From Pyrodictiaceae archaeon (lineage in GTDB: Archaea > Thermoproteota > Thermoprotei_A > Sulfolobales > WANQ01): DNA of 64,000 bases. Shown in pieces: positions 1 to 64,000 of the stretch (positions within the stretch are counted from its first letter, which is position 1; every line of letters starts with the position of its first letter). A program made the position numbers and the translations under genes. The stretch covers positions 59,187 to 123,186 of the forward strand of contig WANQ01000043.1 of the NCBI GenBank assembly GCA_015521735.1. The letters run 5' to 3'. The notes under the pieces are model-generated. The model saw nothing but the letters and a program-made list of their open reading frames with translations. It did not search any database and was not told where the DNA came from.

Positions 1-1270
1 TTCCAGTCTTTATCAATCCTCTCTTAACAGCCTCTAGTATACCCTTTACTTCATAAGGTCCTACAGCTTTAACATACCCATATGTTTTAGGCATTATTTC
101 TCCATCAGGTTTACTAGGTCTTAGGTCTTTTAGATCCATCTTTTTCAGCATTACTTGTAATTCTCTTGTAGTTATAACGTGTTCTCCATGTAGTTTTCTT
201 GCAACACATTGCGTTATTAGTACACTATGATATCCTAGTCTTGGTGTTGGTGGACGTACAAGGTATTTCCTTAGTTCAGGGTAGAACTGGTTTACATACT
301 TGTATTCTGCTTCGCTTACTGGCACTATGTTTAACTCGTGTGTGAGCTGTATGTCTGCTAAAGGCGACCATATTATTATCCTAGTAAATCCTAGTTCTCT
401 AAGCGCGGTAATAACCTTACCAGGATCTACTTCTTCTGCTTCTGCTAGTGCTGCTAATGCTTCTGGCTCTATGTATGCTATTGGATTATGTTTTGAGAGG
501 AGCCCTTGAACGTTTTCTATATCATTTCTGTAAACTAGGGCTCCTACAGGACAGTAAGCTGTACATAAACCACATAGTATGCATGTAGTGTTCTCAAATG
601 GCTCATAGAATGGTGTTGCAACTGCTATGTCTATTCCACGGTTAACGAATCCTAAAGCATTTACACCTAGACTACTACATACTCCAACGCATCTACCACA
701 AATAATACATTTATCTGCATGGAGCCTTAGTATCTTACCCCTAATATCACGTAAGTATTCACGACAGAACTCAAATCTCCTCTCACCTTGCTTAAACCAT
801 GATCCTCCCACTATCTTGGCTATGAGTTCTACTAACTCCCACTTGTTAATTGGGCATCCTCTTAGCCAGTAATCAACTCTAACATATCTTGAAATAGGTT
901 CTCCTTCAATGATTCCTTCATGCTTCTCTTCGCTTCCATAGACTTTCTTTACTCCATTAATGCTTCTTCCTTTCATAAGCCCTGGTATTCCTCCTAGGAG
1001 ACTACATGTACCTAGGGCTACTAGTATCTTCGCCTTTCTCCTAATCTCCTTTAGCTTCTCAGCATCCTCTATGGAAGCTACTGCTCCTTCAACGAATACT
1101 ATATCGTATTCCTCTCTTTCACTAGTATAGCCTAAAAGAGGTTCATAGGCTATTTCTATACCGTATTTCTCCATTAACTCGATTAGCTTCTCACCTAGAT
1201 TAACTATTTCATGCCTACATCCCTCGCATCCTGCTAGAGAGTATATTCCTACAATAATTTTGTCTGCCAT
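1..1270 (-). CDS. Chimeric hydrogenase subunit (partial at left edge): NiFe small-subunit N-terminal domain + 2x[4Fe-4S] ferredoxin module + degenerate FeFe-hydrogenase-like domain
   Basis: Hand-translated from ATG at 1270 (minus), open to position 1: MADKIIVGIYSLAGCEGCRHEIV...VALGTCSLLGG...WLRGCPINKWE...DKCIICGRCVGVCSSLGVNALGFVNRGIDIAVATPFYEPFENTTCILCGLCTAYCPVGAL...VDPGKVITALRELGF...YKYVNQFYPELRKYL...VLITQCVARKLHGEHVITTRELQVMLKK. Not in the supplied ORF track because it runs off the edge. Confidence 0.85.
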   Translation of the reverse strand, partial: MADKIIVGIYSLAGCEGCRHEIVNLGEKLIELMEKYGIEIAYEPLLGYTSEREEYDIVFVEGAVASIEDAEKLKEIRRKAKILVALGTCSLLGGIPGLMKGRSINGVKKVYGSEEKHEGIIEGEPISRYVRVDYWLRGCPINKWELVELIAKIVGGSWFKQGERRFEFCREYLRDIRGKILRLHADKCIICGRCVGVCSSLGVNALGFVNRGIDIAVATPFYEPFENTTCILCGLCTAYCPVGALVYRNDIENVQGLLSKHNPIAYIEPEALAALAEAEEVDPGKVITALRELGFTRIIIWSPLADIQLTHELNIVPVSEAEYKYVNQFYPELRKYLVRPPTPRLGYHSVLITQCVARKLHGEHVITTRELQVMLKKMDLKDLRPSKPDGEIMPKTYGYVKAVGPYEVKGILEAVKRGLIKTG

Positions 1271-1286
1271 GGATTTATACCTCAAC

Positions 1287-2558
1287 TTATTGTTTAACTA
1301 CAACATGGACAGCACATGGAAGACATGGATCGTATGCTCTAACAAGCATTGACAAATACTTTTTAGCTTCAACTACGTCTAATTCTCCTTCAACTATCTT
1401 CTTACCCAAGGTCATAGCTGAGTGTTCTATGTGGAGGGCATTCATTGCTGTAGGCGTTATTATATTAGCGTATACTACTCTACCCTCACTATCAACCCTA
1501 TAATGATGTATGAGTAGTCCTCTAGGTGCTTCAAGTACTCCTACTCCTTCACCACTACGTATGGTGTATTCTGTTCTTAGCCTAAGATCCCTATCTTTCA
1601 GTTCATCTAGCTTCTCCTTAACATCCATTATAGTTGCTAGTATTTCTAGTGCCTTAGCCTTAATGTTGGCGTAGGGATTGTTTAGTTCCTTTACAATAGA
1701 TGACACGTAGTCCTCTAATCCTACTAGTCTCTCACCATACTCCAACACTCTTGCACGTGAGCCAACATAGAATACTCTACCATTATATCTGTAAACCTTG
1801 GAGTTTGAGTAGTCTACTACCTCCTCTGAGATATACTTAGGGTAGTCTACGGCCCTGAACTTCTCCCCAGTAGACGATAGAATATAGTCGCCTATGGAGA
1901 GATAGCCTATAGGTGATTCAGATACAAGGTATACTGGTGAAGGATCTACTAGTTCTGGTAGTTCAAGCCTAGTTACATGGTCTACTACTTCTCTTGCAAG
2001 CTTCTCTGCCTCACCTAGTATCCTCACAGCTTTCTCTACTTTATCCTTTGAAGGCTTCTTTGTAAATCCTCCAATTCTATAAGTATTCGGGTTTACTATC
2101 CTACCTGCTAATAGCTCAACTACTTGTAAGCATAAGTTGTTTAGCTTAAACCCTACTTTAATTAAGTCTGGATTCCTTGATAGAAGCTCTGATAAAGTCC
2201 TAGCATTATAGTAGTCTGGTAGTGCTAGGAAGAATAAGTGTACTACATTGTTTTGTGCTACCTGTATCTTGTTCATGGATTCTTTTAGCAGTATTATATC
2301 ATCTGGTAGCTCTACTCCCAGCGCGTTTTCTATTGCTGTAATCGATGCTAAGAAATGTGCTATACTACATGCTCCACATATTCTTGACGCTATTATTGGT
2401 GCTTCATCTACTTTTCTACCCTCTATTACAGCTTCTATAAGCCTCATATCATGTACTACACGGAATTTTGCGTCAACACTACCATTCCTTAAGCTTAGCC
2501 TTAACTCTAGGTGTCCGAATACTTTATCTATTCTCTCGCTTAGCTCGAGATAGCTCAC
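1287..2558 (-). CDS. NiFe hydrogenase large (catalytic) subunit, group 3-like
   Basis: L1 motif RICGACSIAH and L2 motif DPCLPCAVH present; only VVVKQ follows L2. Confidence 0.9.
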   Translation of the reverse strand: MSYLELSERIDKVFGHLELRLSLRNGSVDAKFRVVHDMRLIEAVIEGRKVDEAPIIASRICGACSIAHFLASITAIENALGVELPDDIILLKESMNKIQVAQNNVVHLFFLALPDYYNARTLSELLSRNPDLIKVGFKLNNLCLQVVELLAGRIVNPNTYRIGGFTKKPSKDKVEKAVRILGEAEKLAREVVDHVTRLELPELVDPSPVYLVSESPIGYLSIGDYILSSTGEKFRAVDYPKYISEEVVDYSNSKVYRYNGRVFYVGSRARVLEYGERLVGLEDYVSSIVKELNNPYANIKAKALEILATIMDVKEKLDELKDRDLRLRTEYTIRSGEGVGVLEAPRGLLIHHYRVDSEGRVVYANIITPTAMNALHIEHSAMTLGKKIVEGELDVVEAKKYLSMLVRAYDPCLPCAVHVVVKQ

Positions 2559-3226
2559 TTCTTTTCACCTCCATTATAGGTTTCTAGTAATATGTTGTAG
2601 ATCTTGTCTAGGCTTGGGTGATTATTCCAGAATAACTTCATCTTAGAGAATACTTCTTCTAATGGTATTTTATGCTCCTTGTAGAGCCTAGCCGCCTCAA
2701 CTAGTACGTCTCTACGTGTTATAGGGCCACGACATCCTATACATATAGTTCCTTCTCTAGTACAGGGGCTACCACAACCAGCTATAGTTATTGGGCCTAG
2801 GCATGGTTCTCCTCTTACTAGTAAACACTCGTTTCCGTGGAGAGGGCATTCAGCACATACTGGTATGCCTTCTACACCATATTCTCTTGCTAAGTCTAGT
2901 AGTTGGCAGAATCCGCCTTTCCTTGGACAAGACTGGCATTTAATTTTATGGGATGCTAGTATTAGTTCTAGTATTACTCTACGGTTACGTCTAACTCTCT
3001 CTGTATTAGTGTAGACTCTTAGCCCCTCTGATACAGGGTAGGCGCAAGCTGGTACTAGTCTACCGTTACCTAGTTCTACAATACATATTCTACATGATGC
3101 TTCACGGTATATTCCCTTGAAGAAGCATAGTGTTGGAACACTATATCCAGCCTTAATTACAGCGTCAATTATATATGATCCCTCCCCTACTTCTACTTCT
3201 TTATCATTAACGTAGACCTTAACCAT
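2555..3226 (-). CDS. HoxU/NuoG-N-like iron-sulfur subunit with C-terminal NiFe small-subunit-like distal cluster segment
   Basis: Plant-type 2Fe-2S motif (ASCRICIVELGNGRLVPAC), NuoG-type H..C..C.....C region, then NECLLVRGEPCLGPITIAGCGSPCTREGTICIGCRGP resembling the C-terminus of group 3 NiFe small subunits. Confidence 0.85.
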   Translation of the reverse strand: MVKVYVNDKEVEVGEGSYIIDAVIKAGYSVPTLCFFKGIYREASCRICIVELGNGRLVPACAYPVSEGLRVYTNTERVRRNRRVILELILASHKIKCQSCPRKGGFCQLLDLAREYGVEGIPVCAECPLHGNECLLVRGEPCLGPITIAGCGSPCTREGTICIGCRGPITRRDVLVEAARLYKEHKIPLEEVFSKMKLFWNNHPSLDKIYNILLETYNGGEKK

Positions 3227-3235
3227 ACCGTATTA

Positions 3236-5191
3236 TCACCTCTTCTCAACTGCTCCTACAGGACAAACAATATAGCATTGACCACAGTGAATACACTTTG
3301 ACTTATCAATTACATGGGGCTTACCTAGTTCACCTGAAATAGCTTTAGATGGACAATTTCTTGCACAAGTACCACATCCAGTACATTTGTCAGGGTTAAT
3401 CCAGTACTCTACTAGCTTAGTACATACTTTTGCAGGACAACGCTTACTACGAACATGTGCTAGGTACTCGTCCTTGAAGTATCGTAGCGTTGACAATACT
3501 GGGTTAGGGGCTGTTCCACCGAGAGCACATAAGCTTGAACTCCTAATTACATTTCCTAGCTCTTCTAGTACTTCTAGATCCTCTTCACTTCCTTCACCAT
3601 TAGTTATCTTTTCCAGTATATCGTAGAGTATCTTCATCCCTATGCGGCATGGGAAACACTTGCCACAGGATTCTGCTACAGTAAAGCTTGTAAAGAACTT
3701 AGCTACATCAACCATACAGCTATGGTCATCTATTACTACTATTCCACCAGAACCCATTATTGCTCCAGCTTTCTGCAATGTCTCGTAGTCTATTGGTGTT
3801 GATAGTAGGCTTGCAGGTACACATCCACCACTAGGCCCACCTATCTGTACTGCTTTGATTTTCCTACCTTCTGGTGGTCCTCCAGCAATCTCTACTACTA
3901 GCTTCTCTATTGTTGTCCCTACTGGTACTTCGTAGGCACCAGTACGTTTAACTGAACCCGTTACACAGAACATCTTAGTACCCTTAGTCTTCTCTGTACC
4001 ATACTTGGCGAACTTCTCCCATCCCTCAGCCATTATCGTTGCTACATGAGCTAGTGTCTCAACATTATTGATTATGGTAGGTTTACCCCATAGTCCACGT
4101 GTTGCTGGATAAGGTGGTCTTTGCCTAGGCCTAGTCCTCCCCTCTATTGCTGCGATTAACGCTGTTTCTTCTCCACATACAAAGGCTCCTGCACTAAGGA
4201 TTACTTCTACGTCAAAGCTAAAGCCTCTTCCAAGAATATTGTCTCCTAGTAGACCATACTTTCTTGCCTGCTCAACAGCTTTTGATAAGCGCTCAGCCAT
4301 TAATGGTTTTTCTGCTCTAACGAATATGAAACCCTTACTCGCACCTATGGCGTAGGCTGCTATTATCATTCCCTCAAGTACTCGGTGGGGATCTGATTCT
4401 GCTAGCAATCTATTCATGAATGCTCCAGGGTCTCCTTCATCAGCATTCATTATAATGTACTTGACGTCTCCTGGTTGCTCACGAGCAATCTTCCATTTCA
4501 GCCACGTTGGGAATCCTGCTCCTCCACGTCCACGTAGACCCGACTTCCTTATCTCCTCTATTACTTCCTCAGGCCTCATGTTTAGTGCTCGGTCTAGTCC
4601 ACGGTATCCTCCAAGAGCTATGTACTCCTCTATTGACTCTGGATCAACTATTCCACAGTTCCTTGAAACCCATCTTACCTGATTCCTCCATGGCTCAAGC
4701 TCGTCTAGTAGTGGCACCTTGTCTTCTCCTTTCGCATTACCAGTACGATTCCTTAATGCAAAAGCACTTGATACATCTCCTTCAAGGTATTCTTTTATAA
4801 TTCTTGGCACATCACTTGGCTTAACATTAGCGTAAATCGCTGAAGGCATACCCTTCTTAGACAGCTCTATCCATGGATCTATGTAGCACATCCCCATACA
4901 TCCAGTTCTATGTATATCAGCTAGTATTCCACGTGACTTAACCTCTTTAACAACAGCTTCGTAGACTTCGTGTGCTCCAGCAGCAATAGTACAGCTAGCA
5001 AGTGGTACATTTATCTTAAACCCATGTCTACCATATCTTATCTCTTTAAGTCTTCTACTCCTCCTGACACGGCATTCAACGTCTTCGTGACATAACGGTC
5101 CACTTAGTCTACACCTAATATAGTGGCGACAAGGATACTCAGGGCTATGCCAACATCTATTACAACACTTATCCATTAATGTCCAGGTCAA
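3236..5191 (-). CDS. HydB/HoxF/NuoF-like diaphorase subunit (FMN, NAD(P)H) with C-terminal 2x[4Fe-4S] ferredoxin domain
   Basis: GLRGRGGAGFPTWLKW, NADEGDPGAFMNR, CGKCFPCRIG, and C-terminal CTGCGTCARNCPSKAI...CIHCGQCYIVCPVGAV; Cys-rich N-terminus. Confidence 0.9.
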   Translation of the reverse strand: MTWTLMDKCCNRCWHSPEYPCRHYIRCRLSGPLCHEDVECRVRRSRRLKEIRYGRHGFKINVPLASCTIAAGAHEVYEAVVKEVKSRGILADIHRTGCMGMCYIDPWIELSKKGMPSAIYANVKPSDVPRIIKEYLEGDVSSAFALRNRTGNAKGEDKVPLLDELEPWRNQVRWVSRNCGIVDPESIEEYIALGGYRGLDRALNMRPEEVIEEIRKSGLRGRGGAGFPTWLKWKIAREQPGDVKYIIMNADEGDPGAFMNRLLAESDPHRVLEGMIIAAYAIGASKGFIFVRAEKPLMAERLSKAVEQARKYGLLGDNILGRGFSFDVEVILSAGAFVCGEETALIAAIEGRTRPRQRPPYPATRGLWGKPTIINNVETLAHVATIMAEGWEKFAKYGTEKTKGTKMFCVTGSVKRTGAYEVPVGTTIEKLVVEIAGGPPEGRKIKAVQIGGPSGGCVPASLLSTPIDYETLQKAGAIMGSGGIVVIDDHSCMVDVAKFFTSFTVAESCGKCFPCRIGMKILYDILEKITNGEGSEEDLEVLEELGNVIRSSSLCALGGTAPNPVLSTLRYFKDEYLAHVRSKRCPAKVCTKLVEYWINPDKCTGCGTCARNCPSKAISGELGKPHVIDKSKCIHCGQCYIVCPVGAVEKR

Positions 5192-5718
5192 CTACCACCA
5201 CCTTTAATCTTCTTCAATGCTAGTGAACGATATTTTGCAACAATACGTCTAGCATCACGTATGGTTACATGCCCGTGAAGGTACCGCTCCTTACCATCCC
5301 TACTAATAACCATGACTACCGGTGCTAGACTACATGCACCAAAACATCTCGCCTTCTCTACACTAACCGTTCCATCCTTTGCAGTATTCTCGTATTTCCC
5401 TAAACCCAAAAACCTCTTCATAGCCTCATAATTGTCTAGATTACCTTTAAGATGACAAGCCGTGCCCATGCAGACTAGTATTATATAATACCCAGGTGGC
5501 TCAAGCTTAAACTGGTGATAGAATGTTGCAACATTAAGTACCTCACTTAACGGAATACCTGTTAACTTTGCAAGCTCCTCCAATGCTCTTCTAGGCAAAT
5601 AGCCATAACGACTTTGTATCTCCTGTAACATACGCATAAGATACCTTCTCTCACCACGATACCTAGCAACTATACTAGATACCACGTTGACTACTGTTTG
5701 ATTAACCAACGCATTCAC
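5188..5718 (-). CDS. NuoE/HoxE/HydC-like 2Fe-2S subunit
   Basis: LQEIQSRYGYLPRRALEELAKLTGIPLSEVLNVATFYHQF; CMGTACHLKG and CFGACSLAPVVMV cysteine motifs. Confidence 0.9.
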   Translation of the reverse strand: MNALVNQTVVNVVSSIVARYRGERRYLMRMLQEIQSRYGYLPRRALEELAKLTGIPLSEVLNVATFYHQFKLEPPGYYIILVCMGTACHLKGNLDNYEAMKRFLGLGKYENTAKDGTVSVEKARCFGACSLAPVVMVISRDGKERYLHGHVTIRDARRIVAKYRSLALKKIKGGGS

Positions 5719-5809
5719 CGAGCTACTAGCTTACGCGTCCTGCAATGCCAGCAAACATGTTATTTACTATGAGTCAAAAGTAATCATAATTACAGTATTA
5801 GTTTAAGTA

Positions 5810-5833
5810 ACCGTAATTACACGTAATTACGGT
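5810..5833. promoter_or_regulatory. 11-bp perfect inverted repeat upstream of the hydrogenase operon (candidate operator)
   Basis: accgtaattac-ac-gtaattacggt; extra TAATTAC half-site at 5787-5793. Confidence 0.5.
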
Positions 5834-5884
5834 GAAAAGAGAATATGAGTAGCCGTAGCTCTATAGAGAATAGGTAGAGTAATA

Positions 5885-6922
5885 TTACTCTAGAAGTGGG
5901 AAGAATCGGCAACGACATGCTTTATCTCTTATACACCTACTAACAGTTATACGGGCTATGCTCATAGAACTTCTTATTACTGGTAGTATTTCCTCAGCTA
6001 TCATAGTATTATGTTTTCCTAGTTCTCCTAAAAGCTCGTTAATATACTCCATTACGATTTCCTCTTTACCTAATACCGTTAACGCCTTATTTATATCGTT
6101 ACTTATATACGATGATATGGATGCTTCATATAGTTCTTGCAAGTAGCCTATGATTTTGTCTATTTCTTCTCCTAGTTCAACTCTATCCCTGCTAGGAGTA
6201 CTAGCTATCATTCTAGCTAGTCTTGTAATAGAATCTGTTATCTCCTTGAGATCCCTTAAGACTATTATGGAATCTATTATATCCTGTATATTCTTACCAC
6301 GTACTACGTTTTTCTTAGAGGCTCTTAGGCCTAGATAGTATATTCCTTCAGCTTCCTCTTCTAAGTCTTTTAGCTCATCTAGTATTATTGTATTATTACT
6401 ACGTACTAGTTTACGTGTTATACTGAATACTTGGTTAAGTGTAGTGGAGAACTTTTCTATAATGGGTTCAACGTTAACTGGAGCTTCCATGAACGTTAAC
6501 TTATAGGAGTAGCCTTTAAGTCCGGGTAATACCACCATTCCGGGAAGCTTTTTCCTTAGTATCCTTAATGATTCTCCTAGTACCTCTTGCTTGCCCTTCA
6601 CGTGTATCTCGGATACACCTTCAATGTATGCTCCAATGACTTCTTCTACTAATTGCTTAGTACTTCTACGAGTAGCATCCAATGCTATTCTTAGACCTAA
6701 AGGTTCTTCTGACACCTTCTCTCTTGGAGGGCGAACTATTATTGTATCTTCATGTTTTTCTAGTTCTACTAGGTCTCCTACCTCTATACCTAGTTCACGA
6801 CACCATTTCTTAGGTATGGTTATAGCATATGATGCTTCTCCTACTCTAAGTACTTTCCTTCGCTCCTTCTCTAAAGCCAATACACATAACACCCTACAAT
6901 TACAAATTGTTGTAGTAGGCAA
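5885..6922 (-). CDS. AbrB-type N-terminal domain + PhoU-like protein
   Basis: EASYAITIPKKWCRELGIEVGDLVEL swapped-hairpin AbrB signature followed by PhoU-like helices; Cys-rich C-terminus CIRDKACRCRFF. Confidence 0.75.
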   Translation of the reverse strand: MPTTTICNCRVLCVLALEKERRKVLRVGEASYAITIPKKWCRELGIEVGDLVELEKHEDTIIVRPPREKVSEEPLGLRIALDATRRSTKQLVEEVIGAYIEGVSEIHVKGKQEVLGESLRILRKKLPGMVVLPGLKGYSYKLTFMEAPVNVEPIIEKFSTTLNQVFSITRKLVRSNNTIILDELKDLEEEAEGIYYLGLRASKKNVVRGKNIQDIIDSIIVLRDLKEITDSITRLARMIASTPSRDRVELGEEIDKIIGYLQELYEASISSYISNDINKALTVLGKEEIVMEYINELLGELGKHNTMIAEEILPVIRSSMSIARITVSRCIRDKACRCRFFPLLE

Positions 6923-7090
6923 TTATATATCTTGACGCTAGAATAACTACAGCATTAAGTAGACCCCACGGTAGACAATGGAGTTTAAGCCTTAATGTAG
7001 AGAGGTCACAGGTAGTGGAGGAGGATACTAGTAGAAGTAATTCTTAAGAATACTGGGTATAGGTAGTAAACGGTAAAGCAGATGAAATAG

Positions 7091-7381
7091 TTACTCTATG
7101 ACTAATAGGTTATCCCTCTTCTCGACTACGCCTTTCTCTACAAAGGCTGTTAGTACGAGTCCTCTTGCTAGAACTGATGGGTTGACACGGACAATACCCT
7201 TAACTTCAACTTCGAGTACACCTTTAACTATGCCTTCTTTGACTTTCTCGCCAGTCTCGTTACGATAGATATGGTAATTGACGTCGAAGCCACTTTGGGT
7301 CTTCTCGGCTTCTTCGCCTTTAACCTTTATGGGTAATTCTACTTTAACTGGGGTAAGGTGAAGTAGTATCATGTACTTCAA
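7091..7381 (-). CDS. Hypothetical protein (96 aa)
   Basis: Isolated ORF with coherent amino-acid composition; no family recognised. Confidence 0.5.
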   Translation of the reverse strand: MKYMILLHLTPVKVELPIKVKGEEAEKTQSGFDVNYHIYRNETGEKVKEGIVKGVLEVEVKGIVRVNPSVLARGLVLTAFVEKGVVEKRDNLLVIE

Positions 7382-7543
7382 TCTACAATTACCTCCTCGC
7401 TGAGTGATTATGGCTTCTACCTAATATTTTATTCCCTTAGCTTCAGTCTTGTCTTCCTCTCTTGTTGATTACATGGTATTAATAGTTGTTGCTTTAAAGT
7501 ATTTTGTTAGAGGTGAAATATTATTTAGTAGTCTCGTGTATCG

Positions 7544-7969
7544 TTGTCTGGGTGTTGGGTTCTGCCAGTAATACTTGTTGAGGAGTTGTCTAAGAGTCGT
7601 ACTGGTAAACATGCTGTCCGTAAACTTGCATTTATTGTTTCAAAGGATGGTGGTATACGTAGGGTTGAATGTAGAGAGTGGCTTGATGCACCTAAGACTT
7701 ATACTCGTGGATGGAGTCGTGCATGTAGTGTTGAGTTAGGTGAAAACGAGTATGCTGTACAAGTACATCTTGTAAAAAACCTTTACGGACATGTTAAGGG
7801 GTATATCTTAGTCTATGATCGTGAAGGAAACGTTGTCTTTAGAGCTGTTTATCGTAGACTTAAGCTTAGGAGAAGTTTCGGGCACCCACGTTATGCTTGG
7901 ATAGTTAAGCGTGTAGCAGAGGAACTCAAACTACCAGTTAAAAGGTATAATCTAGGCGTAGTGGTGTAG
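7544..7969 (+). CDS. Hypothetical protein (141 aa)
   Basis: ORF co-directional and closely spaced with the next ORF; no family recognised. Confidence 0.6.
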   Translation: MSGCWVLPVILVEELSKSRTGKHAVRKLAFIVSKDGGIRRVECREWLDAPKTYTRGWSRACSVELGENEYAVQVHLVKNLYGHVKGYILVYDREGNVVFRAVYRRLKLRRSFGHPRYAWIVKRVAEELKLPVKRYNLGVVV

Positions 7970-7975
7970 CATGAA

Positions 7976-8338
7976 ATGCCCAGGCTTGTAGAGCCATTAA
8001 GTTCTGAGGAGAAGGAAGCTGCTCAGAGAATAATTAAGGCCTTCAACGTTTATGGAGCATTTGTTTTTGAAGCCCGGGAGAAGAACTTATTCTTCAACGT
8101 TATAAGGAAGGCTGGGCTTGAACCATTAATTAACATTAGAGAGCTTCGTAGAAGACGTGTACAAATATACGTAGTACTATTAAACGAGAGGCCGTGTGTT
8201 AACGAGTGTAATTACAGGTGTCGTAGTGTAAGCGAAGATGAAAGAGACATGTGTGTTAACGAGTGTGTACGAGAGTGCCTAGCTAACCGTAGAAAGTATC
8301 TCATAGAGGCCTTAGAGAACGCGGTAGCTAACAGCTAG
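7976..8338 (+). CDS. Hypothetical protein with duplicated CX3CX3C motifs
   Basis: PCVNECNYRCRSVSEDERDMCVNECVREC. Confidence 0.65.
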   Translation: MPRLVEPLSSEEKEAAQRIIKAFNVYGAFVFEAREKNLFFNVIRKAGLEPLINIRELRRRRVQIYVVLLNERPCVNECNYRCRSVSEDERDMCVNECVRECLANRRKYLIEALENAVANS

Positions 8339-8388
8339 ATACCCAGAAATAGGTTTTCCACACTAATGGTTAGAGTGAGTGCTGGGCT

Positions 8389-8925
8389 GTGGCTAAAACA
8401 CTTGTACTAAGCAATCTCTGGTATCCTTGGCCTGGAGCAAGTATGATGTTATCCATAGTATTCCGTAGAGAAGAACCAGAAACCATAGTCTTAAATGGCG
8501 ATACAACATACTGTAGACGTGACCAAGAATGCCCCCATGTACTTGATGCTCTAGAAACCATTAGAGCTGCTGCACCCTGGGCTGACATAGTATACATTCC
8601 AGGAGACATAGATATCCATGCACCTAAATGCATTAAGCAAAACCCAGTATTCCGTAGAGAAGTAACAGTAGCTGAAACATATATTGTCGAGTCAATAGAA
8701 GCAAAATACTATATAACACACGGACACCAAGCAAGAGAAGACGAGCTTAGAAGAAAACTAAAACTAGGCCCATGGGACTGGCTAGTCCTAGGACATAGTG
8801 GTAGACTTGAAGAAAACCCCTTAACAAGAATAATACATGTAGGTGGACTAGGATTATACACACCACCAGCACTACAGGGATACCTAGTAATAGAGGATAA
8901 AGGACATAAACTCAAAAAACTATAA
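8389..8925 (+). CDS. Metallophosphoesterase-like protein with divergent motifs
   Basis: LNGDTTY, IPGDIDIH, THGHQ, LGHSGR resemble the GD/GNHD/GH/GHTH blocks; first DxH block reads LSNLW. Confidence 0.6.
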   Translation: MAKTLVLSNLWYPWPGASMMLSIVFRREEPETIVLNGDTTYCRRDQECPHVLDALETIRAAAPWADIVYIPGDIDIHAPKCIKQNPVFRREVTVAETYIVESIEAKYYITHGHQAREDELRRKLKLGPWDWLVLGHSGRLEENPLTRIIHVGGLGLYTPPALQGYLVIEDKGHKLKKL

Positions 8926-8936
8926 AGTACACCATA

Positions 8937-8999
8937 GGGGGATGACCGGAAAAAGCGTCAGAACAAAATAGATGAAGTATTCACGGACCGGGGGACCCC
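8937..8999. ncRNA. Candidate GC-rich structured element between convergent genes
   Basis: GGGGATGACCGG ... CCGGGGGACCCC can form a long-range stem with an internal loop; unusually GC-rich for this intergenic context. Confidence 0.3.
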
Positions 9000-9019
9000 T
9001 TCCTCGTAACGTGAAGATA

Positions 9020-9496
9020 CTACTCTTTCTCTTCTTTTCTCAATGTAACTATTAATACTAGTATTAAGCCTATAATCAATAATGCTAATCCCACTATTGT
9101 CTTAGAGAACATAGTTGTATAATACCATAGAAACGATATTACTTCAATTATGTTTGGCCATAGACTCGATAAAAGTATTGTAGCACCTATTATCATTAAT
9201 AATGCTCCAAGAACTAAAATGGCGTTTCTCATAATCTCTTCCCTTTTCATACCCTTCTTTACTTCTTCTACAACGCGTTTTGCTTCCTCATGTAATTCCT
9301 TTTTGGTACAAGGTTCTTTAGGCATTATTATACATGCTATTATGTAAGCTGTTAATACTGCACCAGGATTAATTGCAAATAATGCTACTGCTGCAAGTCT
9401 TACAAGTACGGGGTCTATGTTGAAGTATTCTGCTATACCACCACATACCCCACAAAAAACCTTATAATTTTCACTTCGACACAACATTTTCTTCAA
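9020..9496 (-). CDS. PspC domain membrane protein
   Basis: MLCRSENYKVFCGVCGGIAEYFNIDPVLVRLAAV signature. Confidence 0.9.
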   Translation of the reverse strand: MKKMLCRSENYKVFCGVCGGIAEYFNIDPVLVRLAAVALFAINPGAVLTAYIIACIIMPKEPCTKKELHEEAKRVVEEVKKGMKREEIMRNAILVLGALLMIIGATILLSSLWPNIIEVISFLWYYTTMFSKTIVGLALLIIGLILVLIVTLRKEEKE

Positions 9497-9619
9497 AGAC
9501 CATTAAACCTCTGTGGACTCAATCGTGGCCGTGTTCTATCTAGGCATTACATGGTTAAAAATAGTATTACTTACAAAAACGTTTTAGCTAACATACCACT
9601 GTATTATTCGAGAGGGTCT

Positions 9620-10525
9620 TTACTCTCTCTTGTAGGGTCTACCTACGTGTGCTGGTGGTCTTGACCTACCTATTAGTCCTGCTACTACTGCTATTGTTGC
9701 TATATAGGGTATTGTATTCATGAGTGTTACAGGTATTATTGCTTTTATTGCTGCCATGTTCTTTATCCACTCTGCTAGTGTCCAGAAGAATCCGAATAAT
9801 GCTCCTCCACCTAGAGCTAGTATTGGGTTCCAGTTAGCAAAGTTTACTAGAGCTAACGCTATGAATCCACGCCCTGCTGGTAACTCCTTAGTTATTGCTG
9901 CAAGCCAGTCTATGCTTAGAAATGCTCCCGCTAAACCTGCTAAAGCTGCACCGTAAACTGCTGATAATAATTGAGTTAACTCAACGTTAACTCCGACAAC
10001 ATCTGCTGCTTCAGGGTTTTCTCCTACAGCTCTTATCTTTAAGCCTATACTGGTCTTGTATAAGAGATAGTATGTTCCTATGGTTATCAATATCATTACT
10101 ATGAATAATGGGCTTATCTCTATGCCTGGTATAATTGGGACTTTTGCTTCTAGTGGTGGTGTATAGTATCCTCTTACACCCCATACAGCTTCAATACCAA
10201 ATGCCACTGTTCCTAATGCAAACAAGTTAATTCCCAGGCCACTAATAATGTGGTCTCCTTTAAGGTAAGCTGTTATGTATCCATGGATTAAGCCTATTAG
10301 TGCACCCATACCTATTCCTGCTAATACTCCAATCCATGGATTCATAGCCATTTCAGCAAATACTACTGCCATGAACCCTGATAAGAGCATTATTCCCTCT
10401 AATCCTATATTGACTATGCCTGCTCTCTCAGCTACAATCTCACCTACAGCTGCTAGGATGAGAGGTGTCATTGCATAACTTGTTCCACGTAGAATATCAA
10501 GTATCATAACTAATTCTTCTGTCAT
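9620..10525 (-). CDS. BMP-type nucleoside ABC transporter permease
   Basis: GIVNIGLEGIMLLSGF...GENPEAADVVGVNV permease signatures. Confidence 0.88.
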   Translation of the reverse strand: MTEELVMILDILRGTSYAMTPLILAAVGEIVAERAGIVNIGLEGIMLLSGFMAVVFAEMAMNPWIGVLAGIGMGALIGLIHGYITAYLKGDHIISGLGINLFALGTVAFGIEAVWGVRGYYTPPLEAKVPIIPGIEISPLFIVMILITIGTYYLLYKTSIGLKIRAVGENPEAADVVGVNVELTQLLSAVYGAALAGLAGAFLSIDWLAAITKELPAGRGFIALALVNFANWNPILALGGGALFGFFWTLAEWIKNMAAIKAIIPVTLMNTIPYIATIAVVAGLIGRSRPPAHVGRPYKRE

Positions 10526-11628
10526 AGCTCAACACCTCTTCTCCTAATCATTCTTCTACGAATAAGTCTAATTAAACCAGGCATGGCCAGAGCCCAAACA
10601 ATTATGCCTTGAACAGCTTTAACCATTTCTAATGGTACTCCTGCAGTTGTTTGCATACCACGTGATCCAGCTGATAATGCTCCAATAAATATTGCTGCTG
10701 GTATTATCCCTAATGGATGATTTGCACCTATAAGTGATACAGCTATTCCATCAAAACCGTAGCCAAAGAGATTCGATAAACCTGTAGTTATGGCGTAACT
10801 TGGTGGTCTACCAGTTATCTCGCTTACACCTGCAAGTCCTGCAGCAATACCTCCTATAATGAATGCCCATAGCATTGTCTTCTTAGGATTAATACCTCCA
10901 TACCTAGCTGCTGTGGGGTTAAGTCCTGTTGCTCTTATCTCGTATCCTAGCACCATATGCCATAGCAGATAGTATACTATAAATACTGTTATTATAGCTA
11001 TAATGAAGGATACTGAAAGCTCTGTACCCCTTATTAGTAATGGTAGTCTTCCTGGAGGAGGCATGCTAATGGTTTTTGAAGCATCTATAGGGTTAGGATA
11101 AACGTATACTCTAGCGTATTCTACTATCCAGAATGCAATCCAGTTCAACATTATAGTTGATACAACCTCGTTAACGCCTCTCAAAACCTTTAGTAGACCT
11201 GCTATTAGACCCCATGCTGCAGCTAATAGTGATCCTACGATAAATGCTAATGGGAGATACAATGGTCCTGGTAGAGTCCATGATGCTACTATTACTGCTC
11301 CAAGTGCTCCCATGTACATTTGTCCTTCAGCACCAATGTTGAAGAGACCTGCTCTTACACCTATAGCAAATGTTAGCGCTGTAAGCATTACTGGTGTTGC
11401 AAAGCTAAGCGTCATAGCGATATAGTATGGGTCTGTGAGACTAAGTGATGTTTCAAACATTGCAGCATAAGCTTTTATGGGGTCAAAACCCCCCATATAC
11501 ATCATGAGTCCTGCTATGACGAAGCCTACTATAATAGCAAATATTATTTCAACTAACTTTTCAAGAGTACCCTTAAGGAGTACGAGTTTTCCTTTTAAAC
11601 TACTTAAGCTACCCATGTAGATCACCAC
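10522..11628 (-). CDS. BMP-type nucleoside ABC transporter permease
   Basis: AGLFNIGAEGQMYMGALGAV; GLNPTAARYGGIN; overlaps preceding permease gene. Confidence 0.88.
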   Translation of the reverse strand: MVIYMGSLSSLKGKLVLLKGTLEKLVEIIFAIIVGFVIAGLMMYMGGFDPIKAYAAMFETSLSLTDPYYIAMTLSFATPVMLTALTFAIGVRAGLFNIGAEGQMYMGALGAVIVASWTLPGPLYLPLAFIVGSLLAAAWGLIAGLLKVLRGVNEVVSTIMLNWIAFWIVEYARVYVYPNPIDASKTISMPPPGRLPLLIRGTELSVSFIIAIITVFIVYYLLWHMVLGYEIRATGLNPTAARYGGINPKKTMLWAFIIGGIAAGLAGVSEITGRPPSYAITTGLSNLFGYGFDGIAVSLIGANHPLGIIPAAIFIGALSAGSRGMQTTAGVPLEMVKAVQGIIVWALAMPGLIRLIRRRMIRRRGVEL

Positions 11629-11640
11629 GTACGAGTTTTC

Positions 11641-13209
11641 TTAAGAGGCTTCAAGCACTTTACGATTTGAAGAAGTATTCTTTAATTGATCCATGTGGTA
11701 GCCTCCCATCATTAATCCTATTTGCTCTTCTGTTAGTTCTTCGGGTTTGGCTATGCCCATGAATTCTCCTTCATACATTATTGCTACTCTATCACTTAGC
11801 TGTAATACCTCATCTAGGTCAGCTGAAACTAGTAGTACTGCTTTACCTTCATCTCTCATCTTTATCAGTATTTTACGTATATATTCAGTAGCTGCCACAT
11901 CTAATCCACGTGTTGGTTGTGCAGCAACTATTACTACTGGTGTCTTGCTAAGTTCTCTTCCAACTACTAGTTTCTGCTGGTTACCTCCACTAAGACTTCT
12001 TGCTGGTGCACGTACTCCTGGTGCTACTATTTCGAATCGCTCAATAATTTTCTTTGCATGTACGTTAATGTTTTTCCACTTCATGTTTAATAACTTGCCT
12101 ATGAATTTTTTCAATCTATGTATACCGAGTACACTGTTCTCGGCAACAGTCATGTCTAGTACAAGGCCTAGCTTCTGCCTATCTTCTGGTATGTGGCTTA
12201 AACCCATGCGGTATAGTTCTGATGGAGGCTTATTGGTTACATCCCTACCCATTAATATAACCTGGCCTTTCTCAACTCTTCTTAGCCCGGTTATTGCTTC
12301 AACTAACTCTGATTGACCATTACCCTCAACTCCTGCAATACCAAATATTTCTCCAGAATATACTGCAAACGATACGCCTTTAACAGCCCATCCTCCTAGA
12401 TCACTTCTAACCCATAGATCCTTAACTACTAGTACTGGTTCACCTGGACGTGCAGGTTTTTTCTCAATCCTAAACACTACTTCCCTACCAACCATCATCT
12501 TAGCAAGCATTTCAGGAGTTGCTTTACTAGTTTCTACTACTCCTACAACCCTTCCTCTACGGAGAACTGTAACTCTATCGGTAACCTCTAATACTTCTCT
12601 AAGCTTATGTGTTATGAATATGATAGTCTTACCTTGCTTTTTCAAATTCCTTAAGGTTTCAAAGAGTTCTTTTGTTTCAATTGGTGTAAGATTAGTTGTA
12701 GGCTCATCAAGTATTAGTATATCGACGTTTCTGTAAAGCATTTTAAGTATCTCTATTCTCTGTCTTACACCAAATGGTAAGTCCTCAACTTTAGCATCTA
12801 AGGGGATTTTTAGACCAGTAGTCTCCATCAACTCTTCTATTTTCTTACGATCAATTACCTTACCTGGTAGCCCTAATATGATATTCTCGTAGGCTGTAAA
12901 TGCTGGTACTAGTGCTAGGTGTTGGTGAACCATTCCAATACCGTGTTTTAATGCTTCACTAGCACTCTTAAAATGCACTTTTCTTCCACGGATATAGATT
13001 TCACCAGAAGTTGGTCTAAGCAATCCTGACAGTATTTTCATTAACGTTGTTTTACCTGCACCATTTTCTCCTAGAAGCCCATGTATTTCTCCTTTCTTTA
13101 CCTCAAAGTCTACTCCACGTAGTGCAACTGTTCCATCGGGGTATACTTTGACTATATCCTTCATGTACACTATTGTATCATTTCGTGGCAAGGAACTACG
13201 CCCCAACAA
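11641..13209 (-). CDS. ABC transporter ATPase with two nucleotide-binding domains (nucleoside/sugar type)
   Basis: GLLGENGAGKTTLMKIL, LILDEPTTNLTP, second half LSGGNQQKLVVGRELSKTP. Confidence 0.9.
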   Translation of the reverse strand: MLGRSSLPRNDTIVYMKDIVKVYPDGTVALRGVDFEVKKGEIHGLLGENGAGKTTLMKILSGLLRPTSGEIYIRGRKVHFKSASEALKHGIGMVHQHLALVPAFTAYENIILGLPGKVIDRKKIEELMETTGLKIPLDAKVEDLPFGVRQRIEILKMLYRNVDILILDEPTTNLTPIETKELFETLRNLKKQGKTIIFITHKLREVLEVTDRVTVLRRGRVVGVVETSKATPEMLAKMMVGREVVFRIEKKPARPGEPVLVVKDLWVRSDLGGWAVKGVSFAVYSGEIFGIAGVEGNGQSELVEAITGLRRVEKGQVILMGRDVTNKPPSELYRMGLSHIPEDRQKLGLVLDMTVAENSVLGIHRLKKFIGKLLNMKWKNINVHAKKIIERFEIVAPGVRAPARSLSGGNQQKLVVGRELSKTPVVIVAAQPTRGLDVAATEYIRKILIKMRDEGKAVLLVSADLDEVLQLSDRVAIMYEGEFMGIAKPEELTEEQIGLMMGGYHMDQLKNTSSNRKVLEAS

Positions 13210-13320
13210 TAATGTGATAGAATGTTACTTCCAGCCCTGACTCAGTGTGTGATAGAAGGGGGTAGTTTGGGATAAAAAACTAGTGGTTTAAACAAGTATA
13301 TTCTATTGTCAATGCTTGAG

Positions 13321-14751
13321 TTAGCCTGCTGGTACTCCTAGTTTCTCACGTATTTGCTTAATCTCGTTAGCATCTAATGGTATCATCTTCTCAATATCAG
13401 AGAACTTTAAGCCCCATACAGCTACGTCTGGAGTAGTCTTTAGCTTTTCTGCTAGTTTGTCAACCTCCTCCCATATCCATGCTGGTATACTCTCTCTCAT
13501 CTTCTTAACCTTCTCTATTATCTCGGTCTTGTTTACCTTTCTACCTGCTTGCTCTGCTATTGCTAGGAATGTTTCTAGGTCTTCTAGCTTACTTATACCT
13601 ACACCTCCCTCCTTGAGGCCTAGTTCTAGTACACCACCATACTTGTCTAGTTTACCTGCATAGTAGTCTAGTGCCCTCTGAACAGCTGTATACACACCTA
13701 CGTCTACGCGCTTCATCATGCTAGCGATTATGAATCCTGGCTTAATCCAGTCCTGGTCACTGTCAACACCGATCGCGAACGGTGGTCCCATGTCTCTACC
13801 CTGTGCTTTACCAGCCTCTTCTACTGCTTCGAATATTCCTAAACCAGTAGCGCCAGCAACGTTGTATACTATACATGCTCCTTGTGCTAGCTGTGCTTCA
13901 GTTGCAGTCTTACCTCTTGCTGGATCATTAAATGCTCCAGTATATGTCCAGAGCACGTTTAGCGGCTTAATTTCTTTACCTGTGTACTCCTTGTATATTT
14001 CTTCACCGTATCTTATACCCCAATAGTATCCTGCTTCGAACTTGTATAGTACTGGTATCTCCATTCCTAGGACTACTCCTACTGCTGAGCAGTTGAAGTA
14101 GTGGGCTACCATTCCAGCTAGTGCTCCAACTAGAGCACTACCCTCATGCTCCTTGAACAGTACGCTTAGAACGTTAGGCTTGTCTGGTATGTATCCGTCA
14201 ATTATAGCGAATAATTGGTCGGGGTATTCGTCTGCTACTTGTTTTACTGCATCTGTCATTAGGAATCCTACTGCTACTATTACTAGGTATTCACCTGTTC
14301 TAGCAAGGCTTCTTAGGTTTGGTAAGTAGTCTGCTTCAGTCTTGCTCTGTACTTCTACTAGCTCTAAGCCAAAGTCCTTTGCTGCTCTACTACCACCTAG
14401 GTATGCCATGTCATTGAAGCTTAGGTCTCCTCTACCACCTATGTCGTATACTACTGCTATCTTCTTTCTAGGCGGCTTATAGGTTGGTGTAGGTGATGGG
14501 CTAGGTGTTGTAGTAGGACTCGGTGAGGGAGTAGTGGTGGGTGAAGGCGTGGTTGTTGGTGTTGGAGATGCTGCAACAGTTGTTGTGACTGTGACTGTGC
14601 TTGTGACAGTCTGTGTTACTGTTTGTGTTATTGTTGTTGGTGCTCCAGCCATTGTTCCAGCATAATATGCTGCTATACCGACAACTATTATTAACACGAT
14701 GAATATGGCTGCTAGAGCTGAAGTTGATATAGCCTTATATAGTTTTCTCAT
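13321..14751 (-). CDS. BMP family substrate-binding protein with N-terminal membrane anchor and Pro/Thr/Ser linker
   Basis: KIAVVYDIGGRGDLSFNDMAYLGG; linker SPTPTTTPSPTTTPSPSPTTTPSPSPTP. Confidence 0.9.
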   Translation of the reverse strand: MRKLYKAISTSALAAIFIVLIIVVGIAAYYAGTMAGAPTTITQTVTQTVTSTVTVTTTVAASPTPTTTPSPTTTPSPSPTTTPSPSPTPTYKPPRKKIAVVYDIGGRGDLSFNDMAYLGGSRAAKDFGLELVEVQSKTEADYLPNLRSLARTGEYLVIVAVGFLMTDAVKQVADEYPDQLFAIIDGYIPDKPNVLSVLFKEHEGSALVGALAGMVAHYFNCSAVGVVLGMEIPVLYKFEAGYYWGIRYGEEIYKEYTGKEIKPLNVLWTYTGAFNDPARGKTATEAQLAQGACIVYNVAGATGLGIFEAVEEAGKAQGRDMGPPFAIGVDSDQDWIKPGFIIASMMKRVDVGVYTAVQRALDYYAGKLDKYGGVLELGLKEGGVGISKLEDLETFLAIAEQAGRKVNKTEIIEKVKKMRESIPAWIWEEVDKLAEKLKTTPDVAVWGLKFSDIEKMIPLDANEIKQIREKLGVPAG

Positions 14752-14956
14752 ATAGAATCAACCCCGTTTTAAACCATGCTGTAGTTGTAGGCTACTGTCA
14801 GGTCTAGTATAGTGTAGGTGAGGGAATTAAAGCTAACTTTTAATAGATGCTAAATTAACAACAATGCGACTTATACAGGTAAACTCTACCTAGTAATACT
14901 TGCTTTAACCCATTATACACTATCTAGGAGTATTTTGTTATGTAGGGTAAGACAAG

Positions 14957-15919
14957 CTATCTTAGATGTTCTACGTCGCCAGCATAGACTAATATTCTTG
15001 TACCATTAGTTAGTTTTACTACTAGTGATCCATCATCTGCTATGTCTTCAGCTAAACCTTCAATTGTTCTACCATCTATTAAGTGTACTCTAACTCTGCT
15101 ACCTATAGTTGTAGAGTATTTTCTCCATAAACTTGTTATTCTATCGTATTGTTCCTCAACTAATGCCTTATAGTTTTCGTTGAATCTGTAGAGTATTGAT
15201 CTAAGTAGTGGTATTCGTGGGAGCTTTCTACCAGTTATGTTTGCTAGAGTAGTAGCCTTGTCTTTAAGCCAGCTAGGTAGGTCATTGTTTACGTTTAATC
15301 CTATGCCTAATAGGATGTAGTCCACTATGTCTGCTTCTACTCTACCTTCAACTAGAATACCTGCAAGCTTTAAGTCATTGTATAATACGTCGTTAGGCCA
15401 TTTAAGCATTGTTTTAACTCCTAGAAACCCTTCTATACCTTCTACAATAGATGCTCCTGCAACGAGGCTTAGTAGTTGTAGATACCTTATTTTCCTTGGC
15501 CTAAGAATTATTGTAAACCATAGTCCTCCTTTGGATGCAATCCATTCTCTACCCATTCTCCCCCTACCCTTACTCATTTCCTCTGCTAGTACTATTGTTC
15601 CTTCAGGCACGCCTTGCCTAGCTAGAGCTTCTGCTATATCTTGTGTAGAAGCACATTTCTCTACGTAGTGTACTCTAAATTTCAGTGGTCCAGGGATATC
15701 TCTTACATATCTATCAGCTAGTGATAGGTCATCTGATACAAGTAACCTATACCCACGTCTTGGATGAGTTTCAATAACGTATCCTAGGAGTTTAAGCTCC
15801 TCTACTAGTCTGTGGACCATTGCCCTAGATAATCCTAGTCTACGTGCTATTACTGGCCCAGGAACATAGTCTTTGGTACTAGAGAGTATGTTTAGAATCT
15901 CCCTTAGCCTTTGATCCAA
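14957..15919 (-). CDS. birA: Biotin--protein ligase with N-terminal HTH
   Basis: EEMSKGRGRMGREWIASKGGLWFTIILRP; LKWPNDVLYNDLKLAGILVE. Confidence 0.92.
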   Translation of the reverse strand: MDQRLREILNILSSTKDYVPGPVIARRLGLSRAMVHRLVEELKLLGYVIETHPRRGYRLLVSDDLSLADRYVRDIPGPLKFRVHYVEKCASTQDIAEALARQGVPEGTIVLAEEMSKGRGRMGREWIASKGGLWFTIILRPRKIRYLQLLSLVAGASIVEGIEGFLGVKTMLKWPNDVLYNDLKLAGILVEGRVEADIVDYILLGIGLNVNNDLPSWLKDKATTLANITGRKLPRIPLLRSILYRFNENYKALVEEQYDRITSLWRKYSTTIGSRVRVHLIDGRTIEGLAEDIADDGSLVVKLTNGTRILVYAGDVEHLR

Positions 15920-16559
15920 GTGTCTCCTTACCCATCCCCTTATACCTGGTATTGCGTGTAATTAAGTATTTACGAGTGTAAAAGTATTCTATGAACGATA
16001 GTGTTGATGTTAGAGCTAAATACGTAGTTGCAGTTAGGGTTGCAGTCAGCCTCTTAATGAAGCCTGCTCTTCTAAGGTTAACACTGTAGACTTCTAGAAT
16101 CCTAGTATAGTCAATGTATAATGTATATGCTAATCTAAAAACCAGTGCAAGAGCTAGTGCTAGGTTGGGTGACTTACTTGAAATAACTGCTATGAGGTGT
16201 AAGGGGTCTATTAAAGCTATTGTAGTAGAAGACAATAATACCAATACCATGAGTCTTAAAGAGCTAATAGTAGTGAACTCAAGGTCTATGAATCCCATGA
16301 TATACTGGAATGTTGTTGATAGTAGCATGAATGGTACTAGTAGTACTAGTAATGCCTTTGATACCTTAAACAATACCTTGAGTCCACGTAGCTTCAATAA
16401 AACTACTAGTAATACTGCTACATACAGTAGCAACCATATAGGCTTAACCATGAACACGGTAAGCGATAGGATAGTAGTAGACACTATAACTATGATAGGA
16501 TTAATTCTCCTATGGATTCCAGGTATGAATAACTCGAATATCTCAGCTAGTAGCTTCAA
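15879..16559 (-). CDS. Energy-coupling factor (ECF) transmembrane protein EcfT/CbiQ-like
   Basis: Hydrophobic protein between ECF ATPase and BirA; EVYSVNLRRAGF coupling-helix-like motif; overlaps birA by 41 bp. Confidence 0.75.
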   Translation of the reverse strand: MKLLAEIFELFIPGIHRRINPIIVIVSTTILSLTVFMVKPIWLLLYVAVLLVVLLKLRGLKVLFKVSKALLVLLVPFMLLSTTFQYIMGFIDLEFTTISSLRLMVLVLLSSTTIALIDPLHLIAVISSKSPNLALALALVFRLAYTLYIDYTRILEVYSVNLRRAGFIKRLTATLTATTYLALTSTLSFIEYFYTRKYLITRNTRYKGMGKETLGSKAKGDSKHTL

Positions 16560-17796
16560 TTATTTTACGCCCTCTTATCTCATATACTTTATCAGCTACT
16601 CTAGAAAACAATTTGCTATGGCTGAATACTAGTACACTACGCTTGCCCGTATAGAGCAGTGTATTAACTAGTCTTAGCGACTCATAGTCATCTAAGCCTA
16701 TTAGTGGTTCATCTAGAATTATTATGTCTGCTCCACTAGCCATTGCTAAAGCTATACTTAGTAGTCTTGCTTCTCCAATACTTAGCGTATACGTATGCTT
16801 TTCCAAGATCTCCTCAATGCCTATGGTTTCCACTATTTGTTCTAAGCTAAGTCTTCTATCACCAATAGCATGGTAGAATCTTAGTTCTTCTCTAACAGTT
16901 CTATGAGAAAACCAGTAGATAGGTGATTGTGGTATGTAGAACAATCTACCATTTATCTTAACCTCTCCCTTCAACGGCTTTAGTATTCCAGCAATGGTTT
17001 TTGCTAGAGTTGTTTTACCTACACCGTTTCGCCCATAAACTAGGACTACTTCACCTTCCTTTACCGTTAAGTTTACGTTGTCTAGTAATGGTCTACTGTA
17101 GCCTACGGAAACATCTACTACTTCTAATAATACCTTATTACCGCTACGTCTAGGTACATGGGGTTGTCTAGGTGTTTGCACGGAATTCCTATGACTAGGC
17201 ATGTATATGGTATAGTCTGTATAACTTTCCAGTAACTTTACTCTATGGTCAACTAACAGTATTGTCAGTTTCTGGATCCTTGCAAGTCTTCTAGCATGTT
17301 TCATGAAGTTTTCTAGGCTTTCACTATCTAGGTGGGATGTAGGTTCATCTAAGAGTAGTACTTTAACGTTACCATTTAGCGCCATAGTTGATATAAACTT
17401 GTAGAGCTGACCTAATGATAACTGATCTACTCTTACATTAAGGTCGCCGATAAACCTTGGGGGATAGGAATTTATGGGTGATACTAGGTTTTGTTCACTT
17501 ATAATCCATGGGCTAATGTTGTAGGCTATAGGGTCTTGTGGTACATACGCAATAAGTCCTTTCTCAACTGCTTGTCGTGGCTCTAGGCCTAGTACTCGGA
17601 TAACGCCTTCTACATTATACTTACTATACAGGTATGGGATTATGCCAGCAATTACCTTAAGTAGTGTTGTTTTACCCGAACCTGTTGGACCTGTAATTAG
17701 GACTATTTCCCCCTTGTTTACGTTGAGGTTGAAGTTGTTGATTATGGTGTAGCCGTTGATTTCTACTACTAGATTTCTCACCTCTACTGCCTTCAC
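16543..17796 (-). CDS. ECF transporter ATPase (fused dual NBD)
   Basis: Two Walker A motifs (GPTGSGKTTLLK, GRNGVGKTTLAK) and two LLLDEPTSHLD / IILDEPLIGLD blocks. Confidence 0.9.
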   Translation of the reverse strand: MKAVEVRNLVVEINGYTIINNFNLNVNKGEIVLITGPTGSGKTTLLKVIAGIIPYLYSKYNVEGVIRVLGLEPRQAVEKGLIAYVPQDPIAYNISPWIISEQNLVSPINSYPPRFIGDLNVRVDQLSLGQLYKFISTMALNGNVKVLLLDEPTSHLDSESLENFMKHARRLARIQKLTILLVDHRVKLLESYTDYTIYMPSHRNSVQTPRQPHVPRRSGNKVLLEVVDVSVGYSRPLLDNVNLTVKEGEVVLVYGRNGVGKTTLAKTIAGILKPLKGEVKINGRLFYIPQSPIYWFSHRTVREELRFYHAIGDRRLSLEQIVETIGIEEILEKHTYTLSIGEARLLSIALAMASGADIIILDEPLIGLDDYESLRLVNTLLYTGKRSVLVFSHSKLFSRVADKVYEIRGRKIIEATS

Positions 17797-18428
17797 TTTA
17801 TACGTACACCTCTTGCTTCTAAAAGTCTGGCTATAGTTCTAGCACTATGTATTGCTAGTAAGTGGTCCATGAGCAAGTCCTGGGGTAGGAATATGAGTAT
17901 TGAAGCGATAAGTAATAGTATGAATCTGTTACTTATTCCTCCAGCAACTGTTAGAGCCCATTCGTAGAGCTTAGTACCTGGTAGAGCGTAGTATGAGAAT
18001 ACTATGAAGCCTAGTATGTAGGTTGGTGTAAAGGCGATGAGGGTTAAGGCTAAGAGTACTACTACGTTTCTTAGCCTTAGACTACTTAGCTTTACACTAC
18101 GTGTTTTAAGGTATAGCCTACTTAGAATAGAGGTTAGGTAAGCTGATAATGGAAAACCCCATAGGTATCCAGCAGTATATCCCAAGAGAACGCCTATACC
18201 TCCAGTAAGGTTTGATGCGAAGGGTAGTCCTAGGGCTATTAATGCAAGGTATAGTGTTTGGCTTAGCAGAGCATATCTTGGCGGAAGAAGTAAGCCTGAT
18301 AGAACTACTGCATAGTTCTGCATAGTATATGGTATTGGGCCTAAGTAGAATCTTAGCTGTGCACTAATAGCTGTTAAACCAGCCATAAACGATGCTAGTC
18401 CAGTATACATTAACTTGTTTTCATTCAA
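17793..18428 (-). CDS. bioY: Biotin ECF transporter substrate-specificity protein BioY
   Basis: GPIPYTMQNYAVVLSGLLLPPRYALLSQTLYLALIALGLPFASNLTGGIGVLLGYTAGYLWGFP. Confidence 0.92.
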   Translation of the reverse strand: MNENKLMYTGLASFMAGLTAISAQLRFYLGPIPYTMQNYAVVLSGLLLPPRYALLSQTLYLALIALGLPFASNLTGGIGVLLGYTAGYLWGFPLSAYLTSILSRLYLKTRSVKLSSLRLRNVVVLLALTLIAFTPTYILGFIVFSYYALPGTKLYEWALTVAGGISNRFILLLIASILIFLPQDLLMDHLLAIHSARTIARLLEARGVRIK

Positions 18429-18581
18429 TCTAGGCCCTAAAACAGTTTAATTAAACCCAGTATAAGAATCTTAATATCCATATTAAACTATTTCTTGAAG
18501 AATCGTAACCGTGGTAGAGCCTTACTCACTACTATTATTTTAGTGTCATGTATTTCAGTGCTGAATAATTGTTTTACTACT

Positions 18582-20027
18582 CTATTCTTCTATGTTTTCC
18601 TTAATTTTCTTTCGTGTAAGGTTTACTTTTATCTTCATCTTAGCATAGCTTATGTCCATTTTCTTTGGCTTTACTTGTCTTGTAAACGCTTTTATAATTA
18701 CTTGTCCCTCCATGTAGCTTGGTATGGGTAGGTTTAGGGCGTATAGTATTGTTGGCGTGATATCGGTTATCTTTACTTTGCCTAAATGCCTGTTTTCTAC
18801 ATGTCTTCCTAGTATGGCAAATACACCGTACTTGGAATGGGTTGCTCTAATGGTTTTATGCCATAGTGGTAGGCCTATTTTATTAGAAAAGCTATAGGTT
18901 TCTGATTCTATTAGTATGCTTGGGCCTAGACTATCGTCTTCAATACTATATGCTAGTATTCCGTTAACATTGTTTAGTTTTCTTAATGCTTTTTCCGAGA
19001 CTAGCTTCTTGTATGCTTCGTTGACTCCTACTATGAATACTCCTCCTTCTTCTGAAGGCATGTATGCTCCTAGTATACGCGTCTTGTTGTTCTCATGGTC
19101 TTCAAGACCGTGTTTTCTTAGTCTTCTAGCTAAGCCTGTCTTGTAGGCTATTTTTCTAGCTATTGTTAGTGGTATGTAATTGTTTGATACTAGGTGGTCT
19201 ACTAGGAGCTTTACTCTATACCTAATGTTTACTCCTTCTACTGCTAACAGGTTATTTAGTGCTAGGTATTGGTTGACGTTGAATGCTTTAACTGGTTTTT
19301 GGAAGCCGTGGTCTGAGACAATGATCTTGTATGCCTCGTCATCGAGGTTGTCAATGATTTTGGCGACTAGTTTATCGAGTACTTCATAGTATTTTTCTAT
19401 TATACTCCACCTAGTTTTAAGGAATCTATGCTGCATCCTATCCGTTTCTGTGAATACTATTATTCCTAGGTCTATTTGTTTAAGCTTTCTAGCTAGTTCT
19501 AAGAATAGAGCTGTTCTTTTTTCAGCTGATTTCACGTTTACCTCGAAGTATTCTTCATCTGTAATTGGCTTAGAGTCTATAATGTCTACAATGTATCCTG
19601 TTGTCTCTAATACCTTGTTTACCCATTTAGGGTATGCTAGGTTGAGTCTATTGGCTATGAATCCTGCTATTATAGCGCCTTTTACTGGTTTAGCTGTGTA
19701 TATGCATGGAATGTTTACTGCTAAGGTCTTCTTATCATATACTGATAGTATGTCCCAAACGTAAACTATGTCGTCTAGCTTGTAGGTTATGGGCTTAAAC
19801 GTGTTATCCTCTAGTTTTAGAAAGGAGTATAGTTTCATGGACTTAGGTGTTAGCCCGCTAAATAGTGAGTTCCATGCAGGGATACTCCATGGAGGACTAG
19901 TACTTTCGAGAATAGCCCATGCAGATGTCTTCTCCAGAGATTTCTTGCTAAGTACTTCTAATCCCTTTATCTTTTCAAGGATGTTCCAGGAAGCTCCATC
20001 TACTCCTATCACTACTAGTTTCAACAA
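18582..20027 (-). CDS. Type I phosphodiesterase/nucleotide pyrophosphatase (alkaline phosphatase superfamily)
   Basis: VIGVDGASWNIL...STSPPWSIPAWNSLFSGLTP...FTETDRMQHRF...IIVSDHGFQ. Confidence 0.85.
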   Translation of the reverse strand: MLKLVVIGVDGASWNILEKIKGLEVLSKKSLEKTSAWAILESTSPPWSIPAWNSLFSGLTPKSMKLYSFLKLEDNTFKPITYKLDDIVYVWDILSVYDKKTLAVNIPCIYTAKPVKGAIIAGFIANRLNLAYPKWVNKVLETTGYIVDIIDSKPITDEEYFEVNVKSAEKRTALFLELARKLKQIDLGIIVFTETDRMQHRFLKTRWSIIEKYYEVLDKLVAKIIDNLDDEAYKIIVSDHGFQKPVKAFNVNQYLALNNLLAVEGVNIRYRVKLLVDHLVSNNYIPLTIARKIAYKTGLARRLRKHGLEDHENNKTRILGAYMPSEEGGVFIVGVNEAYKKLVSEKALRKLNNVNGILAYSIEDDSLGPSILIESETYSFSNKIGLPLWHKTIRATHSKYGVFAILGRHVENRHLGKVKITDITPTILYALNLPIPSYMEGQVIIKAFTRQVKPKKMDISYAKMKIKVNLTRKKIKENIEE

Positions 20028-20043
20028 CTTTACCTCTAGGAAG

Positions 20044-21018
20044 CTATATTTCTATTACTCTTATTCCTCCCCCATGTATGTATCCTGAAGGCATTCCCTC
20101 TGTATCGTATGCTAGGCATACCTCGCCTTCTACTGTTACGGCTATTATCCCTATAACTCTCTTACCTCCTATTTCTTCTGCTTTAATTATTGTCTTCTTG
20201 CATGCTTCTTCTAAGCTTAGTCCCTGAGATACTAGGTCTACTAGTGTTTTAGATGCCATGGATTTTACTATTACTTCGCCGAATCCTGTAGCAGTTGCTG
20301 CAGCCTTATTGTTTGCGTAGAATCCTGCTCCAGGTATTGGTGTATCTCCTAGTCTACCTGGGTGTTTTAGCCATATTCCTCCAGTACTTGAAGCTGATGC
20401 TAGAGTATTGTTTGTGTCTAATGCTACTGCTCCAACAGTATCTCCTAGTAGCCCATACCTTAATGCTAGCTCTCTAATACGTTTCCATCTAAGTGTTGTG
20501 GTTTTGCCTTGGCGTAGCTCGGACATAAGTCTATTGTATCTTTTAACTACATGGTCTGGTGGATGAGTTCTCTCAGGTAGTCCATGGCTTTTTGCTAGCA
20601 TATCTGCTCCATTACCAACAAGTACTATGTGGTCTGTTTCCTTTGCTACTATGTATGCTAGCTCAATTGGATTCCTAGGATACTTTACAGCACCTACTGC
20701 TCCTATAAGGCCATTGGATGCCATTATTCCTGCATCCATTTCTGCTTCTCCTAGAAGATTTAATGCACTACCTAAGCCTGCATTAAGCATTCCGGAGTCT
20801 TCAAGGACTTTTACAGCACTAATTACTCCTCTAACAGCACCGTTTGCTTTGAGTTCTCTATAACCTTCCTCAAGGCTTAAGCGTATTAGCTTTCCTATAT
20901 CACTTAGAGTATAAGGGTAGTCTGGGTCATCGAATACCCTTTTCCATGAGCCAGCTCCACCATGTACAACGAGTACTGGTGGTTTAACACGTTCAACTAT
21001 TACGTGCATGTATTTCAC
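20044..21018 (-). CDS. Plant-type L-asparaginase / isoaspartyl peptidase (Ntn hydrolase)
   Basis: PVLVVHGGAGSW; GDTVGAVALDTNNTLASASSTGG with catalytic Thr. Confidence 0.9.
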   Translation of the reverse strand: MKYMHVIVERVKPPVLVVHGGAGSWKRVFDDPDYPYTLSDIGKLIRLSLEEGYRELKANGAVRGVISAVKVLEDSGMLNAGLGSALNLLGEAEMDAGIMASNGLIGAVGAVKYPRNPIELAYIVAKETDHIVLVGNGADMLAKSHGLPERTHPPDHVVKRYNRLMSELRQGKTTTLRWKRIRELALRYGLLGDTVGAVALDTNNTLASASSTGGIWLKHPGRLGDTPIPGAGFYANNKAAATATGFGEVIVKSMASKTLVDLVSQGLSLEEACKKTIIKAEEIGGKRVIGIIAVTVEGEVCLAYDTEGMPSGYIHGGGIRVIEI

Positions 21019-21085
21019 CTAAATCACGTCCTACACGCTTAACTAGAGCTTAGACTTAGCTGTTTCGAGGAGAAGTGTCTTGGAG

Positions 21086-21409
21086 CTAATCTTTCATCTT
21101 CTCTAAACGTTTAACTCGGAAGACTACTGTTCCACCACAAGTATATGGTTTACCTGGGTCAGGGCATTGAAGATAGCCTTCATCATCGTGTTCTCCTATA
21201 CCTAGGAGCCTAGCTGATACGCCGTGAATAAATGGTGATAGTAGGCTGGTCATGGATGTTAAGGCGTGAATACATATCCTTGTATTATTGTTTTTAGGGT
21301 CTAGGTAGAATCCATCCACTATTATCCTATCACCTACCTTATAGCCTAATGCACACTTACCTCTAACCTCCACTACCTCGATTAGAATCCTATACAATCC
21401 CTCTTCCAC
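21086..21409 (-). CDS. TIGR04076-like small protein
   Basis: GKCALGYKVGDRIIVDGFYL...ICIHALTSM...QCPDPGKPYTCGGTVVFRV. Confidence 0.7.
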   Translation of the reverse strand: MEEGLYRILIEVVEVRGKCALGYKVGDRIIVDGFYLDPKNNNTRICIHALTSMTSLLSPFIHGVSARLLGIGEHDDEGYLQCPDPGKPYTCGGTVVFRVKRLEKMKD

Positions 21410-21462
21410 TTAAGCTCACCCAAGCATCTAATACTATGCTAGCTGAGCTGTTATCTTAACGT

Positions 21463-21903
21463 CTAGTACTTAAAGTCCTTGTACTCTATGAAGCTATAGC
21501 CTTCTTTCTCCATTACGTTGGCCAGATCCTTATCTCCTGTAATAAGCGTTAAATTGTTTTCAACTGCTAATGCTATATGTATTGAGTCGAAGTACGTTAA
21601 GTTACTATACTTTGATCTAAGCTTTTCAGCTAATACCATTGTACTAAGAGTTATAGGTACATAGTCTACTACATTGTATTCTACTAGTTTAAGCTCCATT
21701 AACTCTAAGACACGGATAGCTTTATCATAGCTTATTCCCCTTGAACGCATTACTAGTAATGCTTCAATAGGTGCTGCTGAAGATACGTGTACTCTTATTC
21801 TACGCTTTCTATGGAGTTCTAGAACAACTCTAACATAGGGGTGTAGTTTATCCTTAGCGTTAAGGCCGAAAAGAAAGTCTGTTTCAACCAAGTAGTTTGT
21901 CAT
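21463..21903 (-). CDS. PIN-domain toxin (VapC-like)
   Basis: YLVETDFLFGLN...YFDSIHIALAVENNLTLITGDKDL; overlaps upstream AbrB-type ORF. Confidence 0.82.
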   Translation of the reverse strand: MTNYLVETDFLFGLNAKDKLHPYVRVVLELHRKRRIRVHVSSAAPIEALLVMRSRGISYDKAIRVLELMELKLVEYNVVDYVPITLSTMVLAEKLRSKYSNLTYFDSIHIALAVENNLTLITGDKDLANVMEKEGYSFIEYKDFKY

Positions 21904-22172
21904 CTAATATCCTCTAATAACATCTTCTCAGCTCTAACCCTATCCTTACGAGTTAACGTGAATTCTCCTAGTATTTCTGCAATCTCTTCTGAAGGATCCC
22001 TACTTACCAGTTTTACTACGATTTCACCACTACCCCTAGTATAGACCACTAGCCTTGACCCAGGCTTTATCCCAGCTTTCTCCCTAACCTCCTTGGGTAA
22101 GGTGATTCTCCCCTTAGAGTCTACTCTAACTACGCTCACAGGTACACCTATCCTAACTAGGTGGGAGCCCAC
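21900..22172 (-). CDS. AbrB-type antitoxin (VapB-like)
   Basis: VVRVDSKGRITLPKEVREKAGIKPGSRLVVY. Confidence 0.85.
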   Translation of the reverse strand: MGSHLVRIGVPVSVVRVDSKGRITLPKEVREKAGIKPGSRLVVYTRGSGEIVVKLVSRDPSEEIAEILGEFTLTRKDRVRAEKMLLEDIR

Positions 22173-22225
22173 TTAATTAAATTAATCCTACTATAGAAAA
22201 TATTGTTTAAGTATAAGCTATGATC

Positions 22226-23863
22226 CTATTCTATTGTTTTAGTTATCCTATAAGCTTTCTCTACTACTATTTTCTCCAGTACCTTCAATGGTAGGTTTCC
22301 TTCCTCTAATAGTAGTTTATGGAATAACTTGTTGGTGAATCTTTTTCCGAGGATTTCTTTTACCTTTTCTCGTAGGGCTTTTATCTTTCGTTTACCATAG
22401 TTGTAGCTAATCTGGTATCCAGGGCTTAAGGTGTATCTAAGTGCTTCAGAGTATGCTCCATCTCTTGGGAGATAAGCGTCTTTAACTAGCTTCTCTACTG
22501 CTTGCTCAAACGTTATCATACCAGTACTTAACTCTACGTCTACGTATACTCTTACTGCCCTCCATAATGCGTCATGGTATACTTTTAACCTGTATTCTGG
22601 TGACTTGTCTATGCCTAGTTCTAGCATTAATTCTTCTGTGTAGTGAGCCCATCCCTCAATGAACTCGTTTGCTTGTATTAGTATTTTCCTTGTTAGGTAT
22701 GGGTTTAGTTTTGCGTAGACTAGTTGTGTATGGTGTCCAGGGTATGCTTCATGTACTATGGTGTTGAGTATATCGTATACGTTGTGGTGTTTAAGCATTT
22801 CTTCACTAGCTGGAGGTGTTACGAAGAATATTCCAGTAAAACTCCACCCAAATACTTCTGGTGGCATGTAGGCTGCGAATGGTAATAGTGGTCTCATGAA
22901 CTCTGGTGTTTCTACAACCCTAATATTCTCCATGGGCGGGAGCTCTACTACTTCTTTCTCAACAACGAACTTCTTAACATACTCTATTGTCTTCTTATAC
23001 TCCTCTAATACTTTCTCTGGTGAAGCTACGTGCTTCTCCTTTACTTTTTCAAGAGCCTCACTAATACTGCTAGCACCTATCTTCTTCGCTTCCTCCAACA
23101 TGAGTTTCCTATACTTTTCTGCTTCAACGTATCCTTGCCTACGTAGTTCTTCTATGTCTTCATCAATCATTCTAGCCTTTAACAACCTCCTATATAGTTC
23201 TAGTCCTATTGGCTTGAACCCAGGCTTAGCCTTCTCCTTTAACTCTTGTAGTAGTTCTAAGTACTTGTTGAACTCTTCACTGAGCTTCTCGCATGCTTCA
23301 ACTAGTTCACTGCGTCCATGTCTTAATCCCATTGTTTTAACTAGTCCTATAAGTGATGGTAGTCCTTTAGCTGATAATAATACATAGTCTATCCATAAGC
23401 TATATGGCTCATCTACAGCGTTAATAGACTCTTTAATCATTTTACCTAGTCCTCTAACACGACTGTAGAGTGCATTGAGTCTATGCTCTAATGGTAAATG
23501 CTCCTTAATTATTAGTGAGTACAAGGCTTCACCTGCAACCATGAATCCTGTAGGATACATCCTCCACGTAGGCCAATCACGTAAAGTTATCAACGACTCC
23601 ACAAGCCCATTGAGTAGTGGCTCGTAGTCTACTCTACGATACCCTGTTAGCTTCTCTTTATCTATACTTGAGAACTCCTTGTAATAGTATTCTACTAGTT
23701 TTATGGCCTTCTCCATTGCCTCCTTACTAAGCTTAGGGAGCAGTACATCATACTCGTGGAGTCCAAGATGAGTACCTGCTGTAGGGTATAGTTCGAGAAC
23801 ATCTCTTATTAACTTCAAGACCAGTTCATCAAATAATTCATCTTCTCTCGTAGCCAAAAGCAT
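22226..23863 (-). CDS. DUF885 family protein (putative metallocarboxypeptidase-like)
   Basis: TIVHEAYPGHHTQLVYA and EFIEGWAHYTEELMLELG. Confidence 0.85.
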   Translation of the reverse strand: MLLATREDELFDELVLKLIRDVLELYPTAGTHLGLHEYDVLLPKLSKEAMEKAIKLVEYYYKEFSSIDKEKLTGYRRVDYEPLLNGLVESLITLRDWPTWRMYPTGFMVAGEALYSLIIKEHLPLEHRLNALYSRVRGLGKMIKESINAVDEPYSLWIDYVLLSAKGLPSLIGLVKTMGLRHGRSELVEACEKLSEEFNKYLELLQELKEKAKPGFKPIGLELYRRLLKARMIDEDIEELRRQGYVEAEKYRKLMLEEAKKIGASSISEALEKVKEKHVASPEKVLEEYKKTIEYVKKFVVEKEVVELPPMENIRVVETPEFMRPLLPFAAYMPPEVFGWSFTGIFFVTPPASEEMLKHHNVYDILNTIVHEAYPGHHTQLVYAKLNPYLTRKILIQANEFIEGWAHYTEELMLELGIDKSPEYRLKVYHDALWRAVRVYVDVELSTGMITFEQAVEKLVKDAYLPRDGAYSEALRYTLSPGYQISYNYGKRKIKALREKVKEILGKRFTNKLFHKLLLEEGNLPLKVLEKIVVEKAYRITKTIE

Positions 23864-24016
23864 ACACCGAGTTAAACCATTAAACTACACAAAGATAAAG
23901 GTAGTGTGGAGCCTAGTTAACACCCTCCTTTGACTACAAGCCTAATTATTCTTAGCAATAATGTATTGTAGAGATGTAGAATAGAATGCAGATATTCGTT
24001 AAGTGTACTTAGCCTA

Positions 24017-25105
24017 TCAGTCTATGATGTGGGGGTTGGTTATTTTTATGCAGATTATTCCACTGTTAACTGCTTCACCATATAGCTCGTTTATGTAGCC
24101 TCTACCTACCTCAACAACCATGTCATTGCCTCCAATACTTAGTGTTAGTTTTACACTACACTTTGTAATCCTATAGTTTTTGATTCTGCATGCTATGGTT
24201 CTTAGGTCTTTACTGCAATGAGTGATTACTATGTCGTCTGGCCTGAATACTAGTTTAACTTTTGCTCCTTTACTGTATGTTCTATTATTACTCTTGGTTA
24301 CCAGTAGCTTAGCTTCTCCTAAATCTACTATAATGTTGTCTCCTAGATCCTTGTCTACTATGCCTTCAACTATGTTTAATCCTAGAAACTCTGCTACATC
24401 GACATCACTTATAGCGTTGAATATGGTTGTAGGTGTACCTTGTGCCTTAATAGCCCCCTTCATTAGGACTAGGATTTTATCGGATAGAGTCCATGCATCG
24501 TTTAGGTCATGTGTTACGATTAGTGCTGTAACACCTAGTTTACGTAGCATGTACTTTAACTCTACTCTAAGTGTATCCTTGACTCCAGGATCTATTGCAC
24601 TTAACGGCTCGTCGAGTAGGACTAGTTTAGGCCATGGAGCTAGAGCTCTAGCTAAAGCTACTTTTTGTTTTTGTCCACCACTTAGTTGATGTGGATACTT
24701 GTTTTCAAGTCCTTTAAGCCCAAGTACATCTACTAGTTCCTTAACCCTAGCGTCAACATCTGCTCTACTAAGCTTTAGCCTCCTTAACCCAAAAGCTATG
24801 TTATCGTAGACTGTTAGGTGTGGAAATAAGGCGTAGTCTTGGGGGACATAGCCTACTCTACGCTTTTCCGGTGGAACATACTTCTTCAACACTCCTCTAT
24901 GCTTTTCAAATACTATGTCACCATTAATTGCCACTAATCCTTCATCAGCAACTTCTAGCCCAGCTACTATGTTTAATAGAGTAGTCTTACCCGAACCATT
25001 AGGTCCTACTAATACTGCTATCTCAGACTTACCTACACTAAACTCTACATTCCTTAAAACCTCTACACCATCATACCGTTTAACTAGTCTCTCTACTATA
25101 AGCAT
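24017..25105 (-). CDS. Tungstate/molybdate-type ABC transporter ATPase
   Basis: GPNGSGKTTLLNIVAG, LSGGQKQKVALARALA, LVLLDEPLSAIDP; adjacent ModB/ModA-like genes. Confidence 0.85.
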   Translation of the reverse strand: MLIVERLVKRYDGVEVLRNVEFSVGKSEIAVLVGPNGSGKTTLLNIVAGLEVADEGLVAINGDIVFEKHRGVLKKYVPPEKRRVGYVPQDYALFPHLTVYDNIAFGLRRLKLSRADVDARVKELVDVLGLKGLENKYPHQLSGGQKQKVALARALAPWPKLVLLDEPLSAIDPGVKDTLRVELKYMLRKLGVTALIVTHDLNDAWTLSDKILVLMKGAIKAQGTPTTIFNAISDVDVAEFLGLNIVEGIVDKDLGDNIIVDLGEAKLLVTKSNNRTYSKGAKVKLVFRPDDIVITHCSKDLRTIACRIKNYRITKCSVKLTLSIGGNDMVVEVGRGYINELYGEAVNSGIICIKITNPHIID

Positions 25106-25110
25106 TACTA

Positions 25111-25938
25111 CTACACCAGTCTTAGCCTCCCATGCTTATCTACAATGTTCATTACGAATAATATCGCAAAGGAAACCATTACCAGCAACGTTATTAGAGC
25201 TACGGTTAACCTTACCTCACCTGAGCTAAGTGTAAGGTATATTGCTATAGGTAGGGTTTCAGTCTTAAACCGTGTTGCACCAGCAAGTGTTACTGACGCA
25301 CCAAATTCTCCTAGTGCTCGGGTAAAGCCAAGTATATATGCTGATGCAACACCACTCTTAGCCATAGGTAGTAGGACGAGATATAGTGTTGAAACTCTAC
25401 TATAGCCTAGTGTTCTAGCTACGAACTCGTATTTAACGTCTACTAAGTCGAATGCCGACTTAAGAACCCTTATCATCATAGGTAGTATGACTACATATTG
25501 TGCAACTATTAGTCCTGGTACCTCAAAGACTATTCCAACCAAGTTGTCGAGTATTTTACCCAACCATGTATTGGTGAAGAATATGAGGAGAACTGCTCCA
25601 AGAGCTACTGGAGGCATTGCAAAGGGTAAGAGTAGTATTGACTCGAGAATACTCTTACCCTTAAACCTATACCTAGATAGAGCATAGGCTATGGGGATGC
25701 TTGTAGCTAGTGCTAGTGTAGTAGAAGTAAATGATGTAAGTAGGCTTAACTTTACCGAGAAGAAAACCTCATTTGACGAAATAATACTGGATAATGATGC
25801 TAGCCCACCCCAATGTATAATTGAAACTATAATGTATAATAGAAGAGCTGAAAACAATACTGGTGTTAAGAGGAATACTAAGTCAGCTTTCTGGTAGTTC
25901 AGGCACCTTAGCATAAGGAGCATACCTCTTAGCCTCAT
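25111..25938 (-). CDS. Tungstate/molybdate ABC transporter permease
   Basis: FAMPPVALGAVLLIFF; LGFTRALGEFGASVTLAG; true start is probably internal to the ORF. Confidence 0.85.
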   Translation of the reverse strand: MRLRGMLLMLRCLNYQKADLVFLLTPVLFSALLLYIIVSIIHWGGLASLSSIISSNEVFFSVKLSLLTSFTSTTLALATSIPIAYALSRYRFKGKSILESILLLPFAMPPVALGAVLLIFFTNTWLGKILDNLVGIVFEVPGLIVAQYVVILPMMIRVLKSAFDLVDVKYEFVARTLGYSRVSTLYLVLLPMAKSGVASAYILGFTRALGEFGASVTLAGATRFKTETLPIAIYLTLSSGEVRLTVALITLLVMVSFAILFVMNIVDKHGRLRLV

Positions 25939-26734
25939 CTATTGTAGCAAAGTAGTGATACTTTCTAAATACTTCCTTAGCGTACTCAGAATTTACTACA
26001 AAGTCTATGAACTTCTTAGCTTCTTCAACATGCTTACCATACTTTGTTACAGCTATTGGTATATAGGATATCTTTGGTATTTGCTCCGGCTTAAGCCATA
26101 TAATATCGGTCTTATTCGGATACCAGTAATGAAATACATGCCAGCCAATAATAGCATCAACAGCTCCAGTAGCAGCAAGCATTGCTGTCTTAGAACAACT
26201 ACTAGCATAAACTACTATGTTCTTCTTAACCTTATCATATAGTCCATTGTACTTAAGCAAGTCTACAGCGTACTCACCAACACATACAGTCTTAGGATCA
26301 GCTATTCCTACCCTAACGCCAGGTTTAGCTAGATCTTTCAAACTAGTAATGTTCTTAGGATTATCCTTAGGCACTATTATTGCTGGAACCATGTATGCTA
26401 CTATTCTAATTGTATCAGTATAGACTATTCCATCCCTTATAGCCTTAACCATATAGTCTGGTGATCCTGGAGCAAAAAGATCACCACTTTTAGTAATCTT
26501 CAATGCTGATAAAACACTACCAGAACCACCATAATAGGCTACTACCCTAATACCCGTCTCCTCTTCAAATTTCCTTATAATCTCCTCCCAAGCCTTCTCG
26601 GCTGCAGCACCAGCAAACAATGTTATAGTTACCCGTCTTTCTTCTTCTTCGACATTAACGTGTAATGAGTAGCCTATAACTATTCCTATGATCAATGAGA
26701 ACGCTATAGCTAAAGCTATAACGCTATTACGCAT
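25883..26734 (-). CDS. ModA/WtpA-like substrate-binding protein
   Basis: ITLFAGAAAEKAWEEIIRKFEEETGIRVVAYYGGSGSVLSALK. Confidence 0.85.
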   Translation of the reverse strand: MRNSVIALAIAFSLIIGIVIGYSLHVNVEEEERRVTITLFAGAAAEKAWEEIIRKFEEETGIRVVAYYGGSGSVLSALKITKSGDLFAPGSPDYMVKAIRDGIVYTDTIRIVAYMVPAIIVPKDNPKNITSLKDLAKPGVRVGIADPKTVCVGEYAVDLLKYNGLYDKVKKNIVVYASSCSKTAMLAATGAVDAIIGWHVFHYWYPNKTDIIWLKPEQIPKISYIPIAVTKYGKHVEEAKKFIDFVVNSEYAKEVFRKYHYFATIDEAKRYAPYAKVPELPES

Positions 26735-26888
26735 AGTTTCTCACAGTCTAACTAGCTAATATTACTAGTATTTAAGCCTATGTAGTTTGGTGTCAAATAA
26801 TATTACTTGACAAGTTGCTGGAAAGCTATTAAGATCACCTTTATAGGCTTAGCAAGGCTATTATAATACTTAGGTTAAGGTAAAGATT

Positions 26889-27137
26889 ATGGATCAACTA
26901 GGCGTATTTATAGTACTGGGATTCATCCTAGTATTCGTGGGAATGTTAATTATATTGCTAGGTATTATTAAGGGAAGCAGTAGAGTTGAAGGTGGAGGTG
27001 TAGTAGTTATTGGCCCTATACCAATAGTATTTGGGACAAGCATTAAGGTAACCAAGATGTTAATGATCTTAGCAATAGTATTAATGCTGTTAACCATATT
27101 CTTATTCATAATAACCCAGTCAGCTAGCTTAAGGTGA
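26889..27137 (+). CDS. TIGR00304/DUF131-like small membrane protein
   Basis: Two TM segments flanking GGGVVVIGPIPIVFGTS. Confidence 0.7.
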   Translation: MDQLGVFIVLGFILVFVGMLIILLGIIKGSSRVEGGGVVVIGPIPIVFGTSIKVTKMLMILAIVLMLLTIFLFIITQSASLR

Positions 27138-27448
27138 AGAAAATGACGTATAGGCCACCCTACTATAGAAGAGATAGTTCATTCAAGCTAGTTATGCTAG
27201 GCTTTATCATAATATTCATAGGGTTCATGTTGATTGTATTGTCTACTGTGTTTACTGTTTTCTCAGGGCTTAAGTCTACTCCAAGCAATACTAGTATTGG
27301 TGTTGGCGGATGTATTCTCGTATTCTTTGTACCAATATGTTTCGGTGCTGGCACACACGGCTTAGGCTTAATCACTTTACTATTAGCAGTAGTGTTAACC
27401 ATAGTAGCATTAATGTTCTTCTTCCTAACCCGTATGCTACTTAAATAA
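27134..27448 (+). CDS. TIGR00304/DUF131-like small membrane protein, tandem copy
   Basis: SIGVGGCILVFFVPICFGAGTHG between two TM segments; overlaps previous gene. Confidence 0.65.
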   Translation: MKKMTYRPPYYRRDSSFKLVMLGFIIIFIGFMLIVLSTVFTVFSGLKSTPSNTSIGVGGCILVFFVPICFGAGTHGLGLITLLLAVVLTIVALMFFFLTRMLLK

Positions 27449-27664
27449 GCTTCCGCTAGTTCAACAACCAATCCCTAATTATTCCAGTTTATTCACAAGT
27501 ACGTAAATCAAGCCATAAATTCTCTTACTAGTATTATCAACTATTCATAGAGCCATTAATTGGTTTACCTGCCCCCTAATGCTGGTAATAGTGTAATTAA
27601 GATTATGTGGGTACATGTACTTGAAACTAAGAATTACGATTAGAAGTGCTTTTAGTTTAATGAA

Positions 27665-29086
27665 ATGCTTAGTCTTATTAGCTTATTTAGCCGTACATAT
27701 ATGTATTATATCCTATACTATGGGGTACGTGGAGTGGGTAGTAAGCTTAGGCTAAGTACACGTGATTTGAGGATACTTGTTGACGCTGTAAGGCTTGCAG
27801 AGGAGGTTAAGCCTAGCCAAGATGCTAAGAGAAGGGTTTTTGAGGAGTATGGTATTATTGGTACTGGGCTTGATAGGTTATTGACTGCTATATTCTATGA
27901 TGTGATGAAGAAGATGGGTATTTTAGATAAAATTATTGAAAGGAGGGTAGGAGTTAACCCACTAGTACTTGATCCTTGGCTTAGAGCAGGGCTTAGAGTA
28001 GCCTTAGACCTACTAGTATACCATGATCTAACCAATACAACGTTAAAGCACTTGAAATGGGGTGTAGCTGATTATCTATCAGCTAAAACGCATCCATTCG
28101 TTGGAATGTATTATTGGAGACTAGTTGATGAGTGGATTAATAATGGAGTAGAACTTAAACCGCGAAACAAGGTTGAGGAGCTGGAGTTTAAGTACCTACT
28201 ACCTGCTTGGTTCATTAACCGTATGAAGGAGTTGTTAGGTGAGAGTGAAGCTATAGAGTTGTTCAAGTCGCTTAACCAGCCATTACCAATAAGTATTAGG
28301 GTAAATACATTGAAAGCTAGTGTAAAAGAGGTATTAGAAGAGCTAAGACGTGAAGGCGTAAATGCTGAGGTTAGTAGTAGAGTTCCAGTAGTCATTAGAT
28401 TCAATGGACCATACAACTTCGATAAATCTAGACTATTCCGTACTGGGAGAATAGTTATACAAGATGAACCTGCTGCCTATGCATCTATTGTTTTAGACCC
28501 TAAGCCTGGTATGACTGTAGTTGACATGTGTGCTGCACCAGGAGGAAAGACCTCACATATCGTAGAGTTGATGAAGGGTGAAGGACTGGTGTACGCATTT
28601 GATGTTGACTCTCAGAGAGTTAAGAGGATGAGAGAGTTGTTGAGGAGAACAGGTACTCATAGGATAGTAAAGATCTATGTTGAGGATGCTACTAAGGCAC
28701 CAGAAATACTGGGTGAAGAGATAGCTGATAGAGTACTCCTTGATCCTCCATGTAGTAGTACTGGTACACTGCCCAAGAACCCTGAACTACGCTGGAGGCT
28801 CATAGAGGATAAGCTACGTGACATAATAGACCTTCAACGTAGATTGCTTAAGGCTTCTGTAAAGTTATTGAAGCCTGGTGGTAGACTACTCTACACTACA
28901 TGTAGTCTGTTATTTGAGGAAAACGAAGGAAACGTTAAGTGGGTGTTAAGCCAGTATCCTGAACTAAGACTAGTACCAGTGAAAGGACCTTATAGTGAAG
29001 GCTTTATTCCTGGTACTATGAGGGCTTGGCCTCACAGGCATGGAGTAACTGGTTTCTTCTATGCATTGTTTGAGAAGAAAGCTTAG
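27665..29086 (+). CDS. NSUN/RsmB-family RNA m5C methyltransferase
   Basis: VDMCAAPGGKTSHI; LLDPPCSSTGTL; TTCSLLFEENE; annotated start may be upstream of the true one. Confidence 0.9.
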   Translation: MLSLISLFSRTYMYYILYYGVRGVGSKLRLSTRDLRILVDAVRLAEEVKPSQDAKRRVFEEYGIIGTGLDRLLTAIFYDVMKKMGILDKIIERRVGVNPLVLDPWLRAGLRVALDLLVYHDLTNTTLKHLKWGVADYLSAKTHPFVGMYYWRLVDEWINNGVELKPRNKVEELEFKYLLPAWFINRMKELLGESEAIELFKSLNQPLPISIRVNTLKASVKEVLEELRREGVNAEVSSRVPVVIRFNGPYNFDKSRLFRTGRIVIQDEPAAYASIVLDPKPGMTVVDMCAAPGGKTSHIVELMKGEGLVYAFDVDSQRVKRMRELLRRTGTHRIVKIYVEDATKAPEILGEEIADRVLLDPPCSSTGTLPKNPELRWRLIEDKLRDIIDLQRRLLKASVKLLKPGGRLLYTTCSLLFEENEGNVKWVLSQYPELRLVPVKGPYSEGFIPGTMRAWPHRHGVTGFFYALFEKKA

Positions 29087-30257
29087 TGCTTCTAAGATCA
29101 ATTTCTTCTGCTAACTCTACTAGCTTATCTATGAGGTCTAATATACCGGATTCCTCCTCAAACTTTCTTGCCTCGTCTAGTTTAGCTCTAGTTGTAGGCT
29201 TGGAGACCCCTAGAGCACAGTATTCTTGTAGCTTCTTAGATTCCTCATAAGTACCTATCTCTATAGCCTTATTCACTATCTCTTGCTTGTCAAAACCTAT
29301 TAGTGGTCTTAGCACTAGTATTGACGTAGCATCATCTATTACCCTAAGATTCCTAAGTGTTTGTGAAGCAACTTGACCTAGGCTTTCACCAGTAACGAGT
29401 GCTTCAGCACCTATCCTTAATGCTAACTTCTCAGCTAGCCTCATCATTGCTCTACGAAGCACTATTATCCTATAATGTTCTGGTACTCTATCCGATATCA
29501 ACTGGACTATGGGTCTAACATCTATTACGTAGAGTTTAGGCTTATACCCATACATCCACTTGTCAGCTAACACCTTAGCTACTCTTAGTGCTCCCTCTAG
29601 GTGTGGTTTACCGCCAATGTTAAAGAACAATAAGTGTACAATGCATCCACGCTTAAGCATCATCCATGAAGCTACAGGTGAGTCTATGCCTCCCGAGAAC
29701 AGTGATAGAACTACGCCTTCACTACCAACTGGTAAGCCTCCAGGCCCTCTCACAATCTTATCGTAGAAGTATACTTGCCCCCAGCGTATTTCAACAAATG
29801 CCTCGTATTCAGGGTTCTCAAGGTTTACTCCACGAGCACCCTCCTTTAACAATGCTTCACCTAGTAGTTTCTCTACGTCTTTACTCGTAAAATCGTGTTC
29901 TCCTACACGATGTGCTCTTACAGCAAACACCTTACCCTTAACCCTCTCCTTAAAGAACTCTCTTCCAAGCTCTACTAGGTGGTTTAAGTCATGGAATACT
30001 TGCTCTACTACTGGTGAAACACTAACAACCCCCATAACCCTTGCAACATGCTCAGCTACCCTGAATGCTTCAACCTCATCTCTAAAACAGCAAACCCATA
30101 CTCTTGCATCCCTAGCCCAAACACGTTTACCTTTAACACCATTACTCGCAAGAGCATCCCTAATATTCTCTACTAGTAATCTCTCCATTCTCCTCCTACT
30201 AGCCCGGCCCTTCAATGCTATTTCACTATACCTTACCAGTAACATCCACTCAACCAT
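29016..30257 (-). CDS. thiI: tRNA 4-thiouridine synthetase ThiI (THUMP + PP-loop)
   Basis: LFSGGIDSPVASWMMLKRG; N-terminal THUMP; VTGESLGQVASQTLRNL. Confidence 0.92.
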   Translation of the reverse strand: MVEWMLLVRYSEIALKGRASRRRMERLLVENIRDALASNGVKGKRVWARDARVWVCCFRDEVEAFRVAEHVARVMGVVSVSPVVEQVFHDLNHLVELGREFFKERVKGKVFAVRAHRVGEHDFTSKDVEKLLGEALLKEGARGVNLENPEYEAFVEIRWGQVYFYDKIVRGPGGLPVGSEGVVLSLFSGGIDSPVASWMMLKRGCIVHLLFFNIGGKPHLEGALRVAKVLADKWMYGYKPKLYVIDVRPIVQLISDRVPEHYRIIVLRRAMMRLAEKLALRIGAEALVTGESLGQVASQTLRNLRVIDDATSILVLRPLIGFDKQEIVNKAIEIGTYEESKKLQEYCALGVSKPTTRAKLDEARKFEEESGILDLIDKLVELAEEIDLRSTKLSSQTMHRRNQLLHACEAKPS

Positions 30258-30447
30258 TACTAGTCACCACGTTACCTCCTCTCCCATATAGGGCAAAGCA
30301 CTTTTAACTAGAATAAATGTTGCGAACTAACCTAGAGTTAACACTGTTATTGTAGCACAGGTCCTAGAGCCATTGACTTGAAGTAAGGTGCCAACTAAGA
30401 GCGTGAGATTAAGAGGTAAAGCTATAGCTCTCCTAATATAACCTGGT

Positions 30448-30518
30448 TAGTGGGATGATGTAGACACACCCTTTAGATGACCAAGGTGAATGATCGAAGT
30501 GGCCAGGGCTGACCACTA
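30448..30518 (+). ncRNA. Candidate box C/D sRNA
   Basis: 6-bp terminal stem tagtgg/ccacta flanking C box ATGATGT (6/7 match to RTGATGA) at 30455-30461 and D box CTGA at 30509-30512. Confidence 0.5.
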
Positions 30519-30524
30519 CTAGAC

Positions 30525-31496
30525 CTAGATCTTATTTAGTCTAAAGAGTGATTTACCGTGTTTTACAGCATATAAGCTTATAGATGATACTATGAGGTCA
30601 GCTGTAGATCCAGGATTATAGCCTTTATCAGACCATTCCTTGTCTAGGTTTCTTACATGCTTCCAGAATTTCTCTCCCTTAAGCTTTAGTGCTTCTCTTG
30701 CCTGCTCTGATACTTTTCTAGCTATGTCTGCTCCATGTTTTCTCTGGATTAGCGTGTCTATATCGTATGATAGGAGTATGAGTAGTGCTCTTACAACTGC
30801 TTCATTCCAGTCCATTCCAGAGAGCAAGCTCTCTTCAAGATAGTTTACCATCTTCTTAGACTTAACGTATCCTTCAACTATTTCTTTTGCAACAATATCT
30901 CTCTCGGAACTATATACTAGTATATCCCATAGTCTTAGATTCTTTTCTACAAGTTTACGTGTAAACTCTTTATCCCAGACATTAGGATATTCTCCCGTGT
31001 AATCACTACTCCTAATATATGATGGCCTAACTCTACGTATAGCTCTATAGAAGTACACTGCATCGTATGGTGTAGAGTAGGTGTTAATGTCCATGCTAGC
31101 AGCTATGGTTAGTTCTTCTAGTGTAAAGTTATCTCCACTCCTAAGCAGGTTACCTAAGCTTACAGCTAAGGGTACTAGTAGTAGGCTAGAACCTAGACAA
31201 GTATTACCTCCTCCATGTAGTTTTAGTGAAGTATCAACTATACCGTATATTAGGTCTCCATAGACTATTCTTCTTCCCCTAAGACCCTTATAGCCTCTAA
31301 GTATTCCACGGTAAAGATACGGTACAAATACAAGTCCCGTTACAAGAAAGTCCTCAAACCTCGTATCACTTAGGTCACGTAGCCTATGTACATTACCTGG
31401 CTTAGGATACCCTGCAGCTTCTAAGACTACTCCCGTAGAGAGTAGTATAGCGTATTTCCACATGTCTCTTCTACGTATACCCATACTTCCTACCAT
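30525..31496 (-). CDS. CitG-like triphosphoribosyl-dephospho-CoA synthase family protein
   Basis: LEAAGYPKPGNVHRLRDLSDTRFEDFL and NPGSTADLIVSSI. Confidence 0.85.
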   Translation of the reverse strand: MVGSMGIRRRDMWKYAILLSTGVVLEAAGYPKPGNVHRLRDLSDTRFEDFLVTGLVFVPYLYRGILRGYKGLRGRRIVYGDLIYGIVDTSLKLHGGGNTCLGSSLLLVPLAVSLGNLLRSGDNFTLEELTIAASMDINTYSTPYDAVYFYRAIRRVRPSYIRSSDYTGEYPNVWDKEFTRKLVEKNLRLWDILVYSSERDIVAKEIVEGYVKSKKMVNYLEESLLSGMDWNEAVVRALLILLSYDIDTLIQRKHGADIARKVSEQAREALKLKGEKFWKHVRNLDKEWSDKGYNPGSTADLIVSSISLYAVKHGKSLFRLNKI

Positions 31497-31797
31497 TACC
31501 TCCTAGCTGTCCCGTCTAATACGTAGAGGGTTAAATAGAGTTACCCTATGAGTGGGTTAAGTGTACAACAAGTATTGAGGCTCGGAGCCATCCTCTAAAC
31601 TCATCACCTCAAGGGAAGGGTTCGGATAGCTCACCTCTTCCTCATAGCCCTATCCTAAATCTATAACCATTGCCTGGGGATATATTTTGCCCCGATAAGC
31701 TACAGGTGGGAATATCATCTAACACTAAGAGTAATACACTTATTTGTAAAAGGAATTAGCTTATATAGTCTGAGGGACTTGTAGCTAAATATGTTCT

Positions 31798-32898
31798 TTA
31801 CAAGATCTTTTCAATTAAATCTATCATCTTCAACCCTGAGCCAGTTAATGGTGCGAGTACTTCATTACCTCTTGCTATGTTACCAGATTCTATTAGCTTC
31901 TTTAGTGCTGCTAAAACTGTAGCTGATGTTGGCTCTACTATTAAGCCATACATGTATAGCTCTTTTAACGCCTCAACTATTTCCTTATCGCTTACAACTA
32001 CTACCTTTCCCCTAGTCTCTTTCAAAGCCTCGACTATTTCGTTAAGTCTTGGTGGTTTTGGAACCATTATTCCATCAGCTAGCTTTGACTCACCAGTGAT
32101 ATTGGGTTTACCTCCATATAGCCTAGGGTATAATCTAATAGTTGATGAGCCCTCAACAGCTATCATTACATGTCTTCTATTCCTTAAACCCCATTTCAAT
32201 AAGTCTTTAAAGCCTTTGTGAAGTCCAAGGAATAGTCCACCAGAACCTACTGGAGCTATAACTATGTCTCCATTGAATCCTTGCTCCCATGCTTCATAAG
32301 CTATCGTCTTAGTAGCTTCAACGTATAAGGGGCTATAAGTGTGTGCTACATAGTAGTTCGCGTTGTCTCTAGCTAGTTCTAGTACTTTAACTGCTGCATC
32401 TCCACGTGTAGGTGTCTCTATGATTTTTCCTCCAAGTGCTTTTACTAGAGCTTTCTTCCCCTTAGGAGCATATTGTGGCATTACTATTATAGACTCCATA
32501 TTGTAGAGGCTAGCATAGGCTGTAACAGATATACCAGTATTCCCTGAGGTATCCTCTACTACTCTACGATAGCCTAGTAGATAGGCTAATCCTATAGCTA
32601 AACTAGATCCACGATCCTTAAAGCTTCCAGTAGGGTTAAGGTACTCTAGCTTAAACTTAACGGTTACTCCACGGTAATCTAGTTCTATGAGTGGTGTACT
32701 TCCTTCACCAAGACTTTTAGGCGGAGTTAATGGTAGACTACTTGCATATCTCTTCAACCCTACTCCACTAGGCTTCCATTCACTAGCATACTCTACCTCC
32801 AAAGGCGAACCACACTTAGGGCAACGCCAATAATATTCACTACCCCTACTCCTAAACCCACAGCTAGGGCAATAGAATACTACGTTAACCTTCTTCAA
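31798..32898 (-). CDS. thrC: Threonine synthase-like PLP enzyme
   Basis: N-terminal zinc ribbon CPSCG...CPKCG; NPTGSFKDRGSSLAIGLA; VEDTSGNTGISVTAYASL. Confidence 0.85.
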   Translation of the reverse strand: MKKVNVVFYCPSCGFRSRGSEYYWRCPKCGSPLEVEYASEWKPSGVGLKRYASSLPLTPPKSLGEGSTPLIELDYRGVTVKFKLEYLNPTGSFKDRGSSLAIGLAYLLGYRRVVEDTSGNTGISVTAYASLYNMESIIVMPQYAPKGKKALVKALGGKIIETPTRGDAAVKVLELARDNANYYVAHTYSPLYVEATKTIAYEAWEQGFNGDIVIAPVGSGGLFLGLHKGFKDLLKWGLRNRRHVMIAVEGSSTIRLYPRLYGGKPNITGESKLADGIMVPKPPRLNEIVEALKETRGKVVVVSDKEIVEALKELYMYGLIVEPTSATVLAALKKLIESGNIARGNEVLAPLTGSGLKMIDLIEKIL

Positions 32899-32954
32899 GC
32901 CAAGTATACACCAGCATAAGGGTTATACGGTACCAGATATTATATCCTAAACTG

Positions 32955-33017
32955 GCCCTCGCCTCTCCAACCGTTCCCCGTAGCCACGGGGTGGGATGAG
33001 GAGAGGTTCCGTCGGGC
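32955..33017. ncRNA. Candidate GC-rich structured element in the divergent thrC/NUDIX intergenic region
   Basis: CCTCTCC(32962-32968)/GGAGAGG(33000-33006) enclosing CCCCGT-AGCC-ACGGGG (32976-32991). Confidence 0.35.
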
Positions 33018-33061
33018 GGCAATCACTACTACTTATCTCAGCCTCCTAGGTTAGTAGAGAA

Positions 33062-33571
33062 TTGAGTAGAGTAGACAATAGAAGATACGCTGCAGTAAAC
33101 ATAGTGTTACGCGACATTAGCGGTAAACGCGAGTTATTGTTCATTAAGCGTAGAATTAACCCATTTGATCCATGGAGCGGCGATGTAGGATTTCCTGGAG
33201 GAGGCCTTGAACTCGGCGAAGACTATATTGAAGCCGCGTTACGTGAAACTGAGGAAGAAGTTGGAATTAAACGTCAGTACCTAGATGTTGTAGGTGTTCT
33301 AGGAGTAGAACATACATTGATCATACCCTGGCTTAAAATAGGAGTTGTTGTATCTAAGCTAAAGATCGTAAACCCCGAGATAAATCCTTCATGGAATGAA
33401 GTTGAAGAAGTATTCTGGGCTCCCATAAACGATATTATCGGTCCCGTAAGATTATTCCACTCATTCAAAGGCATAGTCGTTAACGCCTACATTGTTAAGA
33501 ACAGGTACATTGTATGGGGTTTTACTAAGAGAATCCTTGACAAATACCTAAATGTTATTAGACGAATATGA
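33062..33571 (+). CDS. NUDIX hydrolase
   Basis: GDVGFPGGGLELGEDYIEAALRETEEEVGI. Confidence 0.9.
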   Translation: MSRVDNRRYAAVNIVLRDISGKRELLFIKRRINPFDPWSGDVGFPGGGLELGEDYIEAALRETEEEVGIKRQYLDVVGVLGVEHTLIIPWLKIGVVVSKLKIVNPEINPSWNEVEEVFWAPINDIIGPVRLFHSFKGIVVNAYIVKNRYIVWGFTKRILDKYLNVIRRI

Positions 33572-34319
33572 ATGCTAGTACTAGTGCTATAAGACCAGAC
33601 AAGTATATGCCATCAAAAGTACCTGCTCCACCAATACTTACAATTGATGGACCCAGCATGTTAACGAATTTCTCTTTATCGGTCATCAATCTTAGTATAT
33701 CAGCACCAATAAGGCTTCCAAGTGTACCTGAGATATAGGATGCTGGTAGTATTATTGGTGAAGTACCTAGGAGTAACATGGTTGTTGTTACTGCTACTGT
33801 TGGAGGTAGAAACATTGGTACTGCTATCCCAATGCCCGGTATAGGTTTTGCTGCAAAGTATACTATAATAGATGTTGTAGTTAACGCTAGTAGTAGTCTA
33901 GGTATAATAGCAGGCTCATTCACTAATATACCATAGGCCATAAGTAAACTAATAGCTAATGGTATAAGTGCTCCACCAACATTAAGAGTTACCAGTATCT
34001 TGTTCTCAACTAAACGCTTACTTATTACTGGAACAGGTATTCCATAGAAGTAGACGTATTCTGCTTCATATCTAACACTGTATATCTTTGTCCCAATCTC
34101 CTTTAACACTATGTTTACTGGGCTTAAAGCAAGACTTAGATAAAACATTGTAAACGATAACATTACCCCTACAGCAGGACTGAATCCTAGGAGCGTGAAG
34201 GCTTTTACAACAACTATTTGTGCAACTAGTATTAAGGGAAGCACTGTTATCATGTAGAATACAAGCATTACCGGGTGTATAGGCAATGATATTATTACAC
34301 GTCTACTCAGACCAAGCAC
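33558..34319 (-). CDS. DUF1614-like membrane protein
   Basis: Multi-TM; AEYVYFYGIPVPV; SGTLGSLIGADIL...SIGGAGTFDGIYLSGLIA. Confidence 0.78.
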   Translation of the reverse strand: MLGLSRRVIISLPIHPVMLVFYMITVLPLILVAQIVVVKAFTLLGFSPAVGVMLSFTMFYLSLALSPVNIVLKEIGTKIYSVRYEAEYVYFYGIPVPVISKRLVENKILVTLNVGGALIPLAISLLMAYGILVNEPAIIPRLLLALTTTSIIVYFAAKPIPGIGIAVPMFLPPTVAVTTTMLLLGTSPIILPASYISGTLGSLIGADILRLMTDKEKFVNMLGPSIVSIGGAGTFDGIYLSGLIALVLAFIFV

Positions 34320-34352
34320 ACCCCAACATCCATAGCTTTAAGCTATTATCTC

Positions 34353-34937
34353 CTAGATAGGCTCCTTCGACAACAATATATGGTTTCCACTACGTTTAAT
34401 AAACCACACTCTTCCAAGAAATACTATTGTACGTAAACTACTATGTGAGCCTACTACAACGCTTACTAGCTCTTTAACTAGGCTATTATACCTCTCCCTA
34501 TACCCTTCATCCTCCTCTAAGAGTACTCTATGGGCCTTGGTAAGCCTTACACTACGATATATGTACAAGGCGTAGTCTAGTATCATCACTAATCCTACGA
34601 CTAGAACTGCTATGAATGCATAGTCAATGCCTAGGAGGATTACCAGTATAGTTGCTAGAAGCGATGCTAGGAGAATCAATGGTTTAGTATACTTACCAGC
34701 CATAATACTACCTAGATATATGTGCTCATACCATAAGCCTACATCATCCACCGTCAACTCCTTCATATACTCTACCACAGTCTTAGAGCCCTTAAACCTA
34801 ACCCAGAACCTATACCCTCTAGTTTCATAGCTTAACCTATTATTGTGTTTAAACAATATGGTTTTACTTAACCTAAGCCTCTCTAGGAGACCCTCAACAG
34901 CGTTTACGACTTCTACTCTTTCACTGCCCTTATACAT
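34353..34937 (-). CDS. Hypothetical membrane protein
   Basis: ORF with central TM pair; overlaps upstream methyltransferase ORF. Confidence 0.55.
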   Translation of the reverse strand: MYKGSERVEVVNAVEGLLERLRLSKTILFKHNNRLSYETRGYRFWVRFKGSKTVVEYMKELTVDDVGLWYEHIYLGSIMAGKYTKPLILLASLLATILVILLGIDYAFIAVLVVGLVMILDYALYIYRSVRLTKAHRVLLEEDEGYRERYNSLVKELVSVVVGSHSSLRTIVFLGRVWFIKRSGNHILLSKEPI

Positions 34938-35572
34938 ACAAAGCCTTTACCTCTAATATCTTCTGACGGCTCCTCCCACCTAGGCTTATCAAGGGGTCCA
35001 AAGCTTAGTACTCCAAGCATTTTATCTACCCTAAACCTAGCCTTCCTAAGCCTATCTACTAGTTCATTTACTGAGAGAAACCTTGCACGTGAGTAGAAGG
35101 GGTGTCCTTCTCTAGCTAACAATAAGTAGTATTGCCCCCAAGGGCTTTCACGAGGAATAATACATGATATAACATCACCTCCATTTCTCAACACTCTATG
35201 AGACTCTCTTAAAACCTCGTCTACATCGTCTACAAAGCATAGGGTTACAATTAGCAGTATTGTATTGAAAGAAGAGTTCCTATAGGGTAATTTCTCTCCA
35301 ATACCTTGTACAACCTCAATACCTCTCTTCAAAGCTAGCTCCAACATACCTATACTAGGGTCAACACCGTTCTCTACCTCAAGTCTTTTAGCAAAGAATC
35401 CTGAGCCAACACCTACTTCTAGTACTGGTCTTTTACGTAGTAGTCTTGCTACTGTTGAAACCTCCATTTCAGCTAATAACCAGTTCTCCTTATACCATGA
35501 ATCATATACATCCCTTAACTCATCAAATAATCCCGCAGTACTCAAGGGAAGCGAAACCCTCCTAGTTAACAT
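34913..35572 (-). CDS. Class I SAM-dependent methyltransferase
   Basis: VLEVGVGSGFFAKRL...GIGEKLPYRNSSFNTILLI...VLRNGGDVI. Confidence 0.88.
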   Translation of the reverse strand: MLTRRVSLPLSTAGLFDELRDVYDSWYKENWLLAEMEVSTVARLLRKRPVLEVGVGSGFFAKRLEVENGVDPSIGMLELALKRGIEVVQGIGEKLPYRNSSFNTILLIVTLCFVDDVDEVLRESHRVLRNGGDVISCIIPRESPWGQYYLLLAREGHPFYSRARFLSVNELVDRLRKARFRVDKMLGVLSFGPLDKPRWEEPSEDIRGKGFVCIRAVKE

Positions 35573-35683
35573 GGAGGCCCCAGGCTGAAAATACCTTGCT
35601 CTTTCAAATCTAGGAGGTTCCCACGTAATTATTTTCCGGTATTTTCTTTAATTACGAGCCTAAATAACACTACTAAACAGTAT

Positions 35684-36235
35684 GTGAATGGTGTAGAAGC
35701 CTTGACATGCTCTGTTGAGGAACTCTTAGATTTCCTTAAGTCTAGGAGAAGTATTCGTAGGTTTAAGTCTGAGAAGCCTCCACTAGACCTAGTATTAAAG
35801 GTATTGGATGTAGCGAGATTTGCTCCTAGTGCTAAGAATAGTCAGCCATGGGAGTTCATAATAGTAGATGACCCCAACGTCAAGGAGAAGTTAGCGAGAA
35901 TACATGTGGGTGCTAGGCCTCTGGAGAACGCGCCTATGGCTATAGTTGTTGTTAGCGATAAGACTAGGTCACCTACATCATACCTTGTTGACGGTGCTAA
36001 TGCTGTCATGTACATATTATTAGCTTTACATGCTGTAGGCTTAGGTGGTGTATGGATACAAACTTTAAGAAACATCAAGGAAATACAAGAGATACTAAGC
36101 ATACCCGAAGAGAAAATACCAGTAGCCATAATAGCTCTCGGATACCCTGATGAATCACCTAAGCCTAAGCCTAGAAGACCATTAGAAGAACTAGTACACT
36201 ACAACAAGTATGGTGCTAGGAAACCTCTAATCTAA
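35684..36235 (+). CDS. Nitroreductase family protein
   Basis: SRRSIRRFKSEKPP; RFAPSAKNSQPWEFIIVDD. Confidence 0.88.
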   Translation: MNGVEALTCSVEELLDFLKSRRSIRRFKSEKPPLDLVLKVLDVARFAPSAKNSQPWEFIIVDDPNVKEKLARIHVGARPLENAPMAIVVVSDKTRSPTSYLVDGANAVMYILLALHAVGLGGVWIQTLRNIKEIQEILSIPEEKIPVAIIALGYPDESPKPKPRRPLEELVHYNKYGARKPLI

Positions 36236-37210
36236 TCCTAGCTCAAGTATTTTTCTACGAATATACTCTCTAACCCTAGCCCCCATAGGTTCTCCTAACG
36301 CCTGCTTAGTTATCTTGCAAAAACTACATAGCTCACCACTAGCTATTAAACCACATGCCTTACACCTAGACAGCTTTTGGCTAGGCTTAGGATAAGATTC
36401 AAGATTCTTTGCAAGCCTCCTCATAAGCCCAAACTTTATCCCTGGAAAAGACTCCTCAAGAGAGTCTAGGAGCTCCTTAATCTTAAACTCCATAGTACCC
36501 CTACGTACATGAGGACACTCGTCCGGAAGGAAGGGTGTCCTAGATAATAGTACGTAGAGTAGACTCTCCCTCTCATAAACCTCGTATAACGGCCTAATCC
36601 TACCTACAGCTAAGCCCTCTACACTCCCAGTCCTAGGACCAAGCTTTGATATCTGCTCTAGGTTTTGGTTAAAGAATTCCTTTAGAACATAAGCAACTAG
36701 ATCATCTAGGTTATGCCCCATAGCTAGAGCAGATGCCTTCAACTCTACTGCAACAGCATTCATAATATACCTCTTAACCACACCACAAACACTACATACA
36801 GGTCTACGTACCTTAAAAGCTAGCTCGGGTACCGTTAACCCCAACACCTCTTTCACGTCAACAACTATGAGTGGCTTGCCAATAGTCTTAGACAACTCTA
36901 CTACCTTCTCCCTATTAGCTTTAGAGTAAACAGGTATACCCAAGTCAATGTACAAGAGGTAAAGCTTGTACCCCAGCTTACCCGAAAGCTTAGCCAGTAT
37001 ACTTGCTAGAGTAGAACTATCCTTACCACCAGATACCGCAACAACAACCCTATCACCCCTACCTACAAGCCCATACCTCCTAATAGCCCTCTCAACCTTC
37101 CTCTCAACAAACTCAAGAAAATGCCTCTTACACAACCTAAGCCTAGCATAACGTATTATCGCTACCGCTTTCTCACCACAAATACTACACTTAACCCCCT
37201 GATGCAACAC
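36227..37210 (-). CDS. TtuA/Ncs6-like tRNA 2-thiolation ATPase
   Basis: VVAVSGGKDSSTLASIL, internal CSVCG, N- and C-terminal CxxC zinc fingers. Confidence 0.88.
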   Translation of the reverse strand: MLHQGVKCSICGEKAVAIIRYARLRLCKRHFLEFVERKVERAIRRYGLVGRGDRVVVAVSGGKDSSTLASILAKLSGKLGYKLYLLYIDLGIPVYSKANREKVVELSKTIGKPLIVVDVKEVLGLTVPELAFKVRRPVCSVCGVVKRYIMNAVAVELKASALAMGHNLDDLVAYVLKEFFNQNLEQISKLGPRTGSVEGLAVGRIRPLYEVYERESLLYVLLSRTPFLPDECPHVRRGTMEFKIKELLDSLEESFPGIKFGLMRRLAKNLESYPKPSQKLSRCKACGLIASGELCSFCKITKQALGEPMGARVREYIRRKILELGLD

Positions 37211-37445
37211 GATACACCTCTAACTCATCACCAGGTGAAACAACATCCTCCTCAGTAAGAACCTCCCCACCCCTAACAACAACATACCCTTGAACACTCA
37301 AACCAAGCCTCCTCAACAACTCCCTAACACTAACAACACCGCCAACATCAACCTCAACAACATCCCCACCAGGCACCATCCTCACTCTAACCCTACCCAC
37401 AACAAACACCCCTACAACACTACCTTCAACAACCACTAATAACAA
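37191..37445 (-). CDS. Ubiquitin-like sulfur carrier (MoaD/ThiS/TtuB/SAMP-like) ending in Gly-Gly
   Basis: VVRGGEVLTEEDVVSPGDELEVYRVASGG; overlaps TtuA-like gene. Confidence 0.82.
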   Translation of the reverse strand: MLLVVVEGSVVGVFVVGRVRVRMVPGGDVVEVDVGGVVSVRELLRRLGLSVQGYVVVRGGEVLTEEDVVSPGDELEVYRVASGG

Positions 37446-37654
37446 GCTAAACCCTTAAAACACCTAATGAAAGACGCAAACAACAACCAAGAAAACATTA
37501 AAGGAGGAAAGGAGGACAAGAGGAAAGAAGAATTATCCCCATAACACTTTGAGAACAATAATAGAACTAGATACATGCTAGATAGACCACTACTAGTTTA
37601 CGTGAATCCCCTACCAAGAAGCTAAAACTTTAGTCTAAAAGAGTTGAGCAAAAT

Positions 37655-39850
37655 CTATCCTCTATAACGTTTAAGAACTATTATAGTCAATAACACTAAG
37701 GTTACTAGTATTAATAATACTAAACGCGTGTCAAGTAGCTCAACTCTATTAGCTGAGATGCTTAGAGTCTTAGTAGAAGTTGGACTAATGGTTAAATTAG
37801 AGCTTATATTAATGATGCTTACAGTATTGACAATACTGGTAGCCGAACTAATAGTAGTTGACAACGTCTTACTCTCCATAATTCTACTAATGGTGTAGTT
37901 AGTGTAATTTACCCTAGACGCAGTAGTCTCCTCAGTAACATTCACTGTACTCGTAGCTAGACTAGTAGTACTGATAGTACTTGACGTCGACGCAGTTCTA
38001 GGAGGTAAGGTAATAGTTAAAACAGCACCCTTACCATGATAAGGTGAAGGCAGACTAGTAGCCTCCATAGACTCAATACCACGATTAACATCGCTCATCT
38101 TTTTCTCAAGCTCAGATAAAGGCTTAATAAGAGCCCTAGGATTGACGCTATTAATGAACTCCCAAAACTCCGACTCAACCCTAGAATAAACAATACATGT
38201 TGATAGGTGTAAGCCGTGAATGTAGACTAGTAGGGCCTCACCTCCACGAATACTGACATAATATTCTGGAATGAATACGTAATATATGTTGTCAGACTCC
38301 CTACCCAACATCTTCCTCAAAATGCTTTCACCAAGAGAAATAATGACCTTATGTGTTTGTCTTACTTTATCAAGTTTCTCATTATTTAACATGATTTTTA
38401 AGACATAGCTTAATAATTTTCTACTAAGATTATCAGTATAAGTACGATTAAGCTCATCAACAAGATGCCAGAACTCCTTCAATACATCAATATTGTAGGG
38501 AATATAGAGGAAACCAGATGCGTTAAGAGGTGTGCCATACAGGTATTCACTAACAATGGGGCACGAGGTGTTAAGATAGTTAAATAATGCATTTATATCT
38601 AAACTTCTTGGGATATTAAGTCTCGCTATGCTTACAACTGTAAGTGGTAGGAATAAGTTTATGTGTATGGTTTCTAATTCTCTATCTATATCTACATCTA
38701 CAAAGAAGAGTAGGTTTTCTACTGATCTTATCATTGCGTATGGATAGTATAGGTCTCTTTTTAAATCCCTAGGCAATTTTGCTTTAACCGTACCTAGATT
38801 GCTTATTAGTTTTAGATAACGCTCGTATTCATCCCTGTAGAATACCTTGGAAGGATCCCACACTCCTGTCGCTAAATAATATTCTATACCGCTAATACGT
38901 ATGTGGAGTAGGCAAGAACCATTATTAACTAATACTATGAGGCAGTGAGGCTTCTTCATCACCCACTTGGATCCATAACCTTTAATTACTTGTACTAGCT
39001 TGGTGCCTTTTATTTCTAATAAATACTTACTGCCATTACTTAGTGTAATAAGCAAGTATGTGTCAGGTAGAGGTGGGGTAAGGTTTACTAGGTCTAGCTC
39101 GTAGGGCTTGCCATTCGGGATAACTATCTTCCTAACTGACTTGTTTAAGCCTAGTTTAGCTAGTTCTCCAATATACCATGAATATATCTTGTCAGCTATT
39201 GCTTGAGCTAGTTCATAGTCATCAACATATTTGGATATATTTCTATAGCCATCTATGCTTATCAATATCCAGAAGACATCAGGTAGTACTGGGTTAATGA
39301 AGATTTCATAGGCTCTATTACGTAGTGAGACACCATTATACGTGTAATTGTATCTCCCCCGTTCCACATATCGTTGCGATGTATTCCATCTAACAACATC
39401 GTCTATAGACGTAAAGAATCCTCCAACCCAGAAGTACCCCATGCCCAATAGTTCTTCAAATCTACTATCATTTACTAATGGTATAATGCCTTTTAGTGCT
39501 GTCCAGTTCACGTACTTGAATACATAAAAGTTATGGCTCATAGACTCTAGTAGATCACTTCTATCCCAATCTGCTCTTATCACACGTATCCTAGGCTTAC
39601 CCGAATACATAGATATATTTAGCGAGCCAAAAACAGCGTCTCGAATAACATCGGCTAGTCTCACCAAGTCTCCACCTTTTATGTACCCTCTCGCAACTAA
39701 AACCATATCGGGAACATTAGGTGCAATAATTTGTCCTCCACTCACCTGCTTGTAACTATACGTAGATGCTACAACCACATGCAGCATTGACACTAAAATC
39801 AATAAGAGAACAATAAAACTACAACATCTAACGAGCTTCTTTAAGCACAT
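37655..39850 (-). CDS. Secreted/membrane-anchored surface protein, Ser/Thr-rich stalk, C-terminal TM (paralog B)
   Basis: N-terminal signal-like hydrophobic segment, S/T-rich stretch, C-terminal LVLLILVTLVLLTIIVLKRYRG. Confidence 0.75.
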   Translation of the reverse strand: MCLKKLVRCCSFIVLLLILVSMLHVVVASTYSYKQVSGGQIIAPNVPDMVLVARGYIKGGDLVRLADVIRDAVFGSLNISMYSGKPRIRVIRADWDRSDLLESMSHNFYVFKYVNWTALKGIIPLVNDSRFEELLGMGYFWVGGFFTSIDDVVRWNTSQRYVERGRYNYTYNGVSLRNRAYEIFINPVLPDVFWILISIDGYRNISKYVDDYELAQAIADKIYSWYIGELAKLGLNKSVRKIVIPNGKPYELDLVNLTPPLPDTYLLITLSNGSKYLLEIKGTKLVQVIKGYGSKWVMKKPHCLIVLVNNGSCLLHIRISGIEYYLATGVWDPSKVFYRDEYERYLKLISNLGTVKAKLPRDLKRDLYYPYAMIRSVENLLFFVDVDIDRELETIHINLFLPLTVVSIARLNIPRSLDINALFNYLNTSCPIVSEYLYGTPLNASGFLYIPYNIDVLKEFWHLVDELNRTYTDNLSRKLLSYVLKIMLNNEKLDKVRQTHKVIISLGESILRKMLGRESDNIYYVFIPEYYVSIRGGEALLVYIHGLHLSTCIVYSRVESEFWEFINSVNPRALIKPLSELEKKMSDVNRGIESMEATSLPSPYHGKGAVLTITLPPRTASTSSTISTTSLATSTVNVTEETTASRVNYTNYTISRIMESKTLSTTISSATSIVNTVSIINISSNLTISPTSTKTLSISANRVELLDTRLVLLILVTLVLLTIIVLKRYRG

Positions 39851-39935
39851 AAATAATCACCTCTTACGTAAGTCTCCATGATAAAATATAGTTTAAACGG
39901 GAGAAAAAAAGCTAATTAATATCGTTTTAATGTCA

Positions 39936-42089
39936 TTACCTTCTCCTAAAATATCTAATGGCGAACAATATTACGCCTATTAGTATCATGATAGCTATAG
40001 CCACATAAGTACTAGATGACGTATCAGTAATACTAGTAGAACTAGCAGTACCAGTAATGTTCATAGCAGATAATGCCTTACTATACATGGCAACATTACC
40101 GCTAATACTTGTACTCATGCTACTTATGTTAGGCATATATGTAGTAGAAGCATTAGTAGAGTTTAAAGTCAAAATGCTAGTCTTCATAACGGTTTTTCCG
40201 GAGGTATTTGTAGTAATACCCGTAATACTCGTAATGGTAGTAATTTTCGGCATCAGAGTGATTGTGGCATTCTCCTCATGGGCGGAGTGTATAGTAGCAA
40301 TAGACGTAGTAGAAGATATTTCACGGTCTCTACTGCCCATATTCTGTAGCATGGGTAAAGGCTTAATCAATGCTTTCTCATCGACACCTTCAATAAAGCT
40401 CCAAAACTCTCTCATAAGCCTAGTATAGTTAACACATGAAATGAGATGAGGACTACCAACATATATTATGGAGCCACCGCTCCAACCATTACCCATACCG
40501 TATTCAGGCACAGCTATATAGTATTCAGATAGCCTTTTACTATCTCCTAAAATTCTTCTCAAAATACTTTTACCCCATAATGCAAGGAATAAATAAGTCC
40601 TCTTGGCTTCAACAAGATTCTCGTTGAATAATATAATCTTTAAGACGTAACTTAACAGTTGTCTACTAAGATTATCAGTATAGGTACGGTTAAGTTCGTC
40701 TATGAGTCGCCAAAACTCTTCTACTGTACTAATATTATAGAAGGTAGCATATACAAATGCTGGAGGAGGAAACTCGCCAAAAACATCAACGAGAGAGTCA
40801 ACATACTTGTTAATTAAGGGGCACGTATTATTAATGTAGTTAAAGAGTGTGCTGACATCTATGTTCTTCGGAATATTAAATTCGTATACTCCTACAATAG
40901 TAATGGGTAGTAATAGGTTTACGTGTATTACTTCTAAAGACCTATCTATATTCACATCACTGAAGAATATTACTTGAGGTGTACGTATCTGAACATATGG
41001 TTCATAGGAATTCTTTATGACCTCCCTAGGTAAATATACCTCCGTGATATTTATATCGCGTATTAGTTTTAAATAGTGTTTGTATTCATTCTCATAGAAT
41101 ACTTTTGTTGGATCCCATTTACCAGTTGCTAGATAGTATCGTATTCCCTCCTTACGTATATGTAGTAAACACGAACTATTATTAACCAATACTATGAGGC
41201 AACGACCACCTACTCTCCCAGCCATAGCGTCAAGAATAGGATTACTAATTTTTATCTCTAATAGATATTTTGTACCATTACTTGAAGTGAGTAGTAAATA
41301 AATTTTAGGTAACGGAGGAGTAAGATTCACTAAATCAAGTTTATAGGGTGCTTTATGTGGGAGAACTATTTTATTATGTATTGACTTATTCAAACCCAGT
41401 TTAACTAATCTCTCAGTATACCACGAGAATATTCTATCAGCTATTCTCCGAGCTATTTCATAATCACTTACATGCTTTGATACAGCTTTGTATCCTCTTA
41501 TATCCATGGTTATCCAGAAATTAAATAATAATACAGGACTAATGCTTAAGGAGTAAACCTTGTTATACAATGAGGTATTACCATAGCTGTAATTGTATAC
41601 TCCAACTTCAGTGTAGTGTACTGAAATATTCCATGTAATAACATCGTTTACTGAAACAAAATAACCCCAGAAAAAGCCCATCCTAAGCAGCTTTTTAAAC
41701 CTATCATCCCTTACCAATGGTATATCATCCTCTAATGCTGTCCAATTCACATACCTAAATACACGATAGTTATGACTTAGCTCCATCACTAGAGAATCCA
41801 TGTCCTCTTCGAGTACGCGTACCTTAACTTTCTTCACTGAGTACTCAGTTACATTCAAAGTCTCAAATACGATACTACGAATAGCATTAGCTAGTTCTAC
41901 TAGATCCCTATACTTTATGTACCCTCTAAAGACAAGGACCTCACGAGGTATAGTATCCTCTCGTCTATTAGCATTTTCAGATTTGTACGCTATACACGTA
42001 ACACCAACTACATTTACTATTAGTAGTACTAAGAGAACGGTAGTATACACACCTATGTAATTTATGTGACTTTTACTGTCTGAATGCAT
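39936..42089 (-). CDS. Secreted/membrane-anchored surface protein, Ser/Thr-rich stalk, C-terminal TM (paralog A)
   Basis: Clear homology to the previous ORF (GYIKYRDLVELANAIRSIVFETLNV vs GYIKGGDLVRLADVIRDAVFGSLNI; KLDLVNLTPPLPKIYLLLT vs ELDLVNLTPPLPDTYLLIT). Confidence 0.75.
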   Translation of the reverse strand: MHSDSKSHINYIGVYTTVLLVLLIVNVVGVTCIAYKSENANRREDTIPREVLVFRGYIKYRDLVELANAIRSIVFETLNVTEYSVKKVKVRVLEEDMDSLVMELSHNYRVFRYVNWTALEDDIPLVRDDRFKKLLRMGFFWGYFVSVNDVITWNISVHYTEVGVYNYSYGNTSLYNKVYSLSISPVLLFNFWITMDIRGYKAVSKHVSDYEIARRIADRIFSWYTERLVKLGLNKSIHNKIVLPHKAPYKLDLVNLTPPLPKIYLLLTSSNGTKYLLEIKISNPILDAMAGRVGGRCLIVLVNNSSCLLHIRKEGIRYYLATGKWDPTKVFYENEYKHYLKLIRDINITEVYLPREVIKNSYEPYVQIRTPQVIFFSDVNIDRSLEVIHVNLLLPITIVGVYEFNIPKNIDVSTLFNYINNTCPLINKYVDSLVDVFGEFPPPAFVYATFYNISTVEEFWRLIDELNRTYTDNLSRQLLSYVLKIILFNENLVEAKRTYLFLALWGKSILRRILGDSKRLSEYYIAVPEYGMGNGWSGGSIIYVGSPHLISCVNYTRLMREFWSFIEGVDEKALIKPLPMLQNMGSRDREISSTTSIATIHSAHEENATITLMPKITTITSITGITTNTSGKTVMKTSILTLNSTNASTTYMPNISSMSTSISGNVAMYSKALSAMNITGTASSTSITDTSSSTYVAIAIMILIGVILFAIRYFRRR

Positions 42090-42101
42090 ATAATATCACC
42101 C

Positions 42102-43616
42102 CTATGTAGCCTCCTTATAATATATGATAGAGGAAGATGCAATTTGTGGGGGTTCACAACTAACTTGAATAATAGGATAATATCTAGGTGGACGAGGAAT
42201 ACGTACATAAGTCACATTAATTGAACAGTTTATTGTCTTAAAATATATTGTAATTCTGATTTTGGAGCCTTCTTTACATGCGTCATAGTATATCCATGCA
42301 GGATCACGGTATGCGAGAGATATCTCTTCATCACTGTAATCATACGTAGTGTACCTGTTTTCCGTTAATGTAGATACGTTTAGGGAGATTATACCGAGAC
42401 CATATACTTTGCCTATCCTACTTCTTTTTTCTGAAGGTTCTAATTCGTCTAAAGCTCTTTGTAGAGAGCTGAGCCATGCTTTTCCTATTGTTATGTTGTT
42501 TGCTAGTTGTTGTAGGAATTTTGTGGGTACGTCTCCGCATAGTGGCCAGTCGCATGTTGTTGTCCATCCTAGTATTCCGTGTAAGTACATGTTGGCTGGG
42601 TGGGGTACGTCGAATAGTCTTTTACCTATATCGTATTCTATTGTACCCATGAATACTCTATGCCCTATTATCTCTAGTAGTTGGCTTAGTGTTTGTATTC
42701 CTGTTATTTTTAGTGCGTCGCTTAGGTTTAGTGAGTTGCATGCATTTAGGATAACCCATTCTGTATCTCCGTATCCCCAATACGTTGACTCCTCAAACCC
42801 TAAGGGGTTTACGTAGTATAGTCTTACGCTACTTGTACCCCAGTATTTTGGTGTTTGTATTGTGGCGTTAGGTATTATTCTCTTTAGTAGAGGGTTTACG
42901 CTTTGCTCGCTGCTTGGTTCACTGTATACTATTAGGAGGTCGCCTCCATGGCCAGAGAATAATACTATGTCGTATTGTTCTCCCAGGGTTATTTCTGGTC
43001 TTTTAGACTTGTTCGGTAGTACTATTATGGCTGGCTCTAAGTCTGTCTCCATGGACTGTGGTTCGTGTACTATTGTGGTTAACGCGTGTAGTTTTACTGA
43101 GCTTATGTTAGCCCAGTACTTTAATGTTGCCTCATAATTCTCTTTCTCAACATTGACAATGCTACCAGTTTCTATTAGTACTTCTAACCTATCATCCTCA
43201 TCTATAGGACCCCAAGGCTTAACACATAGTGTAGCAGTCTCTAAGGGGCTTGGAGGAAAATAAGGACATACATATACGTAGCTTGGTTTTAATACGATAA
43301 GGCATTCAGCTCCAGGAGGACAAAGAGTCGCATTTCCTACTAATGCCATCTTTAACTCACAATTAAGTAGTACCCAGTAATAAAGTGACAAGTTATTTGG
43401 ACAAAAAGTATAGTCGAGTACTACCTCTATTGAACGATCATCTATGTTTACTGGATGCATTATTAGAAGCTTAGTACACTCTGATTGAGAAAGCACATTT
43501 AAGCTTAACTCATTAAGTCCTGAAGCTGTAGCAAGAATATTATTTAGAGATAAGCTTGCTACTAACGCAATTATAGTAATTATTATTATTGGAAGCATTA
43601 AATACAGAGGGAACAT
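42102..43616 (-). CDS. Caspase-like (clan CD type) secreted cysteine protease-like protein
   Basis: DIVLFSGHGGDLLIVY (His) and WVILNACNSLNLSD (Cys); N-terminal MFPLYLMLPIIIITIIALVAS anchor. ORF track extends to 43679 but ATG at 43616 gives a normal signal/anchor start. Confidence 0.65.
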   Translation of the reverse strand: MFPLYLMLPIIIITIIALVASLSLNNILATASGLNELSLNVLSQSECTKLLIMHPVNIDDRSIEVVLDYTFCPNNLSLYYWVLLNCELKMALVGNATLCPPGAECLIVLKPSYVYVCPYFPPSPLETATLCVKPWGPIDEDDRLEVLIETGSIVNVEKENYEATLKYWANISSVKLHALTTIVHEPQSMETDLEPAIIVLPNKSKRPEITLGEQYDIVLFSGHGGDLLIVYSEPSSEQSVNPLLKRIIPNATIQTPKYWGTSSVRLYYVNPLGFEESTYWGYGDTEWVILNACNSLNLSDALKITGIQTLSQLLEIIGHRVFMGTIEYDIGKRLFDVPHPANMYLHGILGWTTTCDWPLCGDVPTKFLQQLANNITIGKAWLSSLQRALDELEPSEKRSRIGKVYGLGIISLNVSTLTENRYTTYDYSDEEISLAYRDPAWIYYDACKEGSKIRITIYFKTINCSINVTYVRIPRPPRYYPIIQVSCEPPQIASSSIIYYKEAT

Positions 43617-43667
43617 AATGTACACAAAGCACCAAATCCCTCTGTATTTAATGCTTCCAATAATAAT
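43582..43667. repeat. Perfect 31-bp inverted repeat with 24-nt spacer
   Basis: ATTATTATTGGAAGCATTAAATACAGAGGGA (43582-43612) is the exact reverse complement of TCCCTCTGTATTTAATGCTTCCAATAATAAT (43637-43667). Confidence 0.95.
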
Positions 43668-43838
43668 TATTTTAACCACGCATATATGTTTTTACGCTGT
43701 ACATAGTATGGTGTAGTATCTGGTTCTGATTGTGTTCTGGTTTAGCGTGGTATTGGTTATAGTGTGTGGTGTGTGAAGTAGGGCTGGGTTTCTTTTAAGG
43801 GTAACTATTTTAGTTCTGGTAGTTGATTTTCTAGTATG

Positions 43839-43902
43839 GTGATGTTAAGGCCCGCTACTGAGCTATTATTGTGTTTGCGATGAGGAGGGAACCCGAGACT
43901 GA
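43839..43902 (+). ncRNA. Candidate box C/D sRNA
   Basis: C-like GTGATGT (43839-43845), 12-nt guide, D' CTGA (43858-43861), C'-like GCGATGA (43877-43883), D CTGA (43899-43902); no convincing terminal stem. Confidence 0.35.
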
Positions 43903-43954
43903 TTTCCTTAATCCTTAAGTACTACTGGGTTGTCAGCGTTATTGGCTAGGTGGT

Positions 43955-45130
43955 ATGGGGTTTAGGGAGCTGTTTAGGCTTCCATTAATTTTGTTGTATG
44001 TTAATGTGTTGTTGTATTTTATAGCTGTGGGTATGAATGAGTCTATTATAGCTAGGTATACTGCTTATCTTGGTGGTAGTCCTTTTCAGGTGGGGTTGAT
44101 TTGGAGTACTTTGTTTTTGACCTCTATTCTATTGAGGACTATTTCGGGATATATTAGTGATTCTGGGTACCGTTTCTTGATGATGGTTTTGGGCCCTGCT
44201 GTTGCCGGGTTGGGTGCTTATATTATTGGTTCGTCGTCTACTCTTCTATTATTGGCTCTTGGTAGGGCTTTGCAGGGGGTTGCGTCAGCTATTTATATTC
44301 CTGCATCTATTTCTTCTGCATCAATACTTTCTACTCCTAGGACTCTGGGTAGAGTTCTTGGTATTCGTAGTGGTGTTATAAGTGTAGGTTTTATGGTTGG
44401 ACCACTTATATCTGGTTACCTAGTTGACTTGTACGGCTACTATGCATCGTTTACTGTGATATCGTTGGTTTTTACTTCAACTATACTACCAGTTATACCT
44501 TTGAGAAAGCATGTAGAGGTTGGTGGTGGTGGGTTAAGTTTACGTTTATTTATTGATAATGCTAGGATTGTCTTGTCCTATAAGACTCTTATAACAGCGA
44601 TAGTTGTTACGGTTATGTATTCTGCTGTCTACGCTACTATTTCGAGCTTTCTTCAACCAGTATACTTGGAGGCTGGTCTACCTGCTACATCCTTTAGCTT
44701 GTATATGACGTTGTTTAATGCTGTAGGTATACCAGCTAAGCTTATTGGAGGTACTTTAAGTGATCGATATGGCCCACTTATACCAATGCTTTTCGGGCTA
44801 TCGTCGATGACTCTCTCCATAGTATTATTAATCTACTATACTTACCCGCCACTGTCTTATGTTTCAGCAATACTATTGGGCTTAGGGTTTAGCCCCCTTA
44901 TACCAGCAACACAGTATCTTGCACTAAACAATATACCGCCAAGGAATCGTGGAATAGCTACAGGGTTCTATGCTATGGGTTTTGATTTAGGAAATCTTAT
45001 AGGCCCATTAACTCTTGGCAGAGTAGCTGAGATCATAGGAGGTTATGTCAACGTGTTCCCAATACTACTATTATTCACGTTTACAGCACTAGTAGTCTCC
45101 ATTACCGTATGTAAGCCTAGGAGAACCTAA
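43955..45130 (+). CDS. Major facilitator superfamily transporter
   Basis: 12-TM-like; GYISDSGYRF and GGTLSDRYGPLIP loops. Confidence 0.88.
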   Translation: MGFRELFRLPLILLYVNVLLYFIAVGMNESIIARYTAYLGGSPFQVGLIWSTLFLTSILLRTISGYISDSGYRFLMMVLGPAVAGLGAYIIGSSSTLLLLALGRALQGVASAIYIPASISSASILSTPRTLGRVLGIRSGVISVGFMVGPLISGYLVDLYGYYASFTVISLVFTSTILPVIPLRKHVEVGGGGLSLRLFIDNARIVLSYKTLITAIVVTVMYSAVYATISSFLQPVYLEAGLPATSFSLYMTLFNAVGIPAKLIGGTLSDRYGPLIPMLFGLSSMTLSIVLLIYYTYPPLSYVSAILLGLGFSPLIPATQYLALNNIPPRNRGIATGFYAMGFDLGNLIGPLTLGRVAEIIGGYVNVFPILLLFTFTALVVSITVCKPRRT

Positions 45131-45243
45131 GGAGAGTGTTCCGTTCCAGGGCTGAAGGAACAGTTCCTTAACGCTATTACCTGTCCATAAGCCTGTATTT
45201 TAAATAAGAACGAACAATAAAGAATTTCACCGAGAGCACGCGG

Positions 45244-46962
45244 GTGGGGTTAAAGGTGATGTATCTACGTATGTATGCATTACTAATACTATTAGTTACC
45301 GTACTTGGTATTGTAGCACCACTAGCTAACACTCTAGCAGTTGCACAGACAACTATTACTCCAACTAATAAGGGTGTTGATGCACTAGTAATGGTCCTGA
45401 GAAATGCTGTTGAGAGAGCACAAGCACTATTTACTAGGTGGAATGTGCCATCTGATGCTGATGTCTGGGAGAAGCTAGAGGAAATAAACAATACAATAGC
45501 TAATGTGACAAGTCTTGTTGAGGAAGGAAAAATAGATGAGGCAAGGAGTCTTGCAATAAAGTTACTTAGGGAAATAGCTGAACTGGTAAAAGAGGCTGCC
45601 AAGGAGTATGGTGAGCGTGTAGTAAATGTTACAAGAGAACGCGAAGATATAATAGAGTTGAGGGTTAAGATAAGGGTACTAAACAATACCATAAGTGTAC
45701 TGTTAAACTTAACAGTAAAAGTTGAGAAGATAAATGCTACTTTAGCTGAAGAACTACGAAAGACTCTTGAAGAAGCAAGAGCTAAGCTTGAAGAAGCTGT
45801 TAAGGCGTTAAATGAGAGTAATATTAGTCTTGCAGAAGAACTTGTTGATGAAGTCGAGGATATGGTATCAGAGGTTAAGGAGATAATAAACTATGTAGTC
45901 TCTGAGAAGGTTAAGGAGGAGGTTCATGAGAGGATAGAGAAGGCTATAGAGAGGATAGAGAAAGTAATAGACATGTTAGAGGAAAAGGTAGAAGAGTTAA
46001 TGGAGAAGAATCTTACAGCTGCTGCTGAACAGTTGAAGAAGGCTATTGCTAGGCTACAAGAAGTATTAGAGCAGTTAAAGAACATGACGGCTGAACAGTT
46101 AAATGTAACAATTTCGCCTGAAGTACTTGCTAGGGTATTCATATTTACTATGAGGGAAGTACGTGTTGTTAAAGATGAAGTAGAGTACCACGAGGAGCAC
46201 TATAGGAAGGTAGTAGAAATAGAACCCTATGTTAAAGGCCTTATAGGACTAGTAGATGGGTTAATGAGAGCTCTCCAACAGATGAGTGAGCATATGAGAA
46301 TACTACCCGAGGATGCTAAGCAAATAGTAGAAGACATTACCTTAAAGCTAGGTGACCTTAAAACCGCTATAGGGGAACTAGTTAATGCTTCACAAACAGG
46401 TAATGAAACACTAGTAGAGGACGCTAGAGAGAGAATTGAGGAACTTGTAAGCAGTGTTACTGAGCTAGTAGATGAGTTAAAGGATAAGCTAGGCGGTAAA
46501 CCTATGTTTATGCCAATACTAACGCTATTAGCAAGAATAAAGGAGTCATTAGATAACATACCGGACTATCTAGAAAAAGTCGTTGAGAAGGCTAAGGAGA
46601 TATCAGAAGAAGCTAAGACAAAGAAGATGAAGAGAATACTAGAAAGCATTGAGGACATGAAAGAGAAGGTAGAAGACTTAGCTAAGATGGTTAAAAAGAT
46701 TGAAAGGAAACATCACGTTAATGCTAGTGAGGTTAAGGTTAGACTAGAAGAGATGCTTAAGCTCATAGAGCAGGTTAAGGTTCAGTTAAAGAACAATAAT
46801 ACTAGTGAAGCAATAAAGCTAATGTTACAGCTAAAGCAATTAGTTGACGAAACCGGGAAAGTCTGTATAAGGCTTAGACTAGGTAAAGAGATTTCAACTG
46901 AACTTGCAAAAACGAGGCTAATGTTAGAAATATTGATTAGATCTCTTGAGTCCAGCAGCTAG
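45244..46962 (+). CDS. Secreted coiled-coil hypothetical protein
   Basis: Signal peptide YALLILLVTVLGIVAPLANTLAVAQ, then long E/K/L-rich heptad-like segments. Confidence 0.7.
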   Translation: MGLKVMYLRMYALLILLVTVLGIVAPLANTLAVAQTTITPTNKGVDALVMVLRNAVERAQALFTRWNVPSDADVWEKLEEINNTIANVTSLVEEGKIDEARSLAIKLLREIAELVKEAAKEYGERVVNVTREREDIIELRVKIRVLNNTISVLLNLTVKVEKINATLAEELRKTLEEARAKLEEAVKALNESNISLAEELVDEVEDMVSEVKEIINYVVSEKVKEEVHERIEKAIERIEKVIDMLEEKVEELMEKNLTAAAEQLKKAIARLQEVLEQLKNMTAEQLNVTISPEVLARVFIFTMREVRVVKDEVEYHEEHYRKVVEIEPYVKGLIGLVDGLMRALQQMSEHMRILPEDAKQIVEDITLKLGDLKTAIGELVNASQTGNETLVEDARERIEELVSSVTELVDELKDKLGGKPMFMPILTLLARIKESLDNIPDYLEKVVEKAKEISEEAKTKKMKRILESIEDMKEKVEDLAKMVKKIERKHHVNASEVKVRLEEMLKLIEQVKVQLKNNNTSEAIKLMLQLKQLVDETGKVCIRLRLGKEISTELAKTRLMLEILIRSLESSS

Positions 46963-47279
46963 GTTAGAGATAGCTCTCTATAACAATTTTTCTCTAATAA
47001 CTATTTTTGTTATAGGCTATTGGATAAGATACATAATAATGGCTTTAACCATAACAATGCCCATAGTATCATCTATTACTAATCTAACATCAAGGTATTA
47101 TAGTGAATAGTATGTTTCTGTATTTTAAGCCATCTTATTTCTCTTACTCATTTATGCTTGATTTATACATCAAAGTGTTTCCATGGGACTACTATATAGG
47201 TTGTATAAGTACTTGTTGCTTAGTGTTGCTGCTTCAATGGTTTTCAACATACTGTATAGTATGGTTGTTTAAGCTTTCT

Positions 47280-48326
47280 CTACTCTATTTTGAACTCAAT
47301 CATTCTAGCTTCAACATCTTCTAGGGTAGCACCAAGTCCTCCAATCCTAATTTTTTCTCCACTACTTTTCTCGATGACTATTGTTCTTATATGGTCTTCT
47401 GGAACTCTTATGACTTCTTTAACGTAGCCTTCAACTACTATTGGTCTACGGGTTCTTGTTTCGTATCCTTTTATGCGTGCCTTGATGTTTAGGTCTTGTT
47501 TTAGTGCTCTAGATGCTATATCCATTGCTAGCCATTGGTGTGTAAGAGTATATTCTTCTCCAGGTTTAACTTCTACTTCTTTTACTGGTTTAGCTAGTCT
47601 CCAGTAGCCGAAGTAGAATACTTCGTTTACTATTAGTATTAGCTCCCATTCACGTGAATGCATTGTATAGTTTTCTCCAACAACCATTACGTCTGCTAGG
47701 TCTACTTCAACCATCCTAACAATACCAGTGGGAAGTAGTCTTAGTTCTAGCCTATTTAGTGCTGAGAACCTCTTAGTAACGTATTCTTCTACATCACTAC
47801 CTATTGCAACTAAGCCTATAATCGACTTAGTGTTTTTGGATAGTTTTTCTGCTATTGGTATGTATAGTTTATCTAGCATAACTTTATCAGCTGAGAGGAA
47901 TCCATCGTATCTCATATCCATTAGTATTCTTCTAGCCTTCTCTAAGCCTGAGTCAATGCTATAGTTTATCCATATTAGTGGTTCACGTTCACGTACTCCT
48001 CCTAGAGAGTATAGCCTTGTTAACTCTTCTAGTAGTCTAGCAGCTCTACTATATATGTCGTCAACGTATTTCTTGATGTAGAGTTCTAATGCTACGTTAG
48101 GTGGTAAAGCCTTGTATGTTCTAGGTCTACCTATCTTTACTTCTACAAGCCCCTTCCTAAGCAGTGTATCTAGTATCTCGTATACTCTTGGCTGTGGAAT
48201 ACCTGCTCTAGAAGCTATTTCGGGTGCTGATGCTTCACCAACCTCTATTAGGGCTAGGTAGGCCTTAGCCTCATAGCCTTTAATACCTATTGACTCAAGT
48301 AGCTCTATTAGCCTATTCTTATCCAT
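47280..48326 (-). CDS. TrmB-family transcriptional regulator
   Basis: LLESIGIKGYEAKAYLALIEVGEASAPEIASRAGIPQPRVYEILDTLLRKGLVEV. Confidence 0.88.
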   Translation of the reverse strand: MDKNRLIELLESIGIKGYEAKAYLALIEVGEASAPEIASRAGIPQPRVYEILDTLLRKGLVEVKIGRPRTYKALPPNVALELYIKKYVDDIYSRAARLLEELTRLYSLGGVREREPLIWINYSIDSGLEKARRILMDMRYDGFLSADKVMLDKLYIPIAEKLSKNTKSIIGLVAIGSDVEEYVTKRFSALNRLELRLLPTGIVRMVEVDLADVMVVGENYTMHSREWELILIVNEVFYFGYWRLAKPVKEVEVKPGEEYTLTHQWLAMDIASRALKQDLNIKARIKGYETRTRRPIVVEGYVKEVIRVPEDHIRTIVIEKSSGEKIRIGGLGATLEDVEARMIEFKIE

Positions 48327-48526
48327 GAAATCCCCCTATACAGCTAAGCACTTAGTGTCTATGACTGGCTAGTAGGCTAGTATACTACTGCCGCATAGTA
48401 TAGTCGGATGTTGAACTAAATATGTTTATGTTACTCGAATTCTGGGATAAAGCGTCAGTATAAGATAAGAACCCTGGAATGCTTGTTAAAGTTAATGTGT
48501 TAGGGATACTGTTTAGGTGAACCTAG

Positions 48527-49798
48527 TTGTATGATTTATCTAGGAGGCTTTACAAGTACGTTGAGCCTCGTAGAGCTCTTGAAATACTTGTTAACGGGTT
48601 AAAGCCTAGTATAATGGAGGTGGATGTTAGGAAGTCTCATGGCATGGTGCTTGCAGAAGACGTTTACTCCCCCATAGATAGGCCTTGGACTAACCTATCA
48701 CATGTTGACGGCTTTGCTGTACGTGTTGAAGATGTTAGGAGTGCTAGTAGTGTTAACCCGGTTAAACTTAAAGTGGTTGAAGGTGTTGATTCTAGGAATG
48801 CACATAACTATAGGATTGGTAGGGGTGAAGCAGTATACGTTGAAACAGGTTATCCTATTCCAGAGGGAGCAGACGCAGTTATTCCCGTGGAATCAGTTAG
48901 AGTTGAGGAGGGCTATGTATACGTTTACGCTAATGTAGGGAAGGGATACAATGTAACACCTAGAGGAGGAGACGTTAGCAGAGGAGAGATCATAGCGCGT
49001 AGAGGTACAGTGGTTACTCCAGCACTACAAAAGCTACTAATAGACTTAGGAATACCTTCAGTTAAGGTCTACCGTAAACCAGTTATCATGGTATATGGTG
49101 TAGGGGATGAGCTAGTAGAGGATGTAGTACCTCCATCTACAACCATGATACCTAATTCTTCAGCCTACATGGTTAAAGGAGTATTAGAGTATTATGGTGG
49201 AGTAGTTGAGAAAACAAGCATATTACCTGATAACCCAGGCGTCATAGCTGAAACAATATCTCAGGACTTAGAGGAGGCTGACATTGTTGTAACTATTGGA
49301 GGAGTATCTATGGGGCCAAGAGACTATACGTGGACTACTCTTGTAGAAAAACTAGGAGCTACATCATATTTCAGAGGATTGATGGTTCAACCAGGTAGAG
49401 CTACAAGTGGGCTAAGAGTAAGAGATAAGGTGATTGTAAACTTACCCGGACTACCTCAGTCAACACTTACGGGGCTAGTATTCATCCTGATACCATTAGT
49501 GAACTATCTTAGAGGTATAGGAGCCTACATAAAATTACCATACACTAAGGCTAAGAACAAGGAGACTACTAGGATAGAGAAATACCCAGGATTCCAGAGA
49601 GTAAGGTATGTAGAACTAAGTAATGGCTATGCGAAAATACTCTCCGACATAGACTCATACTATGTTAAGCCAATAGCATTAGCAGATGGATTCACCATAA
49701 TACCGCCAGGTAAGACCTTGGTAAAGGAGGGAGAAGAAGTAAAAGTATACCACCTACCACCATTACACAACATAAGAATTGTCGATAAGATACCATAG
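48527..49798 (+). CDS. moeA: Molybdopterin molybdenumtransferase MoeA
   Basis: RPWTNLSHVDGFAVR; PEGADAVIPVE; TIGGVSMGPRDYT; VNLPGLPQSTLTGL. Confidence 0.92.
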   Translation: MYDLSRRLYKYVEPRRALEILVNGLKPSIMEVDVRKSHGMVLAEDVYSPIDRPWTNLSHVDGFAVRVEDVRSASSVNPVKLKVVEGVDSRNAHNYRIGRGEAVYVETGYPIPEGADAVIPVESVRVEEGYVYVYANVGKGYNVTPRGGDVSRGEIIARRGTVVTPALQKLLIDLGIPSVKVYRKPVIMVYGVGDELVEDVVPPSTTMIPNSSAYMVKGVLEYYGGVVEKTSILPDNPGVIAETISQDLEEADIVVTIGGVSMGPRDYTWTTLVEKLGATSYFRGLMVQPGRATSGLRVRDKVIVNLPGLPQSTLTGLVFILIPLVNYLRGIGAYIKLPYTKAKNKETTRIEKYPGFQRVRYVELSNGYAKILSDIDSYYVKPIALADGFTIIPPGKTLVKEGEEVKVYHLPPLHNIRIVDKIP

Positions 49799-49937
49799 CA
49801 AGTATTCTCTAAGGAACCATGCTGGTAAGAAGATGGAAGAGTATGCTGTTATGAGCTATGCTTCCTACTATAGTCTTCTACTATAGATGGAGTAGCACAT
49901 GTTTTTGCATTACCTGTATTCTTTATGGCTTGTTAGG

Positions 49938-50393
49938 CTATAGTTCTTGTATTTGCTTGTAAAGTTGTTCTACGTCTTTGTACGGGTATACATCTATTTC
50001 CCCATTGTGTTCAACCAATATTATTACTGGCTCCTTCACCTTATTCCCTTCTACGCATTTTCTTGCTTTGAAACGTATTAGCTTGAATATGAGTGTAAAG
50101 TCTCCTTTAACTTTTATCTTCTTCTTATCAGATTCCTCTATTATTATCCTTGGTATATCTACTAGTTTAGTATCAGGCTTTACTATGATTTTTAGTGGAG
50201 CTGTTGCAAGCCTATATGCTACTAGTGTTTCCTTAGCCAACCTTATCTTCTCCATAGCACTTTTCTCAGCAAATGCTATTGCTTGATGAGACACATTTAG
50301 CTTCCTAGCTACTTCTCTTAAAGTTAAACCCCTTGCCCTCAGCTTCAATACCCTTAACTGGTTTTCTGTAAGCAATCCATACCTTTTAGGCAA
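49938..50393 (-). CDS. Tfx-family HTH DNA-binding protein
   Basis: LLTENQLRVLKLRARGLTLREVARKLNVSHQAIAFAEKSAMEKIRLAKETL. Confidence 0.8.
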   Translation of the reverse strand: MPKRYGLLTENQLRVLKLRARGLTLREVARKLNVSHQAIAFAEKSAMEKIRLAKETLVAYRLATAPLKIIVKPDTKLVDIPRIIIEESDKKKIKVKGDFTLIFKLIRFKARKCVEGNKVKEPVIILVEHNGEIDVYPYKDVEQLYKQIQEL

Positions 50394-50487
50394 GCCTACA
50401 CCCTTACGTATTTAGCTATTCTCTAAGGTATATAAGCTAAATAGCATTGCATTGAAACGATAAAGCTATAGACAGAGAAAATCAACT

Positions 50488-50645
50488 ATGGTGTCCCGTG
50501 TATGGTGGTAAGGGTTAAACCCCCTTGTTAGAAAGCTGTATGGGACTTGTAATCACCTGCTGGGATTGCGGAAAAAGGGCCCCGTCACAGCGGTAGCCCA
50601 GATCATCCCATTTCTGGTATCTGGGCCCGCTACTCCAGGGCCCCT
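50488..50645. ncRNA. Candidate multi-stem structured RNA/leader between moaC and the Tfx-like gene
   Basis: GGGCCC(50577)/GGGCCC(50638); AGCGG-TA-GCCCAGAT (50589-50603) with ATCTGGGC-CCGCT (50619-50631); on the minus strand the loop contains CCA-GAAA-TGG; upstream hairpin AAGGG..CCCTT. Confidence 0.45.
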
Positions 50646-50805
50646 AGTATACTAGTTTAGGCTAACCTAGCTTATAAAACATTGTAAAAGTAATACACAG
50701 AGTGTATTGGTAAGGATTTGTCCATACAGTGCTCTAAGGGGTGAAGTCTAAGGATAGGGTATAACTGGGATGCTTTGTTGTGTGGTGGGCTATGAGGGGT
50801 TAGGC

Positions 50806-51255
50806 TTAGTTGTTGGTTAATGGTTTCTTTGTTTTTGATACTACTTTTATATACTCTATCCTTGTATGAGGGTATTGTCCTTGAGGGTCTTTTTCATACT
50901 TCTTAACCATGTCCCATATGTTGAGTAAGGCTACTGTTACTCCTACTAGTGCTTCCATTTCTACTCCTGTCTTAGCTGTTGTTTTCACCTTTACCGTTAC
51001 TTTTATTCTCTCACTATCAATTACCTTGTAGTCTACTTGTACATGGGTTATTGGTATATTATGGCATAGCGGTAATATGTTCCACGTGTTTTTTACTGCA
51101 TTTATTGCAGCTATCCTCGATACTGTGAAGACGTCCCCCTTCTCTACTTCTCCTTTAACTATTTTATCTATTGTTTCTTTTCTTAGCCTTATAACGCCCT
51201 CTGCTACTGCTTCCCTATACACTACCTCTTTCCCAGTTATATCAATCATCGACAA
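50806..51255 (-). CDS. moaC: Cyclic pyranopterin monophosphate synthase MoaC
   Basis: MIDITGKEVVYREAVAEG; LPLCHNIPI; GVEMEALVGVTVALLNIWDMVK. Confidence 0.92.
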   Translation of the reverse strand: MSMIDITGKEVVYREAVAEGVIRLRKETIDKIVKGEVEKGDVFTVSRIAAINAVKNTWNILPLCHNIPITHVQVDYKVIDSERIKVTVKVKTTAKTGVEMEALVGVTVALLNIWDMVKKYEKDPQGQYPHTRIEYIKVVSKTKKPLTNN

Positions 51256-52213
51256 GACTTACTTCCTCTAAGGTTTTAGTAGACCAGATTCTCTTATACA
51301 CGCCTAGGTCTTTGAATTTAAAATATGGTTCTCTCAGCCTTACTGCTTCCCTGAACTTTTCTTCTAACTGTTTCTCGTCTCTATTAATTATTGCTGGCCT
51401 CATGTCTACTGTTCTGTTAACGTATATACATGTTTTAAGTTTACCATCAGGTGTTGCCCTAAGCCTTGTGCATCGTGCACATAGTAGTGGGTTACCATAG
51501 CCTTTTACTATTGACACCTTTATTCCCGTAGGCATTACGTATGTTGGCCTGAACTGGAATTCTCTATAGTATTTCTTAATGCTATGTTTTTCTAAGTATT
51601 CTTCTATTTCTTTTAGCGGGTAGTGTAGTTTCCAGTATTCTTCTCCTACTAGTCCTAGAGGTATTAGTTCTATTATGTTTAGGTCTAGTCCATGTTTTTC
51701 GGCAAAGCCTATTATGTCCTTGTACTCTTTTGAGTTAAGTGATAGTACGAGGTAGTCTATCTTTACCTTAATTCCTGCTTGTTTTGCGGATTTTATTCCT
51801 TCAATTACTTTTTCTAGTCTACCTCTTGTTATTTCATAGAATGTGTAGGGGTTTAGTGAGTGTAAGCTTATGTTTACTTGTTCTAGTCCTGCATTTGCTA
51901 GTTTATCTGCGTAGTATTTTAGTAGTGACCCGTTTGTAACCATGGATACTTTTCCTCCAGCATTATGTATTTCTTCTACTATTTCATGTATGTCTCCTCG
52001 TACCAGTGGTTCGCCTCCAGTTAACTTGTAGTTCACTATACCTAGCTTTACTCCTACTTTTGCTACGAAACCCCATTCCCAAGGCTCTAGTTCTACTATA
52101 GGATTAGTGAATATTCCTTCACGGTGACAGAATATGCATTCATGGTTACATCTCAGTGTTACACTTATTCTTAAGTGTGTTACAGGTCTACCGTAGCGAT
52201 CTACTAGAACCAT
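51242..52213 (-). CDS. moaA: GTP 3',8-cyclase MoaA
   Basis: LRISVTLRCNHECIFCHREG; KLTGGEPLVRGD; C-terminal CARCTRLRATPDGKLKTC. Confidence 0.92.
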   Translation of the reverse strand: MVLVDRYGRPVTHLRISVTLRCNHECIFCHREGIFTNPIVELEPWEWGFVAKVGVKLGIVNYKLTGGEPLVRGDIHEIVEEIHNAGGKVSMVTNGSLLKYYADKLANAGLEQVNISLHSLNPYTFYEITRGRLEKVIEGIKSAKQAGIKVKIDYLVLSLNSKEYKDIIGFAEKHGLDLNIIELIPLGLVGEEYWKLHYPLKEIEEYLEKHSIKKYYREFQFRPTYVMPTGIKVSIVKGYGNPLLCARCTRLRATPDGKLKTCIYVNRTVDMRPAIINRDEKQLEEKFREAVRLREPYFKFKDLGVYKRIWSTKTLEEVSLVDD

Positions 52214-52302
52214 AGCCTAGCATCTCCTACTATGAGTTAGATGGCCTAGTAAGTGGTATTTATTCCTTTGCCTGGTGGAACAGTGTATATGTGTGTGTAC
52301 TA

Positions 52303-55300
52303 TTAGTTCTTAGAACTGGTTGCTAGTAGGTATTTCACGTAGTTTGCTCTAGAGCTTACTTCAATGTATTTTCTTAATGCTTCAACCTCTGTTTCCATTA
52401 ACTTACTATAGCCTTTATCCTTGATCTTAGATACTATTTTATGTATTTCCTCTATACGTGGAGGCTTAGGGTAATTGAATATTTTTACTGTAGCATCTAT
52501 TATTCTATCGTTTGGTGTTGATTCAAGCCATGTCCCCTTAATAGTATTTGACAGTTCTATTGAGGATTCCTCTATTATTGTTGGGAGCTTCCTTAACCTT
52601 GCTTTCCTAAGGCTGTAGGCCATGTTTTTTGATGGCACGATTATCTTGTAGTCCTCATAGTATAGTAGTTCGTCAACTATATTCTCTATTCTTCTAAGCT
52701 CTTCTGGAGGTTTTATTCCTGGAGCAGCAAGTATTAGATCCACATATGTGTAGTTTTCTTCTCCATCAAATACTGTTAATGCTACTAGTAGTCTTGGTAG
52801 GGAGAAAACGTCTCCTCTATCAATTTCCTCTATTATTGCGTCTACGACGGCTATTTTGAGTGCTCTACTAGGTTTAGGTATACTAGTTAATTTGTCGAGT
52901 AGTTCTACTTGTACTTCTCTATCCCTTAATATGTAGTCTATTGCTTTAGCCGCATACTCCTTTACTATACCCCAGTCTATGTTTAATGATAGGAAGTCTG
53001 CATAGGCTAGTTCATCTACTTGGTTAAGTAGTATTAGGTCTAGGTCGTCTGGAGTATATGATAATACTTTTCTCTTTACATCATACCAGTCTAGTGTGTT
53101 TATTAGATTGCATGCTTCTGGTTCATGTAGTTCAAAGAACTTTTTATCACCAACTTTTTCTACACCATACATTATTGTTTCAAAACCTATACCGTAGAGT
53201 CTTCTCAATACTATCATTATGTAGGCTAGTCCTAGTCTTAGTAGTGATGTATCTAGTGTTTCGTCTACTTCGTATATGTATCCGTAAGTGTAGTCACGGT
53301 ATTCGCCGTTAACAGTTGATGGGACGTATATGGTTTTCTTATCTCTTGTTACAACGTGTCTTCCCCCAATGCTTACTATTTTAGGTTTTTCTGAAGACAC
53401 TATCCATACTACGCGGTTAGGTACTTTTATTAATTGGCCAAAACCATTTCTTGGTGGATAGACTACGCAGTGTACGTGTGTCATTATCTTACCAGTTGCT
53501 AGGTCTTTAACTAGGCTTGGTTCTTCACCCCATCGTCTCTTAACTTCTATGTATTCTTCGTAGGCTTCTCCTAGTGCATCGTCTTCCCAGAACTTTATCT
53601 CCCATAAGGGTTTCTCGTAGACTGCTACAACTGTTCTTCTCTTACCTACTATGCGGTGTCTTATCACCATTGAATCACTTGAATAGTCTATGCATCCTAT
53701 TTGGAATCTTTCTACTAGGTCGCAGTGTCCTATTGGTTCGAGAGGTTTTACTCTATCTTTTGACTCAATGTATCGTTTTATACCGTAGGGTGGTGCGAAT
53801 TCGTAGAATCCTAGTCTATCCCATATCCATTTCAGCTTCTTTTTATTAACTCCATCCTTCTTCAATACTCCTACTTTCTTCAATACTTCTTCTTCTCCTT
53901 TATCTAGTTCTCCGGTAATGTATGGTGAGATCGTCTTGGCTATTCCTGTAAATAGTTTTATGTACATGTTGTCTTTATTGAATATTGTTTTCTCTAGGGG
54001 TAGGCTAAGCCATTTACGTAGTGCTTCTATTCCCTTGGATAAGAGTTCCCAATCCCATCTACTACCAGGTATTATTATTGTCTCCGTGAACGGTATGTGT
54101 TTTCTCCTACCCTTCCTACCCTCCCTCTGTATGAATTCTCTAACATCCTCTGGTAAGCCAAGGTGTACTATTCTTACAACTAACCCTATATCTATTCCCT
54201 GTGTTAGTGTTCTAGGACTAACTATCACTTTTACTTTCCCGGATCTAGCTTGTTCTTCTATTACTTCTCTTTGCTCCTTAGAAACTAGGTGGTGGTGTAC
54301 TGCTATTCTATCACTGTAGTGGGGATTTACATTCCTAACTCGTTTAGCTACTTCTTCTGCTCTAGCTATGCTTCTAGTAAAAACTATTGTTACGCCATCG
54401 TCGTCTAGGTACTTTGATATGATTTCAGCATAGTCTAGTCCTAGTCTTGGTACATTGTATCCTAGTGCTTCTAGGTATGATAGGACTCTATAGGGGTTCT
54501 TCTTAAACTCGTTGAAGTCTCTTAAAGCATTCAACACGTCTTCATCAACATCTCTACGGCCCTGTAATTCGCTGTAGAGATCCTTTATTTTACTCCATAT
54601 GTCTTCTAGCTTTTTACCTAGTACTATTACTAAGTGGTTTTCTACGTGGAATGGTTTACCATCAATTACTACGTAGTCTCTACCCGTTTTCTCTTTTAGG
54701 AATTCGCCTAGGTCTCTTGGGTTTGCTAGAGTAGCTGTTAGTATTACTACTTGGGGTTTTGTTTCTGATAGGTATGAGACTATATCTATCATGGCCATGA
54801 GTAATGCTAGGCTACGTGGTCCGTAGAAGTCTAGTTCGTCTATTACTATTAGGTTTAGCCTACGTAGTACTGGTTCAAGTAGACTAGTTGAGGGTTTTAC
54901 TATGTATTTTTTAACCTCGTGTAGTAGGAATGCTGGGTTAGTTATGATTAGCTGTGACTCTATTATTCTTCTGCGAAGCCATGGTAAACCGTATTCTTTC
55001 ATATACTTGTCTCTTCTAGGTGCATCTAGTTGGAGCACTTTTACTCCAACAGCATCTGCGTAAGCTGTTATTCTCCTAACCTGGTCATTTGATAATGCTA
55101 GTGTTGGATAAACTGCTATTGCATTGAAGTCACTATCACTTCGAGCTTTTTTCAGAAAGTATATTATCCACGCTTCCGTTTTACCAGAGCCAGTACCAGA
55201 ACGTAAGATAATGTTCTTGCCTTCTAATAATTCTTTGTAAGCTCTATATTGGTGGGTATACAGCTTACTGGACGCTATATCTATACTTCCTATATTCTTG

Positions 55301-55431
55301 AATTCTGGTATTATATCTGTGAAGCTAACATTTACTCTATCGGGCTCCACAGCTGGCTCAGTCTCACATACTATGCTATAACCCAGTAATTCTAGAGTTG
55401 TCCTGCTATCAGTGATCTTCAAGACCGCCAT
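52303..55431 (-). CDS. Large DEAD/DEAH-type superfamily 2 helicase
   Basis: LRSGTGSGKTEAW; VIDELD; LTATLANP; QREGRKGRR. Confidence 0.85.
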   Translation of the reverse strand: MAVLKITDSRTTLELLGYSIVCETEPAVEPDRVNVSFTDIIPEFKNIGSIDIASSKLYTHQYRAYKELLEGKNIILRSGTGSGKTEAWIIYFLKKARSDSDFNAIAVYPTLALSNDQVRRITAYADAVGVKVLQLDAPRRDKYMKEYGLPWLRRRIIESQLIITNPAFLLHEVKKYIVKPSTSLLEPVLRRLNLIVIDELDFYGPRSLALLMAMIDIVSYLSETKPQVVILTATLANPRDLGEFLKEKTGRDYVVIDGKPFHVENHLVIVLGKKLEDIWSKIKDLYSELQGRRDVDEDVLNALRDFNEFKKNPYRVLSYLEALGYNVPRLGLDYAEIISKYLDDDGVTIVFTRSIARAEEVAKRVRNVNPHYSDRIAVHHHLVSKEQREVIEEQARSGKVKVIVSPRTLTQGIDIGLVVRIVHLGLPEDVREFIQREGRKGRRKHIPFTETIIIPGSRWDWELLSKGIEALRKWLSLPLEKTIFNKDNMYIKLFTGIAKTISPYITGELDKGEEEVLKKVGVLKKDGVNKKKLKWIWDRLGFYEFAPPYGIKRYIESKDRVKPLEPIGHCDLVERFQIGCIDYSSDSMVIRHRIVGKRRTVVAVYEKPLWEIKFWEDDALGEAYEEYIEVKRRWGEEPSLVKDLATGKIMTHVHCVVYPPRNGFGQLIKVPNRVVWIVSSEKPKIVSIGGRHVVTRDKKTIYVPSTVNGEYRDYTYGYIYEVDETLDTSLLRLGLAYIMIVLRRLYGIGFETIMYGVEKVGDKKFFELHEPEACNLINTLDWYDVKRKVLSYTPDDLDLILLNQVDELAYADFLSLNIDWGIVKEYAAKAIDYILRDREVQVELLDKLTSIPKPSRALKIAVVDAIIEEIDRGDVFSLPRLLVALTVFDGEENYTYVDLILAAPGIKPPEELRRIENIVDELLYYEDYKIIVPSKNMAYSLRKARLRKLPTIIEESSIELSNTIKGTWLESTPNDRIIDATVKIFNYPKPPRIEEIHKIVSKIKDKGYSKLMETEVEALRKYIEVSSRANYVKYLLATSSKN

Positions 55432-55485
55432 CCTTACAATGCATAGTTGTCCTCATTAATACACTCCTAGATATTATAGCAGATT

Positions 55486-56523
55486 CTAAATATTATTCCT
55501 CTTGGGCCTCACAAGTTCTCTTATAGTCATTATGTTAATTGTTGACTCAACAATATCAAGACTATATGCTCTAATCCTCCTTATACTATCGAGTATTAAA
55601 TGCATTTCAGGGAATCCTGTAAGATTGATAATGTTTTGTCTTACATGTTCCTCGGATCTCTTCAGCTCTTTGACTAATACTAGAACTTTGTTTACATAGC
55701 GTTTATCCATGTTTCTAAACCCTCTAATAGCGTTTACGTATGTTTCTCTCGTTTTACTAAATAAGTTCACTATTTGATCTGTTATTATTATCCTCTTAGC
55801 TGCTTTCAGCATATTTTTAGATATAAGGACAGCGTGGTCAGCTATTCTTTCAATACTCTTTACAGATATGACTACGTATAAGGCTTCTGGTAAAGCTGTT
55901 AAACCTAGCTGTGAAGGACTTAGCTCACCTAATAGTAGCTGGTTTAGCTGTCTCATGATTAATAAGAAGAGCTTGTCAACTACATCGTCTCTCTCAATGA
56001 TACTCTTAAGTATCCCCTCATCATATCGTATCAGGGTTCTTTCCACATCCTCTAGCATAGACCTAGTAGTATTCATCATTTTCTCTAACGCTTCAGACAT
56101 CGTAAGCGACGAGGTATTTATAACGGAATATAATGTTAGCTCGTTAGCCCTCTCCTCAAGTACTTCAAGTCCTATAGCCTTACTTTTAGCAGAATCTATG
56201 ATCCCACGTACAGCGTTGATGTCTACGTCCTTGTACCTTACCTTGATCACATTGTATCCAGCAAGATAAGCTGATAGAATCTCTATTATAGCGGTATTAA
56301 TATTGTCCGGGTTAACCTCGACCTCCTTGACCTTTATGCTTGTTTCTAGCCTAGTATATGGTGGTATTATCCTAAGCGTATAGTCTGGTAGGATATCGAT
56401 TAAGACTTCTGAACCTTGTGTTAACCCTACATTCCTTGCCCACTCCTTGGGTAAGGATATTATGAATGTTGAGCCACCAGTTACCTGTACTTTTCTCCTA
56501 ATAACGTTGCCCATGCTAAACAC
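55486..56523 (-). CDS. AbrB-type N-terminal domain + PhoU-like phosphate regulator
   Basis: GGSTFIISLPKEWARNVGLTQGSEVLI followed by PhoU-like helices; divergent from pst operon. Confidence 0.85.
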   Translation of the reverse strand: MFSMGNVIRRKVQVTGGSTFIISLPKEWARNVGLTQGSEVLIDILPDYTLRIIPPYTRLETSIKVKEVEVNPDNINTAIIEILSAYLAGYNVIKVRYKDVDINAVRGIIDSAKSKAIGLEVLEERANELTLYSVINTSSLTMSEALEKMMNTTRSMLEDVERTLIRYDEGILKSIIERDDVVDKLFLLIMRQLNQLLLGELSPSQLGLTALPEALYVVISVKSIERIADHAVLISKNMLKAAKRIIITDQIVNLFSKTRETYVNAIRGFRNMDKRYVNKVLVLVKELKRSEEHVRQNIINLTGFPEMHLILDSIRRIRAYSLDIVESTINIMTIRELVRPKRNNI

Positions 56524-56674
56524 CTTGACCTACACTCATTGGATTGTCAGTATATAGTCTGTATGCCAGCTATATATACCTATATACCTATTTAACATTT
56601 CTATATTCAATACATGCTCTGTAGGTAAGGATTATATAGATCATAGCGATAAGGGGGACACGAGGTAATAGAGG

Positions 56675-57796
56675 GTGATCCGTAACAAAGTACTGGGAGC
56701 CGCTATAATTGTATTCGTAGTAGTTGCAACGGTCTTGATAATCTATGGTCTAGGCTTAGTGCAGGGGGGTAGCGTAGAGAGCTTGAATAAGATGGTCCAT
56801 CTAAGAGGGTCTGGTGCAACATTTCTTCAACCACAACTTGAAGCATGGGTTCAGGAATTCATGAAAGAGTATGGCAATATCGTAATAGAGTACCAAGGCG
56901 TAGGTAGTGGTGCTGGTCAAGAACAGTTCTTTAAGGGTCTAACAGACTTTTGTGGAAGCGATCCTCCTCTTAGTCATGAGAAATGGTTAGAATACAAGGG
57001 TAAGGTATTACAGTTACCAGTTATACTTGGAGCAGTTGTAATAGTATACAATGTACCCGAGATACCGAAGAGTGTACACTTGAATCTTAGTGGTGAAGTC
57101 CTAGCACTAATATATAAAGGCGAGATAGAGTACTGGGATGATCCTCGTATAAAGGAGCTTAACCCTGGATTAGCTGATAAGTTACCTCATGAGGAAATCA
57201 TAGTAGTTCATCGCTCAGATGCAAGTGGCACTACACAAATATTCACAACATTTCTACATAAAGCAGCACCTGAAATATGGCCTATTGAACTAGTAGGGAA
57301 GACCATTGATTGGCCCGTAGATAAAGTGGGTAGAGGTGTAGGCGGTAAAGGTAATCCGGGTGTTACAGCCAATGTCATTAACACAAAGTACTCTATAGGA
57401 TACGTGGAACTTGCATATGCGTTAAAAAACAATCTAACTATAGCAGCGATAAGGAATAGAGAAGGAGTATTTGTGCTACCATCCACCGAGACCATACAAT
57501 CAGCAGCAAAACATGCATTAAAGACAAAGCTTATACCTATCTCGCCCGATGGTGATTTCTGCAAGGAACTAGATGCAATAGTATATGCACCTGGAAAGAA
57601 CTCGTATCCGTTAACAGCATTCTCACATATATTCGTGTGGAAGACCTATGAGGATAAGGCTAAGGCTGAAGCATTAAAGAGGTTTATCGAATGGATATAC
57701 ACTAAGGGATCCAAGTACATAATTGAAGGCTATGTAGCTGTACCAGAGGAAATTAAGAGTATAGGATTGAAAGCAGTAGAATTAATTGAAGGCTAG
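56675..57796 (+). CDS. pstS: Phosphate ABC transporter substrate-binding protein PstS
   Basis: LRGSGATFLQPQLEAWVQEF; YQGVGSGAGQEQF; VHRSDASGTTQIFTTFL. Confidence 0.92.
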   Translation: MIRNKVLGAAIIVFVVVATVLIIYGLGLVQGGSVESLNKMVHLRGSGATFLQPQLEAWVQEFMKEYGNIVIEYQGVGSGAGQEQFFKGLTDFCGSDPPLSHEKWLEYKGKVLQLPVILGAVVIVYNVPEIPKSVHLNLSGEVLALIYKGEIEYWDDPRIKELNPGLADKLPHEEIIVVHRSDASGTTQIFTTFLHKAAPEIWPIELVGKTIDWPVDKVGRGVGGKGNPGVTANVINTKYSIGYVELAYALKNNLTIAAIRNREGVFVLPSTETIQSAAKHALKTKLIPISPDGDFCKELDAIVYAPGKNSYPLTAFSHIFVWKTYEDKAKAEALKRFIEWIYTKGSKYIIEGYVAVPEEIKSIGLKAVELIEG

Positions 57797-57812
57797 ATAG
57801 GGAGTCCAAGTA

Positions 57813-58751
57813 ATGACATCTATTCCTAGAAGCGATAAACTATTTTTCTACGCACTACTTCCATTTGCAGGTATAGTTCTGTCAATCTTTATTCTTTTAC
57901 TTAAGATTCTTGTAGAGAATTCTCTACCAATATTCATACGTGAAGGCTTAGGATTTATAACCTCGAATATTTGGAGACCATCAGAGACTAATTCTAGAAT
58001 AGAATACTATGGTATATTATCGCCGATAGTGGGAACCTTCTATACCTCCTTAATAGCATTAATACTCGCGCTTCCAGCTTCTATAGCGTTGACAGTATTC
58101 GTGAACGAGTATGTACCTCATCGTTTCAAGATCCTTATTGTAAACCTGATAGAGGTTATGGCAGGATTACCTACTGTACTGTATGGTTTATGGGGGGCCT
58201 TCATATTTGCACCATTACTAAAAGACTACGTTATGGTGCCCCTGAATAATTACTTTTGGTTTATACCCATATTCTCATGTAAGCCTACTACACCTTCAAC
58301 TATGTTCACAGCTAGTGTGATACTAGCCATAATGGTTACACCGTTCATAACCAGCGTTATAAGAGAAGCATATGAGGCCATACCACTGAGTTATCGTGAA
58401 GCAGCTTTAGGTATAGGTACTACTAAGTATGAGTACGTCAAGATAATGTTAACTATGATAAAGCCAGCTATACTAGCAGCAGTTCTACTAGGATTTGGTA
58501 GAGTAGCAGGTGAAACCATAGCTGTCTCCATGACCATTGGTAACAGCTTCTCATTATCAATGTGTCTATTTGAGCCAGGATATACTATATCTTCTCTCAT
58601 AGCTAACCAGTTCGGTAACGCAGGATTCTACCATTACATGACATACGCGTTGTATGGTGCAGGATTCATATTATTGATAATAGGCTTGACCTTGAACTCC
58701 ATAGGCTTATATATCTTAGTGAGGTGGAGAAAAAGCCTTGAAGAGACTTGA
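57813..58751 (+). CDS. pstC: Phosphate ABC transporter permease PstC
   Basis: GLPTVLYGLWGAFIF; REAYEAIPLSYREAALGIG; GFGRVAGETIAV. Confidence 0.92.
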   Translation: MTSIPRSDKLFFYALLPFAGIVLSIFILLLKILVENSLPIFIREGLGFITSNIWRPSETNSRIEYYGILSPIVGTFYTSLIALILALPASIALTVFVNEYVPHRFKILIVNLIEVMAGLPTVLYGLWGAFIFAPLLKDYVMVPLNNYFWFIPIFSCKPTTPSTMFTASVILAIMVTPFITSVIREAYEAIPLSYREAALGIGTTKYEYVKIMLTMIKPAILAAVLLGFGRVAGETIAVSMTIGNSFSLSMCLFEPGYTISSLIANQFGNAGFYHYMTYALYGAGFILLIIGLTLNSIGLYILVRWRKSLEET

Positions 58752-59589
58752 TCGTAGAATAATCATGGATAGGTTCTTCAAGTATCTTGTCATAGTAATA
58801 TCACTTATAGCGCTCATGCCACTATTCTATATAATTACATCAATACTTGTCCATGGAGGAAGTACAGTATTAAAGGCTGGTATAAGTTTCCTCTACGAGC
58901 CGCCACCTTCACCACTCTCAACTAATGTAGGTGGTATAGGCCCTTCTCTATTAGGCACAATTCTATTAATGACGATAACAATCATTATAGGGTTACCATT
59001 AGCGTTCTTTACAGCAGTCTTAGCAGTGGAGTATCCTAATAGTATAATAGCTAAGTTCGTAGGCATACTTACTCGCTCATTCATTGAGATACCAACTATA
59101 CTCATAGGCGTACTCGTCTACACCATAATGGTTTTACCCATGGGTAGATTCTCAGCTATAGCTGGTGCTATAGCATTGGCACTTGTCTCTCTTCCATACA
59201 TGTACACTCACATTGAGAATGCTTTAGCCTCTATTCCCTGGATTTACCGTGAAGCGGCTTATGGGTTAGGTTTAACTAAGCCTAAAGCGCTCTTCCACAT
59301 ATTTATGGGTATTGCTCGTAGAGGTATAGTTGCTGGCATCCTCATAGGTTTAGCTAAAGCCAGTGGTGAAACAGCTCCCCTACTATTCACTATTGGTGGT
59401 AGTAGGCATTCATACTTCCAAGGACTTGATAAACCTATTGACGCTATACCATTACTCATATACGAATTTGCTCAAACACCCTACAATATATACCATGAAG
59501 TTGCCTGGGGTGCTGCATTAATCCTTCTCCTAATATACCTTGGAGTATTCGCTACATTAAGACTCCTTGTAAAGAAGGTGGAACTATGA
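58738..59589 (+). CDS. pstA: Phosphate ABC transporter permease PstA
   Basis: [56 protein letters not shown]. Confidence 0.92.
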
Positions 59590-60338
59590 AGTACATCGTT
59601 GATATCAAGTGTTTGAGTGTTTACATTAAGGGAAAGAAGATACTCGAGTGTATTGATCTTAAGATCCCTAGAAACTCTATCTTCACGATAATGGGTCCAA
59701 GTGGTTCAGGTAAGAGTACCCTTTTAAGAGTAATTAATAGGTTAATAGACCTAATACCCTACGCTAAAGTCGAAGGTAAAGTGTACGTATTTGGTATGAA
59801 TATATACAATGTTGACCCCTATATCCTGCGTAAACAAATAGGAATGGTATTCCAGACACCTAATCCATTTCCACATCTAAGTATATACGATAATGTCGCA
59901 CTAGGTGCGAAACTTAACGGTGTAGCTAGGAACAAGGATGAGCTAGATAAGATAGTTGAATGGGCTCTAAGGAAAGCCATGTTATGGGATGAAGTTAAGG
60001 ATAGACTACGCGAGCCTCCATCAAAACTAAGTGGTGGTCAAAGACAAAGACTATGCCTTGCTCGAGCACTAGCTATTAAACCTAAACTCCTACTACTCGA
60101 TGAACCTACAGCTAACATAGACCCAGTTAACACACGTAAAATAGAGGAAACCCTAACATCACTAAAGAATGAAATGACCATAGTCATGGTAACTCACTCT
60201 CCACATCAAGCAGCACGTATATCCGATTACATAGCATTCCTCTACATGGGCAAACTAATTGAATGGGGACCTTCTAGTCAGATACTTATTAGACCAAGAA
60301 GCAAGCTTACAGAAAAGTTCCTTAGAGGTGAAATATGA
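59586..60338 (+). CDS. pstB: Phosphate ABC transporter ATPase PstB
   Basis: [50 protein letters not shown]. Confidence 0.93.
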
Positions 60339-60339
60339 G

Positions 60340-60966
60340 TTGAACGAGTATATTGAAGAAGAGACAAGGAGACTAATCAGAATACTACATGACATGTACA
60401 GTATAGTAGAGGAAATCTTAGACTACACAATAAAGCTGTTTGAGGAAAAAGATGAAGCTACACGAAGTATTTTCAGGAATAGTATAGAGAGATTAGTTAG
60501 TGCAGTAGATATTCTCAGACGCGATGCATTCACCAAAGCACTATTATTCATAGCTAAATTCCAGCCTCTAGGAAGAGAGCTAAGATTCATTGAAGCATAC
60601 ATAAGTGTATGCTACGATGTTTACAGAATCAGTAGATATTGTAAAGAGATAAGTAGAATAGATAGTATAATAGATAGCCTCAGCTCAGAACTATTCAAAG
60701 ATCTCCGTGAAGGACTAGAATGGGCTAAATCGATGGTTAAATTAGCTACTCAAAGCTTTATTGAAAATAACGTGAACAATGCTAAGAGGGTCCTAGACAT
60801 GGATAACAAGCTTGATAACCTCTATGTGGGTTACTTGAAGAAACTTAAATCTATGGAGGCAGTGCCAAAGTACTATGCCATTAAGATCGTTATTGCGAGA
60901 CATGTTGAACGTATAGGTGATCACGCAACATACATTGCTAGGTATATTCTAGATCTTGAAAAATAG
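60340..60966 (+). CDS. phoU: PhoU-family protein
   Basis: Follows pstB; VARHVERIGDHATYIAR-like PhoU helix; probable TTG start at 60340 preceded by GAGGTGA (ORF track starts at 60259 inside pstB). Confidence 0.8.
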   Translation: MNEYIEEETRRLIRILHDMYSIVEEILDYTIKLFEEKDEATRSIFRNSIERLVSAVDILRRDAFTKALLFIAKFQPLGRELRFIEAYISVCYDVYRISRYCKEISRIDSIIDSLSSELFKDLREGLEWAKSMVKLATQSFIENNVNNAKRVLDMDNKLDNLYVGYLKKLKSMEAVPKYYAIKIVIARHVERIGDHATYIARYILDLEK

Positions 60967-61007
60967 TGATCACAAGAGTAAAATAGATGTAGTAGAGGTG
61001 ATATTCC

Positions 61008-62285
61008 TTATTGTGTTTGCTTCTTGTATTTTTCTACTAATTCTTTAGCGTAGTCGAATCTTATTCTTCCTTCTCTAACCATTTGTTCTGCTACCTTGTC
61101 TATTAGTTCTCCTGTTGCACCTGCCATTATTGCTAGATTCTTTGCGTGAAGCTTCATGTGTCCTCTCTGTATTCCCTCAGTTACTAGTGCTCTTAGTGCT
61201 GCTAGGTTTTGTGCTAGTCCTACAGCCGCCATTATTTCTGCTAGCTCGCTTGCCTTCTTTACTCCTAGTATCTTTAATGCTATTCTTGCTATTGGGTGTA
61301 CTTTTACTGCTCCACCAACTATTCCTATCTGTAATGGTATTTCTAGAGTTCCTACAAGATTGCCTTCACTATCCATATCCCATATGCTTAATGGCTTATA
61401 CGTACCCGTTCTTGAAGCGTAGGCGTGTATTCCTGCTTCTATTGCTCTATGGTCTTGGGCTGTTGCTAGTGCTACAGCTATTATACCATTCATTATCCCC
61501 TTGTTATGTGTTACTGCTCTAAAGGGATCAGCTTCAGCTAATGCGCTTGCATCAACTATTTTCTCTACTACCTCTCTACCCCCAACTGCTTCTGGAGGTG
61601 CTTTAGCCCATGCTCTTACTAGTCGGTAGACTGCGTAGTTTGATATTATTCTTAGCCTTGCTTCGCCACCAGTAATTTTCTCTAGTATTGGTGCTACTGC
61701 TTCAGCCATAGTGTTGACTGCGTTAGCACCCATAGCGTCTAGTACATCAACTATTAGGTGAACTACTATTGCTGGCCCACGTCTTGTCTCTACTACTCTT
61801 ACCTCTACATCTCTTGCACCACCACCTAGCTTTACTAGAACAGGGTCTTGCTGGTTAGCATGGTCTATTATCTCGTTTTTCTTTTCAAGAATCTTGAAAG
61901 CCTTATAGTGAGGTGAATCTACTTTAACCAAATGTATTTGGCCTATCATGTACTGTGGTCCAGCTTTAGCTATAATCCCGTCTCCTCCACGTAGCATTTT
62001 AGCAGCATTACTAGCTGCTGCAACAACACTACTCTCCTCTATAACCATGGGTACAAGGTAGTCTCTACCATTAATTCTAAAATTCGTTGCAATCGCGAAT
62101 GGATACGTCATACCCCCTATAACGTTTTCTATCATAGCATCAGCTATCTTAGGATCAAGATTACCAAACCTTCTCAACAACTCTACTTCTTCATCACTAA
62201 GATTAGCCCACTCCTTAACTATCTTTAACCTCTCCTCTATTGGTAGCTTATAGAATCCTGGTATACGTGAAGAACGTTGAGCCAA
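61008..62285 (-). CDS. Hydroxymethylglutaryl-CoA reductase, class II-like
   Basis: ERLKIVKEWANLSDEEVELL; VPMVIEESSVVAAASNAAKMLRGGDG; MGANAVNTMAEA. Confidence 0.9.
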   Translation of the reverse strand: MAQRSSRIPGFYKLPIEERLKIVKEWANLSDEEVELLRRFGNLDPKIADAMIENVIGGMTYPFAIATNFRINGRDYLVPMVIEESSVVAAASNAAKMLRGGDGIIAKAGPQYMIGQIHLVKVDSPHYKAFKILEKKNEIIDHANQQDPVLVKLGGGARDVEVRVVETRRGPAIVVHLIVDVLDAMGANAVNTMAEAVAPILEKITGGEARLRIISNYAVYRLVRAWAKAPPEAVGGREVVEKIVDASALAEADPFRAVTHNKGIMNGIIAVALATAQDHRAIEAGIHAYASRTGTYKPLSIWDMDSEGNLVGTLEIPLQIGIVGGAVKVHPIARIALKILGVKKASELAEIMAAVGLAQNLAALRALVTEGIQRGHMKLHAKNLAIMAGATGELIDKVAEQMVREGRIRFDYAKELVEKYKKQTQ

Positions 62286-62439
62286 GACCTACTACCCAGT
62301 ATACCTGTCTACGCATCAGGATATAAAGGTATAGACTCTCTAAGTAGTGTAAAGACTTATCCACTAACCACTTATTAATAGTCTTAGCTAAAACGGTATT
62401 AGTTAATAGAGGATACAAGATAGTACAGGGTGTAGAAGG

Positions 62440-63051
62440 ATGAGTAGAGTACACCTAGTATTTGATATGGATGGAACAATTATGCAAATACCAGTAGAAT
62501 GGAGTAAAGTGTTAAGTGAACTAGAAGATCTATTAGGATATAAGTTATCTGGAATACTCCCCATTCTACGTAAACTATATGGTACACCACTGTATAGGAG
62601 CATTAACTCAGTAATAGAAAAATACGAGTTAAAAGCAATTAACAAGATTAGAGTACTAGACGACTCACCTAGAGTACTAGTAGAATTATCTAAGAAGTAC
62701 CCCATACACTTAGTCACAATGCAGTCACGCAGGGTAGCTCAAAAAGCATTAGAGCTAATGGGGATAGCTAGTATACCATTAACGCTAGTAACTAGAGATG
62801 AAGCAGGATTTAGAGAAACACAACTAAAACTAGTAATGAACAAGCATAATCTAAGGCCTTCCCAAGTAGTCTTCATAGCAGATAAAGTACTCGACATGTG
62901 CATAGCCTATAAACTAGGAGTTCAAGGCATACTAGTCGCAAGAAAAGACTTTAACCCTCAAATATCCTCAACAGATAACTTAATAGAAGACCTTGAAACC
63001 CTAGGCATAATTATAGTCGAGAACTTAAGAGAACTACTAACACTACTTTAA
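62440..63051 (+). CDS. HAD-superfamily hydrolase
   Basis: LVFDMDGTI motif; VFIADKVLDMCIAYKLGVQGILV. Confidence 0.82.
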   Translation: MSRVHLVFDMDGTIMQIPVEWSKVLSELEDLLGYKLSGILPILRKLYGTPLYRSINSVIEKYELKAINKIRVLDDSPRVLVELSKKYPIHLVTMQSRRVAQKALELMGIASIPLTLVTRDEAGFRETQLKLVMNKHNLRPSQVVFIADKVLDMCIAYKLGVQGILVARKDFNPQISSTDNLIEDLETLGIIIVENLRELLTLL

Positions 63052-63087
63052 AGACAAGTTAGCCTAGATTAAGTGTAAAAACATGTA

Positions 63088-64000
63088 TTAGCCTATATAC
63101 TCTACTGAAGCATAACCATCGTATCTTAGTATACCTCTACCACCCTTAACAAATATTGCTACTGGTACCTCCCACCACCCTAAAGGCGCATAAACTCCTA
63201 TAGTACCAGTTCCTTCAACAATACCTACAAGTCCTGCTCCATAAGTACTATACCATTCAGTAGGGAATATCATTTTATCTACATCAGTACCTAGACACTT
63301 TATAGTATATATTGCTATTCTTGGGTTAAGTATTCTACAACTAGCTCCTCCATTAGCACCTATAATTTCTCCTTGCCTTATACCTAATCTTCTCAACGCT
63401 AATGCTGGTGCTCTTCTCGCAATAGTACCATAAACGTTGACTTCATATACTGGTACGCCGAATAATAGGCCTTTAATGTATACTCTAAACCACCAGTGAT
63501 ATACTGTTGGGTAGGGGAGAACTACTGTCATGTACCCTGAAGTGACGTTTCGTTGTTCTGTAATTTCTATTACTGGTAGGTTTGGAGGTACTGGTATTAT
63601 TGGTATTGTGAAGTTGTATGTGCTAGCACTAGAGTTTATGTTCAATACATCAACTCTATATGGGCCACTATAACTAATAATAGTGTAGTTCCTTAAGTTT
63701 ATGCTTAAGGCTTGAATGTTCTTTTCTATTAATTCTTCATCGAATGTTCCAAGTATGCTTTCCAAACTATTTATTGACGTGTTCTTTGTAACTAGTGTTA
63801 TGGCTACTAGTGTTTTTGTTGTAGTATTGTTTAATAGGTCTATTAGCTTTAGATACTTGTATCCTAGCTCCTCAACGTACTTTTTCACTACATCAACGAC
63901 AACACTTACATTCGTGGTTTCATTGTTAATAGGGCTTATGTCTTCATACATGGTTACATTACCAGGTTCTGCTACTACGGTGAATGCTTCAATTCTATAG
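63088..64000 (-). CDS. Hypothetical extracellular-type protein (partial at right edge)
   Basis: Frame stays open upstream of the listed Met to the window edge (YRIEAFTVVAEPGNVT-M...); N-x-S/T-rich, beta-rich composition. Confidence 0.6.
   Translation of the reverse strand, partial: YRIEAFTVVAEPGNVTMYEDISPINNETTNVSVVVDVVKKYVEELGYKYLKLIDLLNNTTTKTLVAITLVTKNTSINSLESILGTFDEELIEKNIQALSINLRNYTIISYSGPYRVDVLNINSSASTYNFTIPIIPVPPNLPVIEITEQRNVTSGYMTVVLPYPTVYHWWFRVYIKGLLFGVPVYEVNVYGTIARRAPALALRRLGIRQGEIIGANGGASCRILNPRIAIYTIKCLGTDVDKMIFPTEWYSTYGAGLVGIVEGTGTIGVYAPLGWWEVPVAIFVKGGRGILRYDGYASVEYIG

Follow-up and report, generated by a model that had tools for sequence, protein, structure and literature searches.

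The window, by which we mean the whole 64,000-nucleotide stretch analyzed (G000:C43:59187-123186), opens on an operon of five genes, all on the reverse strand, in the order hydC - hydB - GN - large subunit - fusion. The last of these, the fusion gene (1-1270, -), encodes a [NiFe] hydrogenase small-subunit N-domain joined to the 2x[4Fe-4S] module and the H-domain of a group A [FeFe] hydrogenase (HydA). Upstream of it lie the genes for a group-3b-like [NiFe] large subunit (1287-2558, -), for GN, which combines a HydA/NuoG N-domain with a [NiFe] small-subunit C-domain (2555-3226, -), for a HydB/BfuB-type subunit (3236-5191, -) and for a HydC/NuoE-type [2Fe-2S] subunit with four invariant Cys (5188-5718, -). 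The gene that adjoins hydC encodes an AbrB/MazE-type DNA-binding domain protein (5885-6922, -), a candidate regulator with a homologue near the hybrid operon at 13 of 28 related loci.

The reading frame of the fusion gene is open throughout, with no internal stop in the translation, and continues for 137 bases past the window edge (G000:C43:59050-59186) to its end at C43:59050. The full protein has 468 amino acids, 423 of them encoded in the window, and extending the contig, a check proposed in the preliminary description, brought to light neither a frameshift nor a join. Residues are numbered here from the ATG at position 1270 (P0001 numbers plus 2). In the N-domain (residues 1-157; 800-1270, -), which corresponds to residues 3-157 of the P. 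furiosus SHI delta subunit, Pfam Oxidored_q6 matched residues 13-150 (7e-24). The proximal-cluster motifs of a NiFe small subunit reported earlier (GCEGC, GTC, GCP) were all found, and the proximal [4Fe-4S] ligands are C15, C18, C89 and C139, conserved in 29/29 sequences. The remainder, beginning near residue 160, aligns with group A [FeFe] HydA from HydA residue 118 (about 120) on. The FeFe-type 2x[4Fe-4S] ferredoxin module that had been described after the N-domain (491-739, -), with eight invariant Cys, was matched by the Pfam Fer4 dicluster, and the segment described as colinear with the FeFe catalytic domain, the H-domain (1-486, -), by Fe_hyd_lg_C (3.2e-8 and 34.0 bits on the full protein, cut-off 22.1); the window-truncated part scored 21.7 bits, just below the cut-off. 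The nearest full-length orthologue, at 63% identity, was modeled as a monomer with AlphaFold2; the mean pLDDT was 83, with the H-domain mostly at about 90 or higher. In Foldseek searches this model matched T. kivui HydA (E 1.3e-19) and CpI first, and its N-domain matched the P. furiosus SHI delta subunit (E 3.4e-15).

Relatives were found with an alignment query, which retrieved 28 archaeal loci besides our own (29 fusion sequences in all), while a contig scan with the single window protein as query gave no match. The fusion ORF sits at the window edge, yet that it arose from an assembly join or a frameshift is hardly conceivable and has already been refuted, given the single open frame without a stop and the identical junction in the 28 other named assemblies and in 22 genomes of the class. 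The ligand cysteines are kept in 29/29 sequences across independent assemblies, which puts the fusion architecture beyond chance, and the ORF is confirmed as a real gene. Of 231 genomes of the class, 22 carry the fusion, as do 21 of 400 sampled genomes of the phylum (E <= 1e-40), though a few of these 21 copies are partial or broken. One copy, at G244:C13:55633-56966, is interrupted by many stops and is probably a decaying gene or the result of a poor assembly. The order HydC-HydB-GN-large subunit-fusion is kept in about 20 named loci, which belong to Desulfurococcales, Sulfolobales, Ignisphaera, Thermofilales, Wolframiiraptor and Archaeoglobales, and the fusion was also detected in one Bathyarchaeota MAG. 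At the Bathyarchaeota SKYB62 locus (L081), GN adjoins the fusion gene with no large subunit between them; only one good large subunit turned up in this genome, at another place, and in the tree it falls on the side of the 3b sequences. Invariant ligands comprise the 12 cluster Cys of the fusion together with C355, C430 and C434, as well as those of the large subunit and of HydC. The preliminary description mentioned that NiFe/FeFe hybrids have been described in archaea; the fusion, of which it knew no other example, is not peculiar to this contig and is widespread in thermophilic archaea. A single "[FeFe]-hydrogenase group A" has been reported for all Korarchaeia (PMC10667645), and this name could stand for the hybrid described here.

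What is left of the H-cluster site was examined by alignment with 25 bacterial HydA sequences. The L1 motif of HydA, TSC[C/S]PGWVKYI, reads VPVSEAEYKYV in the fusion, in agreement with the earlier observation that the first ligand Cys of TSCCPxW is lost. Across the 29 fusion proteins the first L1 Cys position is occupied by V, M, A, Y, R, L, K or F (C in one), the second is Ser319 in every case, Glu322 is invariant, and the L1 ligand Cys is gone from all 29. Equally invariant (29/29) are the L2 Cys (C355, in TQC), whose survival from the MPCxxKK motif had also been noted, and both L3 Cys (C430 and C434, in CPxGCxxGGGQP). S319, E322 and C355 are encoded inside the window; the two L3 Cys, left by the preliminary description as positions to check beyond the edge, are both there: ICPNGCIMGGGQP. 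Compared with the ligand set of a catalytic [FeFe] site (L1 TSC[C/S]PxW, L2 MPCxxK, L3 CxxGCxxGGGQP), the fusion therefore lacks L1 and retains the Cys of L2 and L3. The spacers between the motifs are also shorter than in HydA (medians of 35 instead of 55 and 75 instead of 144 residues), and the region around the diiron site has lost about 90 residues. Two candidates for a replacement ligand were considered. A C-terminal CxxC (C448/C451, P0001 numbering) was rejected, as it is present in only 5/29 proteins. The case for Ser319 as a fusion-specific replacement was weakened by the retrieved bacterial loci (L100-L151), in which 41 of 51 HydA L1 motifs read TSCSPGW, with Ser at the usual ligand-Cys place of TSCCP; Ser319 may therefore simply be inherited, and the newly lost position is the lone Cys that precedes it.

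The maturation genes point in the same direction. Of the hydEFG and hypA-F maturases that the preliminary description had proposed to look for, HydG, HydF and HypD were covered: HydG is absent from the window's own genome and from all 17 fusion genomes searched, HydF above the cut-off was found in 0/9 fusion genomes, and HypD is present in the window's own genome. Sub-threshold matches to TIGR03918 (HydF) were discarded; they look like generic GTPases, since the same matches occur in all control genomes. At one related locus (L091), HypF and HypD adjoin the hybrid operon. The fusion ORF is also the sole Fe_hyd_lg_C match in its genome. Collectively, the loss of the L1 Cys, the shortened spacers, the absence of HydG and HydF, the lack of a second Fe_hyd_lg_C protein and the presence of HypD indicate that the fusion H-domain most likely has no diiron site. 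A dual-site hydrogenase, with a working H-cluster in the H-domain beside the NiFe site, would fit the invariant L2 and L3 Cys, but it is very improbable and already largely refuted by the L1 loss in 29/29, the deleted diiron-pocket segments and the missing HydG and HydF.

With three of its four H-cluster Cys conserved in every sequence, the H-domain is not simply degenerate and probably still binds a cluster. In the NiFe-HydA of Acetomicrobium mobile, an Fe-S cluster (A5) takes the place of the H-cluster (PMC8880783), and by likeness to A5 a [4Fe-4S] cluster held by three Cys is plausible for the fusion. We consider it quite unlikely that this site is a working one and not a relic, that is, a [4Fe-4S] cluster in which one iron is bound by Ser/Glu or left open and which would act as a sensor, valve or binding site. 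C355, C430, C434, S319 and E322 are invariant across lineages that are only 35-40% identical, which exceeds the apparent need of a mere scaffold; however, no second substrate is suggested by the neighborhood genes, and the A5 cluster of A. mobile HydA is the end of a branch, off the path to FMN (PMC8880783).

Two genes upstream of the fusion, GN carries the complementary arrangement. Its residues 1-121 are a HydA/NuoG N-domain with a [2Fe-2S] and a His-ligated [4Fe-4S] site (E 4.7e-24), and residues 121-213 are a small-subunit C-domain with 8 Cys, predicted to hold two [4Fe-4S] clusters. The C-part matches residues 161-260 of SHI delta (HydD; E 8.7e-20), GN has an NCBIfam HydD match at 164-258, and BLASTP against the neighboring 3b delta subunit gave 1e-15. 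All 16 ligands of GN (15 Cys and one His) are invariant in 25/25 sequences. The fusion consists of HydD up to residue 157 followed by HydA from 118, and GN of HydA up to about 121 followed by HydD from 161, so that both are cut at the same interdomain linkers, within about 4 residues. With these complementary breakpoints both parents are fully represented, and the two mirror-image genes appear to have arisen by reciprocal exchange of domains. Most simply, a hydA gene and a [NiFe] small-subunit gene would have traded halves in a single reciprocal event at the interdomain linkers; provided that each domain stayed where it was in space, this would have changed just the connecting linkers. The preliminary description had pictured a NiFe enzyme that absorbed an FeFe-type electron-transfer or structural module with a dead H-cluster site. 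This view is supported by the loss of the L1 Cys in 29/29, the diiron-pocket deletions, the missing HydG and HydF, the presence of HypD and the intact [NiFe] ligands, with the amendment that the absorption is two-way, the upstream gene holding the complementary halves.

The large subunit contains the nickel ligand motifs RICGAC and DPCLPCAVH. Its RxCGxC and DPCxxC motifs, together with the proximal cluster ligands and Hyp maturation, are those of group 3 [NiFe] hydrogenases, and among solved structures it is nearest to SHI alpha (213 bits to P. furiosus SHI versus 123 to A. mobile HydL). In a tree, 25 hybrid large subunits formed one group apart from four sampled 3b large subunits (support 100/99). 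The operon does not conform to a group 3b sulfhydrogenase, as its large subunit lies outside the few 3b sequences sampled and its partners are HydBC and not SHI beta/gamma. At L005:13051-17032 (+), 18 bases from the fusion gene and tail to tail with it, lies an operon of the ordinary group 3b sulfhydrogenase type (beta, gamma, delta, alpha), such that the ends of two distinct [NiFe] hydrogenase operons face each other. Further along this contig, outside the window, at L005:2-3354 (-), two NuoL/Mrp-type-looking membrane subunits and a HycB-like ferredoxin were recognized by eye in the translation.

The window HydB comprises a Trx-like N-part, an FMN/NAD(P)H domain, the B1 site, a B2 site with His and Cys ligands and two C-terminal [4Fe-4S] sites. 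It matches the NiFe-HydB of A. mobile with 695 bits, over the whole length there as for other bifurcating HydB proteins. The B1-B4 ligands are invariant in all copies that reach that far and the C1 ligands of HydC are conserved, while the N-terminal [2Fe-2S] (B5-type) site of the window HydB has three Cys only. At two related loci (L087 and L088), HydB (about 935-2758) is without the two C-terminal [4Fe-4S] clusters; these hybrids may have lost ferredoxin coupling. NiFe-HydABCSL of A. mobile couples H2, NAD and ferredoxin, with ferredoxin reduced by H2 only in the presence of NAD (PMC8880783), and by homology with this enzyme the complex probably bifurcates or confurcates. Given the three-Cys B5-type site and the L087 and L088 proteins, not every member need do so. 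The same features, along with the finding that related HoxFU-type enzymes do not bifurcate (PMC9304861), would suit a complex of the same composition that is a non-bifurcating, NAD(P)-coupled hydrogenase resembling HoxEFUYH, its extra HydB clusters being vestigial or serving ferredoxin only. We regard this as unlikely, since the features that non-bifurcating homologues lack (PMC9304861), namely the His+Cys B2 site and the pair of C-terminal [4Fe-4S] clusters, are present in the window HydB and nearly all relatives.

For a bifurcating complex, H2 would be cleaved by the NiFe center in the large subunit and the electrons would pass to the proximal cluster in the fusion N-domain, on to the two small-subunit C-domain clusters on GN, into the HydA-type cluster network divided between GN and the fusion, and from there to the FMN of HydB. 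The FMN could then reduce NAD(P)+ and, via the C-terminal HydB clusters, ferredoxin, their joint reduction constituting bifurcation; alternatively, the complex might run in reverse and produce H2. No H-cluster would be made, and the probable three-Cys cluster of the H-domain would be a retained scaffold or a side branch, like A5 in A. mobile NiFe-HydABCSL. Overall, we think it likely that the five genes encode a soluble, bifurcating or confurcating [NiFe] hydrogenase of the HydABC type, with an inactive H-domain as scaffold and with chimeras that arose by reciprocal exchange. A more far-reaching version seems possible, though doubtful: a crossing-over-like exchange between hydA and the small-subunit gene would have left a cluster chain that alternates between the two chimeric chains, and the three-Cys/Ser/Glu site would be a working metal site other than an H-cluster.

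Greening and colleagues have reportedly found complexes in which [FeFe] and [NiFe] hydrogenases are fused, in ten orders of archaea. Archaeal NiFe/FeFe hybrid hydrogenases are a kind already reported (Greening et al. 2024, Cell 187:3357), and our operon resembles them in having fused FeFe and NiFe parts and in occurring in several archaeal orders. As far as can be told from architecture and archaeal hosts, the operon fits this kind as a further member. With NiFe-HydABCSL of A. mobile (PDB 7t2r, PMC8880783), a type 3 Bfu enzyme (PMC9304861), it shares homologues of HydB and HydC, NiFe large and small subunits and a HydA-derived domain without an H-cluster. The A. mobile HydL is farther from our large subunit, however, which is nearer to group 3b, and in place of the single-chain HydA and one-cluster HydS of type 3 Bfu we found HydA and a three-cluster small subunit with swapped halves. 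The large subunit and the small-subunit N- and C-domains are like those of group 3b SHI (P. furiosus, PDB 9nez), but here the small subunit is split across two genes and joined to HydA parts, and HydBC stand where SHI has its beta and gamma subunits. From group A HydA (T. maritima, T. kivui, CpI) the fusion has kept the 2x[4Fe-4S] module, the H-domain fold, the L3 motif and the L2 Cys; it differs in the missing L1 ligand Cys, the deletion of about 90 residues, the placement of the N-terminal clusters in a separate gene and the lack of HydG and HydF in the genomes. No description of the reciprocal exchange or of the invariant three-Cys remnant was found in the literature searched, a comparison outside which Greening et al. 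(2024) falls, and the anatomy of the exchange may be new.

These findings mean that thermophilic archaea have physically united two hydrogenase superfamilies that are unrelated to each other. In the hybrid, the roles would be divided, with the chemistry carried out at the [NiFe] site and the [FeFe] protein left to serve as wiring only. The reciprocal exchange would make this evolutionary step legible residue by residue, and with the invariant remnant of the H-cluster site the role of an H-domain without an H-cluster becomes testable. They also call for caution with archaeal "[FeFe] hydrogenase group A" annotations, which can be hybrids without FeFe activity.
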